DNA of 43,730 nt from a virus: positions 1 to 43,730 of the IMG/VR virus record IMGVR_UViG_3300042515_003295; one strand, written 5' to 3'. The number at the start of each line of letters is the position of its first letter. Within the stretch, counting starts at the first letter, position 1. The notes beneath the pieces were generated by a model. It worked only from the letters and a program-made list of their open reading frames with translations, had not been told where the DNA came from and did not search any database. The position numbers were made by a program, and so were the translations under genes. This document shows, one piece after another, positions 1 through 43,730 of this stretch.

Positions 1-127
1 CAGACGACGAGTGAAGCCACCTACACCGGCTACGCCCGAGTGGGTGTCGCCCGAACGTCCGGCGGCTTTACCGTCACCGGCAACAGCGTCTCGCCGGTGG
101 CCAACATCGACTTCCCGGCCTGCACCG
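1..127. repeat. Terminal direct repeat, left copy
   Basis: Identical base for base to 43604-43730. The reading frame of the gene starting at 43454 continues through it without a break, so this is an overlap of a circular or circularly permuted molecule, not two biological copies. The length of 127 matches a k-mer length often used by assemblers (inference). Confidence 0.95.
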
Positions 128-279
128 GTGGAACCAACACCATCACGCACTTCGCGATTGGCACCGCGTCGTCAGGAACCGGGAAGCTTCTCTACAAGGG
201 CACCGTGACGCCCAACATCTCCGTCTCCAGCGGCGTGACGCCTCGCCTCACCACCGCCAGCACCGTCACCGAGGACTGA
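1..279 (+). CDS. Virion/tail structural protein, C-terminal part (gene crosses the junction)
   Basis: The last 92 codons of a 142-residue protein whose first 50 codons are 43454-43603. The joined protein contains FVSLHTADPGE, ATYTGYARV, FPACTGG and HFAIGTASSGTGKLLYKG and ends TVTED. This small beta-rich pattern is one I recognise from many tailed-phage structural regions, where it is annotated as a tail or appendage protein; its biochemical role is not known to me. It follows the lysis genes and precedes two appendage-like genes, so it is probably part of the late operon's distal tail/fibre block. An internal ATG at 40 is not needed once the junction is closed. Confidence 0.8.
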   Translation, partial: QTTSEATYTGYARVGVARTSGGFTVTGNSVSPVANIDFPACTGGTNTITHFAIGTASSGTGKLLYKGTVTPNISVSSGVTPRLTTASTVTED

Positions 280-283
280 CGTC

Positions 284-484
284 GTGGCAGGCGCGACGGT
301 GCGAGTTGAGCAGCACCAGCCGGCTGCGTGCGGGCCGGAATACCGCGTCGCGGTTCCGGGCGATTACCAGTCGCTCGAGTTGGTGCCGTGCTACCTGCTC
401 AAGTCTGAGCTCTCGGTGCATCCAGAAGGCGTCTGCGCGTTTTTGGCGTACATGGTGGCGGGGCTTCCACCTCCACAGGAGTGA
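284..484 (+). CDS. Small hypothetical protein
   Basis: A 66-residue protein starting at GTG 284, four bases after the preceding stop, and ending three bases before the next start. The tight spacing on both sides and the shared strand support translation as part of the late operon. It has three cysteines and no recognisable domain. Its place between two structural genes suggests a minor virion or fibre-assembly role, which is only inference. Confidence 0.55.
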   Translation: MAGATVRVEQHQPAACGPEYRVAVPGDYQSLELVPCYLLKSELSVHPEGVCAFLAYMVAGLPPPQE

Positions 485-487
485 AAC

Positions 488-2641
488 ATGCCGAAGGTTG
501 CGGTCGAACAGCTCTTCAACGGCTCTCTGGCTCAGGTCGCCATCGGCGGCGCGTACGACGCGACGAAAATCAACCGCGGCAAGCACACCGGGCAGTTCAA
601 CCTGGGCTCCGGGCAGGTCGACAAGTTCACCGGGCCAGCACCCGTCGGCGTCGCGAACTTCGGTGAGTCCCCGCTGGCGATTCCTTCGTCGTTCGTCCAT
701 CCGGTGAAAATCACGGACGACCTCTTCTGGATTTTCGGAAGTGACGTTGCTACCGCCGCTGCGACCCGACGTGTACAACTCTGGACCTTCATCCCGTCGA
801 CCAACACCTACACGCTGGTCGGCGCCATCACTGTGACGTTCCCGACGGCAACGGCCCATACCGTCCGCGGCATCCGAGCCATCCTCGAAAACTACACGAC
901 GGGCACCGTCGGCGTGTCTGGCACCGCAGTCACCGGCAGCGGAACGGCGTGGAGCACCGGGCTTTCCGTCGGCAGCCGAATCGGCTTCGGCTCCACGGAC
1001 CCGAGCGCCATCACGACGTGGTACCAGATTTCGGCCATCGGCTCCGACACCAGCATTACCTTGACCGCCAGCGCAGGCACCGCGTCCTCCGGGACGCCGT
1101 ACGTCATCCAGGACCTGATGATTGTGCAGGCGACCACGAACGCCACCGCAACGAACGGCGGGCTGTTCGTGACGAAGGGCCTTCGCTACGAGGACTTCCA
1201 GAACCCGGCGCTCACGATTCCGGCGGCCACGACGGTCGACAAAATCAAGGCGACCTACTGGCTCAGGGATGCCGCGACCATCACCAACACGGTCATCGGC
1301 GGGTGCGCGCTCGGTGACCGGGACACCTGGACCCAGCAGTACGTCTACAGCACGAACGGCGCAACGACTGCACTCATCCTCTACCGCTACAACATCCGCG
1401 CGCCGCTGACGCTGACTGCGGGCGCAGCAACGCTTACCGGCAGCGACATCGTCATCACCGGCAGTCAAACCGTGACGGGCAACATCTCGCAGGCAAACAA
1501 CGGGCGAGTAGCAACGCTGACGCACGGAGCGGGCTCTGGCGTGCCGTCCTTGTACCTGCTTACGACGTCCCGTGTCCTCCGGGTGGCGCTCGCAAGCATC
1601 GTTTCAGGAAGCACGACTTTCGTCGCCGATTCGATGACGGAAGTGCCGCCCGGAAGCACAAACACCAACAGCGCCAGCGGGTCGTCGCCATTCGTCTCTC
1701 TTGATGTCGCCGGGTCGCTGGACAAATTGGTCATCGCCACGGCATCTGGGCAAAGCACTTCGCTCTACATCACCGACTACTATTCTGGTGGCCAGCAGAT
1801 TGACCGCCGCGCGATGTGCGCGGCCAGTCAACTGCCATCGGCGCTGCGAGACACCGACAGCCCAATTTTCATCCACTCACTCAACGGTTCGACGGTCCCG
1901 TTTCTGTGGGTCGAGGACGGCTGGCTGTTCTGGCTGTTCAACGCCGCCGCGTCCACGGCCTCCAACGCCCTCTCCGCATACCCGCTCGCGGCAGACTGGG
2001 AATTTCAGGCCGACGTCAACAATCGCATCATCTGCCCGAAAATCACTCTCGGCGCCGCGCCCGCGAAGCTGTACCGGGTGCTCGTCAACGACATGGAGAA
2101 CCTGGGCGACTCCACGATGGGTGTCGCGCCTGATGCGTACCGGATTCAGGTCCGCACCAGTGGCATCGACGACAACACGGGCGCATGGACGGACGTGCCG
2201 CAGGACGGCGACATCTCCGGCCTTGGCACGCCGAGCGCCATTCAGTTCGCCTTCCAGTTCCGAACGGCCGGCGTCGTCATGTTGCCGGCACGCATCTTCG
2301 CGCTGGCGCTTCTGTACGAGACGGCCGACGCGCTGCCCTCGCAGTACCGCTGGAACCAGCCCGACTTCGACACCTCCAACGGCACCTTCGCGTGGGTGCA
2401 GCGCGCCCTCTTCGGCGCGTCCCCCACCACGCACACCATCAACATCTACCGCTCGGACACCGACGCGCTGGTGTTGACGCAGGCGTCCAGCGGCACCACC
2501 AACGGCAACTTCCAATACTGGACGGGCAGCGCCTGGGCCAACGGGCTGGGCTCCGACTCGGTGGGTACTCGACGGCGCTTCGTGCCGACCGGCTCCTTGC
2601 CGTCCGGCGTCCAGCTCTACGCGACCATCACGGTGGCCTAA
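488..2641 (+). CDS. Large tail appendage/fibre protein
   Basis: 717 residues, ATG start three bases after the upstream gene, rich in Thr, Ser, Ala and Gly with short beta-type segments, as expected for a virion surface protein. Residues around 140-205 (GTAVTGSGTAWSTGLSVG, WYQISAIGSDTSITL) match the FCCH-like repeat module common in phage tail proteins, a small beta domain made of 'GSGTAW ... WY.I..I.SDTSLTL'. The N-terminal part is probably the particle-attachment end and the C-terminal part the distal beta region. It is the largest gene after the lysis cassette and a candidate host-recognition protein; no enzymatic motif is visible. Confidence 0.65.
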   Translation: MPKVAVEQLFNGSLAQVAIGGAYDATKINRGKHTGQFNLGSGQVDKFTGPAPVGVANFGESPLAIPSSFVHPVKITDDLFWIFGSDVATAAATRRVQLWTFIPSTNTYTLVGAITVTFPTATAHTVRGIRAILENYTTGTVGVSGTAVTGSGTAWSTGLSVGSRIGFGSTDPSAITTWYQISAIGSDTSITLTASAGTASSGTPYVIQDLMIVQATTNATATNGGLFVTKGLRYEDFQNPALTIPAATTVDKIKATYWLRDAATITNTVIGGCALGDRDTWTQQYVYSTNGATTALILYRYNIRAPLTLTAGAATLTGSDIVITGSQTVTGNISQANNGRVATLTHGAGSGVPSLYLLTTSRVLRVALASIVSGSTTFVADSMTEVPPGSTNTNSASGSSPFVSLDVAGSLDKLVIATASGQSTSLYITDYYSGGQQIDRRAMCAASQLPSALRDTDSPIFIHSLNGSTVPFLWVEDGWLFWLFNAAASTASNALSAYPLAADWEFQADVNNRIICPKITLGAAPAKLYRVLVNDMENLGDSTMGVAPDAYRIQVRTSGIDDNTGAWTDVPQDGDISGLGTPSAIQFAFQFRTAGVVMLPARIFALALLYETADALPSQYRWNQPDFDTSNGTFAWVQRALFGASPTTHTINIYRSDTDALVLTQASSGTTNGNFQYWTGSAWANGLGSDSVGTRRRFVPTGSLPSGVQLYATITVA

Positions 2642-2656
2642 GCCGAGGAGGGAGCC

Positions 2657-3508
2657 TTGGCGAACACCCTGGAGGTTGGCGGCGGCTCGGTCGAGCTCCT
2701 CCGCGACCTTGGCTCCCCTGGCGCAATCGCTGGCGTCGAGGCGCGCTCGACGACGGAGCTGGGCGCGGTGTCATCGCCGCCGTCCGCCACCGTCCTGCAA
2801 CAGGCGGAGCAACGGGCGATGCAGGTGCCGGCCGTCGGCGGCGCCAGCACCGTTTCGGGCGTCGGCGCCTCCTCGGGCGTCGCGACGGCTGCCGGCGTCG
2901 GCGGCGCCACCTCGAGCTCTACGGGCACGTCCGCAGGCGTCGCCACCGCTGCGGCTGTCGGCACCATCGCCGGGACCGTCGTCTCGGGCGCTGGCTCGTC
3001 GTCAGGTTTCGCAACCGTCTCGGGTGTTGGGACTGGACGCATCGACGCTACGGCTGCGGCATCGGGTGCTGCCACCGCGACGGCCGTGGGCGCATCTCTT
3101 GGCACCAGCGCGGGCGTCGGCGCCTCCTCGGGCGTCGCGACGGCTGCCGGCGTCGGCGGCGCCACCTCGAGCTCTACCGCGGCCTCCTCTGGCATCGCGA
3201 CGTCCAGCGGCGCAGGCGTCGCCCTCAAAGCGGCTGCAGGCGCAGCCTCCGGCCTTGGGACGGCGGCGGGCGTCGGTCGCTCGACATCGGCATCCGCCGG
3301 CGCAGCGCCTGGCGTGTCGTCCGTCTCTGGCGTCGGCTCCGGCGTCCTGCAGGGCATCGGGCAGGCCGCCGGCGCCTCGACGGCCACAGGGTACTCGCCA
3401 TTCGACCTCCACTACGCCGCGCCAGGCAGCTTCGTGCGCGTCACCATCGCGACGTCAGACGTACACGTCCGCGTCGCCACCCCACCAGCGAAAGGCACCC
3501 CAACGTGA
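2657..3508 (+). CDS. Low-complexity Ala/Gly/Ser repeat protein, probable fibre
   Basis: 283 residues from TTG 2657, preceded by the strong ribosome site GAGGAGGGA. Residues about 60-235 are an irregular repeat of the type 'SGVATAAGVGGATSSS', almost only Gly, Ala, Ser, Thr and Val; both flanks are ordinary sequence. A 67-bp exact duplication lies inside it (2856-2922 and 3111-3177, in frame, 85 codons apart). The repeat could form an extended fibrous stalk. The C-terminal part (SPFDLHYAAPGSFVRVTIA) is ordinary and may be a cap or trimerisation domain. It overlaps the next gene by four bases. Function is inferred from composition and position only. Confidence 0.6.
   Translation: MANTLEVGGGSVELLRDLGSPGAIAGVEARSTTELGAVSSPPSATVLQQAEQRAMQVPAVGGASTVSGVGASSGVATAAGVGGATSSSTGTSAGVATAAAVGTIAGTVVSGAGSSSGFATVSGVGTGRIDATAAASGAATATAVGASLGTSAGVGASSGVATAAGVGGATSSSTAASSGIATSSGAGVALKAAAGAASGLGTAAGVGRSTSASAGAAPGVSSVSGVGSGVLQGIGQAAGASTATGYSPFDLHYAAPGSFVRVTIATSDVHVRVATPPAKGTPT
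2856..2922 (+). repeat. 67-bp direct repeat, copy A
   Basis: Identical to 3111-3177. The 255-bp offset is a multiple of three, so the reading frame is kept and the protein repeats a block of 22 residues. This may allow length variation by recombination. Confidence 0.9.
3111..3177 (+). repeat. 67-bp direct repeat, copy B
   Basis: Second exact copy of 2856-2922, in the same frame of the low-complexity fibre-like gene. Confidence 0.9.
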
Positions 3509-3810
3509 GCACCTTCAACATCAAACAGGGCGACTACCACCGGCGGCTTGTCCTCGTCCTCGACGGCCTGGACGCCACCAGCGCCACGGGCGTCACCTTT
3601 CGCATGAAGTCTCTGGCGACGGGCGCCCTCGTCTTCAGCCGCGCCGGCACGAAGGACTCGGGGAGCCAGGTGTCCTTCGCCTTCCAGTCGCCGGAGCTGG
3701 AGACGGCCGGGCGCTTCGCCCTCGAGGCGGCCCTCACATTCGCAGACGGGCCGGAGACGGTGCCGACGGAGGGCTACGTGGACGTCCTCATCGAGCCGAA
3801 GATTGCCTGA
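3505..3810 (+). CDS. BppU-like small virion protein
   Basis: 101 residues starting at GTG 3505 inside the GTGA overlap with the preceding stop. The pattern 'FNIKQGDYHRRLVLVL ... GVTFRM ... ETAGRFALEAALTFADG ... VPTEGYVDVLIEP' is the Ig-like beta sandwich seen at the N terminus of BppU-type baseplate upper proteins and in many short phage proteins. It is the last gene of the plus-strand late operon and converges on the minus-strand operon only six bases away. It may bridge the fibre-like proteins to the baseplate. The family resemblance is by pattern; the exact partner is unknown. Confidence 0.65.
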   Translation: MSTFNIKQGDYHRRLVLVLDGLDATSATGVTFRMKSLATGALVFSRAGTKDSGSQVSFAFQSPELETAGRFALEAALTFADGPETVPTEGYVDVLIEPKIA

Positions 3811-3816
3811 GCGGCG

Positions 3817-4227
3817 TCAGGGCTGCGGCGGCCCCGACACCAGCGCATCGGCGAACCTCAACCCCTCGCACCGCGGCGAGACGTCGTCCGAGGCCATGCA
3901 CGCCGCGGTCTCCTTCACCGCCCGCGAGTTGCACGACATCGGCCTGCGGTTGAACGTCTCGCGCATGGCGCGCTCCGCCTCTCGCACGCAGAAGCGGCTG
4001 TCCTCGAGCGCCTCCGCGGCATCATTCAACGTGCGGAGGTCGACGACGCCGGCGGACTTCGCCTTGCGCTTCTCCCGGTCGATGACGGCGAGCGCCTCGT
4101 CTGCCTGCTTCTGGCAGGCGCAACGGCGCCAAGAGAGGTACTGGACCCACTGCTCCTCGGTGGGCTCCTCGGCGAAGGCAGGCGAGGCCAGCAGCACCAA
4201 CGCGAAGCATCCGACGGTCATCCTCAT
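3817..4227 (-). CDS. Secreted Cys-rich protein
   Basis: 136 residues with a clear Sec signal peptide: basic start MRM, hydrophobic GCFALVLLA, cleavage expected after SPAFA (residue 19). The mature part has six cysteines (36, 38, 80, 99, 110, 120) and a charged, helical middle, so it is likely a disulfide-bonded periplasmic or exported protein. It is the last gene of the minus-strand operon, with a 4-base ATGA overlap to the gene upstream. Its position away from the lysis cassette argues against a spanin. Possible roles are superinfection exclusion or another host-envelope effect; no family is recognised. Confidence 0.65.
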   Translation of the reverse strand: MRMTVGCFALVLLASPAFAEEPTEEQWVQYLSWRRCACQKQADEALAVIDREKRKAKSAGVVDLRTLNDAAEALEDSRFCVREAERAMRETFNRRPMSCNSRAVKETAACMASDDVSPRCEGLRFADALVSGPPQP

Positions 4228-4445
4228 CGCGCCGCCTCCTTCTTCACTACTTCGATGCGCTCCAGGATGCGCGCCAGCTTGTCCTCGGCGTCGCGGAGCT
4301 CGTCCACCAGGTCCCGCAGCATCCCGGCCATGAGCTTTGCCTCGCCGTCCGTCTCGAAACGGGCGCGAGTGAAGATGAGGCCGTCCTCCAGTACGACGGT
4401 CCCGGGGTCGGTCGAGCCGTCAAACACCACGCTCCACTTGGTCAC
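4224..4445 (-). CDS. Small helical hypothetical protein
   Basis: 73 residues from the GTG at 4445, chosen because GGAGGAG lies five bases upstream and because it overlaps the preceding stop (GTGA). The N-terminal half is beta-like (WSVVFDGSTDPGTVVLEDG), and residues 35-73 form a charged amphipathic helix likely to make a coiled coil (LVDELRDAEDKLARILERI). It is co-translated with its neighbours in the minus-strand operon. No function is recognised. Confidence 0.6.
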   Translation of the reverse strand: MTKWSVVFDGSTDPGTVVLEDGLIFTRARFETDGEAKLMAGMLRDLVDELRDAEDKLARILERIEVVKKEAAR

Positions 4446-4756
4446 GGCTTCTCCTCCGTCACCAGCGGCGTGGCTGGAGTTGGACAATCAAACAGAACGC
4501 TCGCCAGCTCTTGATACGAAAACTCTGTGAGTTCGTGACCGCACGCCCTGAGACGTTCTTGCGCGAGCTTAACAACCTCACGCAGCCCTTCCGCCTCGGC
4601 GCGGGCCTCGTCCAGCTCCGCGCAGGCTTCGAGGTGTTCATGCTCGCGCAGCCGTACGGTGGCGCGCAGCTTTTCTACGCTGGCGCGCAGGGACACGTTC
4701 TCGCACGCAAGACAGACGCCGCGCTCCAGGTGCCCGCAGGACAGTCCGATGCTCAT
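4442..4756 (-). CDS. Zinc-binding-like coiled-coil protein
   Basis: 104 residues from ATG 4756, which overlaps the preceding stop (ATGA); the longer in-frame extension upstream is a shadow of the neighbouring gene. The N terminus reads CGHLERGVCLAC, a Cys/His cluster of zinc-knuckle type. Residues 22-75 are a long Glu/Arg/Leu helix with heptad character, likely coiled coil. The C-terminal third is less ordered. The architecture suggests a dimeric adaptor or nucleic-acid-associated protein, but no family is recognised. Confidence 0.6.
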   Translation of the reverse strand: MSIGLSCGHLERGVCLACENVSLRASVEKLRATVRLREHEHLEACAELDEARAEAEGLREVVKLAQERLRACGHELTEFSYQELASVLFDCPTPATPLVTEEKP

Positions 4757-5061
4757 GGCGCACCTCCCGTGGCCTTGGCGATGGCGGCGCGGGCTGCGCG
4801 GCAGTCTGCGCAGTACGCTGGCCCGCACGTCCCGCAGGCGCTGCATCGGCTGATGGCGAGGTTGAGGCAGTCGAGGAGTTCCGGCGCGGCAGCGATGAGG
4901 CGAGCGTTCGCCATCTGGAGCTCGATGACGTTAGTGTTCGGGTCGCCGTGCATCACAGCGTCACCCGTGGTGCTCGCAACCTGTCGACGATGCCCGCCCA
5001 CGTCGGCCGTCACGATGCCGTGCCTTTCTGCAAACCACGGCCCCGGCGTGTGGTCGCTCAT
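4753..5061 (-). CDS. HTPGPW-type small phage protein
   Basis: 102 residues from ATG 5061, sharing one base with the preceding stop. It has the two hallmarks of a widespread small phage family: MSDHTPGPW at the N terminus and ANARLIAAAPELLDCL in the middle. The C-terminal extension CSACGTCGPAYCADC has five cysteines and may bind zinc. A second member without the Cys extension is at 17756-18079 on the other strand. The family occurs in phage early and accessory regions; its function is unknown to me. Confidence 0.75.
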   Translation of the reverse strand: MSDHTPGPWFAERHGIVTADVGGHRRQVASTTGDAVMHGDPNTNVIELQMANARLIAAAPELLDCLNLAISRCSACGTCGPAYCADCRAARAAIAKATGGAP

Positions 5062-5621
5062 CACCAGCCCTCCGGCACGCGGGTGCGCAGGCAGAAGACG
5101 GTGCGAGGCAGCCACGGGCTCAGGTAGTGCGGCCACCACGCGTCACGGAAGCCGGTGCCCTCGTCCAGCGGCCACGTGGGCTCCGCCCCGGGCGCCATCG
5201 TGTGGAGGCCCGACTGCCAGGGCCCCACCACGAAGGTGTGTGCCGCGACGGTGCAGCCGGCGTCCTTCACCAGCGCGCGCATGAACTCATGCCCGGCGCG
5301 CCCCTGAGCCACCTCGCAGCAGCGAAACCAGACGATGGCGCCCGGCGCGAAGGCGCCCTTCACCGACACCAACCACCCCCGAGGCATCGTCTTCTCGGCG
5401 AGGAATACCCACCCGGGTGCGCCGTGACCCCAGTATTGGAAGGACGTCACGCCCTCGAGCCTCGCCAGCCAGGTGGCGGCCTCATCCCACGAGACGACCC
5501 CGACGTAGGCGTCCACCAGCCCGAGGCGCTTCTGGAGCCAGCACCCCAGCAGCCAGGACGTCTTCAGGAACCACTGGCCAAGCCCGGCTCCGGGCCTCGC
5601 GTCGTAGATGGTGACTCTCAC
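5061..5621 (-). CDS. Caspase-fold-like protein (DUF4347/clan CD-like)
   Basis: 186 residues from GTG 5621, inside a GTGA overlap with the upstream winged-helix gene. The signature is a hydrophobic strand ending in His (FQYWGHGAPG, His66) and, 35 residues later, a second strand ending in Cys (AIVWFRCCEVAQGRAG, Cys101/Cys102), then a helix and CTVAAHTFVVG. This His-strand/Cys-strand order and the 'GCxVAxGxxGxxFxxxLAxxxGxxVAAxT' flavour recall DUF4347 and other clan CD cysteine-peptidase folds. No signal peptide is seen, so it probably acts in the cytoplasm. Substrate, and whether it is an active protease, are unknown. Domain assignment is by pattern only. Confidence 0.5.
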   Translation of the reverse strand: MRVTIYDARPGAGLGQWFLKTSWLLGCWLQKRLGLVDAYVGVVSWDEAATWLARLEGVTSFQYWGHGAPGWVFLAEKTMPRGWLVSVKGAFAPGAIVWFRCCEVAQGRAGHEFMRALVKDAGCTVAAHTFVVGPWQSGLHTMAPGAEPTWPLDEGTGFRDAWWPHYLSPWLPRTVFCLRTRVPEGW

Positions 5622-5836
5622 GCGCCCTCCAGCGGGCCGTACGCGCCCGGTGCGTAGCGGACTGCCAGCCCTGCCTTGACGAGCCTGGACAAAGCCTTCT
5701 GGGCAACGAGGTGACTGCAGCCGAGTGTTCGTTGCGCCAGCTCGCACGTCATGGGCTCGCTGGCGTCGCACCGAGAGAGAGCGCGCAACAGCCGCTCAGA
5801 GGAAAGGCGTGGTTGGTGGATGTTGTCGGTCGGCAT
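5618..5836 (-). CDS. Winged-helix/HTH small DNA-binding protein
   Basis: 72 residues from ATG 5836. SSERLLRALSRCDASEPMT, CELAQRTLGCSHLVAQKAL and SRLVKAGLAVRYAPGAYG fit helix, helix-turn-helix and wing of a small winged-helix domain. It is the first gene after an 88-bp gap holding a stem-loop, and is co-translated with the caspase-like gene downstream. It may regulate this part of the minus operon; that is inferred. Confidence 0.55.
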   Translation of the reverse strand: MPTDNIHQPRLSSERLLRALSRCDASEPMTCELAQRTLGCSHLVAQKALSRLVKAGLAVRYAPGAYGPLEGA

Positions 5837-5864
5837 TGGTGTCTCGTGGTGATGCGGGTGGATG

Positions 5865-5904
5865 AAAACGCGCGCTCCCGTCGAGAGGTGGGGACGTCGA
5901 CGGG
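5865..5904 (-). terminator. Stem-loop with short T run, possible attenuator
   Basis: Read on the minus strand, an 8-bp perfect stem (CCCGTCGA/TCGACGGG, 5877-5904) with a 12-base loop lies in the only sizeable gap of the operon, followed eight bases later by TTTT. The T run is short and distant, so full termination is uncertain. Confidence 0.35.
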
Positions 5905-5924
5905 GCGCGCCGGCCGGACTGCGC

Positions 5925-7115
5925 CTAACTCGTGAGCCGCTTCGGCTTGAACACCTTCACGGTGGTGTAGGTGGAGACGCGGGACGCACCCGCGGCGCGG
6001 ATGGCGTCGTGCGCCGAGCGCTCCAGCGGGGCGAACTTCTCGCCCGGCTTCAGCGCCTTCTCCTTCAGCACTCGGGCGATGGACGCCTTCGTCAGCGTGG
6101 ACTTCACCTCGACGGCCGCGTCCGCCACCTCCTCGCCGAATTGCTTGGCGAGCGCCTCTCGGCCCAGGACTGGGTCGAACGTCTCGGTGGACTGCTCGAT
6201 GGGCCCGTACACCCGCCCGTCCGGCAGCGTCACCGGGTGGGCCATGGCGTACTCCTCCAGCGTCTTCTCGACGCGCTTCAGGACTTCCTGCGCCAGCCAG
6301 AGGCGCTCCAACGCCTGCGGGACGCTGGCCGCGTCGAGGACGGGCGTCAGCTGAGCAGGGTCCGTCGAGACGGCCTGCGCCGCCAGCTCGCGCGCCAGCG
6401 TGGCCTTCGCCGGGCACCGCAGGTACGCGGGGCAGTAGACGCAGTGGGCGCCCATGACGGGCGTCACCTTGCCGGTGGCGTCGTGCTCGATTTCCGCGTC
6501 CTGGGCGGCAGTCAGCACCGCCTGAAGCCGCTCCGCCATCGCCTCGAGCTCGAACTCATCGAGGGATGCGTGCTCGTACCGCGGCACCCCGTCGGCAAGT
6601 CGGATGTACCCCACCAGCGCGCTGGAGGCGCCGTACGCCCGCGCGGCCGCGACGGCGTAGAAGCCCAGCTGGAGGGACGTCTTCGGGTCCCCGAGAGGGC
6701 GCCACCCCGTCTTCAGGTCCAGCACGATGACGGTGTTCCCGTCGAGGCCGACGAGGTCGGCAGTGCCGGGCACCTCGCCATCGACTGCGGCGGAGTAGTC
6801 GCGCTCGCCGCTGCCTCGGTACAACTCGCGCGCGGTGTCGGCGCGCGGGTCCCACGCGAAGGCCACCTCGAAGGCCCACCCCTCGGGCGTGCCGTGCGGC
6901 AGCCCGTCGAGGTCCAGCACCTTGCAGACGTCGCGGAACTCCTCGTCGATGAGGGCGAGGGCAGACTCGGCGCCCACCTCCGCCACCAGGCACAGGTAGC
7001 GGTGGACCGCCTCGCCCAGCTTCGCGTACTGACTGGGCCCCTCTTCGACGCCCGGGAGGAACGTCGACGCGGGACAGGCCTCCGCCCGCGCGAAACCGCT
7101 GCCTGTCAGCCTCAC
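5925..7115 (-). CDS. PD-(D/E)XK nuclease with Fe-S cluster (RecB/Cas4-like)
   Basis: 396 residues from GTG 7115 (GTGA overlap with the ERF stop). Nuclease motifs are visible in order: His38 in the N-terminal helix, GTADLVG (Asp120), LDLKTG (Asp133, Lys135) and QLGFYA (149-154). Cys14 together with Cys225, Cys228 and Cys234 is the split four-cysteine arrangement that holds a 4Fe-4S cluster in AddB/Cas4-type nucleases. It is likely a DNA exonuclease that makes single-stranded ends for the annealing protein encoded just upstream, giving a two-component recombination system like lambda Exo/Bet. The C-terminal 130 residues are helical and of unknown role. Confidence 0.85.
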   Translation of the reverse strand: MRLTGSGFARAEACPASTFLPGVEEGPSQYAKLGEAVHRYLCLVAEVGAESALALIDEEFRDVCKVLDLDGLPHGTPEGWAFEVAFAWDPRADTARELYRGSGERDYSAAVDGEVPGTADLVGLDGNTVIVLDLKTGWRPLGDPKTSLQLGFYAVAAARAYGASSALVGYIRLADGVPRYEHASLDEFELEAMAERLQAVLTAAQDAEIEHDATGKVTPVMGAHCVYCPAYLRCPAKATLARELAAQAVSTDPAQLTPVLDAASVPQALERLWLAQEVLKRVEKTLEEYAMAHPVTLPDGRVYGPIEQSTETFDPVLGREALAKQFGEEVADAAVEVKSTLTKASIARVLKEKALKPGEKFAPLERSAHDAIRAAGASRVSTYTTVKVFKPKRLTS

Positions 7116-7861
7116 TTGCCACCCCCCAGGCGCGCCTTGCACTCGCCGTACACCTTCAGGAGTCGCTCCCGCTCCTCGCCGATGAAGCGGCCGGCGATGC
7201 GGCTGGCCACCTTCGCGAGCTCCTTCGAGTCGGCGCAGGACGTCATCTGCTGCTCCACCTCGTCGGCGCTGATGGGCGTGCCGTCGTCCTTCACCTTCTT
7301 CGCAGGCGCGGGCGTGGACGCCGGAGCAGGAGGCGGCTTCGCGGGCTGCCGCGGCGCCGGAGGCGAGGGGCGCTGGGTCGACTGCGGCGGCCCATGGGGC
7401 GCGACGTCCGCCAGCACCTGCTCCTCGTTCTCGTCGTCCTGGGTGACGCCCAGCATGGCGGACAGCCCGTACCGCCGGCCGTAGCTGATGACGGCGCCGA
7501 TTCCCTGCGGGTCCGTGCGCACCAGCGGGAGCTCGACGACGGACGCCAGCCAGTCACCCGAGGCATGGAGGACGCGCGTCTCCACGGTGACGACTCGCTT
7601 CGCGTTGTCCACCGTCGGCAGCTGCACGATGGCGATGCCGGCGTCCGCGCAGGGCTGCCGGATGACGTCCCAGATGGCGGCGAGGGTGGCGTACCTGAAG
7701 GCGTACCGGCCCTTCTCGCTGCGCACCTCGACGTCCCTGTCCTTCCCCACCGAGTGAAGGCGCGCCTGCACCTTCACCAGCGCCGCCGCCAGCTGGGCGC
7801 TCGGCGCAGGGCGCAGGGGCTTCGAGCTCGCCACCTCGAGGGCCACGGGCTCGACGCTCAC
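7112..7861 (-). CDS. erf: ERF-family single-strand annealing protein
   Basis: 249 residues from GTG 7861, overlapping the preceding stop by GTGA. The ERF core is residues 20-146, with YATLAAIWDVIR and the diagnostic QGIGAVISYGRRYGLSAMLG. A Pro/Ala-rich linker (about 155-195) leads to a basic C-terminal helical domain, the usual two-domain layout. ERF proteins anneal complementary single strands during phage recombination and genome circularisation. The partner nuclease is encoded immediately downstream. The long in-frame upstream extension has no coding character and is rejected. Confidence 0.92.
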   Translation of the reverse strand: MSVEPVALEVASSKPLRPAPSAQLAAALVKVQARLHSVGKDRDVEVRSEKGRYAFRYATLAAIWDVIRQPCADAGIAIVQLPTVDNAKRVVTVETRVLHASGDWLASVVELPLVRTDPQGIGAVISYGRRYGLSAMLGVTQDDENEEQVLADVAPHGPPQSTQRPSPPAPRQPAKPPPAPASTPAPAKKVKDDGTPISADEVEQQMTSCADSKELAKVASRIAGRFIGEERERLLKVYGECKARLGGGK

Positions 7862-8190
7862 AGGGCACCCCCCTGCATGGCCCAGCGCTCCATCCTCGAC
7901 TCGATGCTCGCCGCGTGCAGGGCCGCCGCCGCTGACGACGCGCCGCCGGACACCTGGGTGGCACGCACCGGCTCCCCGCCCTCGACGCGAGCGAGGCGCC
8001 ACGTCACCAGCGGGAGGCCCCCACAGAGGACGTCACTCGGCGCGCGCCGCACCTCAACGGACGGCTCGAACTCGCACCCGGACACCGTCAGTCGGCACCA
8101 AAGCCGATGCACCGTCGCGCCGTGCTCCTCCGACTTTTCGTCGTGGAGCCACCCTTCTGGAACAACCACCTCGCAGTGTCTGCACTCCAT
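7858..8190 (-). CDS. Cys-rich small hypothetical protein, first gene of the minus operon
   Basis: 110 residues from ATG 8190. CRHC near the N terminus plus two further cysteines (LWCRLTVSGCEF) could bind a zinc ion. It lies about 80 bases downstream of a promoter-like element on the same strand and overlaps the ERF gene by GTGA, so it is the leading gene of the recombination operon. No family is recognised. Confidence 0.55.
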   Translation of the reverse strand: MECRHCEVVVPEGWLHDEKSEEHGATVHRLWCRLTVSGCEFEPSVEVRRAPSDVLCGGLPLVTWRLARVEGGEPVRATQVSGGASSAAAALHAASIESRMERWAMQGGAL

Positions 8191-8267
8191 GTCCCACCAC
8201 CTCGGCCCGAAGGCCCGTTGCAGCGTGCAGGCTCGCGCGCTGCGCCGCGTGTCGCGCGGTGCGGGTG

Positions 8268-8296
8268 GTATTGCACAACGAAAGGTGCTAGGTCAA
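8268..8296 (-). promoter_or_regulatory. Predicted promoter of the minus-strand operon
   Basis: On the minus strand TTGACC (8296-8291), a 17-base spacer and CAATAC (8273-8268). The -35 is close to consensus and the -10 weak. The same arrangement, TTGAC with 17 bases then CAATA, occurs at 15569-15597. It lies in the divergent gap between the minus operon and the ribbon-helix-helix gene, whose product could bind here. Confidence 0.45.
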
Positions 8297-8338
8297 GCGC
8301 CACGCGCCGCATTCTCGCGACGCACACCAAGGAGAGGT

Positions 8339-8578
8339 ATGAAGCGCCAGTCCCCGTTCAAGGAGTCGTCCATGAAGCCAGTCGTTCCGCCCGGAATCGC
8401 TTGGACTCGCACGTCCGTTACGCTGCCGACGGCGCTGCTGGCGGAGTTGGAGGTGGAGCGAGAGCAGGTCAACGCCGACCGGCAGATGCCCGACAAGCTG
8501 AGCCGCGACGCCTTCCTGCGCGTGCTGTTGGAGTGGGCGCGCGATGAGCTCCGCTCGCAGCGCAAGAAGAACCACTGA
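8339..8578 (+). CDS. Ribbon-helix-helix regulator
   Basis: 79 residues from ATG 8339, preceded by AAGGAGAGG. RTSVTLPTALLAELE is a typical ribbon strand and first helix, followed by a second helix region (LSRDAFLRVLLEWARDELR), the dimeric fold of Arc/MetJ-type repressors. The gene is transcribed away from the minus-strand recombination operon, with the shared upstream region holding a promoter. Since no CI-like repressor is visible anywhere, this is a candidate for lysogeny or early-gene control. An internal Met at codon 12 could also serve as start. Confidence 0.7.
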   Translation: MKRQSPFKESSMKPVVPPGIAWTRTSVTLPTALLAELEVEREQVNADRQMPDKLSRDAFLRVLLEWARDELRSQRKKNH

Positions 8579-8665
8579 TGCGCGCCGCGGCCGAAAAATC
8601 CACCGCGTTGCGTCAGGCCAATGGATTCACGCATCGTACTCTCGTGGTCACTGGCGGAGGGTGCG

Positions 8666-8923
8666 ATGGACGAGGCGCTCGTGGTCCCGCTGAAGCGGGC
8701 AGCACAGTTGTTGTCGGTGAGCCCCCGGACGCTGCGGCGTCTCGTGGGGGCCGGAGTCCTCTCGGCGGTGATGCTCGGCGGTCGGCAGATGATTCCGACG
8801 TCGGAATTGAAGCGCGTCACCCAGCCTCGGCAGACGCGCGAAGCGCCAGCCGGTCAGGCGCGCGGGACGAGGGGCCAGCAGGAGGTCGAACGCCTTCGCG
8901 CGCTGCGCCAGCGCAGGGGCTAG
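8666..8923 (+). CDS. xis: Excisionase-like MerR/HTH_17 protein
   Basis: 85 residues from ATG 8666, chosen over ATG 8621 because GGAGG lies just upstream. VVPLKRAAQLLSVSPRTLRR followed by GVLSAVMLGGRQMIPTSELK is the winged helix-turn-helix of the excisionase/MerR-like family, with the wing residues before 'IPTSEL'. It ends inside the stop of the convergent integrase gene. It probably acts as recombination directionality factor for the integrase; a plain DNA-binding regulator is the alternative. The C terminus is basic. Confidence 0.7.
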   Translation: MDEALVVPLKRAAQLLSVSPRTLRRLVGAGVLSAVMLGGRQMIPTSELKRVTQPRQTREAPAGQARGTRGQQEVERLRALRQRRG

Positions 8924-9981
8924 CCGATGAGCTTCAGCGTGGCCCTGGGCTTCGGCACGTCCAGGGCGAGGGCGGTGTGACCGAGGTCCCGGTAGAAGGC
9001 CGCAGTCGTCCTCGGGCTGCGGTGGCCCAGGAAGTCAGCGATGGCGGCGAGCGGCACGCCGCGCTGGGCGAGCCACGTGGCCACCGAGTGCCGCATCACG
9101 CCCATGTTGAAGGCAGGGACGCCGGCCTGTCTGCAGGCGACGTGGAGCGAGTCCCGGAGCACCGTGCGGGCCGGGATGCTGCCGGCGTCGCGCAGTCGCT
9201 TGGCGGCCTCGAGGGCGGCCTCGTCGGTGAGGGCCACGACGTGGAGCTGCCCCGACTTGTGTTTCACCGCCAGGTTCGCCACGACGCCCTTGCCCTGTTG
9301 CTCGGGCGTGGGCGCGAAGAGTTCGCCCGCCGAGGCGAAGCGCGCCGCCTCGCTGAGGTGGATGCCGGTGGCGGCGAGGAGGCGCAGCACGTCGGCCACC
9401 TCTCCGCGAAGGATGCCCAGGGCCTTCTCGACGTGCTCGAAGGGGACGGCGCGCCGGCGCTGCAGCTTGGCTGGACGGGCCGTGGGCACCGGGAGGTCGA
9501 GGGTCGGGTCCTCCGAGTGGCGCACCAGCCCCTTCTCCTGACGGAGCCATCGGTAGAATCCCTTGATGGTGATGACGCGGTGGCGCTCGGCCGTCTTCCA
9601 CGTCCGCAGGGCGTCCTTCAGGTCGACGAGGCGCAGGGTTCGAAGGTCGCGCCCGGCGAGCTCGAGGAGCCACGCCTCGAGGTACGTCCCGCAGGCGGTG
9701 ACGTGCTCCGGGGTGTTCCGCTTCGCGGACAGCTGCCAGCGCTCGTGTTCGTCGATGAGCTCGGCCGTCAGCGGCACCTCGTCGGCGGCCTCGAAGCGTC
9801 GCCGCGGGTCGTACCTCGTGGGCGCCGACTCGAAGCGCTCCAGCTCTCGAAGCGCCGCGCGCTCGGTGCGACACTTCGTGGAGACGTGGAAGTGCCGTCC
9901 ACCCACCACCTTCTCGATGATGAAGACGGGGCCCCTCTTCCCCTGCCGAACGTAGCCACCCAGCCACCGCTGTCGGTCCAC
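8920..9981 (-). CDS. int: Tyrosine-type site-specific integrase
   Basis: 353 residues from GTG 9981, chosen because GGGAGG lies five bases upstream; TTG 10062 would add 27 residues but has no ribosome site and lies inside the att core. An N-terminal arm-binding/core domain (1-175) is followed by the catalytic domain: KHKSG (Lys242), MRHSVATWL (Arg297), LGH (His320) and FYRD (nucleophile Tyr330). The first catalytic arginine, normally in TGLRxSE, is replaced: the site reads TGIHLSEA (His208). The HxxR histidine is Gly294. The other residues are intact and its position beside attP and a xis-like gene argues that it works. It integrates the phage, probably at selC. Confidence 0.9.
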   Translation of the reverse strand: MDRQRWLGGYVRQGKRGPVFIIEKVVGGRHFHVSTKCRTERAALRELERFESAPTRYDPRRRFEAADEVPLTAELIDEHERWQLSAKRNTPEHVTACGTYLEAWLLELAGRDLRTLRLVDLKDALRTWKTAERHRVITIKGFYRWLRQEKGLVRHSEDPTLDLPVPTARPAKLQRRRAVPFEHVEKALGILRGEVADVLRLLAATGIHLSEAARFASAGELFAPTPEQQGKGVVANLAVKHKSGQLHVVALTDEAALEAAKRLRDAGSIPARTVLRDSLHVACRQAGVPAFNMGVMRHSVATWLAQRGVPLAAIADFLGHRSPRTTAAFYRDLGHTALALDVPKPRATLKLIG

Positions 9982-10056
9982 CAAAGCCTCCCGAAAAGGC
10001 CGTGAGCCTCGAAAGGAATCCAATGAACATCGCTTCTTGCGCTCCGCATTCCGGGC

Positions 10057-10119
10057 CTTCAAAACCAGTGGGACGGCGCGCGAGCGTCGTCCGGGTGGTT
10101 CGATTCCGCTGCTCTACCG
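10057..10119 (+). other. Predicted attP core: 3' half of tRNA-Sec (selC)
   Basis: Reads as the distal half of a bacterial selenocysteine tRNA: anticodon loop CTTCAAA (10057-10063, anticodon TCA), 3' anticodon stem ACCAG, a long variable arm with a perfect 9-bp stem closed by the tetraloop GCGA (10071-10092), T-arm GGTGG-TTCGATT-CCGCT (10094-10110), an 8-base acceptor strand GCTCTACC and discriminator G (10119). The 8+5 acceptor/T-arm layout, TCA anticodon and long arm are specific to tRNA-Sec. Upstream of the loop the 5' anticodon-stem sequence no longer pairs, as expected where the identity block ends. It sits directly upstream of int. Confidence 0.85.
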
Positions 10120-10222
10120 TCTGCAGGATGCGGACGGGTGAGGTCACGGGTGGCCAGCAAGGCTCCCGAAATCATCCCCAGGTCGCTCCCGAAATCCAAC
10201 TGAACGCGCGTGGGGGTGCCGC

Positions 10223-10714
10223 ATGAGCACCGCCACCGTCAGCCGGCAGGACGAGTGGAGCGAGCTCGGCGCCGTCCGTCGCATCGTCCCCTGCCCCGAC
10301 TGCGGCGGCTTTCGGCGAGACATGCCGGGCCCACACTCACCTCGGTGGAACTCGGCCCACGTGCTGGTGGACTGCGCCGGCCGCCCTGTAGGCGACGAAT
10401 GGCGCGTCCGGCGGGAGGTCGTCACCGCCCACCATCCTCCCGAGGTCCATCCTCGAGCCCCAGAAGCACCCGCACCGGAACTCCAGCGGGTGTCCGAGCG
10501 CATCGGCGCCGCCATCGTCGCCTTCGCCCGCGCTCACTTGGGCGAGACGTTCCACGCGGACGACCTCCGGCGTCACGTGCGCGCCGCGGTGGGCGAGGTG
10601 GCGCCTGACTCCGCGTCGCGCATCCTCCGGGACCTCCGCCAGCAGGGCGTCGTCGCCTACGAGCTCGTCTCGCGGGCGAAGAGCCTCTACCGCATCACCG
10701 CGGTGAGTCCTTGA
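10223..10714 (+). CDS. Zinc-ribbon plus winged-helix protein
   Basis: 163 residues from ATG 10223. The N-terminal third has CPDCGG and a further Cys near VDCAG, a possible zinc site. Residues 90-160 (IVAFARAHLGETFHADDL, SASRILRDLRQQGVVAYEL) fit a winged-helix domain. It lies between attP and the replication operon, a position often held by phage regulators, and its stop codon is embedded in the promoter-like element at 10711. In the prophage it would be the first gene downstream of the restored selC. Function is inferred. Confidence 0.5.
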   Translation: MSTATVSRQDEWSELGAVRRIVPCPDCGGFRRDMPGPHSPRWNSAHVLVDCAGRPVGDEWRVRREVVTAHHPPEVHPRAPEAPAPELQRVSERIGAAIVAFARAHLGETFHADDLRRHVRAAVGEVAPDSASRILRDLRQQGVVAYELVSRAKSLYRITAVSP

Positions 10715-10740
10715 CTGACGCGGAAAGCATGAATTACAAG
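10711..10740 (+). promoter_or_regulatory. Predicted promoter of the replication operon
   Basis: TTGACT (10711-10716), 18-base spacer, TACAAG (10735-10740): five of six and four of six matches to the sigma-70 consensus. It is followed by a 120-base leader that contains a strong hairpin before the replication gene. Confidence 0.5.
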
Positions 10741-10800
10741 TCCTGCATCGCTGCGTGTGAGAGCGCGGCTTTCCGAAATCTTAGGCCGCCGTCAGGTGGC

Positions 10801-10848
10801 CGCCCCGCGGCGAGGAAACTCTCACCCTCGCCCGGGGCGTAGTTCTTT
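10801..10848 (+). terminator. Leader attenuator/terminator before the replication genes
   Basis: CGCCCCG-C-GGCGAGG (10801-10815) pairs with CCTCGCCCGGGGCG (10826-10839): 14 pairs with a single bulged C and a 10-base loop, followed by TAGTTCTTT. It lies between the predicted promoter and the ribosome site GAGGAGG of the first replication gene. The T tract is interrupted, so efficiency is uncertain. Confidence 0.5.
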
Positions 10849-10861
10849 CCGAGGAGGACAC

Positions 10862-11821
10862 ATGGGGCGGACGCAGTCAGACAGCGACCCGCTGCCGTAC
10901 GTGCAGGTGGACCGCAGCGTGAAACCACGCGCGGCCCTGCTGGCGGGAGCACTCGGCGTCACCACGCAGCACGCGCTGGGTAGCTTGGTTGAGTGGTGGG
11001 ACTTGTGCGGGGACCCGCGCGAGTTGGAACGCATCGCCGAGGCGACGCCCCCGGGCGAAGAGCCGGCCGTTGTTCTGTCCAGCGACGATGCGGCGCTTCG
11101 CTTCCGCCTGGCGTCCGGTCGCGACGCCGAGCCGATGGTGCTGGCTCGCCTTGGGCTGCTTGAGCCTCTCGAGGACGGCACCTTCCGGGTTCGCGGCATG
11201 TCCAGGTACTTCGACCCGGTGCTGTCCCGCCTGCGCGCCCGTCGCGCGGCTGCCGTCGGCGGGAGGGCCTCCGCGGAGACTCGGAGGGCCAAGGAAGGCA
11301 CCGCCCAGCCGCATGGCGGACGGGGCAGCCGTCAGGAGGTCCGTTCGGACGTCGCTTCGGTCGCCGGTGCAGCGGAACGGAAGCAGGAACCGAAGCGGAA
11401 CGGAAGCGGCGACCGAAGCGGAACGGAAGCGGAACCGAAGCCTAGCGGTCAACGGTCAGCGGTCAGCGGTCAGCGACAGGTAGAAGCATTGGCGCCCGCG
11501 TCGCGTGCGCCGCGCGAGACGGACGCGCTGTGCGCCGACTTCGAGCAAGCCGTCGGCGCGAAGTACGCGTGGCAGGGCGTCAAGGACGGCGCAGCCTTCT
11601 CGAAGCTGCGCAAGGAATACTCCCTCGAGGAGATTCGCGCGCGCTGGCGCGTGGGCTTGCGGGGCAGCGGCTGGCTGCAGGTGCGCACCGTCGCTCAGCT
11701 TGCCGCGAAGTGGAACGACCTCGCCGACGCGGACCGAGCGCGACCCCTCAACACCAGAAGCCCTGTGCCTGCCGAAGCCGTCGACTGGACCAACGCCGAA
11801 GTCGGGGAGATTCCGCTGTGA
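10862..11821 (+). CDS. Replication initiator-like protein containing iterons
   Basis: 319 residues from ATG 10862, chosen for the GAGGAGG seven bases upstream. The N-terminal 130 residues form an ordered, winged-helix-like domain; residues about 140-215 are low-complexity (Glu, Arg, Lys, Ser, Gly), encoded by DNA direct repeats; the C-terminal 100 residues (FEQAVGAKYAWQGVKD, LEEIRARWRVGL) are helical and Trp-rich. This layout, and the gene's position directly before a DnaC-like loader by GTGA overlap, match the lambda O/P type of replication module, where the initiator carries the origin inside its own gene. No direct family is recognised. Confidence 0.65.
   Translation: MGRTQSDSDPLPYVQVDRSVKPRAALLAGALGVTTQHALGSLVEWWDLCGDPRELERIAEATPPGEEPAVVLSSDDAALRFRLASGRDAEPMVLARLGLLEPLEDGTFRVRGMSRYFDPVLSRLRARRAAAVGGRASAETRRAKEGTAQPHGGRGSRQEVRSDVASVAGAAERKQEPKRNGSGDRSGTEAEPKPSGQRSAVSGQRQVEALAPASRAPRETDALCADFEQAVGAKYAWQGVKDGAAFSKLRKEYSLEEIRARWRVGLRGSGWLQVRTVAQLAAKWNDLADADRARPLNTRSPVPAEAVDWTNAEVGEIPL
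11371..11478 (+). other. Iteron array, candidate replication origin
   Basis: AGCGGAACGGAAGC occurs exactly three times at 11371, 11394 and 11417, a period of 23 bp, separated by similar 8-9 base spacers ending CCGA. Directly after follow five 7-bp units, mostly AGCGGTC, at 11444-11478. All lie within the central low-complexity part of the initiator-like gene, as the lambda origin lies in O. Confidence 0.6.
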
Positions 11822-12603
11822 ACGACCGCATCCGAGAGCTGGAGGAGTCCCTTCTCGCCCTGGGCCGACCGCGGCCCTCCTTCGCCGGGTTCGGCGCCGT
11901 GGTGCGCAGCATCGCCGCGGCGCGGGAGTGGGACGCGGCCAACCCGGAGGCAGCGGCGCGCCACCGCGCCATCACTGCCGAGCTGGAGCGCGAAATCAGC
12001 GCCTACGAGCGCCGCGAGGCCGAGGAGAAGCGCATCGAGCGCGCCCTCCGGCACAGCGCGCACAAGCTCGAGCGCAGCGGCGTCGGGCAGCGAGCGCTGG
12101 AGGCAGCGGCGAACGCGCAGGACACCGAAGCGCTTGAGGCGGTGAGGCGCTGGTTGGGCGACCACAGCAAGACTTGGCTGGTCCTCTGCGGGGCGAAGGG
12201 CACCGGCAAGTCCGTCGCCGCCACCTGGGCCGTCCGTGAGGCCTGTCGGACGGGCAGCGACGGTGCCTTCCGGCGCGCCTCGGAGTTGGCGAAGCTGTCC
12301 GGCTTCGACGCTGGCGCGGCGGAGGTGGAGTACCTGAAGCGAGTGAGCCTCCTCGTCATCGACGACGTGGGCGCCGAGACGCAGACGGACTGGGCCAAGG
12401 CGCAGCTCCACGAGCTCGCGGACTACCGGCACGAGTTCTACGGGCGAACCGTCATTACCTCGAACCTGCGGTGGTTCCCATCGAGGGAGGACGCCGCTGG
12501 GCTGGTTGGACGACTGGGGGAGCGCATCGCGGACCGCGTGGCCCAAGCCGGGACCGTGGTGCAGCTGAGCGCCCGGCCCTCGATGCGTCGAGGTACCGCA
12601 TGA
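11818..12603 (+). CDS. dnaC: DnaC-like helicase loader (AAA+ ATPase)
   Basis: 261 residues from GTG 11818 (GTGA overlap with the initiator gene). Walker A GAKGTGKS (125-132), Walker B LLVIDDVG (178-185), sensor 1 region VITSN (213-217) and a late RLGERIADRV arginine motif (232-241) define the DnaC/IstB class of AAA+ ATPases. The N-terminal 110 residues are helical and probably contact the helicase or the initiator. It should load the host replicative helicase at the phage origin, which appears to lie in the preceding gene. No phage helicase is present, so the host enzyme is required. Confidence 0.88.
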   Translation: MNDRIRELEESLLALGRPRPSFAGFGAVVRSIAAAREWDAANPEAAARHRAITAELEREISAYERREAEEKRIERALRHSAHKLERSGVGQRALEAAANAQDTEALEAVRRWLGDHSKTWLVLCGAKGTGKSVAATWAVREACRTGSDGAFRRASELAKLSGFDAGAAEVEYLKRVSLLVIDDVGAETQTDWAKAQLHELADYRHEFYGRTVITSNLRWFPSREDAAGLVGRLGERIADRVAQAGTVVQLSARPSMRRGTA

Positions 12604-12929
12604 AGGCGGCGACCGGCTTCGAGGCCGTCATCCGGGTGGTGATGCGCCGCCTGTCCTGCTCGCGCTCCGACGCGAAGGAGCTGCTGGAGGCCATCGGCAT
12701 CGAGGTGGCGCGGCAGACGCTCCTCCGCAAACAGCGCGTGGTGTGGCCGCGCCTTGGTGCCTTCCGCGTCCACGAGGCGAAGTCCATGCGGCTCTCCATG
12801 GAGGCCTTCAAGCGCGACGGGCGGGTGCCCGAAGGCGTGCCGGACTTCGTCCAGCTGCCGCCCATGCGCAAGCTGCGCTTCCGCCCGTCCAAGAAGCACG
12901 CCCTGCTGGTGCTGTCGGAGGGCGCATGA
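12600..12929 (+). CDS. HU/IHF-like DNA-binding protein
   Basis: 109 residues from ATG 12600 (ATGA overlap). The N-terminal helices (SRSDAKELLEAIGIEVARQTLL) and the following WPRLGAFRVHEAKS correspond to the HU/IHF body and its 'GFGTFxVxxR' strand; the C-terminal LPPMRKLRFRPSKKHALLV matches the end of the HU fold. The DNA-binding arm between them is altered. It may shape origin DNA for the replication proteins encoded around it or help integrase. The assignment is by pattern and is fairly sure at the fold level. Confidence 0.65.
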   Translation: MKAATGFEAVIRVVMRRLSCSRSDAKELLEAIGIEVARQTLLRKQRVVWPRLGAFRVHEAKSMRLSMEAFKRDGRVPEGVPDFVQLPPMRKLRFRPSKKHALLVLSEGA

Positions 12930-13462
12930 GCCCCTTCCTGACGCAGCGACGCGAGGCCCTGGACGTCGTCCTCGAGCGCCCCTGCCTCGCCTCGTACGAG
13001 CGCGCCTTGCGCCTCGTCAGCTGGGCCAATGGGCGCGGGGCGTCGCGTGGCGCCGCCTTCGCCAAGGCCGAGGAGGTGAAGACGCAGCGGCAGGTGGGTG
13101 AGTACGCCGGCCGGGTGATGTTCCGCCCGAGGCTTCTGGCGCGCTCGCCCTTCCACGTGGTGCTCCTGACGCGCGTGGCGCCGCGCGCGTTGGACGACGA
13201 CAACCTCGCCCACGCGCTCAAGGCCGTCCGCGACGGCGTCGCCAAGGGCCTGGGCATTGACGACCGGGACAGCCGAGTGCGCTACGTCTTGGACCAGCAG
13301 CGCGGCGACGTCGGCCAGCACCTCGTCCGCGTGGCGCTGTACGCCGCGCGGGAGTCGGCAGAGGCGCAGGAGTTCGACGCCTCCGACTTCGAGCGCCCTG
13401 TTCCGCCGCCGGTGTCGCGCGGCTTCACCCCAACCCCCAACGTCGTGAGGAGTCGCAAGTGA
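12926..13462 (+). CDS. rusA: RusA-like Holliday junction resolvase
   Basis: 178 residues from ATG 12926 (ATGA overlap). LDDDNLAHALKAVRDGVAKGLGIDD (residues 89-113) carries the RusA acidic set: Asp90-92 with Asn93, Asp103 and Asp112/113. The following strand RVRYVLDQQRGD is also typical. RusA enzymes cut four-way DNA junctions and resolve recombination or replication intermediates before packaging, consistent with the ERF/nuclease system on the other strand. N- and C-terminal extensions make it longer than E. coli RusA. The C terminus is Pro-rich. Confidence 0.82.
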   Translation: MSPFLTQRREALDVVLERPCLASYERALRLVSWANGRGASRGAAFAKAEEVKTQRQVGEYAGRVMFRPRLLARSPFHVVLLTRVAPRALDDDNLAHALKAVRDGVAKGLGIDDRDSRVRYVLDQQRGDVGQHLVRVALYAARESAEAQEFDASDFERPVPPPVSRGFTPTPNVVRSRK

Positions 13463-13689
13463 GTCCTGAGCAGCAAGGCTTCGTGAAGTGCGTCCGGTGT
13501 GGATGCTGGCGTCGACAGGATGGCGTCCGCGCCATTGAGTGGGTGTCGCTACCGGGCGACGTCGTGACGCAGGGACACCAATGCTCGAACGATGCAGTCT
13601 GTGGCCGGCTCGCCGGCGTCGGACAAGGGCGCCTCGATGCGGACGTTGGACAGCCGTCAACCGAAGTACCGACCAAGGAGGACAAGTGA
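13459..13689 (+). CDS. Small Cys-rich protein
   Basis: 76 residues from GTG 13459, overlapping the RusA stop by GTGA and the next start by GTGA. CVRCGCW near the N terminus and CSNDAVC in the middle may form a single zinc site. The C terminus is acidic and probably flexible. It is co-translated between the resolvase and the ParB-like gene. No family is recognised. Confidence 0.55.
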   Translation: MSPEQQGFVKCVRCGCWRRQDGVRAIEWVSLPGDVVTQGHQCSNDAVCGRLAGVGQGRLDADVGQPSTEVPTKEDK

Positions 13690-14306
13690 CGAAGAAGAAG
13701 AACGAAAGGCGATTGGAGATGATGCCGCTCCGGGACATCACCGGCGCGGAGAAGAACCCGAAGAAGCACGCCCACGAGGACATCGGGAAGAGCATCGGCC
13801 GCTTCGGCTACGTCGAGCCGGTGGTGCTGGACGAGAGGACGGGGCGCCTTGTCGCCGGGCACGGCCGAGTCCAGGCGCTGCGCGTGGCGCAGAAGAAGGG
13901 CGATGCGCCACCGCAGGGCGTCGAGGAGCGCGACGGGACGTGGTTTGTCCCCGTGCTGCGCGGCTGGAGCTCGAGGAGCGACATCGAGGCGCAGGCCTAC
14001 CTGGTGGCGTCAAACCACCTCACCACGAAGGGCGGCTGGGAGGACGGCGAGCTGGTCCAGCTGCTCCAGGGTTTGGAGCAACAGGCGGCGCTGGAGGGGA
14101 CGGGCTACACGTCCGACGACATCGCAGCGCTGCTGGATGACTTGGCGGACGAGGCCGAGGAGTCCAGCAACAAGGCGCCGAAGTCCGAGCATGGGCCCGA
14201 CAACGTCTTCCAGGTGCTCGTCGAGGTGGACGGCGAGGATGCGCAAGCGGACCTCATCGGGAAGCTGGAGCGCGAAGGCTTCAAGTGTCGGCCGTTGGTT
14301 TTCTGA
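13686..14306 (+). CDS. ParB-like N-terminal domain protein
   Basis: 206 residues from GTG 13686 (GTGA overlap). MPLRDITGAEKNPKKHAHED, GYVEPVVLDERTGRLVAGHG and R61 form the ParB/sulfiredoxin-like domain, with the AGHGR box at residues 57-61. A helical middle (SDIEAQAYLVASNHLTTKGG) and an acidic C-terminal part follow. The ParB DNA-binding helix-turn-helix domain is absent, so this is not a partition protein; phage proteins of this type usually accompany DNA-modification genes. The next gene encodes an ABC-ATPase/GNAT fusion, supporting a joint role in DNA modification or its targeting (inference). Confidence 0.75.
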   Translation: MTKKKNERRLEMMPLRDITGAEKNPKKHAHEDIGKSIGRFGYVEPVVLDERTGRLVAGHGRVQALRVAQKKGDAPPQGVEERDGTWFVPVLRGWSSRSDIEAQAYLVASNHLTTKGGWEDGELVQLLQGLEQQAALEGTGYTSDDIAALLDDLADEAEESSNKAPKSEHGPDNVFQVLVEVDGEDAQADLIGKLEREGFKCRPLVF

Positions 14307-14314
14307 GGGCGCCC

Positions 14315-15433
14315 ATGAAAGTCGACATCAACATCAGCACCGAGGTTTCGTCCTCCATTCGAGCGAGGCAGGTGCAGGCGTCGTTCGACGTCCCCGAAAA
14401 GAAGGAAGAGCGCCTCTCGTGGCAACTGGACTTCCCCATTGAGGAGAAGCCCTGGTTGGTTGGACTCATCGTGGGCCCATCGGGCTCGGGTAAGTCCACG
14501 GTGATGCGCCACGTCTTCGGTGGCGAGAAGTCCCTTGAGTGGAAGTCAAAGAGCGTCATCGACGACTTCTCCTGGACGTACAGCGTCGCCGACATCACCG
14601 AGGCGTGTGGCGCGGTCGGCTTCAACACCATTCCCGCGTGGCTTCGACCGTTCCACGTCTTGTCGAACGGCGAGAAGTTCCGAGTCGAGTTGGCGCGGCG
14701 TCTCCTCGAGGAGTCGGCGCCGGTCGTCATCGACGAGTTCACCTCGCTTGTGGACCGCCAGGTGGCGAAGGTGGCTTCTCACTCGGCTCAGAAGTACGCC
14801 CGACGCCTCAAGAAGCAGCTGGTCGCGGTGACGTGCCACTACGACGTGGAGGAGTGGCTTCAGCCGGACTGGGTTCTCGACGTGGCGAAGCGCGAGTTTC
14901 GCTGGAGGGAGCTTCAGCGACGCCCCAGGATTGACGTCGAAGTCCGCCGAGTCCCGTACAGCACATGGCGCGTCTTTGCGCCGTTTCACTATTTGAGCTC
15001 GGACCTCAATCCGGCGGCCAAGTGTTTCGCGGCGCTGGTTGAAGGCAGGCCGGTCGCGTTCGCCGGAGTGCTGCCGTTCCCTCACCCAACGGCAAAGGAC
15101 ATCGTCCGGCTTTCCAGGTTGGTGACGCTTCCTGACTGGCAAGGCCTCGGGTTGGCGATGGTGTTGTCGGAGCGACTGGGGTCCGCATACGCCGCCATCG
15201 GTCGACGCTTTCGCACGCATCCAGCGCACCGCGCTCTCATCCGCACGTTCGCGAAAGGGCCGTGGAGGATGGTGAAGAAGGCTGGGAACTTCTCGAAAAC
15301 CAACCAGGGGTCGGGCACGACGATACGCAAGGACGCGTTCGGCGGACGCCCTTGCGCCACCTTCGAGTTCAACGGCAGCGCCTGGCCCGACGCGCTCGAG
15401 GCTTCAGGCCTTATCCTCGGCGACCGGTCTTAA
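14315..15433 (+). CDS. ABC-type ATPase fused to GNAT acyltransferase
   Basis: 372 residues from ATG 14315 (GAGGGC upstream; GTG 14285 is possible). The first half is a soluble ABC ATPase: Walker A GPSGSGKS (54-61), signature LSNGE (116-120), Walker B VVIDE (137-141) and switch His175 in TCHYD. No transmembrane segment is present, so it is not a transporter. The second half has FHYLS (224-228), RLVTLPDWQGLGLA (268-281) with the QxxGxA acetyl-CoA loop, and a C-terminal HPAHRALI/GPW region: a GNAT-type acyltransferase. Mu Mom, a DNA-base modifier, also has a GNAT fold. The ParB-like gene just upstream suggests a two-gene nucleic-acid modification module; substrate unknown. Confidence 0.78.
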   Translation: MKVDINISTEVSSSIRARQVQASFDVPEKKEERLSWQLDFPIEEKPWLVGLIVGPSGSGKSTVMRHVFGGEKSLEWKSKSVIDDFSWTYSVADITEACGAVGFNTIPAWLRPFHVLSNGEKFRVELARRLLEESAPVVIDEFTSLVDRQVAKVASHSAQKYARRLKKQLVAVTCHYDVEEWLQPDWVLDVAKREFRWRELQRRPRIDVEVRRVPYSTWRVFAPFHYLSSDLNPAAKCFAALVEGRPVAFAGVLPFPHPTAKDIVRLSRLVTLPDWQGLGLAMVLSERLGSAYAAIGRRFRTHPAHRALIRTFAKGPWRMVKKAGNFSKTNQGSGTTIRKDAFGGRPCATFEFNGSAWPDALEASGLILGDRS

Positions 15434-15568
15434 GGGGTACTCATGGAGGGCGTCGCGCTGCGCGCGCGCCTCATGAGGCGGTGTCGACGGCGCCGAAAGA
15501 AAACGCACGCGGAACTCGTTGAACCCCTTCGTCTTTCCAAAAAAATGCCGGAAATCGGCCAATTGCGC

Positions 15569-15597
15569 TTGACGCGGCGCGCCGCCCGACTCAATAT
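15569..15597 (+). promoter_or_regulatory. Predicted promoter of the accessory gene block
   Basis: TTGACG (15569-15574), 17-base spacer, CAATAT (15592-15597). The element lies in a 207-bp gap that is less GC-rich than its surroundings and precedes the small-gene block. It shares its layout with the minus-strand promoter at 8268-8296. Confidence 0.5.
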
Positions 15598-15640
15598 GTT
15601 GAGCATGAACGACGCCGAAAACAACGAAAGAGAGAACACG

Positions 15641-15808
15641 ATGAGCAAGAGACTGACGAAGAAGGTCGCGAAAGAGGCTCTGAAGTTGCTGGTGTTCAAC
15701 TATCGGTCGCTGACCGCGGAAGGCAAAACTATTGCCGACGCCCGAATCGCCGAGCTGGAGCGCTTCCTCGGGTATCCCGCCGGCTACTTCACTGGCGCCA
15801 CCCCTTGA
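15641..15808 (+). CDS. Small basic hypothetical protein
   Basis: 55 residues from ATG 15641, preceded by GAAAGAGAGAA. ATG 15605 would add 12 residues but would be almost leaderless relative to the predicted promoter. The N terminus is basic (MSKRLTKKVAKE), then comes an amphipathic helix, and it ends ELERFLGYPAGYFTG. It is the first gene after the promoter. No family is recognised. Confidence 0.5.
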   Translation: MSKRLTKKVAKEALKLLVFNYRSLTAEGKTIADARIAELERFLGYPAGYFTGATP

Positions 15809-15823
15809 AGTGAGGCCCTGTGA

Positions 15824-15902
15824 CGCCGGCGGGCCAAAGCCGGCGCCCCATGCAGCACCCCGGCCGCAAACCGGGCAACCCGCAGTCGGAGAACACACCA
15901 TG
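15824..15902 (+). promoter_or_regulatory. Structured leader of the DUF932 gene, copy 1 of a 56-bp repeat
   Basis: A 7-bp hairpin (CGCCGGC/GCCGGCG, 15824-15845) is followed by a 56-bp block, 15847-15902, that is identical to 16908-16963 and ends in the start codon ATG. The block contains a second hairpin (CCCGG-CCGCAAA-CCGGG, 15859-15875) and the ribosome site GGAG. It is probably a cis-acting RNA element or a translation enhancer. Confidence 0.6.
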
Positions 15903-16862
15903 GCTCACAACCTCTACAAGAACTCGATGGTCTACGCCGGCGAGACCCCGTGGCACGGGCTCGGCCACAAGCTCCCCGCCAACGCCACCTGGGAGGAAGT
16001 CGCGAAGCTCGGCGGCTTCTACACCGTGCGCGAGGAGCGCGTCCTCACCGCGTCCGGCGCCGTCATCCCGAACAAGAAGGCGCTGGTGCGAGACGACAAC
16101 GGCGCAGCGCTCGCCGTCGTCTCCGAGTCCTACTGCGTCGTCCAGTTCGAGCAGGTTGCAGACACCCTCGTCGCCGCAGCGAAGGGCGTGGGCGCCATCT
16201 TTCACACCGCAGGGCTCCTCGGCGACAACGGCGACCAGGGCTGGCTCCTCGCCGAGCTGCCCAAGACCATCAAGGTGAAGGGCGACACCAGCGAGGTGCG
16301 TCCCTACCTCCTCGGCCGCGCCGCTCACGACGGCCACAACGGCGTCACCATCCGCAACGTCGCCACCCGAGTCGTCTGCCAGAACACCCTGGGCGTCGCC
16401 ATGCGGGAGGACTCGAAGTTCTCCGTCTCCATCCACCACACCAAGAACGCCTCCGCGCGCCTCGACGAGGCGACGCGAGCCTTCCACCTCCTCCTCGAGG
16501 GAATGGAGGAGTTCGAGGCCGTGGCCAACATGCTCGCCGCGACGAAGTTCAGCGACCGGCAAATGGAGCGCACCATCGACGAGCTCATGCCGCTCGACCT
16601 CGAACGCGAAAAGCAGTCGAAGCAGCTCGTGGAGAAGCGGGAGCGCATCCAGTCCCTCTTCGAGGGCGGCATCGGCGTCACCTCGGGCATCCGAGGGACC
16701 GCGTGGGCAGCGCTGCAGGCCTGGACCGAGTTCGCCGACCACCACCGCGTGGTGCGCGATGACGACAACGGCGCCAAGCGCCTCGAGTCCATCTGGTTCG
16801 GCCGCGCCGCCAACATGAAGCAGGACGCCTTCGCCGCCATCACCCGCCAGATTGCCGCCTGA
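15900..16862 (+). CDS. DUF932 phage/plasmid-like protein
   Basis: 320 residues from ATG 15900. TPWHGLGHKLPANATWEEV at the N terminus, ALAVVSESYCVVQFEQVAD, and RVVCQNTLGVAMRE in the middle are characteristic of the DUF932 (phage/plasmid-like, TIGR03299) family, and the length fits. Family members are common in phages and plasmids of many bacteria; their molecular role is not established to my knowledge, although the genetic context is usually early or accessory. The gene has its own structured leader rather than a coupled start, unlike most genes here, suggesting separate translational control. Confidence 0.8.
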   Translation: MAHNLYKNSMVYAGETPWHGLGHKLPANATWEEVAKLGGFYTVREERVLTASGAVIPNKKALVRDDNGAALAVVSESYCVVQFEQVADTLVAAAKGVGAIFHTAGLLGDNGDQGWLLAELPKTIKVKGDTSEVRPYLLGRAAHDGHNGVTIRNVATRVVCQNTLGVAMREDSKFSVSIHHTKNASARLDEATRAFHLLLEGMEEFEAVANMLAATKFSDRQMERTIDELMPLDLEREKQSKQLVEKRERIQSLFEGGIGVTSGIRGTAWAALQAWTEFADHHRVVRDDDNGAKRLESIWFGRAANMKQDAFAAITRQIAA

Positions 16863-16882
16863 CGTCGTTCGCAGTTCGCGTT

Positions 16883-16963
16883 GACGGGGCCGCGTGAAGT
16901 GCCCCGTCCCATGCAGCACCCCGGCCGCAAACCGGGCAACCCGCAGTCGGAGAACACACCATG
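16883..16963 (+). promoter_or_regulatory. Structured leader, copy 2 of the 56-bp repeat
   Basis: A hairpin of different sequence but similar place (GACGGGGC/GCCCCGTC, 16883-16908) is followed by the 56-bp block 16908-16963, identical to 15847-15902. Here a 17-codon micro-ORF (ATG 16911) ends in a TGA overlapping the downstream ATG (ATGA). In copy 1 the same frame stays open. Confidence 0.6.
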
Positions 16964-17194
16964 ACCCTGAAGCCCGGGGACGTCGTCCGTCCCGTTGTCA
17001 CCATCGCCTCCCTCGACGCTCGCCGCATGTACCGCGTTGTCCACGTGGAGAGCCCCAGCCCGTTCGCCTGCAACGTCTACCTGGAGGACGCCTCCAGCGG
17101 CATCGGACTGTTGGCGCCCATCGAGCACGGGAATGTCGTTCTCGAGCCCGTGCGCTCCGCGACGCTGAAGCCATCCACCGCGCTGTTTAACTGA
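16961..17194 (+). CDS. Small hypothetical beta protein
   Basis: 77 residues from ATG 16961, the start embedded in the repeated leader. LKPGDVVRPV, MYRVVHVES and GNVVLEPVR suggest a small SH3-like beta barrel. It shares an identical leader with the DUF932 gene, so the two proteins are probably made under the same condition. No family is recognised. Confidence 0.6.
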   Translation: MTLKPGDVVRPVVTIASLDARRMYRVVHVESPSPFACNVYLEDASSGIGLLAPIEHGNVVLEPVRSATLKPSTALFN

Positions 17195-17202
17195 GGCCCG
17201 CC

Positions 17203-17496
17203 ATGACCATCTACCTTGTCACCTTGTCGAACGGCGCGCGCCCCGAGGCGTTCCGTTCCTTCGCCGCAGCCGTCCACCACGCTCGTCTCGTCTCGCCAGC
17301 TCGCTACGGCGTCAAGGCGCCAGACGGCGACTTCTACATGTACCCAAGTCGCTCTGAGCTGTACCGGGACCGCGAAGGTGCAGCGCCGCATTTGGTGATG
17401 GCGATTGTGCGCAAGGTTCGCAACCCCACCGCGTTCCTCGAGGATTTGGACAACCCGACCACGTGGCGTCGCGCCGTCGAGGAGGTGCTGTCGTGA
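17203..17496 (+). CDS. Hypothetical protein
   Basis: 97 residues from ATG 17203, eight bases after the preceding gene. Alternating strands and helices (IYLVTLSNGARPEAFRSF, APHLVMAIVRKVR) suggest a small alpha/beta fold. It overlaps the next gene by GTGA. Nothing in the sequence points to a function. Confidence 0.6.
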   Translation: MTIYLVTLSNGARPEAFRSFAAAVHHARLVSPARYGVKAPDGDFYMYPSRSELYRDREGAAPHLVMAIVRKVRNPTAFLEDLDNPTTWRRAVEEVLS

Positions 17497-17759
17497 GTCA
17501 CATTACCCCTGACAGCAAGCTCGACATCCTGCGCCGAGAGGCCATGGAGTTGATTCCCTCTCGCCACGCCGACGGTGACGCGGCCTGGGTGCACATCACC
17601 GAGGGGCTGAGCCGCGGCCTGTATTCTGCCGACTTGTCGCCCGCCGAGTTGGCGCGGCTCGCAACAGAGTCGCTCGACGCGGCGCTCGCAGAGGCCGAAG
17701 AGGTGCGCGCCGCGTTCCAGAGGGCCGTCGATGCCACGTGCAAGGAGGATGAGTCGTGA
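17493..17759 (+). CDS. Helical hypothetical protein
   Basis: 88 residues from GTG 17493 (GTGA overlap). Almost wholly helical, with Ala/Glu-rich stretches (LARLATESLDAALAEAEEV). It is co-translated with the HTPGPW-type gene downstream. No family is recognised. Confidence 0.58.
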   Translation: MSHITPDSKLDILRREAMELIPSRHADGDAAWVHITEGLSRGLYSADLSPAELARLATESLDAALAEAEEVRAAFQRAVDATCKEDES

Positions 17760-18079
17760 GCGCGCACACGCCGGGGCCGTGGCACTTCATCGGCGACGCT
17801 TTGACCCATCGGTCCTTCAACATCTACCAAGCTGGCGAGTGGGCTGGCATGCGTCACGTCGCCACGGTCAACAACCTACCAGTGGCGTTGCTTTGGAAAC
17901 GGGATGCGGAAGAGGCATTGGCAAACGCTCGACTCATCGCAGAAGCGCCGGCCATGTTTGAGGCCCTTGCGTCAATCTCCCTGATGGAAAACGAAACCAC
18001 GTCCAGCGCCGCAGAAAAGGTGCGAAGTGCAGTTGCCAAGGCTCGAGAGGTCCTTTTGCGAGTGAGAGGGACGCGATGA
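17756..18079 (+). CDS. HTPGPW-type small phage protein, second copy
   Basis: 107 residues from GTG 17756. It begins MSAHTPGPWHF and has ALANARLIAEAPAMFEAL, the two signature blocks of the family also represented at 4753-5061. Unlike that copy it lacks the Cys-rich tail and ends in a basic helix. It is the middle gene of a run of 4-base-overlapping small genes. Function of the family is unknown to me. Confidence 0.75.
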   Translation: MSAHTPGPWHFIGDALTHRSFNIYQAGEWAGMRHVATVNNLPVALLWKRDAEEALANARLIAEAPAMFEALASISLMENETTSSAAEKVRSAVAKAREVLLRVRGTR

Positions 18080-18258
18080 GCGCGCGCAACGTCGAGGAGG
18101 TGCAGCTGCGCGAGCTTGTGGACTTCCGAGAGGTGTCCGCGCTTTGGGACCTGCGGTCCGCCGTCCTGATGCTCGCCGCGCTACGTCGAGAGGCCGGGAA
18201 GAAGTGCGCGGAGTGGGACCACATCGAAGCGCTCGCCAGAAAGGCGGTGTTGTCGTGA
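18076..18258 (+). CDS. Small helical hypothetical protein
   Basis: 60 residues from ATG 18076 (ATGA overlap), helical throughout (LVDFREVSALWDLRSAVLML, then a charged C-terminal helix). It overlaps the next gene by GTGA. No function can be assigned. Confidence 0.55.
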   Translation: MSARNVEEVQLRELVDFREVSALWDLRSAVLMLAALRREAGKKCAEWDHIEALARKAVLS

Positions 18259-18674
18259 GCACCAACGACGTCGTGGCAGCCCTCCAGCGCGTGGTGCAGC
18301 AGCTTGAAGTGGAGCGTCGGCACCTCGTCGAGGAGGTGGAGCGACTGAAGTCCGAGGGCCTGGGCGTTCTGTCCACCCCGCGCGCAGGCATCCAGGAGGA
18401 CCTCCTCGTGGAGAACCTCGTGGAAATCGCCGTCAACATCACCAAAGACGCCTACTGGAACGCGGCCGACGAAAACCTTGGGGCCTCAGTCCGAGTCCGA
18501 ATCCGCATCGAAGAGGCAGCGAGAAGCCTGACGGATTTCGAGACAAGGTATCCTGATGTCTGGTTCGAGGGGGCAGACTGGATGGACACCTGCCGAGTCA
18601 TCGCTGACGCCATCAACCGAGGCGAGGACCCCGACGTCGAAGCCCTTCTCTCCACGGGTGAGGTGACGCCATGA
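18255..18674 (+). CDS. Coiled-coil hypothetical protein
   Basis: 139 residues from GTG 18255. Residues 5-35 (VVAALQRVVQQLEVERRHLV) form a likely coiled coil; the remainder is a mixed, acidic domain ending in VEALLSTGEVTP. It is co-translated with both neighbours. No family is recognised. Confidence 0.58.
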   Translation: MSTNDVVAALQRVVQQLEVERRHLVEEVERLKSEGLGVLSTPRAGIQEDLLVENLVEIAVNITKDAYWNAADENLGASVRVRIRIEEAARSLTDFETRYPDVWFEGADWMDTCRVIADAINRGEDPDVEALLSTGEVTP

Positions 18675-19192
18675 CTCGGGTGATGAAGCCCCACGCCGAC
18701 GTCATGGCCACCATGCGTCGACTGCTGGCCCAAGCCGCGGCGCTGCCTCCGTCCGTCATCCAGGCGCCCGAGCCCCCACCGCCACCACCGGAAAGCCCTG
18801 CGCCTGAAGTCCGCTACTCCTCGATGGTGGACGCCTTCGTGATGACGCCTGCCGACCTCCGGGAGTCGTCCAACAACCGCCCGCACACCGAGACGCCCTA
18901 CACGGGGCTCAGGCCGAAGACAGCCGCCCAGGCTGCGAAAGTCCGAAGGAAGGCGATGCAAGCGTGCGGCTGCCGTCTCTGCGCGCTTGCCCTCAACCCT
19001 CCGAAGACGTTCGCCGAGTGGGCGCGCCTGTGCGGTACCATCCTCGACGCCGAGGCCGAGCTCGCCATCTTCCGGGGCCCTCGGGTGCCCAGCACGCACG
19101 TGGACAACCGAAGCGCCGCAGAGAAGCGAGCGTCCAAGGATGCTGCCGCGTGGGAGCTCGCGACGTACGGGGAGAGGGGAGTGACGCGATGA
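18671..19192 (+). CDS. Pro-rich hypothetical protein with Cys cluster
   Basis: 173 residues from ATG 18671. A Pro-rich linker (about 32-46) separates a short helical N terminus from a basic C-terminal part carrying CGCRLC, a possible metal site. It overlaps the ASCH gene by ATGA. No known family is recognised. Confidence 0.55.
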   Translation: MTRVMKPHADVMATMRRLLAQAAALPPSVIQAPEPPPPPPESPAPEVRYSSMVDAFVMTPADLRESSNNRPHTETPYTGLRPKTAAQAAKVRRKAMQACGCRLCALALNPPKTFAEWARLCGTILDAEAELAIFRGPRVPSTHVDNRSAAEKRASKDAAAWELATYGERGVTR

Positions 19193-19605
19193 AGGCCCTG
19201 TCCGTCAAGAATCCCTGGGCCGAGCTCATCGCCTGCGGGCGCAAGACCATCGAGCTGCGCACGTGGCAGACGTCCTACCGCGGACCCATTGTCATCGTGT
19301 CCAGCGCCAGCCCTTCCACCGACTTCGAGGCCAAGGCGTGGCTCCGCATGAATGTCGGGCGCCTGCAGTCGCCGAGGTTCTCCCGCGCCGTCGCGTTGGT
19401 CGAGTTGGTGGGCATCCGACCCGCCCAACGCAGCGACGCCTACGACGCCTGCTGTCGCCCAGGCCCGCGTGACTTCGCGTGGGAGCTTCGCCTGCTGAAG
19501 TCCCTCGAGGTGGACATCCACGTCATCGGGAAGCAGAGCCTCTACACGCCCCCACTGGCGTTGATTGAGGCCGTTCGAGTGGCCTGCAAGCACTCGATGG
19601 CATAG
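19189..19605 (+). CDS. ASCH-domain protein
   Basis: 138 residues from ATG 19189. The opening MKALSVKNPWAELIACGRK then TIELRTWQTSYRGPIVIVSS is the hallmark of ASCH domains: an 'xSVxxPWAxxIxxGxKTxExRxW' strand-helix-strand that forms a nucleic-acid-binding cleft related to PUA. Family members bind RNA, and some hydrolyse modified nucleosides. It is the last gene before the terminase and ends the accessory block. In phages such proteins may protect or regulate RNA; which applies here is not visible. Confidence 0.8.
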   Translation: MKALSVKNPWAELIACGRKTIELRTWQTSYRGPIVIVSSASPSTDFEAKAWLRMNVGRLQSPRFSRAVALVELVGIRPAQRSDAYDACCRPGPRDFAWELRLLKSLEVDIHVIGKQSLYTPPLALIEAVRVACKHSMA

Positions 19606-19713
19606 GTTGAAGTCGACGCGGCGCGACGGGTGGGGGTTCAGTGTTCTCCCTCCACCGGCGCTTTGCAGCCCACTGCCGGGCGTGGGAAGCGTCAAGAGGT
19701 GCCCGGCTTTTCC

Positions 19714-20283
19714 ATGGCCGCTCGACGACGCAAGAAGCCAAGTCCGAAACCGACGCCGCCGGAGCCGCCTGAGTCTCGCCCGCCCGGCCGTCCCACCAAG
19801 CTGACGCCCGAGTTGGCGCAGCGCATCGTCGCCGCCATCCGCGCCGGCAGCTACATCGAAGAGGCCGCCGAGTCCGTCGGCATCCATCGTTCGACGGTGT
19901 TCCTCTGGTTGGAGAAGGGACGCGAGGGCGAGGACGAGTTGCACGGCCGATTTTTCGACGCGGTGGAACGCGCGCGCGCGGAAGACGCCGTCCGGGACTT
20001 GGCACTCATCACCCGAGCCGCGACGCAGCCGCAGGGCACGCTGGACTGGCGAGCCGCAGCCTGGAAGCGAGAGAGGAAGGACCCCGCGCGCTGGGGACAG
20101 AAGGTGCGCATCACTCTGACTGAAGAGCTCGAAGGCTTCCTCGATGACCTCCAGCGCATCCTCCCCGCCGAGTGGTACGAAAAAGCCCTTGAAGCTGCTG
20201 CTGCCCGCCTTGGCGGCGCAGAGGCTCGCGGCGCTGAGGGCGTCGCGTCCGCAGGAGCGTCAGACGCTGCCTCCGCTGGCTGA
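19714..20283 (+). CDS. terS: Terminase small subunit
   Basis: 189 residues from ATG 19714; GTG 19630 would add 28 residues of poor coding character. RPPGRPTKLTPELAQRIVAA followed by SYIEEAAESVGIHRSTVFLW and a glutamate-rich helix is the N-terminal helix-turn-helix of small terminase subunits that recognise the packaging site. The Ala-rich C terminus probably binds the large subunit. The 3' end overlaps the large-subunit gene by 140 bases in another frame. The 108-bp gap upstream is a likely place for the late promoter and packaging site, though I see no clear element. Confidence 0.8.
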   Translation: MAARRRKKPSPKPTPPEPPESRPPGRPTKLTPELAQRIVAAIRAGSYIEEAAESVGIHRSTVFLWLEKGREGEDELHGRFFDAVERARAEDAVRDLALITRAATQPQGTLDWRAAAWKRERKDPARWGQKVRITLTEELEGFLDDLQRILPAEWYEKALEAAAARLGGAEARGAEGVASAGASDAASAG

Positions 20284-21577
20284 GTGGGTGACGCGCATCC
20301 CCGTACTCGCGGCGAAGTCTTACGTCCAGCCCCTCCACCTGAAGCCCCTCCTCGACGCCCTCGAGGCCATCCAACGCGGCGAGTCCGTTCGCCTGGTGTG
20401 CCACACCCCTCCGCGCGGCGGGAAGACGGAGACGCTGCTGGCGGCCGTGTCGTGGTGGCTCGCGGCACATCCGTCTTGGGAGGTGGCGTACTGCAGCTAC
20501 AACGCCACGCAGGCGCGCTCGAAGGCCATCAAGGCGCGCGACTGGGCGAAGGCGATGGGCATCAACGTGGTGCGCGACACGGTGGTGGAGTGGCGCACGC
20601 CCGAAGGCGGCGGCTGCATCGCCCGTGGCGTCGGCGAGGGCATCACCGGCCAGGGCGTGGACATCGCCATCGTGGACGACCCGGTGAAGGACAGGCAGGA
20701 GGCCGAGTCGGCGCTGAAGCGCCAGCGGGCGCTCGACTGGTTCAACGAGGCCCTCTTCACCCGGCGCAACCCGGGCGCCCGGCCGCAGTCCATCATCGTC
20801 AACATGGCGCGCTGGCACCCGGACGACCTCGCCGGCACCCTCGTCAAGCAGGGCTGGCGGTACGTCTGCCTGCCGGCCATCGACGACGCCGGGCGCAGCT
20901 TCTGGCCCGAGCTCTGGCCCGTCCCCAAGTTGGAGGAGGTGCGCGCGCAGCTGGGCCCGTACTCCTTCGAGAGCCTCTACCAGGGCCGTCCGAGGCCGCG
21001 GGGCGGCGCCGTCTTCGGCGACCCGTGGGTGTACGAGACGGCGCCCACGTCGTACCGCGTCGGCATGGGCCTCGACCTCGCCTACTCGAAGAAGACGTCC
21101 AGCGACTGGAGCGTCCTCGTGGTGATGGCGCTTCACGAGGGGCACTTCTACGTCCTCGACGTCGTCCGCAGTCAGGCGCGCGCGCCCGAGTTCGCCGAGG
21201 TGGTGAAGCGCTACCGTACCCGCTACCCCGGCGCACGGATGCGCTGGTACGGCGCCGGCACGGAGATGGGTGTCGCCGACTTCCTGCGCCCCAGCTTGCC
21301 CTTCCTTGAGTTCCTCCCGGCCACCGCGGACAAGTTCATGCGCGCGCAGAAGTACGCCGCCGCCTGGAATGCCGGGAAGGTGTTGCTGCCGGAGCAATCG
21401 GAGGCGCACCCGGTGACGTGGCTCGACCGCTTCGTGGACGAGCACGTCAACTTCACCGGCGTGGCCGACGCCCACGACGACATCGTCGACGCGGCGGTGG
21501 CTGCCTTCGACGTGCTGTCGACGGTGCGAGAAAACCGGCCCGCTGAGGATGAGTCGGTGGCCCCTCGTCGCATGTAG
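20144..21577 (+). CDS. terL: Terminase large subunit
   Basis: 477 residues from ATG 20144, giving a 140-base overlap with terS; GTG 20288 would abolish it but starts inside the conserved N-terminal block. Motor motifs are TPPRGGKTE (Walker A, 88-96) and VDIAIVDDP (Walker B, 172-180). The nuclease domain has GLDLAYSK (Asp311) and DAHDDIVDA (Asp445/446), the metal-binding aspartates that cut concatemers. The protein docks on the portal and drives DNA into the head. Upstream terS and downstream portal complete the packaging module. Confidence 0.93.
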   Translation: MTSSASSPPSGTKKPLKLLLPALAAQRLAALRASRPQERQTLPPLAEWVTRIPVLAAKSYVQPLHLKPLLDALEAIQRGESVRLVCHTPPRGGKTETLLAAVSWWLAAHPSWEVAYCSYNATQARSKAIKARDWAKAMGINVVRDTVVEWRTPEGGGCIARGVGEGITGQGVDIAIVDDPVKDRQEAESALKRQRALDWFNEALFTRRNPGARPQSIIVNMARWHPDDLAGTLVKQGWRYVCLPAIDDAGRSFWPELWPVPKLEEVRAQLGPYSFESLYQGRPRPRGGAVFGDPWVYETAPTSYRVGMGLDLAYSKKTSSDWSVLVVMALHEGHFYVLDVVRSQARAPEFAEVVKRYRTRYPGARMRWYGAGTEMGVADFLRPSLPFLEFLPATADKFMRAQKYAAAWNAGKVLLPEQSEAHPVTWLDRFVDEHVNFTGVADAHDDIVDAAVAAFDVLSTVRENRPAEDESVAPRRM

Positions 21578-21602
21578 TGTCCATGCGGGGCACCCTCGGG
21601 AC

Positions 21603-23153
21603 ATGCTCACGTCCCCGCCCGCGCCGTACCGGGAAATCCCCAGCTACAACTTCACCGACTTCCAGTCCGTCACGGCGGTGAAGGCGGCCATCCGCAACCT
21701 CGAGTACGGTCTCCTCGAGATTGCCGCGCTGGTGTGCGAGTCGATGCGCCGGGATGACCGCGTGTCTGGCTGCCTGGAGCGACGCACGCAGGCGCTCCCT
21801 TCGCTGCCGCTACAGCTGGAGCCCGGCGAAGGCGCGCGGGCGAAGCAGGCGCTGGAGCTCGTCGAGCAACACTTCGAGAGCATCTTCCCCGACGGCGTGC
21901 TGGCGGAGCTGCACTCCTGGAGCGTCCTGCTGGGCATCGGCAGTGGACAGCTTCTCTGGGAGGCCCGCGACGGGCTGTGGATGCCGCGGCTGCGCGTCTG
22001 GCACCCGCGCTTCCTCCTCTGGCGGTGGGACACGCGGGCGTGGCACGTCAACACGGAGCAGGAAGCCTCGGTGCAGATTCAACCGGGCGACGGCCAATGG
22101 GTGTTGTTCAGCCTCAAGGCGATGGAGCGCGCGTACATGTGGGGCGCCATGCGCTACCTGTACATCCCGTGGCTGCTGCGCCAGTGGGCGCTGCGCGACT
22201 GGGGCCGGTGGAGCGAGGTGTACGGCAGCCCCATCCGCAAGGCGCGCACGCCGCTGGGCGCGGACGAGGCCGACAAGCAGCGCTTCCTGAAGGAGCTGGC
22301 GTCCCTGGGCAACGAGTCGGTGGTTCGCATCCCCGGCAGCCCCAACCCGGAGGACAAGTTCGACCTCGAGCTCCTCGAGGCGAAGTCCACGGGCGCCGAC
22401 GGCTTCAACCAGCTCATCTCCAAGGCCGAGACGTCCATCGCCGTCGCCCTCCTCGGGCAGAACCTCACCACCGAGGTGAAGGGCGGCAGCTTCTCCGCGG
22501 CTCAGGTGCATGAGTCCATCCGCGCGGAGATTCTCCAGGCGGACGCCCAGCTGCTCTCGAAGACGCTGCGCGAGCAGGTGTTGAAGCCGTGGGCCGCCTT
22601 CAACTTCGGCGACCCCGAGCTCGCGCCGCACATCATCTGGAACACCGAGCCGCCCGAGGACAAGGTGGCCGCCGGCACGGCGTTGAAGGGCATCGGCGAG
22701 GGGCTGCAGGCGCTGCAGGCCGCGGGCGCGAGGCCCGACGTGGACGAAATCCTTGAGCACGCCGGCATCCCCACCCTGGGCCCGGCGGAGGAGCCCGAGG
22801 CCGCGGAAGACGGCGAGGCGGCGGAGGACGTCGAGGGGTCCGACACCGGAGAGACGCCGGTGCCCAACAGCATGGCGCCCAAGGTGAAGGCCTCCGGCGC
22901 CATGAAGGGGCAGTTGTACGCGGACGACGTCACCGAGTCGGCGAAGGCAGCCGGCGGGCGCTTCATCGCCGCGGACGCGCGCAGGCTACTGGAGGCCGTC
23001 ATGTCCGCCACGTCCTTCGACGACCTCAAGGAGAGGGTGGTGGCTGCCTACGGCGAGATGGACCCCGAGTCGCTGGCCCAGGTGATGTCGCGGGCGATGC
23101 TGATGGCGGAGCTCGCCGGCCGGGTGTCGGCCCTCGAGGACGTGGGCAAGTGA
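21603..23153 (+). CDS. Portal protein, Mu gp29-like (DUF935)
   Basis: 516 residues from ATG 21603; GTG-free extension to 21549 is less likely because it overlaps terL. VCESMRRDDRVSGCLERRTQ, SWSVLLGIGSGQLLWEAR, DWGRWSEVYGSPIRKAR and TSIAVALLGQNLTTEVKGGSFSAAQVH (split here as family blocks) are typical of DUF935 portals. These rings of twelve form the DNA entry vertex and nucleate head assembly. An acidic linker near residue 420 leads to a C-terminal helical tail that may contact scaffold. It overlaps the sigma-factor gene by GTGA. Confidence 0.9.
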   Translation: MLTSPPAPYREIPSYNFTDFQSVTAVKAAIRNLEYGLLEIAALVCESMRRDDRVSGCLERRTQALPSLPLQLEPGEGARAKQALELVEQHFESIFPDGVLAELHSWSVLLGIGSGQLLWEARDGLWMPRLRVWHPRFLLWRWDTRAWHVNTEQEASVQIQPGDGQWVLFSLKAMERAYMWGAMRYLYIPWLLRQWALRDWGRWSEVYGSPIRKARTPLGADEADKQRFLKELASLGNESVVRIPGSPNPEDKFDLELLEAKSTGADGFNQLISKAETSIAVALLGQNLTTEVKGGSFSAAQVHESIRAEILQADAQLLSKTLREQVLKPWAAFNFGDPELAPHIIWNTEPPEDKVAAGTALKGIGEGLQALQAAGARPDVDEILEHAGIPTLGPAEEPEAAEDGEAAEDVEGSDTGETPVPNSMAPKVKASGAMKGQLYADDVTESAKAAGGRFIAADARRLLEAVMSATSFDDLKERVVAAYGEMDPESLAQVMSRAMLMAELAGRVSALEDVGK

Positions 23154-23824
23154 AAGGGCCGACGGACGACGAGGTGCTCCTGGCAGCCCGGGGCGACCGG
23201 GCCGCCATGGACGCCGTCGTCCGCAAGCTGGAGGGCCTCTGCTGGCACGCCGCCAAGCGGTACGTCCGCCACACGCACCTCGACATCGAGGAGCTGGTGC
23301 AGCAGGCGCGCATCGCCGTGGTGTACGCCGTGCGGCGCTTCCGCCCGTCCTTCGGCGTCGCCTTCTCGTCCTACGCCTACCGCTGGATGCGGGCGCTGTG
23401 CACGCGTCTCACCATCAAGGAGAACCCGTCGGACCCACGCAACGCGCGCCACCGCGTCGTCCTCGACAAGGGCAGTCGGCGAGGGCGCGCCGCGGACTCT
23501 GGCGCCTCGTACGTCTCGCGGCACGTCAGCCTCGAGGACACCATCGCCGAGGGCAGCGACACGACGGTGGGTGAGACGCTGCGGGCGCCCACGGTGTCCC
23601 CCGAGGACGAGGTGGCGCAGCGAGAGGAGGCAGGCGTGGTGATGGAGATGGTGCGCACGCTGCCCGAGGGGCGGGAGAGCCTGGTGCTGCAGGCGCGCGC
23701 GCTGGGCCTGACGCTGGACGAGGTGGGCGAGCGCCACAGCCTCTCGCGGGAGACGGTGCGCCTCATCGAGAAGCGCGCCACGGTGTCGCTCCGCAGGCTG
23801 GCGGCGCAGAAGGGGCTCGCGTGA
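23150..23824 (+). CDS. Sigma-70 family RNA polymerase sigma factor
   Basis: 224 residues from GTG 23150 (GTGA overlap with portal and GTGA overlap with the MuF gene). Region 2 is residues 20-90 (RYVRHTHLDIEELVQQARIA, then FRPSFGVAFSSYAYRWMRA), and region 4 is residues 165-222, with TLDEVGERHSLSRETVRLIE as the -35-reading helix-turn-helix. Domain 3 is short or absent, as in group 3/4-like factors. It would bind host core RNA polymerase and redirect it. Its place inside the head operon, between two genes adjacent in Mu, is unusual and suggests positive feedback on late transcription. Confidence 0.9.
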   Translation: MKGPTDDEVLLAARGDRAAMDAVVRKLEGLCWHAAKRYVRHTHLDIEELVQQARIAVVYAVRRFRPSFGVAFSSYAYRWMRALCTRLTIKENPSDPRNARHRVVLDKGSRRGRAADSGASYVSRHVSLEDTIAEGSDTTVGETLRAPTVSPEDEVAQREEAGVVMEMVRTLPEGRESLVLQARALGLTLDEVGERHSLSRETVRLIEKRATVSLRRLAAQKGLA

Positions 23825-24495
23825 AGACAACGTCCAACGTCCTGCACTTCGACGAGGCCATCCTCTGGTTCCGCCAGCGGCTCGAGGCTGCCGGCTACCT
23901 GCCCGACGTCGAGGGCCTCCTCGAGGACTTGCTCCAGCAGGCGCGCACCATCGCGGCCACCGCGCAGCTGGACTTGGCGAACGCCGTCTACGGTGGGTTG
24001 CAGGCCGCCGTGGCGAAGGGCGAGACGTTCAACGACTTCAAGGCGCGCATCACCGAGGTGCTTCAGCGCCAGTGGGGCGGCCTCGCATCCGCGCCGGCCT
24101 CGCGCCTGGACGCCATCTTTCGCACCAACGTCCAGCGCGCCTACTCCGCGGGGCGGCTGGAGCAGTACGAGGCGCCCGACATCATCGAGACGCGGCCGGT
24201 GTGGCGCTACTCGGCCGTCCTCGACGCGCGGACGTCGGAGATTTGCAACGACTGCGCGGGCGTCACGCTTCCGGCGTCGCACCCGTGGTGGAAGACGCAC
24301 CGCCCTCCACTGCACCACCGCTGCCGCAGCACCATCATGGCGATGACGGAGCGCGCCGCGAAGGTGGTTGGCGTCACCAAGCGCCCCCCGAAGGTGGACG
24401 TGCCCGAAGGCTTCGGGAACCCGGTGCGAGAGTTCCGGCCCGACCTCCGGGAGTATCCGCGGGCGCTGGCGCGAAACTACAAGGGCCCGAAATAG
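23821..24495 (+). CDS. MuF-like minor head protein (Mu gp30-like)
   Basis: 224 residues from GTG 23821. RLDAIFRTNVQRAYSAGRLE, RYSAVLDARTSEICNDCAG and HRPPLHHRCRSTIM are the conserved blocks of the phage Mu protein F / SPP1 gp7 family, including the Cys/His cluster of the C-terminal module. MuF proteins sit on the portal inside the procapsid and may be ejected with DNA. It is shorter than Mu gp30, with no fused toxin domain visible. It is separated from the protease gene by eight bases. Confidence 0.88.
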   Translation: MKTTSNVLHFDEAILWFRQRLEAAGYLPDVEGLLEDLLQQARTIAATAQLDLANAVYGGLQAAVAKGETFNDFKARITEVLQRQWGGLASAPASRLDAIFRTNVQRAYSAGRLEQYEAPDIIETRPVWRYSAVLDARTSEICNDCAGVTLPASHPWWKTHRPPLHHRCRSTIMAMTERAAKVVGVTKRPPKVDVPEGFGNPVREFRPDLREYPRALARNYKGPK

Positions 24496-24503
24496 TCCGG
24501 CCC

Positions 24504-25520
24504 GTGAGCCCGAAAGAGCGCGTCGCTCTCCACATCGAGATGCCTCTGTCGGCCTCGGGGGAGCTGCCGACGGAGTTCCCTCTCTTCAAGGCCGGCACCA
24601 ACCGCACGACGAAGGGCGACCTCACCTACACGCCCGCGGCGAAGAAGGCCGTGGAGGCCTTCGCGGCGGACCTCGGGCGGGACCTCGTCATCGACTACGA
24701 GCACGCCTCGCTGAATGCCGACACGGCGCCGGACCCGGCGAAGGCTGGCGAGGCGGCGGGCTGGTTCTCCGTCGACGCACGCGAGGACGGCATCTACGCC
24801 GTCAACGTCTCCTGGACGGACGAGGCCTCGGAAAGGCTGAAGGCGCGGAAGTTCCGCTACTTCTCGCCCGTCGTCTTCCGGGACCCGAAGACTCGGGAAA
24901 TCACCGGCGTCCTCAACGCCGCGCTCACCAACAACCCGGCGACGAAGGGACAGAAGCCGCTCGTCGCCAGCGCCACCACCCAGGAGAAGCCCATGTCGAA
25001 GCTCGCCACCCTCGTGAAGCTCGCCGCCGACGCCACCGAAGACGCCATCGCCGCGGAGGTGTCGAAGGCCATCGACGGGCGCGAGCTGCTCCTCGCCGCC
25101 ACCGGCAAGGCCACCGTCGGAGAGGCTTCGGCGGCCATCGCGACCTGGAAGAAGGACGCGGAGCAGGTCGCGGCGCTGTCGGCGAAGCTGGCCGAGCTCG
25201 AGGGCAAGCAGAAGGCCGGCGAGGTGCTGTCTCTCATCAAGGCGGCCCAGGCCGAGGGCAAGGTGGCCCCGGCGCAGGTGGCCCTTCTCGAGAAGATGGG
25301 CGCCCGCAGCATGGACGAGCTGAAGGAGTTCCTCTCGGCGGCCCCGAAGGTACTGCCCACGCCCGCGAAGGAGCCCGGCGCCGGCACCACCACCGTCATG
25401 GTGACGGACGAGGACAAGAAGGTGGCGGAGATGCTGTCCGTCAAGGTGGAGGACCTGGCCAAGTCGAAGGCGGCCAACCCCATCGTCCGCGTGCAGGGCC
25501 TGAACGAGCGCGCTGAGTAA
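24504..25520 (+). CDS. Head maturation protease, Mu gpI-like
   Basis: 338 residues from GTG 24504. EFPLFKAGTNRTTKGDLTY, LVIDYEHASLNADTAPDPAK, AGWFSVDAREDGIYAV, KFRYFSPVVFRD and ITGVLNAALTNNPAT follow the Mu I-type protease family, with His and Ser residues in the expected region. The C-terminal 175 residues are a charged helical scaffold domain that is also translated alone from an internal start. The enzyme cleaves the scaffold and trims head proteins during maturation. Confidence 0.85.
   Translation: MSPKERVALHIEMPLSASGELPTEFPLFKAGTNRTTKGDLTYTPAAKKAVEAFAADLGRDLVIDYEHASLNADTAPDPAKAGEAAGWFSVDAREDGIYAVNVSWTDEASERLKARKFRYFSPVVFRDPKTREITGVLNAALTNNPATKGQKPLVASATTQEKPMSKLATLVKLAADATEDAIAAEVSKAIDGRELLLAATGKATVGEASAAIATWKKDAEQVAALSAKLAELEGKQKAGEVLSLIKAAQAEGKVAPAQVALLEKMGARSMDELKEFLSAAPKVLPTPAKEPGAGTTTVMVTDEDKKVAEMLSVKVEDLAKSKAANPIVRVQGLNERAE
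24993..25520 (+). CDS. Nested scaffold protein (Mu gpZ-like) from an internal start
   Basis: 175 residues in the same frame as the protease, from ATG 24993 with the strong ribosome site CAGGAGAAG six bases upstream. Composition is Lys/Glu/Ala with long helices (VSKAIDGRELLLAATGK, QVAALSAKLAELEGKQKAGE), typical of scaffolds. Mu and lambda use the same arrangement, with the scaffold as the C-terminal half of the protease gene. The free scaffold would be made in excess and removed before packaging. Internal initiation is inferred from the ribosome site and family precedent. Confidence 0.65.
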   Translation: MSKLATLVKLAADATEDAIAAEVSKAIDGRELLLAATGKATVGEASAAIATWKKDAEQVAALSAKLAELEGKQKAGEVLSLIKAAQAEGKVAPAQVALLEKMGARSMDELKEFLSAAPKVLPTPAKEPGAGTTTVMVTDEDKKVAEMLSVKVEDLAKSKAANPIVRVQGLNERAE

Positions 25521-25547
25521 CCAACCCCATCTCAAAGGAGTCACACC

Positions 25548-25985
25548 ATGGTCGCCCTCGCTGCTGACAAGAACGTCGCCCACCTCGGCGATTCCCCGAC
25601 GCTGCACCTGCTGAAGCTGCCCGTGAAGGCCAACGTCCGCATCTTCAAGGGCGCGCTGGTCGTCGTGGACGCCGGCTTCGCCGCGCCCGGCCGCACCGCC
25701 ACTGGACTCATCGTGGCTGGTCGCGCTGAACGGCAGTTCGACAACACCGGCGGCGCCGCGGGTGCCATCACCGCCGAAGTGCGTCGCGGCGTCTTCCCGT
25801 TCGTGAACTCGTCGGCCGGCGACGCCATCGCGCAGGCTGACGTGGGCACCGTCTGCTACATCGTCGACGACCAGACGGTCGCGAAGACGAGCGGCACCAA
25901 CACCCGCTCCATCGCCGGCCGCGTCGTCTCGGTGAGCGAAGGCGACTCGCAGGTGTACGTCGAAATCGGCTCGTTCAACCCCTGA
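25548..25985 (+). CDS. Head decoration-like protein
   Basis: 145 residues from ATG 25548, preceded by AAAGGAG. A beta-rich, Gly/Ala/Val sequence (VRIFKGALVVVDAGFAAPGR, SIAGRVVSVSEGDSQVYVEIG) with charge pairs typical of capsid-stabilising decoration proteins. Its position directly before the major capsid gene and strong ribosome site, implying high expression, support this. Sequence families in this slot vary, so the call rests on context and fold character. Confidence 0.7.
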   Translation: MVALAADKNVAHLGDSPTLHLLKLPVKANVRIFKGALVVVDAGFAAPGRTATGLIVAGRAERQFDNTGGAAGAITAEVRRGVFPFVNSSAGDAIAQADVGTVCYIVDDQTVAKTSGTNTRSIAGRVVSVSEGDSQVYVEIGSFNP

Positions 25986-26041
25986 CGCCTTCGCGCTCGG
26001 GCTGACTCGCCGGGCGCCTCACACCATCAAGGAGACCCACC

Positions 26042-26971
26042 GTGCAGATTACCCCGGCCGTTCTCGACGCCATCTTCTACAACTTCAACACCCTGTACCA
26101 GGGCGCGTACGCGCGCTACCAGCCCTGGTACACGAGGGTGGCCGCCGTAGTCCCGTCGACTTCGCGCGAGAATCGCTACGCGTGGATGCGCCTCATCCCG
26201 CGCCTCCGTGAGTGGGTCGGCGAGCGCATCCTGCGCAACGTCGAGGCGGCCGGGTACACCCTGGTGAACAAGGACTGGGAGTCGACGGTCGAGCTCGACC
26301 GCAACGAAATCCAGGACGAGCAGCTGGGCGTCTTCTCGCCGTTGCTGCAGATGATGGGCGAGCAGGCGGCGCGCCTCGGCGACGACCTCGTCGTGCAGGC
26401 CCTGCAGTCGGGCAACACCAACCTCTGCTTCGACGGCCAGTCCTTCTTCAACGCCTCGCACCCGGTGGGCGACCCGGCCGGCAGCACGTACCAGAACCTC
26501 TGGGCGTCTGGCATGGCGCTCAACGCGGCCAACTTCACCACGGTGCGCCAGACGATGATGGCCTACCGCGGCGAGGACGGGAAGCCGCTGATGGTGACGC
26601 CGAACCTCCTCGTCGTCCCGCCTCAGCTTGAGGTGACGGCGCGGCAGATTCTGCAGGCGACGTACATCGCCCCTGCAGCCGCCCTTGGGCAGAACGCCGC
26701 GGGCCAGAACCAGTCCAACGTCCTCGTCGGGATGGCCGACATCCTCGTCATCCCCGAGCTCGCGAGCGAGGCGGACGCCTGGTACCTGCTGGACAACACG
26801 AAGCCCATCAAGCCCTTCGTGTACCAGCTGCGCAAAGCGCCCACCTTCACCGCGCTGACGGACCCGACGACCGAGAACGTCTTCATGCGGAAGAAGTTCA
26901 TCTACGGCGTCGACGCGCGCTCCAACGCCGGCTACTCGCTGCCCTTCCTGGCGGCGCGCGCCAAGGCGTAA
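26042..26971 (+). CDS. Major capsid protein, Mu gpT-like
   Basis: 309 residues from GTG 26042 with AAGGAGA upstream. YQPWYTRVAAVVPSTSREN, YAWMRLIPRLREWVGERI, LVNKDWESTVELDRNEIQDE and CFDGQSFFNASHPVGD are diagnostic of the Mu-like major head subunit (gpT) family, which has the HK97 fold. RKKFIYGVDARSNAGYSLPF is the usual C-terminal end. Length equals the family's. A hairpin lies just after the stop. Confidence 0.93.
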   Translation: MQITPAVLDAIFYNFNTLYQGAYARYQPWYTRVAAVVPSTSRENRYAWMRLIPRLREWVGERILRNVEAAGYTLVNKDWESTVELDRNEIQDEQLGVFSPLLQMMGEQAARLGDDLVVQALQSGNTNLCFDGQSFFNASHPVGDPAGSTYQNLWASGMALNAANFTTVRQTMMAYRGEDGKPLMVTPNLLVVPPQLEVTARQILQATYIAPAAALGQNAAGQNQSNVLVGMADILVIPELASEADAWYLLDNTKPIKPFVYQLRKAPTFTALTDPTTENVFMRKKFIYGVDARSNAGYSLPFLAARAKA

Positions 26972-26980
26972 AGCCCTCAT

Positions 26981-27012
26981 GGGGGCGTCCGGTTAAAACA
27001 CCGGGCGCCTCC
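26981..27012 (+). terminator. GC-rich hairpin after the major capsid gene
   Basis: GGGGGCGTCCGG (26981-26992) pairs with CCGGGCGCCTCC (27001-27012) over 12 positions, two of them G-U, with loop TTAAAACA. No T tract follows, so it may be a Rho-assisted or partial terminator, a processing site, or a stabiliser of the capsid mRNA. Confidence 0.5.
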
Positions 27013-27073
27013 TTGGTCGGCTGCGCCCCGTGGGCCGGGCGCCCCCGCCACTCTCACCCCTCCAGGAGAAGCC

Positions 27074-27313
27074 ATGAAGGTTGGAATCCTCATCCCGAAG
27101 CGCCCCGAGTACGGCAACGCCTACTGGTGCCTGCAGCGGAAATTCGAGTCGGGCCTCCACGTCGTCGAGGTAGACGAGCGTCAGCTGTCTGAGTTGCGTG
27201 CCGACTCCGTCGTCCAGGTTGTCGACGCCGCCGAGCTGGAGAGCGCCACTGCCGCCTCCGACGAGAAGCCATCCGACGAGAAGCCGTCCCCCGGCAAGCC
27301 GATGAAGCGCTGA
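27074..27313 (+). CDS. Small head-tail region protein (gp35-like position)
   Basis: 79 residues from ATG 27074 (CAGGAGAAG upstream). The N-terminal half is ordered (KVGILIPKRPEYGNAYWCLQ), and the C terminus is a flexible Lys/Pro/Glu repeat (SDEKPSDEKPSPGKP). In Mu a small protein occupies the same position between capsid and gp36. No function is known to me. Confidence 0.6.
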   Translation: MKVGILIPKRPEYGNAYWCLQRKFESGLHVVEVDERQLSELRADSVVQVVDAAELESATAASDEKPSDEKPSPGKPMKR

Positions 27314-27321
27314 GGTGATGC

Positions 27322-27771
27322 GTGGCCGCGTACGCGACTGCAGCTGACTTCGCCGCGCTGGGTCTTCCCGCGAAGGCCACGGCAGGAATGCCAAGCGCGG
27401 ACATCGCTGCGGCCCTTGAGGCCGCCTCTCGCGTCGTCGACTCGTACATCGGCAGTCGGTACGACTTGCCCCTCGCCACCTTCGACGCCTCGGTGACGAT
27501 GGCGGTGTGCAAAATTGCCGCGTACGAACTCCTCTCGCGGCGCGGCTTCGCGGCCGGCGTGGGTGACGCGGAGCAGGTGAAGGAGCGCTACGACCAGGCC
27601 ATCGCGTGGTGCCGCGACGTCGCCCGGGGCCTCGCTCTGCCTGCGCCCAACACCACGACGGACCAGTCCAAGCCGCCCGTCGACCCGCAAAAGCAGCCGT
27701 ACGTCATGCAGCAGTCCGTGGACGCCAGCGGCAACGTCACCATCGGCCCGCCCTCCTCGAGGGGGTGGTGA
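27322..27771 (+). CDS. Head-tail connector, gp36-like (DUF1320)
   Basis: 149 residues from GTG 27322. YATAADFAALGLPAKATAGM, AALEAASRVVDSYIGSRYDL and AVCKIAAYELLSRRGF match the DUF1320/gp36 family, a helical connector or head-completion protein below the portal. The C-terminal 40 residues are Pro/Gln-rich and flexible. It ends one base before the next gene. Confidence 0.85.
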   Translation: MAAYATAADFAALGLPAKATAGMPSADIAAALEAASRVVDSYIGSRYDLPLATFDASVTMAVCKIAAYELLSRRGFAAGVGDAEQVKERYDQAIAWCRDVARGLALPAPNTTTDQSKPPVDPQKQPYVMQQSVDASGNVTIGPPSSRGW

Positions 27772-27772
27772 C

Positions 27773-28273
27773 GTGGCCTCCCCCACCGGCGACACCAAGC
27801 AACTGCAGGAGTTGCGGCGCCGGATGGCGGCCATGAAGACGCCTGCCTTCAAGAAGCGATTCCTCAACGTCATCGGGCAGGAAGCCCTCTTCCAGTCCCT
27901 CATGTGCTTCGAGAAGTCGCGGGACCCGTACGGCAACCGCTGGAAGCCGCTGAAGATGCGCGCCGGGCAGCCGCTGCTGGACACGGGCCGACTGCGCAAC
28001 AGCCTCAACGTGCGCGTCCTGAGCACCACCAGCCTCGAGGTGGCCACGGACGTGAAGTACGCCCGGCTGCACCAGTTCGGCGGCACCGTCGAGGCGAAGA
28101 AGAAGGCGTTGTCCTGGCAGGCCAACGGCAAGCGCTTCTTCGCGCGCCGCGTGCGCGTGCCCGCGCGCCCCTACCTGCCGGACTCCCGAGGCGTGCCGCG
28201 CAGCTGGGCCAAGGCCTTCAACCTGGTGGCGGGTGACTTCGTGCAAGCGGCCTTCGGAAGGCGGGTGCCCTGA
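27773..28273 (+). CDS. Virion morphogenesis protein, gpG-like (tail completion)
   Basis: 166 residues from GTG 27773. SRDPYGNRWKPLKMRAGQPL, DTGRLRNSLNVRV, EVATDVKYARLHQFGGTVEA and RPYLPDS are the conserved blocks of the phage virion morphogenesis family (Mu gpG, P2 gpS type), involved in tail completion and head-tail joining. Its last base is shared with the start of the next gene (TGATG). Confidence 0.9.
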   Translation: MASPTGDTKQLQELRRRMAAMKTPAFKKRFLNVIGQEALFQSLMCFEKSRDPYGNRWKPLKMRAGQPLLDTGRLRNSLNVRVLSTTSLEVATDVKYARLHQFGGTVEAKKKALSWQANGKRFFARRVRVPARPYLPDSRGVPRSWAKAFNLVAGDFVQAAFGRRVP

Positions 28274-28830
28274 TGCTGGGCGACGTCTTCTCGGCCGTCG
28301 CGGCGCACGCCTCCATGGTGGACGTGACCAACGTCCTGGGCGCCGAGTATCGCGAGGAGTTCGACGCACCGCCGCGCCTGGTGTGGATGCCCTCGTCTGA
28401 CACCTTCGAGCCCGGCAAGCGCATCAACAACCCGGGCCTCGCCACGCCGGGCCTGAAGTCCAAGCACGTCTCCGCCTCGGTGGGCACCCGCTGGGCGGGC
28501 GTGCGCGTGCTGGTGTGGGCCGAGACGGACGCGCCGACGAAAACGGCGGCGGCGGACCTCGAGGCCACCGAGGACCTCGTGCGGCGACTTCTGGTGGCGG
28601 TCCACGAGACGTGCTTCGGCAACTACCGCGTCCAGTCCCTCGAGTGGACGGGCGCCGACGGGGCAGAGCTGGTGCAGAAGGGCCGCGCCTGCATCGTTTC
28701 CATGTCCTTCGCCATCCCCATCTTCAAGGACGCACCTTCGACGGGTGTCCTCGCCAACATCACCACCGCCGGCATGGAAGGCGCCATCGCGCTGCCCAGC
28801 GGCGACATCACCGCCACCCCGAGTCCCTGA
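28273..28830 (+). CDS. Tail terminator-like protein (gp37 position)
   Basis: 185 residues from ATG 28273. YREEFDAPPRLVWMPSSDTF, VGTRWAGVRVLVWAETDA, LVRRLLVAVHETCFGNYRV and a late IVSMSFAIPIF strand resemble the Mu gp37-like tail terminator/connector fold (strand-rich with one long helix). Gene order (gp36, gpG, this, sheath) agrees. The final 30 residues are unstructured. No catalytic motif is present. Confidence 0.7.
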   Translation: MLGDVFSAVAAHASMVDVTNVLGAEYREEFDAPPRLVWMPSSDTFEPGKRINNPGLATPGLKSKHVSASVGTRWAGVRVLVWAETDAPTKTAAADLEATEDLVRRLLVAVHETCFGNYRVQSLEWTGADGAELVQKGRACIVSMSFAIPIFKDAPSTGVLANITTAGMEGAIALPSGDITATPSP

Positions 28831-28833
28831 ACC

Positions 28834-29013
28834 ATGCCCAAGACGCCAGACGAGAAGAAGGCCATCGAGGTGTGGGCCGCCGAGTTGTCCACCGACGCGG
28901 CGATGTTCGCCGTGGCGAAGGCCGTTACCCCGGGTTGGGGCCTCGGGAAGGAAGTCACCCGGGACGAATTCATCGCGGCGCTGGAGCGCGCCGGCAAGCT
29001 GGAAATCCGCTGA
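28834..29013 (+). CDS. Small charged protein between tail terminator and sheath
   Basis: 59 residues from ATG 28834, three bases after the preceding stop, ending 16 bases before the sheath start. It reads MPKTPDEKKAIEVWAAEL, then VTPGWGLGKEVTRDEFIAAL and ends KLEIR. Codon use is like that of its neighbours, and spacing fits the operon. In Mu a small protein (gp38) occupies this slot. Function unknown. Confidence 0.65.
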   Translation: MPKTPDEKKAIEVWAAELSTDAAMFAVAKAVTPGWGLGKEVTRDEFIAALERAGKLEIR

Positions 29014-29029
29014 CGAAGGAGCCTGACGA

Positions 29030-30448
29030 ATGCCTCTGCCTTACGCGAACCTCTCCATCAAGGACGGCGCCCTCGGCATCGTCCCCGGCAGCGACAACGG
29101 CACCGTTGCCCTCGTCGGCACCTGCAGCAGCGGGACGGCCAACACCGTCTACGCCTTCACCGACGTCCAGACGCTGAAGGACACGCTGGGCACCGGCCCG
29201 CTGGTGGAGGCGGCGGCCTACGTGCTGGCCCTCGCCGGCGGCACCGTCATCTGCTGCAAGTCCGCGGCGTCGACTGCGGCAGCCTCGGGCGCCGTGACGA
29301 AGACGGGCACGGGCCTGTCCGTCGTCACCACCGCCGGCAGCAGCCCGCTGGACAGCTACCAGGTGCGCGTCCTCATCGTGCAGGGTGGCACCAACCCGGC
29401 GGCGGGCACCGCCACCTTCAAGCTGTCCATCGACGGCGGGCGGACGTACGGGCCGGAAATCGCGGTGCCGACGGGCGGGACGTACACCGGCGCGCAGTCC
29501 GCCTACGGCGTCACCATCGTCTTCTCGGCCGCTTCGCTGGTGGCTGGCGACGTGTACGACTGGACCACGACGGCGCCGGCGTACACCACGGGCGACCTCG
29601 GCACCGCCATCGACGCGCTGTTGGGTGACTCCCGCGAGTGGTTTCTCCTCTACGCGGTCGGCGTGCCGGCGGACTCGACGGCGACGCAGGGTGTCCATGC
29701 GTTGCTGGTCTCGAAGCTGACGACGGCCGCGGCGGCGTACCGCTACGCGCGCGGGGCGATGCAGGTGCTGGACGACACCGACGCCAACATCGCCACGGCG
29801 GTGGCCTCGCTGTCCGACTCCCGCATCATGCTGTGCGGCGGCTTCGCCAACCTGCTGTCCCAGACGACGGGCAGCACCACCAAGCGCCCGGCGGCCTCGG
29901 CCATCGTGGCGCGCGCCGCCTCGGTGCCTCCCTCGGAGGACCTGGGCCGCGTGGCGACGGGCGCGGTGAAGGGCATCGTCTCGCTGGTGCGCGATGAGGC
30001 GAAGACGCCGGCGCTGGACACCATTCAGCTGGCGACGCTGCGCACCCACGTGGGCCTGTCCGGCTTCTACGTCACCAACGGCAACGTGAAGGCCGGCGCC
30101 ACGTCGGACTTCAAGTTCCTCCAGTACGGCCGGGTGATGGACATCGCCTCGAAGGCGGTGCGGCTGGGGATGCTGCGCTTCCTCAACGACTCGGTGCGCG
30201 TCAACAGCACCACCGGCCTCATCCTCGAGCAGGACGCCCTCACCATCGAGCGCTTCATCGAGCGCGCCCTCCGGGACGCGGTGACGGTGCCTGGCTACGC
30301 CTCGGACTGCAGCGTGGTGGTGGACCGCAGCGTCAACATCCTCTCGACGCAGCAGCTGAAGCTGAAGTTCCGCGTCGTGCCGCTCGGCTACGCCAAGTTC
30401 ATCGACGGAGAAATCGGCTTCTCCAACCCGGCGCTCACGCCCGTCTGA
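29030..30448 (+). CDS. Tail sheath protein (Mu gpL-like)
   Basis: 472 residues from ATG 29030. LSIKDGALGIVPGSDNGTVA, VGTCSSGTANTVYAFTDVQT and the C-terminal VVDRSVNILSTQQLKLKFRV / VPLGYAKFIDGEIGFSNP are typical of contractile sheath subunits. A Thr/Gly-rich insertion around residues 85-190 is probably a surface domain. Sheath subunits polymerise around the tube and contract to drive it into the cell. The tube gene follows directly. Confidence 0.88.
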   Translation: MPLPYANLSIKDGALGIVPGSDNGTVALVGTCSSGTANTVYAFTDVQTLKDTLGTGPLVEAAAYVLALAGGTVICCKSAASTAAASGAVTKTGTGLSVVTTAGSSPLDSYQVRVLIVQGGTNPAAGTATFKLSIDGGRTYGPEIAVPTGGTYTGAQSAYGVTIVFSAASLVAGDVYDWTTTAPAYTTGDLGTAIDALLGDSREWFLLYAVGVPADSTATQGVHALLVSKLTTAAAAYRYARGAMQVLDDTDANIATAVASLSDSRIMLCGGFANLLSQTTGSTTKRPAASAIVARAASVPPSEDLGRVATGAVKGIVSLVRDEAKTPALDTIQLATLRTHVGLSGFYVTNGNVKAGATSDFKFLQYGRVMDIASKAVRLGMLRFLNDSVRVNSTTGLILEQDALTIERFIERALRDAVTVPGYASDCSVVVDRSVNILSTQQLKLKFRVVPLGYAKFIDGEIGFSNPALTPV

Positions 30449-30462
30449 AAGGACTCTGAACC

Positions 30463-30936
30463 ATGGCAGCCATCCCGTACCCGCTCATCAACGGCCTGCG
30501 CTACGACTTCTCCTCGGTGGAAATCACCGCGGGCGCGCGCCTTTTCAACGGCGTCAAGTCCATCAAGTTCAGCCAGACGCTGGAGCCGGGCAAGGTGCGC
30601 GGCAACCGCAGCCAAGTCATCGGCCGGACGCGCGGCCCGCTGGATGCCGACGGCAGCCTCGAGCTCTACCGGCTCGAGTTCCAGGACCTCATCGCCACGC
30701 TGGCGCTCCTGCGGCCGGGCGTCGGGTACATGGAGGCGCCCTTCGACATCACCGTCAGCTACGCCGAGGTCGGCCAGCCGGTGGTGATGGACGTGCTGCA
30801 GGGCTGCCGCATCAAGAAGCACGAGAACAACGCGCAGGAGGGCGGCGACGCCCTCACCGTCTCGTGCGAGCTCGACATCATGATGGTGCTGCCTGGAGGG
30901 GTGGCCCCCATCGGAGGCAAGCAGCTGCTCCGGTGA
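30463..30936 (+). CDS. Tail tube protein
   Basis: 157 residues from ATG 30463 (AAGGACT upstream). FSSVEITAGARLFNGVKSIK, FSQTLEPGKVRGNRSQVIG, RTRGPLDADGSLELYRLEFQ and VTVSYAEVGQPVV show the beta-barrel tube fold: ring-forming strands and a long hairpin. Size and position after the sheath agree with the Mu gpM-type tube. A strong intrinsic terminator stands just after its stop codon. Confidence 0.85.
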   Translation: MAAIPYPLINGLRYDFSSVEITAGARLFNGVKSIKFSQTLEPGKVRGNRSQVIGRTRGPLDADGSLELYRLEFQDLIATLALLRPGVGYMEAPFDITVSYAEVGQPVVMDVLQGCRIKKHENNAQEGGDALTVSCELDIMMVLPGGVAPIGGKQLLR

Positions 30937-30972
30937 CGAGGCGCCGGGCTCCACCCCGGCCCTCGGTTTTTT
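30937..30972 (+). terminator. Intrinsic terminator after the tail tube gene
   Basis: CGAGG-C-GCCGGG (30937-30948) pairs with CCCGGC-CCTCG (30955-30965): 11 pairs with one bulged C and a 6-base loop, followed at once by G and TTTTTT (30967-30972). This is a textbook Rho-independent terminator. It must be partly read through, because the tape measure and baseplate genes lie beyond it. Confidence 0.8.
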
Positions 30973-30993
30973 CTCGCAACCTGAAAGCCGACC

Positions 30994-31302
30994 ATGACTC
31001 CCACCGACATCGACAAGCTGAAGGCAGAGCACGGAGAGCTCCACGAGCTCTCCCACGCAGGCGAATCCGTCATCGTGAAGGCGCCCAACCGCCCCACGTG
31101 GAAGCGCTTCCGCGCGCAGGCGCAGGACGAGGCGAAGCGCCTCATCGCCATGGAGGAGCTGGTGCGCTCCTGCGTCGTACACCCGTCGCGGGCGGAGCTC
31201 GAGGCGATGCTGGACAGGAAGCCAGGCCTCGTCGAGTCCTTCGGCAAGGTGCTGGCTGAACTCGCTGGCGCGGGGACGGACGTCGAAAAAAAAGCCCTGT
31301 AG
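30994..31302 (+). CDS. Tail assembly chaperone, short form (gpG-like)
   Basis: 102 residues from ATG 30994, ending TDVEKKAL. It is helical and charged (WKRFRAQAQDEAKRLIAMEE, PSRAELEAMLDRKPGLVESF), as expected for the short form of the chaperone that coats the tape measure during tail assembly. The reading frame runs onto an eight-A run four codons before its stop. Position directly before the tape measure gene is diagnostic of the gene pair. Confidence 0.82.
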   Translation: MTPTDIDKLKAEHGELHELSHAGESVIVKAPNRPTWKRFRAQAQDEAKRLIAMEELVRSCVVHPSRAELEAMLDRKPGLVESFGKVLAELAGAGTDVEKKAL

Positions 31303-31460
31303 TCGAGAAGTTCCGCCGCGCTCAGGGCTCGGTGGAGGCAGCGGCGGACCACCTCGTCTCTCTCTTCGGAGCCGACGAGGACGATGAGGACGCCTACGTG
31401 GGCGCCCTACTGGTGGCCGAGCTCCTGGCGCTGGTGCGCAGCCTCGGCAAGAGGGAGTGA
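30994..31460 (+). CDS. Tail assembly chaperone, -1 frameshift fusion (gpGT-like)
   Basis: At the eight-A run (31286-31293), slippage by -1 on AAA AAA joins the short chaperone to a second frame, starting at codon AGC 31293 and ending at TGA 31458-31460. The extension begins SPVVEKFRRAQGSVEAAADH and ends VRSLGKRE, 55 residues of clearly coding, Glu/Ala/Leu-rich protein that fills the gap to the tape measure gene. The fusion has 155 residues. Arms AGCCCTG (31293-31299) and CAGGGCT (31323-31329) could pair behind the slip site. Confidence 0.85.
31286..31293 (+). other. Slippery A8 site for -1 frameshifting
   Basis: Zero frame GAA AAA AAA GCC; both lysine codons can re-pair one base back because position 31287 is also A. 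This is the only A8 run in the tail operon. Confidence 0.85.
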
Positions 31461-31463
31461 GTC

Positions 31464-33110
31464 GTGGACGCGTTGCGGTGGGTCTTCAACCTCTACGACG
31501 GCATGAGCGGCCCGGCCGGGCAGATGGAGAAGTCCCTCCGCGGCGTGGAGAAGGCCCTCGACTCGCTGCCGGGCTCCATCGCCGTCGCCCAGCAAGGCTT
31601 CGAGCTGCTGGTGAGTGGCGCGCGCGCCCTCGCCGGCGTCGTCTTCGACGGCGGGAAGTTCGCCGTGGAGTCGCTGGCCTTCAAGGAGTCCACCCTCGCC
31701 TCCTTCGAGCTCATGACCGGCACGAGGGACGCGGCGAAGGAGATGTTCGACCGCGCCAAGTCCTTCGGGAAGCTGACGCCCTTCGAGACAACTGACGTCA
31801 TCAAGTCCTTCAAGGACCTGATGATGGCGGGCTTCTCGAGGGAGGAGATTCCCATCGTCTTCCAGGCCGTCGGCGACGTCGCGGCCGGGAACAACTTCGA
31901 CAAGTCCATCATGGACCGCCTCACCCTCGTGCTCGGGCAGATTCGCGGGAACGGGAAAATCACCGGCGGCGACTTCATCCAGTTGACGAACGCCGGACTC
32001 GGCCGAAGCCCCATCTACGAGTCCATCGCCGCGATGATGGGCGTGAAGTCCACCGACGTCTCGAAACTGGTCGAGCAAGGCAAGGTGACTGCCGACGTGG
32101 CCATCGCCGCAGTCCTTGACGCCATCCGCGCGCGCTACTCGGGCGGGAAGGAGCTCGGGCAGGGGATGCTGGGGCAGGCCACGACGCTGAAAGGCCTCTT
32201 CTCAACGCTGGCCAGCGTGCCTACGGACCTCTTCCTGGACATCGACCTCGAGAAGTCGGCGGGCTTCCGGGGCCTGAAGAAGTTCGTCCAGATGCTCACG
32301 GACGCCCTCAACCCCGACGGAGTGGGCGGCAGCAAGCTGAAGGCCCTCATCGAAGGCGTGGTGAATGACGTCGGCTCGCTGCTGGGTCAGGTGTCGCTCG
32401 ACGACCTCATCGGCGGATTCAACCTCTTCGTCGACCTGGTGAAGACGGGCATCGAGGGTGTGGTGGCCTTCAAGGATGGGGTGATGGCCGTCCTCGGGCC
32501 CACCTTCGAGATGCTCGGAATGATGGAGGGCGGCAAGGGCGCAGCCGAGGGCTTCCGCATCGTCATGGCTGGCCTCGGCGTCGTGCTGGGCGGCATCCTG
32601 AACACGGTCATCCTCGCTGGCGTCGGCTTGGAGAAGCTCTTCGAGCTCTTCGGGCAGCTTGCCGACTACATCTCTGGCGGACAGCTCGTGGAGGACTTCA
32701 GGGCCTTCGGCGCGGCGCTGGTGGATGGGTTGGCGCGCGGCATTCAGGACTCCATCGACATGCCTCGAAAGTTCATCGCCATGATGGCCAACGACGCCAT
32801 CGCAACCTTCAAGGAGGTGCTGGGCATCCAGTCCCCGTCCACCGTCTTCGCCGAGCTTGGCGCGTACACCGCCCAGGGCTTCGCGCAGGGGCTCGACGGC
32901 GCTGGGGGCAGGGTGGACGCCGCGGTGGGCGCCATGGTGTCCGTCCCTTCGACGTCGGGCCGCGGCTCGGCGCCCGTCATCAACCTCACCGTCGAGTTGG
33001 ACGGTGCTGGCAAGGACGCCGAGGAGCTGGCGCGGCGCATCGCCGAGCTTCTGCCCACGCAGCTGGCCAGCGCCTTCGAGCAGATGGCGACGGAAGGGGG
33101 TGTCGGGTGA
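31464..33110 (+). CDS. Tail tape measure protein
   Basis: 548 residues from GTG 31464. LASFELMTGTRDAAKEMFDR, GDVAAGNNFDKSIMDRLTLV and NGKITGGDFIQLTNAGLGRS are the conserved N-terminal tape measure block (TMP repeat/phage-related minor tail family). Hydrophobic helices around 370-420 (VMAGLGVVLGGILNTVILAG) form the membrane-active part. PSTVFAELGAYTAQGFAQGL is the common C-terminal block. The short length implies a short contractile tail. It overlaps the next gene by GTGA. Confidence 0.92.
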   Translation: MDALRWVFNLYDGMSGPAGQMEKSLRGVEKALDSLPGSIAVAQQGFELLVSGARALAGVVFDGGKFAVESLAFKESTLASFELMTGTRDAAKEMFDRAKSFGKLTPFETTDVIKSFKDLMMAGFSREEIPIVFQAVGDVAAGNNFDKSIMDRLTLVLGQIRGNGKITGGDFIQLTNAGLGRSPIYESIAAMMGVKSTDVSKLVEQGKVTADVAIAAVLDAIRARYSGGKELGQGMLGQATTLKGLFSTLASVPTDLFLDIDLEKSAGFRGLKKFVQMLTDALNPDGVGGSKLKALIEGVVNDVGSLLGQVSLDDLIGGFNLFVDLVKTGIEGVVAFKDGVMAVLGPTFEMLGMMEGGKGAAEGFRIVMAGLGVVLGGILNTVILAGVGLEKLFELFGQLADYISGGQLVEDFRAFGAALVDGLARGIQDSIDMPRKFIAMMANDAIATFKEVLGIQSPSTVFAELGAYTAQGFAQGLDGAGGRVDAAVGAMVSVPSTSGRGSAPVINLTVELDGAGKDAEELARRIAELLPTQLASAFEQMATEGGVG

Positions 33111-33811
33111 CGTACCCCTTCGAGGACTTCGTGGCGACGGTGCCGGCCGAGCTCCAGGACAGGCTGGGAGCTCGCCTGGACCTCACCACGTCATCGGCGG
33201 TTCCCTTTTGGGGTGATGCCCCCGATTCGTGGGAGTCCGTCATCGTCGCAGGCTGGCGGCTGCCTGGAGTCTGCGCCATCGACGGCAAGGTGCGGCGGCG
33301 TCACGACAAGAAGTCGACGGCCGGCACCAACGGCTCGACGGTGACGTACATCGGCGACGACCAGGCGGAGTTCACCGTCACGGTGCGCCTGTGGACGGCA
33401 GAGCAGCTGTCCGCGTACGCGAAGCTGGTCGGCTACCTGCGCTCCATGGTGCTGAGCAGCACCGAGGCCTCCAGGCTTTCCATCTCCAAGGCCGAGACGC
33501 TCATCGACAACCGGCAGAAGAGCCTTACGCTATACTCGAAGTTCCCCATCGCGCCGGTCGACGTCGTCCACCCGGTGTTGTCGCTCCACGGCATCAAGTC
33601 GGCGCACGTCCTCGAGTACGGCTTCCCCAAGCCGAAAGGCGATGCTGCCCAAGGCGTCTACGAGGCATCCATCCGCTTTCTCGAGTACGTCCCGGGCGCA
33701 AAGGGTGGCGTGTCGACGCCGAAGCAGTCTGTCGACCTCGTGAAGCGCTTCGGGCCTGGCGCCCTCGGCAACAAGGCGAAGCCGTCTGCAACGAACGGGG
33801 CGACGCCGTGA
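33107..33811 (+). CDS. Tail/baseplate assembly protein (tube-hub adaptor position)
   Basis: 234 residues from GTG 33107. SWESVIVAGWRLPGVCAIDG, RRHDKKSTAGTNGSTVTYIG and AEFTVTVRLWTAEQLSAYAK suggest a beta domain with a conserved charged loop. In contractile phages the slot between tape measure and hub holds the tube-initiator or LysM-type adaptor (Mu gpN position), but I do not see the gpN pattern. A role linking the tube to the baseplate hub is inferred from order only. Confidence 0.55.
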   Translation: MTYPFEDFVATVPAELQDRLGARLDLTTSSAVPFWGDAPDSWESVIVAGWRLPGVCAIDGKVRRRHDKKSTAGTNGSTVTYIGDDQAEFTVTVRLWTAEQLSAYAKLVGYLRSMVLSSTEASRLSISKAETLIDNRQKSLTLYSKFPIAPVDVVHPVLSLHGIKSAHVLEYGFPKPKGDAAQGVYEASIRFLEYVPGAKGGVSTPKQSVDLVKRFGPGALGNKAKPSATNGATP

Positions 33812-34473
33812 GTCCATTCTGCCTCCTTCAGGACAAGCCAGTCCTGGACGTGAAGGTGTCGCTTCCGCGCCTCGGCGTCTGGCACGCGGACGTCAGCGTC
33901 GACTCGCCGGAGTTGTTGTCCGGGCGGGTGACGTTGGCTCTCGACGGGTTCGAGCTTTCGGGCACCATCCGCCACGGCGGGGTGACGTCGGACACTGGCC
34001 TCTACCGGCTGGCGGCTGGCGGCGGCGGACTCAACACCTCGGCCACGCCGAAGGCCTACAACTCCACCACGGCACGCATCGTCCTCCAGGACTTGCTCGC
34101 GACGGCCGGCGAGACGTTGTCGCCCAGCGTCGACTCGTCGCTCCTGGCCGCGCTGTTGCCCTTCTGGGTGACGACGTCGGCGCCCGTTGGCTTCCAGGTG
34201 GCGCAAGTCGCGGCTGCCGTCGGCGCGGACGCCTGGCGGGTGCTGCCTGACGGCACCCTATGGCTTGGCATGGAGTCGTGGCCCGTCGAGACGCCGTCCA
34301 CTCTCAACGTGAGCGCCATCGACACACGCCTGCGCCGCTTCCGCTGCGGCCTCGCAGACGGCGGAATGGTGCTGCCGGGCACTTGCTACCAGGACGCCGC
34401 CAACCGGGTCTCCTACGTCAAGGTGGTGAGCGAAAACGCCTCGAGGCTGGAGGCGGAGGTGTGGCTCGAATGA
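33808..34473 (+). CDS. Baseplate hub-like protein (gpP/gpD position)
   Basis: 221 residues from GTG 33808 (GTGA overlap). VKVSLPRLGVWHADVSVDSP, LLSGRVTLALDGFELSGTIR, TARIVLQDLLATAGETLSPS and DAWRVLPDGTLWLGMESW fit the hub fold, with a first barrel domain and the 'A..I...L...G' helix of the second. It is much shorter than Mu gpP or P2 gpD and may be a minimal hub, which the trimeric spike from the next gene would cap. Confidence 0.6.
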   Translation: MSPFCLLQDKPVLDVKVSLPRLGVWHADVSVDSPELLSGRVTLALDGFELSGTIRHGGVTSDTGLYRLAAGGGGLNTSATPKAYNSTTARIVLQDLLATAGETLSPSVDSSLLAALLPFWVTTSAPVGFQVAQVAAAVGADAWRVLPDGTLWLGMESWPVETPSTLNVSAIDTRLRRFRCGLADGGMVLPGTCYQDAANRVSYVKVVSENASRLEAEVWLE

Positions 34474-34967
34474 CGCCAGTGGACAGGGTGAAAGCGGGCC
34501 TCCTTACCATCATCGACGGCGCCACGCGCCGCATCGACTACCTGGCCCTCTACCCGTGCCGGGTGGCGGCGCAGAATGCCGACGGGACGCTGGAGCTGCA
34601 GCCGGACTCCAACTCGCTGCCTTCGCTGTCCAAGGTGCCGGTGCGCCTCGGCGTGCCCGGCGTCGCGGTGAAAGTGGCCGCTGGCTCTCGCGTGCTGCTG
34701 GGCTTCGAGGGCGGCAACCCGCAGCGGCCGGCGGCCTTCCTGTGGGAGTTCAACGGCAGCGCGCTGACCGAGTTCGCCATCGGCAACAGCCCCACCAGCT
34801 ACGTCGCGCTGGCGACGCAGACGAAGGCGGCGCTGGACGCCATCGTCTCAACCTTCAACGCCCACACCCACTCCGGCGTCACGACTGGGCCTGGCGCCAG
34901 CGGTCCTCCGGCAACGCCCATCTCCACCTCCACCAACGTGGCCTCGGCCACGGTTAAGAGCACCTGA
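34470..34967 (+). CDS. Baseplate spike protein (gpV/gp45-like)
   Basis: 165 residues from ATG 34470 (ATGA overlap). The N-terminal half is an OB-fold (YPCRVAAQNADGTLELQPDS, VPVRLGVPGVAVKVAAGSRV, LLGFEGGNPQRPAAFLWEF). The C-terminal part has AHTHSGVTTGPGASGPPATP, the tip region in which histidines of HxH (132 and 134) coordinate an iron ion in trimeric spikes. It is the membrane-piercing tip of the tail. Confidence 0.85.
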   Translation: MTPVDRVKAGLLTIIDGATRRIDYLALYPCRVAAQNADGTLELQPDSNSLPSLSKVPVRLGVPGVAVKVAAGSRVLLGFEGGNPQRPAAFLWEFNGSALTEFAIGNSPTSYVALATQTKAALDAIVSTFNAHTHSGVTTGPGASGPPATPISTSTNVASATVKST

Positions 34968-34970
34968 GCC

Positions 34971-36005
34971 ATGGCACTCCCAGCCCTCACCGAGGCCTAC
35001 CACACCCGCGGCAACGTGCCGGTGGCGCCCAACAACACCACCGCGACGCTCATCCACCAGTTCGTCTTGTGGAGCATCAAGGCCTTCTTGATGGACAACC
35101 ACAGCGCCGGCACCACATCCGGCACGCGCAACTCAAACAGCGTCTGGACGTGCCTTGGGAGCAGCGACGGTACAACGGGCGCGCTCGATGCCGTGGACAG
35201 ATGGGGCACCTCCTTCAACGCATCCAAAATCGTGCTCGCCTCGTCTGGCACCGCGCACTCGTGGATTGTCCTCCGCAACGCCGCCAACGGGTACGACCTC
35301 TGCATCGACTGCAACACCACCAGCTTCGGACACATCGGACTGAGTGTCGTGAAGTCCAGCCAGGGCTTCGTCAGCCCAAGCAACACTACTCGCCCGGCTG
35401 CCACTGGCTCGAGCGAGGAGTTCATGCTGGGGACGACCAACCTGGCGCCAAGCTCCAACATTCACCTCTTCGCCGACGGAACGACGTCGCTCAACCACTA
35501 CGTCCACTTCGCCACCAACGCAGACGGCAGCCGATTCTGGTGGGGCATCTCCAGGGCGTCGACAGGCATCCTGAATGGGGGCTTCGCCTTCTGGAAGGGC
35601 GCAAACGGGCGCGCCGGAGACACGCGCAACCAGTGGCTTCTTCGATTCGGTCCGATTTCGAGCGGTCGCGGGTCTGGTGCTGCTGGCCAACTGACCCAAA
35701 CGTACAACGTGCTTCGGCGCGGCTGGGGTAACACGGCGCCCCCCACGCTCGCAGGACCAATCGCCCCAACCTTCGGAGGCGGCAGCATCGCCGGAACCGG
35801 AATGGACTCGGCGACGAACGACTACCTGGTGTACCCGATGCCGGTGGCCGTCCCTACGTCGCCCCCACTCGCTTGCGGCTACCTGCCGGACCTTCAGTGG
35901 GTGTCCGGTGGCGCAATCGCCAGCAACATCCCGAGCGCCGCGGCTCAAGAGCGCACCATCATCGGCGACATCATCGTGCCCTGCGGCGTCGGCCTGACGG
36001 TGTGA
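34971..36005 (+). CDS. Virion protein of unknown function in the baseplate block
   Basis: 344 residues from ATG 34971. Asn/Thr/Ser/Gly-rich beta sequence; YHTRGNVPVAPNNTTATLIH near the start and FAFWKGANGRAGDTRNQWLL and YDLCIDCNTTSFGHIGLSVV later. It sits between spike and gp25, where Mu has no equivalent. The composition and aromatic residues suggest a baseplate-associated carbohydrate-binding or shield protein. No catalytic motif seen. No family recognised. Confidence 0.55.
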   Translation: MALPALTEAYHTRGNVPVAPNNTTATLIHQFVLWSIKAFLMDNHSAGTTSGTRNSNSVWTCLGSSDGTTGALDAVDRWGTSFNASKIVLASSGTAHSWIVLRNAANGYDLCIDCNTTSFGHIGLSVVKSSQGFVSPSNTTRPAATGSSEEFMLGTTNLAPSSNIHLFADGTTSLNHYVHFATNADGSRFWWGISRASTGILNGGFAFWKGANGRAGDTRNQWLLRFGPISSGRGSGAAGQLTQTYNVLRRGWGNTAPPTLAGPIAPTFGGGSIAGTGMDSATNDYLVYPMPVAVPTSPPLACGYLPDLQWVSGGAIASNIPSAAAQERTIIGDIIVPCGVGLTV

Positions 36006-36015
36006 GGAATCGCCC

Positions 36016-36591
36016 ATGGCGGACCTGAACAACCTCGACACCGTCTGGACGGACCTGCAGTACGACCTCCAGGCACCTCTCGAATTCGCCACCAGCAACT
36101 TCGACTGGCAGGGCGTGGAAACCGTCATCTACGTCACGCCGACGGCGCCTCCGACTCCTGCGCCCGCCATCTCTTCGACGCTGAGCGCCTCGCTTGCGTC
36201 CGTCGTCGGAGACTACGGCAGCGACGTCCTCGTCTTTCCGGGCGTGGACGGCAACCTCAACCTCGTGGCGGACTGGCGCGTCGTCGCCGAGGCCCTGGCG
36301 CGGCGGCTTTCCACTCCTCGAGGGACGCTTCCCTTCCACCCGGACTACGGGCTGGACGTGCGGGAGTACCTCAACGAGGCCGTGACGCAGGACGCCCTCT
36401 ACCGCATGAAGGCCGCGGTGGAGCTCGAGTGCGAGCAGGACGAGCGCGTGGAGAACGCCGAGGCCACCATCACCTACTCCGCATCCACCCAGACGCTGCG
36501 CCTGTCCATCGAGGCGACCACCACCACCGGCCCCCTGCGCTTCGTGCTGAACGTCTCGCAGGTGTCCGTCGAGTTGCTGTCCCAGGAGTGA
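36016..36591 (+). CDS. Baseplate wedge protein, GPW/gp25 family
   Basis: 191 residues from ATG 36016. The family core is in the C-terminal half: VAEALARRLSTPRGTLPFHP, DYGLDVREYLNEAV and a final LRFVLNVSQVSVELL strand, including the conserved 'EAL.rRL.tp.G.l..hpdyG' EPR-like region. The first 90 residues, with a Pro-rich stretch, are an extension absent from the short T4 gp25. gp25 proteins initiate sheath polymerisation at the baseplate. The baseplate J gene follows three bases later. Confidence 0.88.
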   Translation: MADLNNLDTVWTDLQYDLQAPLEFATSNFDWQGVETVIYVTPTAPPTPAPAISSTLSASLASVVGDYGSDVLVFPGVDGNLNLVADWRVVAEALARRLSTPRGTLPFHPDYGLDVREYLNEAVTQDALYRMKAAVELECEQDERVENAEATITYSASTQTLRLSIEATTTTGPLRFVLNVSQVSVELLSQE

Positions 36592-36594
36592 CCA

Positions 36595-38019
36595 ATGCTG
36601 ACGCTCGCGGAACTCATCAAGCAACCGACGAAGGAAGAGCTCCGCGCCCAGTTGCTCAAGCAGCTCCAAGGCATCGGCTTCACCTCCCTGACGGGCTACT
36701 CCACGGGGCGAGTGACTCTCTCCGGCACGCCGACTGCCGAGTGGGACTTCCGCATCCGCGTCATGTCCGACGGCCAGCTGGGCAGCGCCACCTTCCAGTG
36801 GAGCTCCGACGCCGGCATCACTTGGAGCAGCACCACCACCATCCCGCTGTCCGGCAGCTACGCGGTGACGGGCACCAACCTCTCCATCGTCTTCTCCAAC
36901 GCCTCGAGCGGCAGCCCGTCCTTCCTGTCTGGCGACGAGTTCCGCGTCCAGACACGGCTCCCGACGCTGCAGGCCACTGCGTGGCAGACGGGCAGCGTCC
37001 CGTTGACGATGATGGAGAATGACGCGGCCGTCTCCGAGGACGTCTACGCCCTCATCGCCGCCATCGCCTCCGGCGGCATGTTGGAGACGTCCGCGGGCCC
37101 GTGGCTGGACCTCGTGGCGGGCCAGGTGTACGCGCTCACGCGCAACCCTGGCGTCCTCACGCAGGGCGTGGTGACGCTCTCGGACCCGGCTGGCGCAGGC
37201 CCCTTCAGCATCACCGACGGCCAACTGTGGTTCTCCTCGACGTCGGGCCTCCGCTTCAACTCGGTGGGCGCCTACACGCTGCCGAAGAACGGAAGCATCA
37301 CCGTCTCCGTGAAGGCCGAGTCCCCGGGTGCCGCATACAACGTCGCCAACGGCACCATCACCACGCTGGTGACGGCCCTCGCAGGCGTGACGGTGTCCAA
37401 CCCAGGCCCTGGCGGAACGTGGATTTCCGTGCAGGGCGCCGACCAGGAGACGGACGCGGCGCTGCGGACGCGCTGCCGAGCTCGCTGGCCTGCGCTGGGC
37501 AGCGGAACACCCAACGACGCCTACGACTTGTGGGCGCGCACGTCGGACCCGAGCATCAACCGGACGCTGGTGCGCGCCTCTCCCACGCTGGAAGGCACCG
37601 TCGAGGTGTACCTGGCGGGCGCGTCGGGCGCCGCTGGCGCGTCTGCCGTGACGAACGCCAACGCGTACATCCAGCCTCGCGTGCCTCTGTGTGTCAACTG
37701 CATCGTCGCCGCGGCCTCGGAAAACCTCATCAACGTGACTGCCACGGTGTACGTCTCCGCGGCGTACGTCGCGACGGCCACCACCCAGTGCGCCGCCAAC
37801 GTCCAAGCCCTCTTTTACGGCGGCACCAACAGTATCGGAGAGCAACTTCCCGGCGTTCCCATCGGCGGCACCCTGTACGTCACCCAGCTCGTGGAGCAAC
37901 TCATGGTGGTGACGGGCGTCCGCAACGTCTCGCTGGCGTCTCCGGCCGCGGACGTGGTGCTGGGCGCCATCCAGGTGGCGAAGCTGAACACGCTGTCTCT
38001 CAGCATCGTGGGGGTGTGA
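36595..38019 (+). CDS. Baseplate J-like protein (gp47-like)
   Basis: 474 residues from ATG 36595. An inserted Thr/Ser beta domain (residues 40-130) precedes the J core: TVSVKAESPGAAYNVANGTI, TWISVQGADQETDAALRTRC, ARTSDPSINRTLVRASPTLE and NVSLASPAADVVLGAIQVAK at the end. This is the wedge protein of contractile baseplates that joins gp25 to the fibre connector. The inserted domain may be an attachment point for peripheral proteins. Confidence 0.88.
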   Translation: MLTLAELIKQPTKEELRAQLLKQLQGIGFTSLTGYSTGRVTLSGTPTAEWDFRIRVMSDGQLGSATFQWSSDAGITWSSTTTIPLSGSYAVTGTNLSIVFSNASSGSPSFLSGDEFRVQTRLPTLQATAWQTGSVPLTMMENDAAVSEDVYALIAAIASGGMLETSAGPWLDLVAGQVYALTRNPGVLTQGVVTLSDPAGAGPFSITDGQLWFSSTSGLRFNSVGAYTLPKNGSITVSVKAESPGAAYNVANGTITTLVTALAGVTVSNPGPGGTWISVQGADQETDAALRTRCRARWPALGSGTPNDAYDLWARTSDPSINRTLVRASPTLEGTVEVYLAGASGAAGASAVTNANAYIQPRVPLCVNCIVAAASENLINVTATVYVSAAYVATATTQCAANVQALFYGGTNSIGEQLPGVPIGGTLYVTQLVEQLMVVTGVRNVSLASPAADVVLGAIQVAKLNTLSLSIVGV

Positions 38020-38020
38020 C

Positions 38021-38776
38021 GTGCCCAACAGCAACCCCAATCCTCTCTCTCGGCTGGCCTCCGACACGGTGACGGGCCTGTTGTCCACCGTCGCCCAAAG
38101 CATCGCTGGCGCGAAAACTTTCCTCGCCACCATCGTCGCCTCTGCCGGCATTCAGGTGGCCGCTCTCTTCAACACCAACGGCACCGGCGCGTCGGACGTC
38201 GGCGTCAAGGTGGGCTCCTCCCAGGCCGCAGGCAGCATCAACGGCGGATACAAGCCCTTCTCGATTCGCTACGGCCTCAATGGAGGTACCGAGGTCGAGC
38301 AGGTCTACTTCGACGCGTACGGCAACCTCTTCCTGAACGTCCAGAACAACGGCTCGGGCACCCAAGCCCTGTACGCCTATGCAGGCTCAGGCGGGAAGGC
38401 TGTCGTCCACGCTCAAGGCGGAAGCGCCGCGACGGACCTGTACCGCGGGACGCTGGACTTCGTCGGCATCACCTACACCGTGAAGTCGAGCGGGCAGGTG
38501 AGCCAGTCAGGCACCGACAGCAGCGGCAGCCCAGGGGCGGCCACCATCAACAAGCCAAGCGGAGTCAGCGCCATCGCCGGCGGCGCAACCACCGTCACCA
38601 TCACCAACTCCCTCGTGACGACGACGAGCCGGGTGATGCTGACGTGGTACGGCGACCTCGGCACGCAGTCGAAGCAGCCGTGGGTGACGCGCTCCTCTGG
38701 CAGCTTCACCGTCAACGTCGGCACGGCTCCGGCTGGCGCCGTGTCCTTCGGCTGGGAAGTCTCCGCGCTCCTCTGA
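38021..38776 (+). CDS. Tail appendage/fibre protein
   Basis: 251 residues from GTG 38021. It starts with a short helix (LASDTVTGLLSTVAQSIAG), then a Gly/Ser/Thr-rich beta region (GYKPFSIRYGLNGGTEVEQV), and ends in a compact beta domain (VMLTWYGDLGTQSKQP, SFGWEVSALL). This is the build of a short tail fibre tip. No family is firmly recognised. Confidence 0.55.
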   Translation: MPNSNPNPLSRLASDTVTGLLSTVAQSIAGAKTFLATIVASAGIQVAALFNTNGTGASDVGVKVGSSQAAGSINGGYKPFSIRYGLNGGTEVEQVYFDAYGNLFLNVQNNGSGTQALYAYAGSGGKAVVHAQGGSAATDLYRGTLDFVGITYTVKSSGQVSQSGTDSSGSPGAATINKPSGVSAIAGGATTVTITNSLVTTTSRVMLTWYGDLGTQSKQPWVTRSSGSFTVNVGTAPAGAVSFGWEVSALL

Positions 38777-38784
38777 GGTGAACC

Positions 38785-39048
38785 ATGGGCATCATCAAGC
38801 AGGCAGTGGATGACTTCGACGCCGCGGTGGCCGCATTCAAGGCGAGCGGCCCGACGCGCGCGCAGAAGCGGAGGTACATCGCCGCCATCGCAAACCGCGC
38901 GATGGAGCTGCTGTCGAAGCTGGACGCGCAGGACGCGCAGGCTGCTGCCGACTTCGCAGCGTCTAGACCAGCGCAGTTCGCCAACTTCGTCGACGCGCTG
39001 CCGGAGCCAACCCTCACGTCGGCGCCCGCTACCGACCCGGTGCCCTGA
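38785..39048 (+). CDS. Small helical protein in the fibre block
   Basis: 87 residues from ATG 38785. IIKQAVDDFDAAVAAFKASG and RRYIAAIANRAMELLSKLDA are amphipathic helices; the C terminus is Pro/Ala-rich. Possibly a fibre-assembly chaperone, inferred only from position between two fibre-like genes. Confidence 0.5.
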   Translation: MGIIKQAVDDFDAAVAAFKASGPTRAQKRRYIAAIANRAMELLSKLDAQDAQAAADFAASRPAQFANFVDALPEPTLTSAPATDPVP

Positions 39049-39051
39049 GTC

Positions 39052-40305
39052 ATGGCGTCGCCGCGCTACTTTCAGCTCTACGACGGCGCGTCACCGCCCG
39101 CGCCCCTTACGACGGCGACGCCCGGCTTCGGGAAGTACGTCGACCGCTCTGGCGCCTCGAGGACTGCGCCGTCCGTGACTCACCTGGGCGGAGGCATCTA
39201 CTCCTTCACGCCGTCGGACGACGACGAAGCGACTGGCGTCGCCTTCCTCCTCGACGGAGGCGTTGGGGCCGAGCCCCGCTTCCTTTCGGGCGCCATTCAT
39301 CTTCCAGACAACAGCAACCAGTTCTGGGTCTTCCACTTCGTCACCAGCGCCGGCGCCCTGTGGGCGGGCGCAGCGCCCAGCGTCGGCAGGTACGTCGACG
39401 TCTCCGGGGCCTCGAGGACTCCTCCGTCGCTTGTCTCCCTGGCGGCCCACCTCTACTGCCTGAGCCCCTCTTCTGCGGACGTGGACGCGAGGGCAGTGGC
39501 GCGCATCGACGCGGCCTCTGGTGCGGTGCCTGAATACTGGAGCCTCGCTACGGCGACGAAGGTGGTGCCACCGCCAGCACCTGCATCCGCCTCGCCCTCC
39601 ATCTCGGGGCAGCAGGTCCTCACCGGCACCTCGACGCCCATCCTCTGGAAGGACTACCAAGAGGAGTTGGCGCCACCGTGGCTCCGCGCTGGCGACGGTC
39701 GCGCCTGGCTTCGAGCCTTCGGCGACATGAAGGACGCGGCCGAGGCGCAGCTGCGCGACGGGGTGAAGGCGCGCTTCCCGGACTTCGCGCCGCCAGACGG
39801 CCTGGGCAACCTCGCCGCAGAGAAGAAGCTGGAGCAGGGTCCGACGGAGACGACGGCGTCTTTCCGCGCGCGCCTGAAGGCGGCGTGGGACGTGTGGCCG
39901 TGGGCCGGGACGCCGACAGGGCTTCTCCGCGCCCTCTGGTACGCCGGCTACACCAACGTCCTCCTACTGACGGGCAACGGCGGCGTCCATTCGCTGGACG
40001 CCAACCTCGACGTGGTGACGACGTTGGTGCCAGACGCCGACATGCCCAGCGGCTTCTGGAATGCCTTCAGAGTCATCTTCCCGCAGCCCTTGCCGGCAGG
40101 GTGGGACCCGACGCCGCCAGACAACGCCTCCGACGAGGTCAACGCCATCAGGCGCCTCGTCGTCCAGTGGAAGGCCGGCCACGCCGTCTTCGACGGCATG
40201 GTCGTGGTGCGCTCCGGCCTGGTGTGGGGCGCGCCGGCCTCCCAGCAGTGGGGTGGAAGCGGACTCACGTGGGGTGGGTCAATCGCCGAGTGGACTGCTA
40301 CGTAA
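39052..40305 (+). CDS. Tail wedge/fibre connector, gpI-like, with duplicated N-terminal domain
   Basis: 417 residues from ATG 39052. Residues 25-90 and 105-170 are two copies of one domain: FGKYVDRSGASRTAPSV and VGRYVDVSGASRTPPSL each start a strand-rich unit. The second half has ELAPPWLRAGDGRAWLRAFG, MKDAAEAQLRDGVKARFPDF, FRARLKAAWDVWPWAGTPTG and LLRALWYAGYTNVLLL, resembling P2 gpI/Mu gp48-type proteins that attach fibres to the baseplate. The gene is in the right place, after baseplate J and before the propeller-like fibre. Confidence 0.65.
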   Translation: MASPRYFQLYDGASPPAPLTTATPGFGKYVDRSGASRTAPSVTHLGGGIYSFTPSDDDEATGVAFLLDGGVGAEPRFLSGAIHLPDNSNQFWVFHFVTSAGALWAGAAPSVGRYVDVSGASRTPPSLVSLAAHLYCLSPSSADVDARAVARIDAASGAVPEYWSLATATKVVPPPAPASASPSISGQQVLTGTSTPILWKDYQEELAPPWLRAGDGRAWLRAFGDMKDAAEAQLRDGVKARFPDFAPPDGLGNLAAEKKLEQGPTETTASFRARLKAAWDVWPWAGTPTGLLRALWYAGYTNVLLLTGNGGVHSLDANLDVVTTLVPDADMPSGFWNAFRVIFPQPLPAGWDPTPPDNASDEVNAIRRLVVQWKAGHAVFDGMVVVRSGLVWGAPASQQWGGSGLTWGGSIAEWTAT

Positions 40306-40314
40306 GGAGAAGCC

Positions 40315-41436
40315 ATGGCCAGCACCTACACTCCCGTCGTCGCCAACGCGGTCGGCGAGCTCACCATCACCAACCCGAGCGACGGTGACGCACTCACCGC
40401 CGCCTCGGCGAACGTGTCCACACAGAAGCTCGCGGATTTCGTCCAGCGCCTCTGGAACCAGATGCGTCTGCAGTCGGCGCTTACGTGGATTCCCATCGCG
40501 ACCGCGGACCGGGCGACTGGCACTCAGGCCATTGGGCCGTCCATCAACGGCGGCAACTCGCTGCGCCGCATCAACGCGCTGTCCTCTGACGGCCTGACAT
40601 GGCTCGCGCTGTCCGCCAACTCCAGCGGCACCACCAACGTCCAGGTGACTGGCGACTTCGGGCAGACGTGGTTCACCACCTCCAGCTCAACCACGGCGCC
40701 TCGGGCGATTTTTCACGACGGCTCTCTGTGGGTGTTGGTCGGCGACTCGGGCCTCATCCAGACGACTGCCACCGTCAGCACCGTTGGCACCACCTGGACG
40801 ACGCGCACCAGCGGCACGGCGAACGCTTTGTACGACGTGGTGAAGGGCGGCTCGACGTGGGTGGCGGCCGGAGCCAGCGGCACCATTCTTACCAGCTCCG
40901 ACGGCATCACCTGGACGTCGCGCACGGGCGCCATCTCCATGTCGGCGCCGCAGTTGACCTACAACTCGACGGCCGGCCTCTTCATCATGGTGGACAACAC
41001 CGGCGGCGCGACGGGCTACCAGACGTCCCCGGACGGCATCACCTGGACAAGCCGCAGTCCGGCGGGCATCACTTTCGGACTCAACACCGGCCTCAGCGGA
41101 CTGTCCCTTCAGACGTGGACCATCGGAGGCACCGCAACCACCTTCTGCGGCGGGTGGAATGGCACCAGCTGGGCCATCTTCTCCACCACCAACGGCACCA
41201 CGTGGACGTCCCGCGTGTCGTCACTCACCGGCGTGCCGCAGACCATCTACTACAACGGCACCGTGATGGTGGCTTCAGCCGGCACGTCGGCGCTGCCCAG
41301 CATCTACACTTCCTTCGACGGCGGCGTGACGTGGACCTCGAGGACGGCCGTCCATGCGCCTGCGAGCGATGTCGCGAGCTCGCCCACTCAAGGTGTCGCG
41401 GTCAGCCGCTACAAGCGCCTGTTGCAGTTCTTCTGA
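40315..41436 (+). CDS. Asp-box beta-propeller-like tail fibre
   Basis: 373 residues from ATG 40315 (AAGGAGAAG upstream). At least four repeats of the Asp-box type: SSDGITWTSR, SPDGITWTSR, TNGTTWTSR and SFDGGVTWTSR, plus GDFGQTWFTT. Asp-box motifs mark blades of a beta-propeller of the sialidase/BNR type. No catalytic arginine triad is evident, so it more likely binds glycans than cuts them. The N-terminal 70 residues would attach it to the tail. It is a good candidate receptor-binding protein. Confidence 0.7.
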   Translation: MASTYTPVVANAVGELTITNPSDGDALTAASANVSTQKLADFVQRLWNQMRLQSALTWIPIATADRATGTQAIGPSINGGNSLRRINALSSDGLTWLALSANSSGTTNVQVTGDFGQTWFTTSSSTTAPRAIFHDGSLWVLVGDSGLIQTTATVSTVGTTWTTRTSGTANALYDVVKGGSTWVAAGASGTILTSSDGITWTSRTGAISMSAPQLTYNSTAGLFIMVDNTGGATGYQTSPDGITWTSRSPAGITFGLNTGLSGLSLQTWTIGGTATTFCGGWNGTSWAIFSTTNGTTWTSRVSSLTGVPQTIYYNGTVMVASAGTSALPSIYTSFDGGVTWTSRTAVHAPASDVASSPTQGVAVSRYKRLLQFF

Positions 41437-41450
41437 CGCCGGAGGTTGCC

Positions 41451-41726
41451 GTGTCGCGGAAGCGCCAACTGGACGAGCTCGACGCCCACGTGGCGCAGCT
41501 GGAAGGCCAGCTCGTCGAGCACGAGCGGCGTCTGGCTGCGCTGGAGGGCGACTTCGCGACACTTCGCCGAGAACTCGGCGCGTGCGCCTGGAACGTGGGC
41601 CGGCTGTCCAACGTCTCCACGGCCCAGGGCCTCACGCTGGAGCGCATCCTGCGGAACGCGCGGCGCCTCGTGGAGATGTTCGAGCCCGTGTCTACAATCG
41701 AGTCCTCGGAGGAGTCTCGTGGCTGA
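41451..41726 (+). CDS. Coiled-coil protein
   Basis: 91 residues from GTG 41451, with GGAGG upstream. QLDELDAHVAQLEGQLVEHE and RRLAALEGDFATLRREL form a clear coiled coil, followed by a second helical part. It overlaps the next gene by eight bases. Probably a structural or assembly factor for the fibre encoded upstream or for lysis control; unknown. Confidence 0.58.
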   Translation: MSRKRQLDELDAHVAQLEGQLVEHERRLAALEGDFATLRRELGACAWNVGRLSNVSTAQGLTLERILRNARRLVEMFEPVSTIESSEESRG

Positions 41727-42168
41727 CCCATTGGAGACGGCGTCCCTTCTCGTCGGTGGCGGCGGCGGCGCGGTGGCCGTCTACAAGGCCATGGAGTGGC
41801 TCGTGGTGAGTCGGCTGAAACGCAGCGAGAAGGCCGAGGAGCACGTCGAGAGCGAGGCGCGCGCGGCGCTCCGCGAGCAACGCGACAAGCTGGACGAGGT
41901 GCTGGGCGTCGTCCAGAAGATGGACCGCGAGCTCGCCACCCTCACGCAGTCGCTACAGCACCACCAGAACACCGTCTCCGAGGTGAAGGCCCGCATCGAC
42001 GGCATCTCCTCCAACTACGGCGTCCGAATCGGCGCCCTCGAGAATGGCGCCACCGAGACTCGCACGCGCATGTCCTCCGTCGAGGAGCGCCTGACGTCCA
42101 AGCGCCAGCGCATCGACGCGATGGAGACGCGCCTCGCCGCCCTCGAGCACTCCCGCCGCCGTCGCTGA
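41719..42168 (+). CDS. Membrane-anchored coiled-coil protein
   Basis: 149 residues from GTG 41719. A short hydrophobic stretch (ASLLVGGGGGAVAVYKAMEW) could be a membrane anchor. The rest is a long coiled coil (LREQRDKLDEVLGVVQKMDR, RMSSVEERLTSKRQRIDAME). This layout is like inner-membrane spanin or phage membrane proteins preceding the endolysin. The anchor is weak, so it could also be soluble. Confidence 0.52.
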   Translation: MADPLETASLLVGGGGGAVAVYKAMEWLVVSRLKRSEKAEEHVESEARAALREQRDKLDEVLGVVQKMDRELATLTQSLQHHQNTVSEVKARIDGISSNYGVRIGALENGATETRTRMSSVEERLTSKRQRIDAMETRLAALEHSRRRR

Positions 42169-42240
42169 AGCGGTGCGACAATTCCGGCCCGTGCGATGGC
42201 GACACGCCGCCGCCTGTCCGCGCGCGGGTACGGTCCACCC

Positions 42241-42699
42241 ATGCCGACTCCCCGCGCCGTCGCCGAGGCCCTCCTCCGGTACGTCGGCTGCCTCTACGTC
42301 TGGCGCGGCAAGGGCGACGACATCTGGACGCCAAGCGGACTGAAGCCGCACGGCTGGGGCCAGCGCGTCTTTGACTGCAGCGGCGCCATCGGTCAGGCGC
42401 TGCTGGATGCCGGAGGGAAGGACAGACGGGGCACCTTCTCGGCCCAGACGTACTTCGACGCCTTCCCGGAGGTTGCCTCGCCCGATGTCTTCGGCGCGCT
42501 GCGCTGCTACGGCACCGGCCCGAAGACCATCAGTCACATCGCCATGTCCCTCGGCCACGGCCTCGTCATCGAGGCGGCCGGAGGCGACTCCACCACCACC
42601 ACGCCTGACGTCTCGCGAGCTCGCCCGTCGGCTCGCGTGCGCGTCGGCTTCGACCTGCGCCGGGACTTGGTGGGCGCCCGGCTTCTCCCAGGAGACTGA
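42241..42699 (+). CDS. Endolysin, NlpC/P60 family
   Basis: 152 residues from ATG 42241 (an upstream GTG/ATG at 42196 is possible). VFDCSGAIGQALLDAG (catalytic Cys46) and ISHIAMSLGHGLVIEAAGGD (catalytic His99) are the two NlpC/P60 blocks. These cysteine peptidases cut cell-wall peptide stems, generally after the D-gamma-glutamyl residue. No signal peptide or wall-binding domain is visible, so export depends on the holin encoded next. Confidence 0.85.
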   Translation: MPTPRAVAEALLRYVGCLYVWRGKGDDIWTPSGLKPHGWGQRVFDCSGAIGQALLDAGGKDRRGTFSAQTYFDAFPEVASPDVFGALRCYGTGPKTISHIAMSLGHGLVIEAAGGDSTTTTPDVSRARPSARVRVGFDLRRDLVGARLLPGD

Positions 42700-42700
42700 C

Positions 42701-43135
42701 ATGAAGCCCCTCATCCCCGAGAAGTTCGTCTGGCTGGCCGCCGGCATCGCCGGACTGGCCACCATCGCCGCTGGCTTCGTCCCGCCGCCGTGGAACGTCC
42801 CGGTGCTTCTCGCGGGCGCCCTTTCGGGCTTCCTCGCTGGGCAGGGCGCCCCGCAGCTGTCCTTTGCCGCAGGGCAGCCCCTCGTCCCCATCACCGCCGT
42901 ACCCATCCTCGGCAGCGTGTCGGCCGGCATCGCGCAGTACGCGGTGACGTTGCCGCAGGACGGCTTCCTCCCTCACGTCCTCCTGCTGGCGTCTGGCCTG
43001 CTGGCGTGGCTGGCTGGCAAGGCGATGCCTCAGCCGAAGGTGGTGGTGGCGGAGGCGGCGGGCGCGCAGGCAGCCGCCGCGGTGGACTCCAAGGGCGCCG
43101 CCTTGCGCGTCATCGAAAACGGGCCGCAGCAGTGA
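42701..43135 (+). CDS. Holin-like membrane protein
   Basis: 144 residues from ATG 42701, one base after the endolysin stop. Hydrophobic segments are FVWLAAGIAGLATIAAGFV, VPVLLAGALSGFLAG and FLPHVLLLASGLLAWLAG, with charged ends and an Ala-rich soluble C terminus. A three-segment layout next to an endolysin is typical of class I holins, which release the enzyme at a set time. The family itself is not recognised. Confidence 0.65.
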   Translation: MKPLIPEKFVWLAAGIAGLATIAAGFVPPPWNVPVLLAGALSGFLAGQGAPQLSFAAGQPLVPITAVPILGSVSAGIAQYAVTLPQDGFLPHVLLLASGLLAWLAGKAMPQPKVVVAEAAGAQAAAAVDSKGAALRVIENGPQQ

Positions 43136-43443
43136 CTCGCCCCCTCGTCCTCGTGCTGCTGGTGGCCTTCAGCGCCCGCGCGCAGGACGCAGGTGTGCCG
43201 GCCGTCCTCGACGTGGAGAGAGCCAGCGTCCAGGTGCGCGACGGCGGGGTGCTGACGGTTGTCGGCGGGGCGTGGATGCGTGACGACGTCCTGCTGGCTC
43301 GCGCGCAGGACCTCGAGCGGCTCTCCGCGGAAAACAAGAAGCTGAAGGAGTCGGTCGAGCCGATGCCGCTTCCTCTCTTCGTCGGCCTTGTGGCCGGACT
43401 CTGCGCCGGCGCTGTCGCCGGCTACTTCATCGCCAAACGCTGA
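43132..43443 (+). CDS. Spanin-like membrane protein
   Basis: 103 residues from GTG 43132 (GTGA overlap with the holin gene). An N-terminal signal-like helix (LVLVLLVAFSARAQ) is followed by a periplasmic-type middle with a short coiled coil (DLERLSAENKKLKESVE) and a C-terminal membrane helix (LFVGLVAGLCAGAVAGYFIA) ending in KR. It is probably the membrane-disrupting third component of lysis. The topology, with helices at both ends, is unlike classic Rz, so other lysis-control roles are possible. Confidence 0.5.
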   Translation: MTRPLVLVLLVAFSARAQDAGVPAVLDVERASVQVRDGGVLTVVGGAWMRDDVLLARAQDLERLSAENKKLKESVEPMPLPLFVGLVAGLCAGAVAGYFIAKR

Positions 43444-43453
43444 AAGGGAAACC

Positions 43454-43730
43454 ATGTCCAAGGGCGACACATTCGAGAACGACTTCTTGAAGCTCATCTT
43501 CAACGCGACCGCCATCGCCAACCTGGCGGACAACGCCGGCGCCTCGCCTCTCACCAACCTCTTCGTCTCGCTTCACACTGCGGACCCCGGCGAGACTGGC
43601 AACCAGACGACGAGTGAAGCCACCTACACCGGCTACGCCCGAGTGGGTGTCGCCCGAACGTCCGGCGGCTTTACCGTCACCGGCAACAGCGTCTCGCCGG
43701 TGGCCAACATCGACTTCCCGGCCTGCACCG
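43454..43730 (+). CDS. Virion/tail structural protein, N-terminal part (continues at position 1)
   Basis: Starts at ATG 43454 after GAAAGGGAAACC and runs in frame to the window end; 43604-43730 are the repeated bases. On the circle it is 43454-43603 joined to 1-279, 142 residues. The N-terminal helix region (FENDFLKLIFNATAIANLAD) precedes the family block LFVSLHTADPGETGN. See the entry for 1-279. Confidence 0.85.
   Translation, partial: MSKGDTFENDFLKLIFNATAIANLADNAGASPLTNLFVSLHTADPGETGNQTTSEATYTGYARVGVARTSGGFTVTGNSVSPVANIDFPACT
43604..43730. repeat. Terminal direct repeat, right copy
   Basis: Identical to 1-127; shows that the sequence closes on itself to a circle of 43603 bases. Confidence 0.95.

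Follow-up and report, generated by a model that had tools for sequence, protein, structure and literature searches.

Results

The window, by which we mean the whole stretch of DNA analyzed here, corresponds to a virus record 43,730 bases long, and its terminase, portal, tape-measure, and baseplate genes identify it as a contractile-tailed phage. At positions 10057 to 10119, on the plus strand, lies a 63-base segment that reads as the 3' part of a selenocysteine-tRNA gene (selC), from the anticodon loop to the discriminator base, and that forms the putative core of an attachment site (attP). A preliminary description had held that this segment folds as the distal half of tRNA-Sec, and every part that it named can be read directly from the plus strand: the anticodon loop CTTCAAA (10057-10063, with the anticodon TCA at 10059-10061), the 3' strand of the anticodon stem, ACCAGT (10064-10069), a long variable arm (10071-10092), a T-arm (about 10095-10109), the eight-base acceptor strand GCTCTACC (10111-10118), and a discriminator G at 10119. 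In the variable arm, which also aligns to the Rfam tRNA-Sec family, 10071-10079 pairs with 10084-10092 through nine pairs, one of them G-U, beneath a GCGA cap at 10080-10083. Among the Rfam tRNA families, only tRNA-Sec matches the core, with a score (25.3 bits) that falls below threshold because the 5' half of the tRNA is absent from the phage; ARAGORN likewise reports no complete tRNA at the core.

On the strand opposite the core, and to its left, lies the integrase gene int (8920-9981, minus strand), which encodes a tyrosine recombinase of 353 amino acids recognized by PF00589, the phrog_1 integrase family, a XerC-like model, and its catalytic residues. The gene starts with GTG at 9981, 75 bp from the core, and a GGGAGG motif (the complement of 9987-9992) stands 5 bases before that codon; for this reason we rejected an alternative TTG start inside the core, at 10062. 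In related elements, in-frame stop codons separate the core from int. Convergent with int, and with a stop codon overlapping its own, is a gene on the plus strand (8621-8923) for an excisionase-like helix-turn-helix protein (TIGR01764 excise, above cut-off; PF12728), which from these matches is a candidate directionality factor. A gene to the right of the core (10223-10714, plus strand) encodes a protein of 163 amino acids with no assigned function, for which PHROGs, Pfam, and NCBIfam gave no match; the geometry of the site predicts that in a prophage it would follow selC as the first gene.

Both arms of the site carry repeats of the CTTCCCGAAA type, which read CTCCCGAAA on the plus strand at 9988-9996 in the left arm and at 10163-10171 and 10186-10194, 23 bp apart, in the right. 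These are the only three copies of the 9-mer in the whole window. Three occurrences of CTCCCGAAA were reached in none of 100 shuffles, a comparison that favors the motif because it was picked after the region had been viewed; by a looser count, 15 of 870 stretches of the same size contain some 9-mer in three copies. Because five selC prophages of other genomes likewise have tandem repeats, each its own, in their two arms, we take the CTCCCGAAA copies as candidate arm-type sites for Int. The left copy shares bases with the ribosome-binding site of int, an arrangement that would let Int repress itself. A scan built for another promoter type found no sigma-70-like promoter on either side of the core. 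The int promoter could lie within the 75 bp between core and gene. In the integrated form int would stand beside host DNA, and a promoter to the right of the core would therefore be lost, in which case int could be switched off, as the preliminary description proposed; in KplE1, the orientation of int relative to the tRNA gene matters for regulation (PMC2951348).

An exact scan with 62 bases of the core against genomes of 84,980 species returned two matches, both in Myxococcaceae MAGs, and at both loci the tRNA-Sec gene is complete (70.4 and 73.3 bits; called SeC by ARAGORN). The core is identical to the selC genes of both MAGs at 63 of 63 positions and covers exactly the last two-thirds of the host gene. 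Identity ends at 10057 on the left, which is tRNA position 34 in the anticodon loop, and at 10119 on the right, with 2 further bases matching in one MAG only. An exact match of 63 bases cannot be a product of chance. A third genome of the host group is 95% identical to the core and others are 78 to 89% identical over all or part of it, and the two host MAGs hold no extra copy, a second weak match in one of them being a short partial match. These results bear out what the preliminary description had read at the locus, the 3' part of selC beside a tyrosine integrase gene, and the search of bacterial genomes that it proposed as a check has turned up full tRNA-Sec genes with an identical 3' part.

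The further prediction of a selenocysteine-using host also stands. Both MAGs and the 95% identical genome carry a selA gene, and SelB leaves incomplete traces in both MAGs: in one it scores above cut-off but is an incomplete match located at a contig end, and in the other it is a fragment of 79 positions. That the host makes selenocysteine is thus well supported. Since 151 of the 195 genomes searched around the host group have a tRNA-Sec above the Rfam cut-off, the prediction is not very selective here. In the draft contigs of both host MAGs, selC appears unoccupied.

Integrases related to that of the window occur in 58 of these 195 genomes (E up to 1e-15) and mostly adjoin tRNA genes. In other Myxococcota we delimited seven elements at selC (G090, G139, G133, G065, G122, G158, and G129), with integrases 33 to 38% identical to the window's. 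The direct repeats that bound them are 63 to 66 bp long, exact in five and with one mismatch in G133 and G129, and in all seven they share their starting point with the core in the window: tRNA position 34, where the anticodon loop begins. The distances from selC to the far repeat are 43.6, 42.4, 40.5, 32.4, 13.0, 13.3, and 14.9 kb. The preliminary description had called for prophages at selC with int at one end, and five of the elements (G090, G139, G133, G065, and G122) have int where it was predicted, at the far end and reading back towards selC; in G158 and G129 int adjoins selC. Among the proteins tested, the seven share only int with the window. G090 encodes a tail-like protein and has replication genes of phage type. 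Replication genes are present in other selC elements as well; G122 and the small elements are possibly not phages.

In the integrase phylogeny, the window Int lies outside both groups of selC integrases. A single clade of all selC integrases is rejected (p about 1e-4), so the choice of site is not simply inherited; changes between selC and other targets number two on the tree. Several further loci of the family were recorded on the way. One genome (L105-L106, G068:C1:5180500-5206000) holds two tRNA-Sec genes 22 kb apart that are identical from tRNA position 9 on, one of them with a different acceptor 5' strand and integrase matches flanking it on both sides. At L108 (G156:C17:18000-32000), a family integrase lies 5' of selC and diverges from it, and the stretch analyzed showed no repeat of the tRNA. 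Three loci (L053, L142, and L146) repeat the layout of the window with a different tRNA, an apparent 3' half of tRNA-Glu lying on the opposite strand just upstream of a family integrase. Viral contigs gave no match in a protein search with the window Int alone and did give matches in a search with the family alignment. The closest integrase relative (L134, 51% identity) lies on a 43-kb viral contig, with no recognizable tRNA half near or upstream of its int gene.

The active site of the window Int is unusual. Its nucleophilic tyrosine (Y330), Arg-II (R297), Lys-beta (K242), and His-III (H320) are kept. An alignment to lambda Int, low in score but with the motifs lined up, places H208 on Arg212 and G294 on His308. 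With the Arg-I position set by this weak-scoring alignment, the site is His in 52 of 52 aligned integrases; the His-II site of the HxxR motif is Gly in 50 of the 52, and all 52 have an Arg six residues beyond the His. Membership in the tyrosine recombinases rests on the other motifs, on profile matches, and on the fold of a low-confidence predicted model (mean pLDDT 58.9), which matches lambda Int, XerH, and Cre and is too uncertain for the placement of side chains.

The phage has a sister, G196 (43,719 bases). When the window is closed into a circle, its collinearity with G196 extends across the window's own ends (about 8.4 versus 8.3 kb); both records are therefore probably close to complete, with their cuts at different places. 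In the same place and orientation before int, at about 2103-2153, G196 carries 50 bases of the 3' half of a tRNA-Arg(UCU) gene, and its integrase is 44% identical to that of the window. Thus the backbone that the two phages share goes with different tRNA halves and different integrases, and makes use of different tRNA genes. As evidence against selC, the preliminary description had named in advance a prophage of this type whose junctions lie elsewhere, and the tRNA-Arg core of G196 touches on that point; it is no refutation, because its integrase differs and its core is its own. The phage collection searched holds no similar DNA, and the viral contigs hold no exact copy of the core. Elsewhere in the window, 35905-36027 matches the gntR-DTE RNA well below threshold (27.8 bits against 63.6), likely by chance.

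Discussion

The 63-base segment almost certainly forms the attP core, which the phage integrase would recombine with host selC. The crossover would probably fall within the anticodon loop, the starting point of the shared sequence, and integration would join the 5' part of host selC to the 3' part borne by the phage. An intact tRNA-Sec gene would in this way be kept at one end of the prophage, the phage inserting without breaking the gene, and the displaced 3' part of the host gene would mark the other end, beside int. We infer that the window phage itself integrates at selC from the identity of its core to complete host genes, from the adjoining int gene, and from the like junctions that relatives of its integrase have made at selC. 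Counting against this reading are the lack of a matching viral contig or of a prophage (neither attL nor attR of the window phage was found in the genomes searched, where such absence is no evidence against integration), the unoccupied selC and incomplete SelB of both MAGs, and the position of the window Int outside the selC groups.

Phages carry tRNA genes and fragments, and with no prophage of the window phage seen, the core might be a remnant of imprecise excision or a decoy that is never used for integration. We regard this as very improbable, for the fragment adjoins int, spans the exact segment that serves as the repeat in seven related elements, and is flanked by candidate arm sites, and the sister phage has another tRNA half in its place. 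Less probable still is that the window comes from a prophage, in which case its tRNA half would be an attR rather than an attP. An attR too would be a 3' fragment beside int, but the circular collinearity with G196 identifies the DNA to the right of the core as phage, the core is internal in the window rather than at an end, and its flanks do not match those of host selC. Read as an attP core, the segment ties an uncultured temperate phage to a host family, the Myxococcaceae.

The integrase family is evidently active, because precise repeats have been left at selC; another enzyme could in principle move these elements. A review-level statement in PMC4499138 describes Arg-I as nearly invariant in tyrosine recombinases and Cre and Flp with Lys at that site as more or less nonfunctional. 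On balance, we favor the view that this is a Myxococcota-centered family of working tyrosine recombinases without Arg-I (always His) or His-II (nearly always Gly), in which the scissile phosphate is stabilized in a manner that we have not found described, and that the same family has repeatedly turned to selC with a core from the anticodon loop. The change from Arg-I to His, if confirmed in an active enzyme, would be a natural test of the role of that arginine.

The selC gene is already known as a phage attachment site, and the selC phages compared here use 19 to 27 bp at its 3' end. Like the window phage, Burkholderia phage PhiE067, a temperate myovirus, has its site at selC, but that site is 19 bp at the 3' end of the gene (PMC7266877) and the core in the window is 63 bp from the anticodon loop. 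The Pf-tRNA-Sec prophages of Pseudomonas aeruginosa share with the window phage a tyrosine-type integrase that uses tRNA-Sec, and among them, as in the window Int family, the type of integrase follows the tRNA used; unlike the window phage, they are filamentous, with a 27-bp core at the 3' end (PMC7549136). Myxococcus phage Mx8 (PMC6070905; NC_003085) is, like the window phage, temperate, myxobacterial, and site-specific in its integration. Unlike the window phage, it carries attP inside int, so that integration changes the 3' end of the gene (PMC6070905), and the RxxE and HxxR motifs are canonical in its Int, where the window Int has His and Gly; we had expected a link between the two integrases, but they show no significant similarity. 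A literature search that covered few subscription journals turned up no paper on selC prophages of myxobacteria. Cores that begin in the anticodon loop (subsite A) are a common class in tRNA genes, and the Islander subsite A islands resemble the window in taking their core from that loop and in restoring the 3' half of the gene; the text of the Islander paper gives no selC example among them (PMC4383910). In the Myxococcota, selC is a recurrent attachment site, with a core that starts in the anticodon loop and is longer than in the selC phages compared here.
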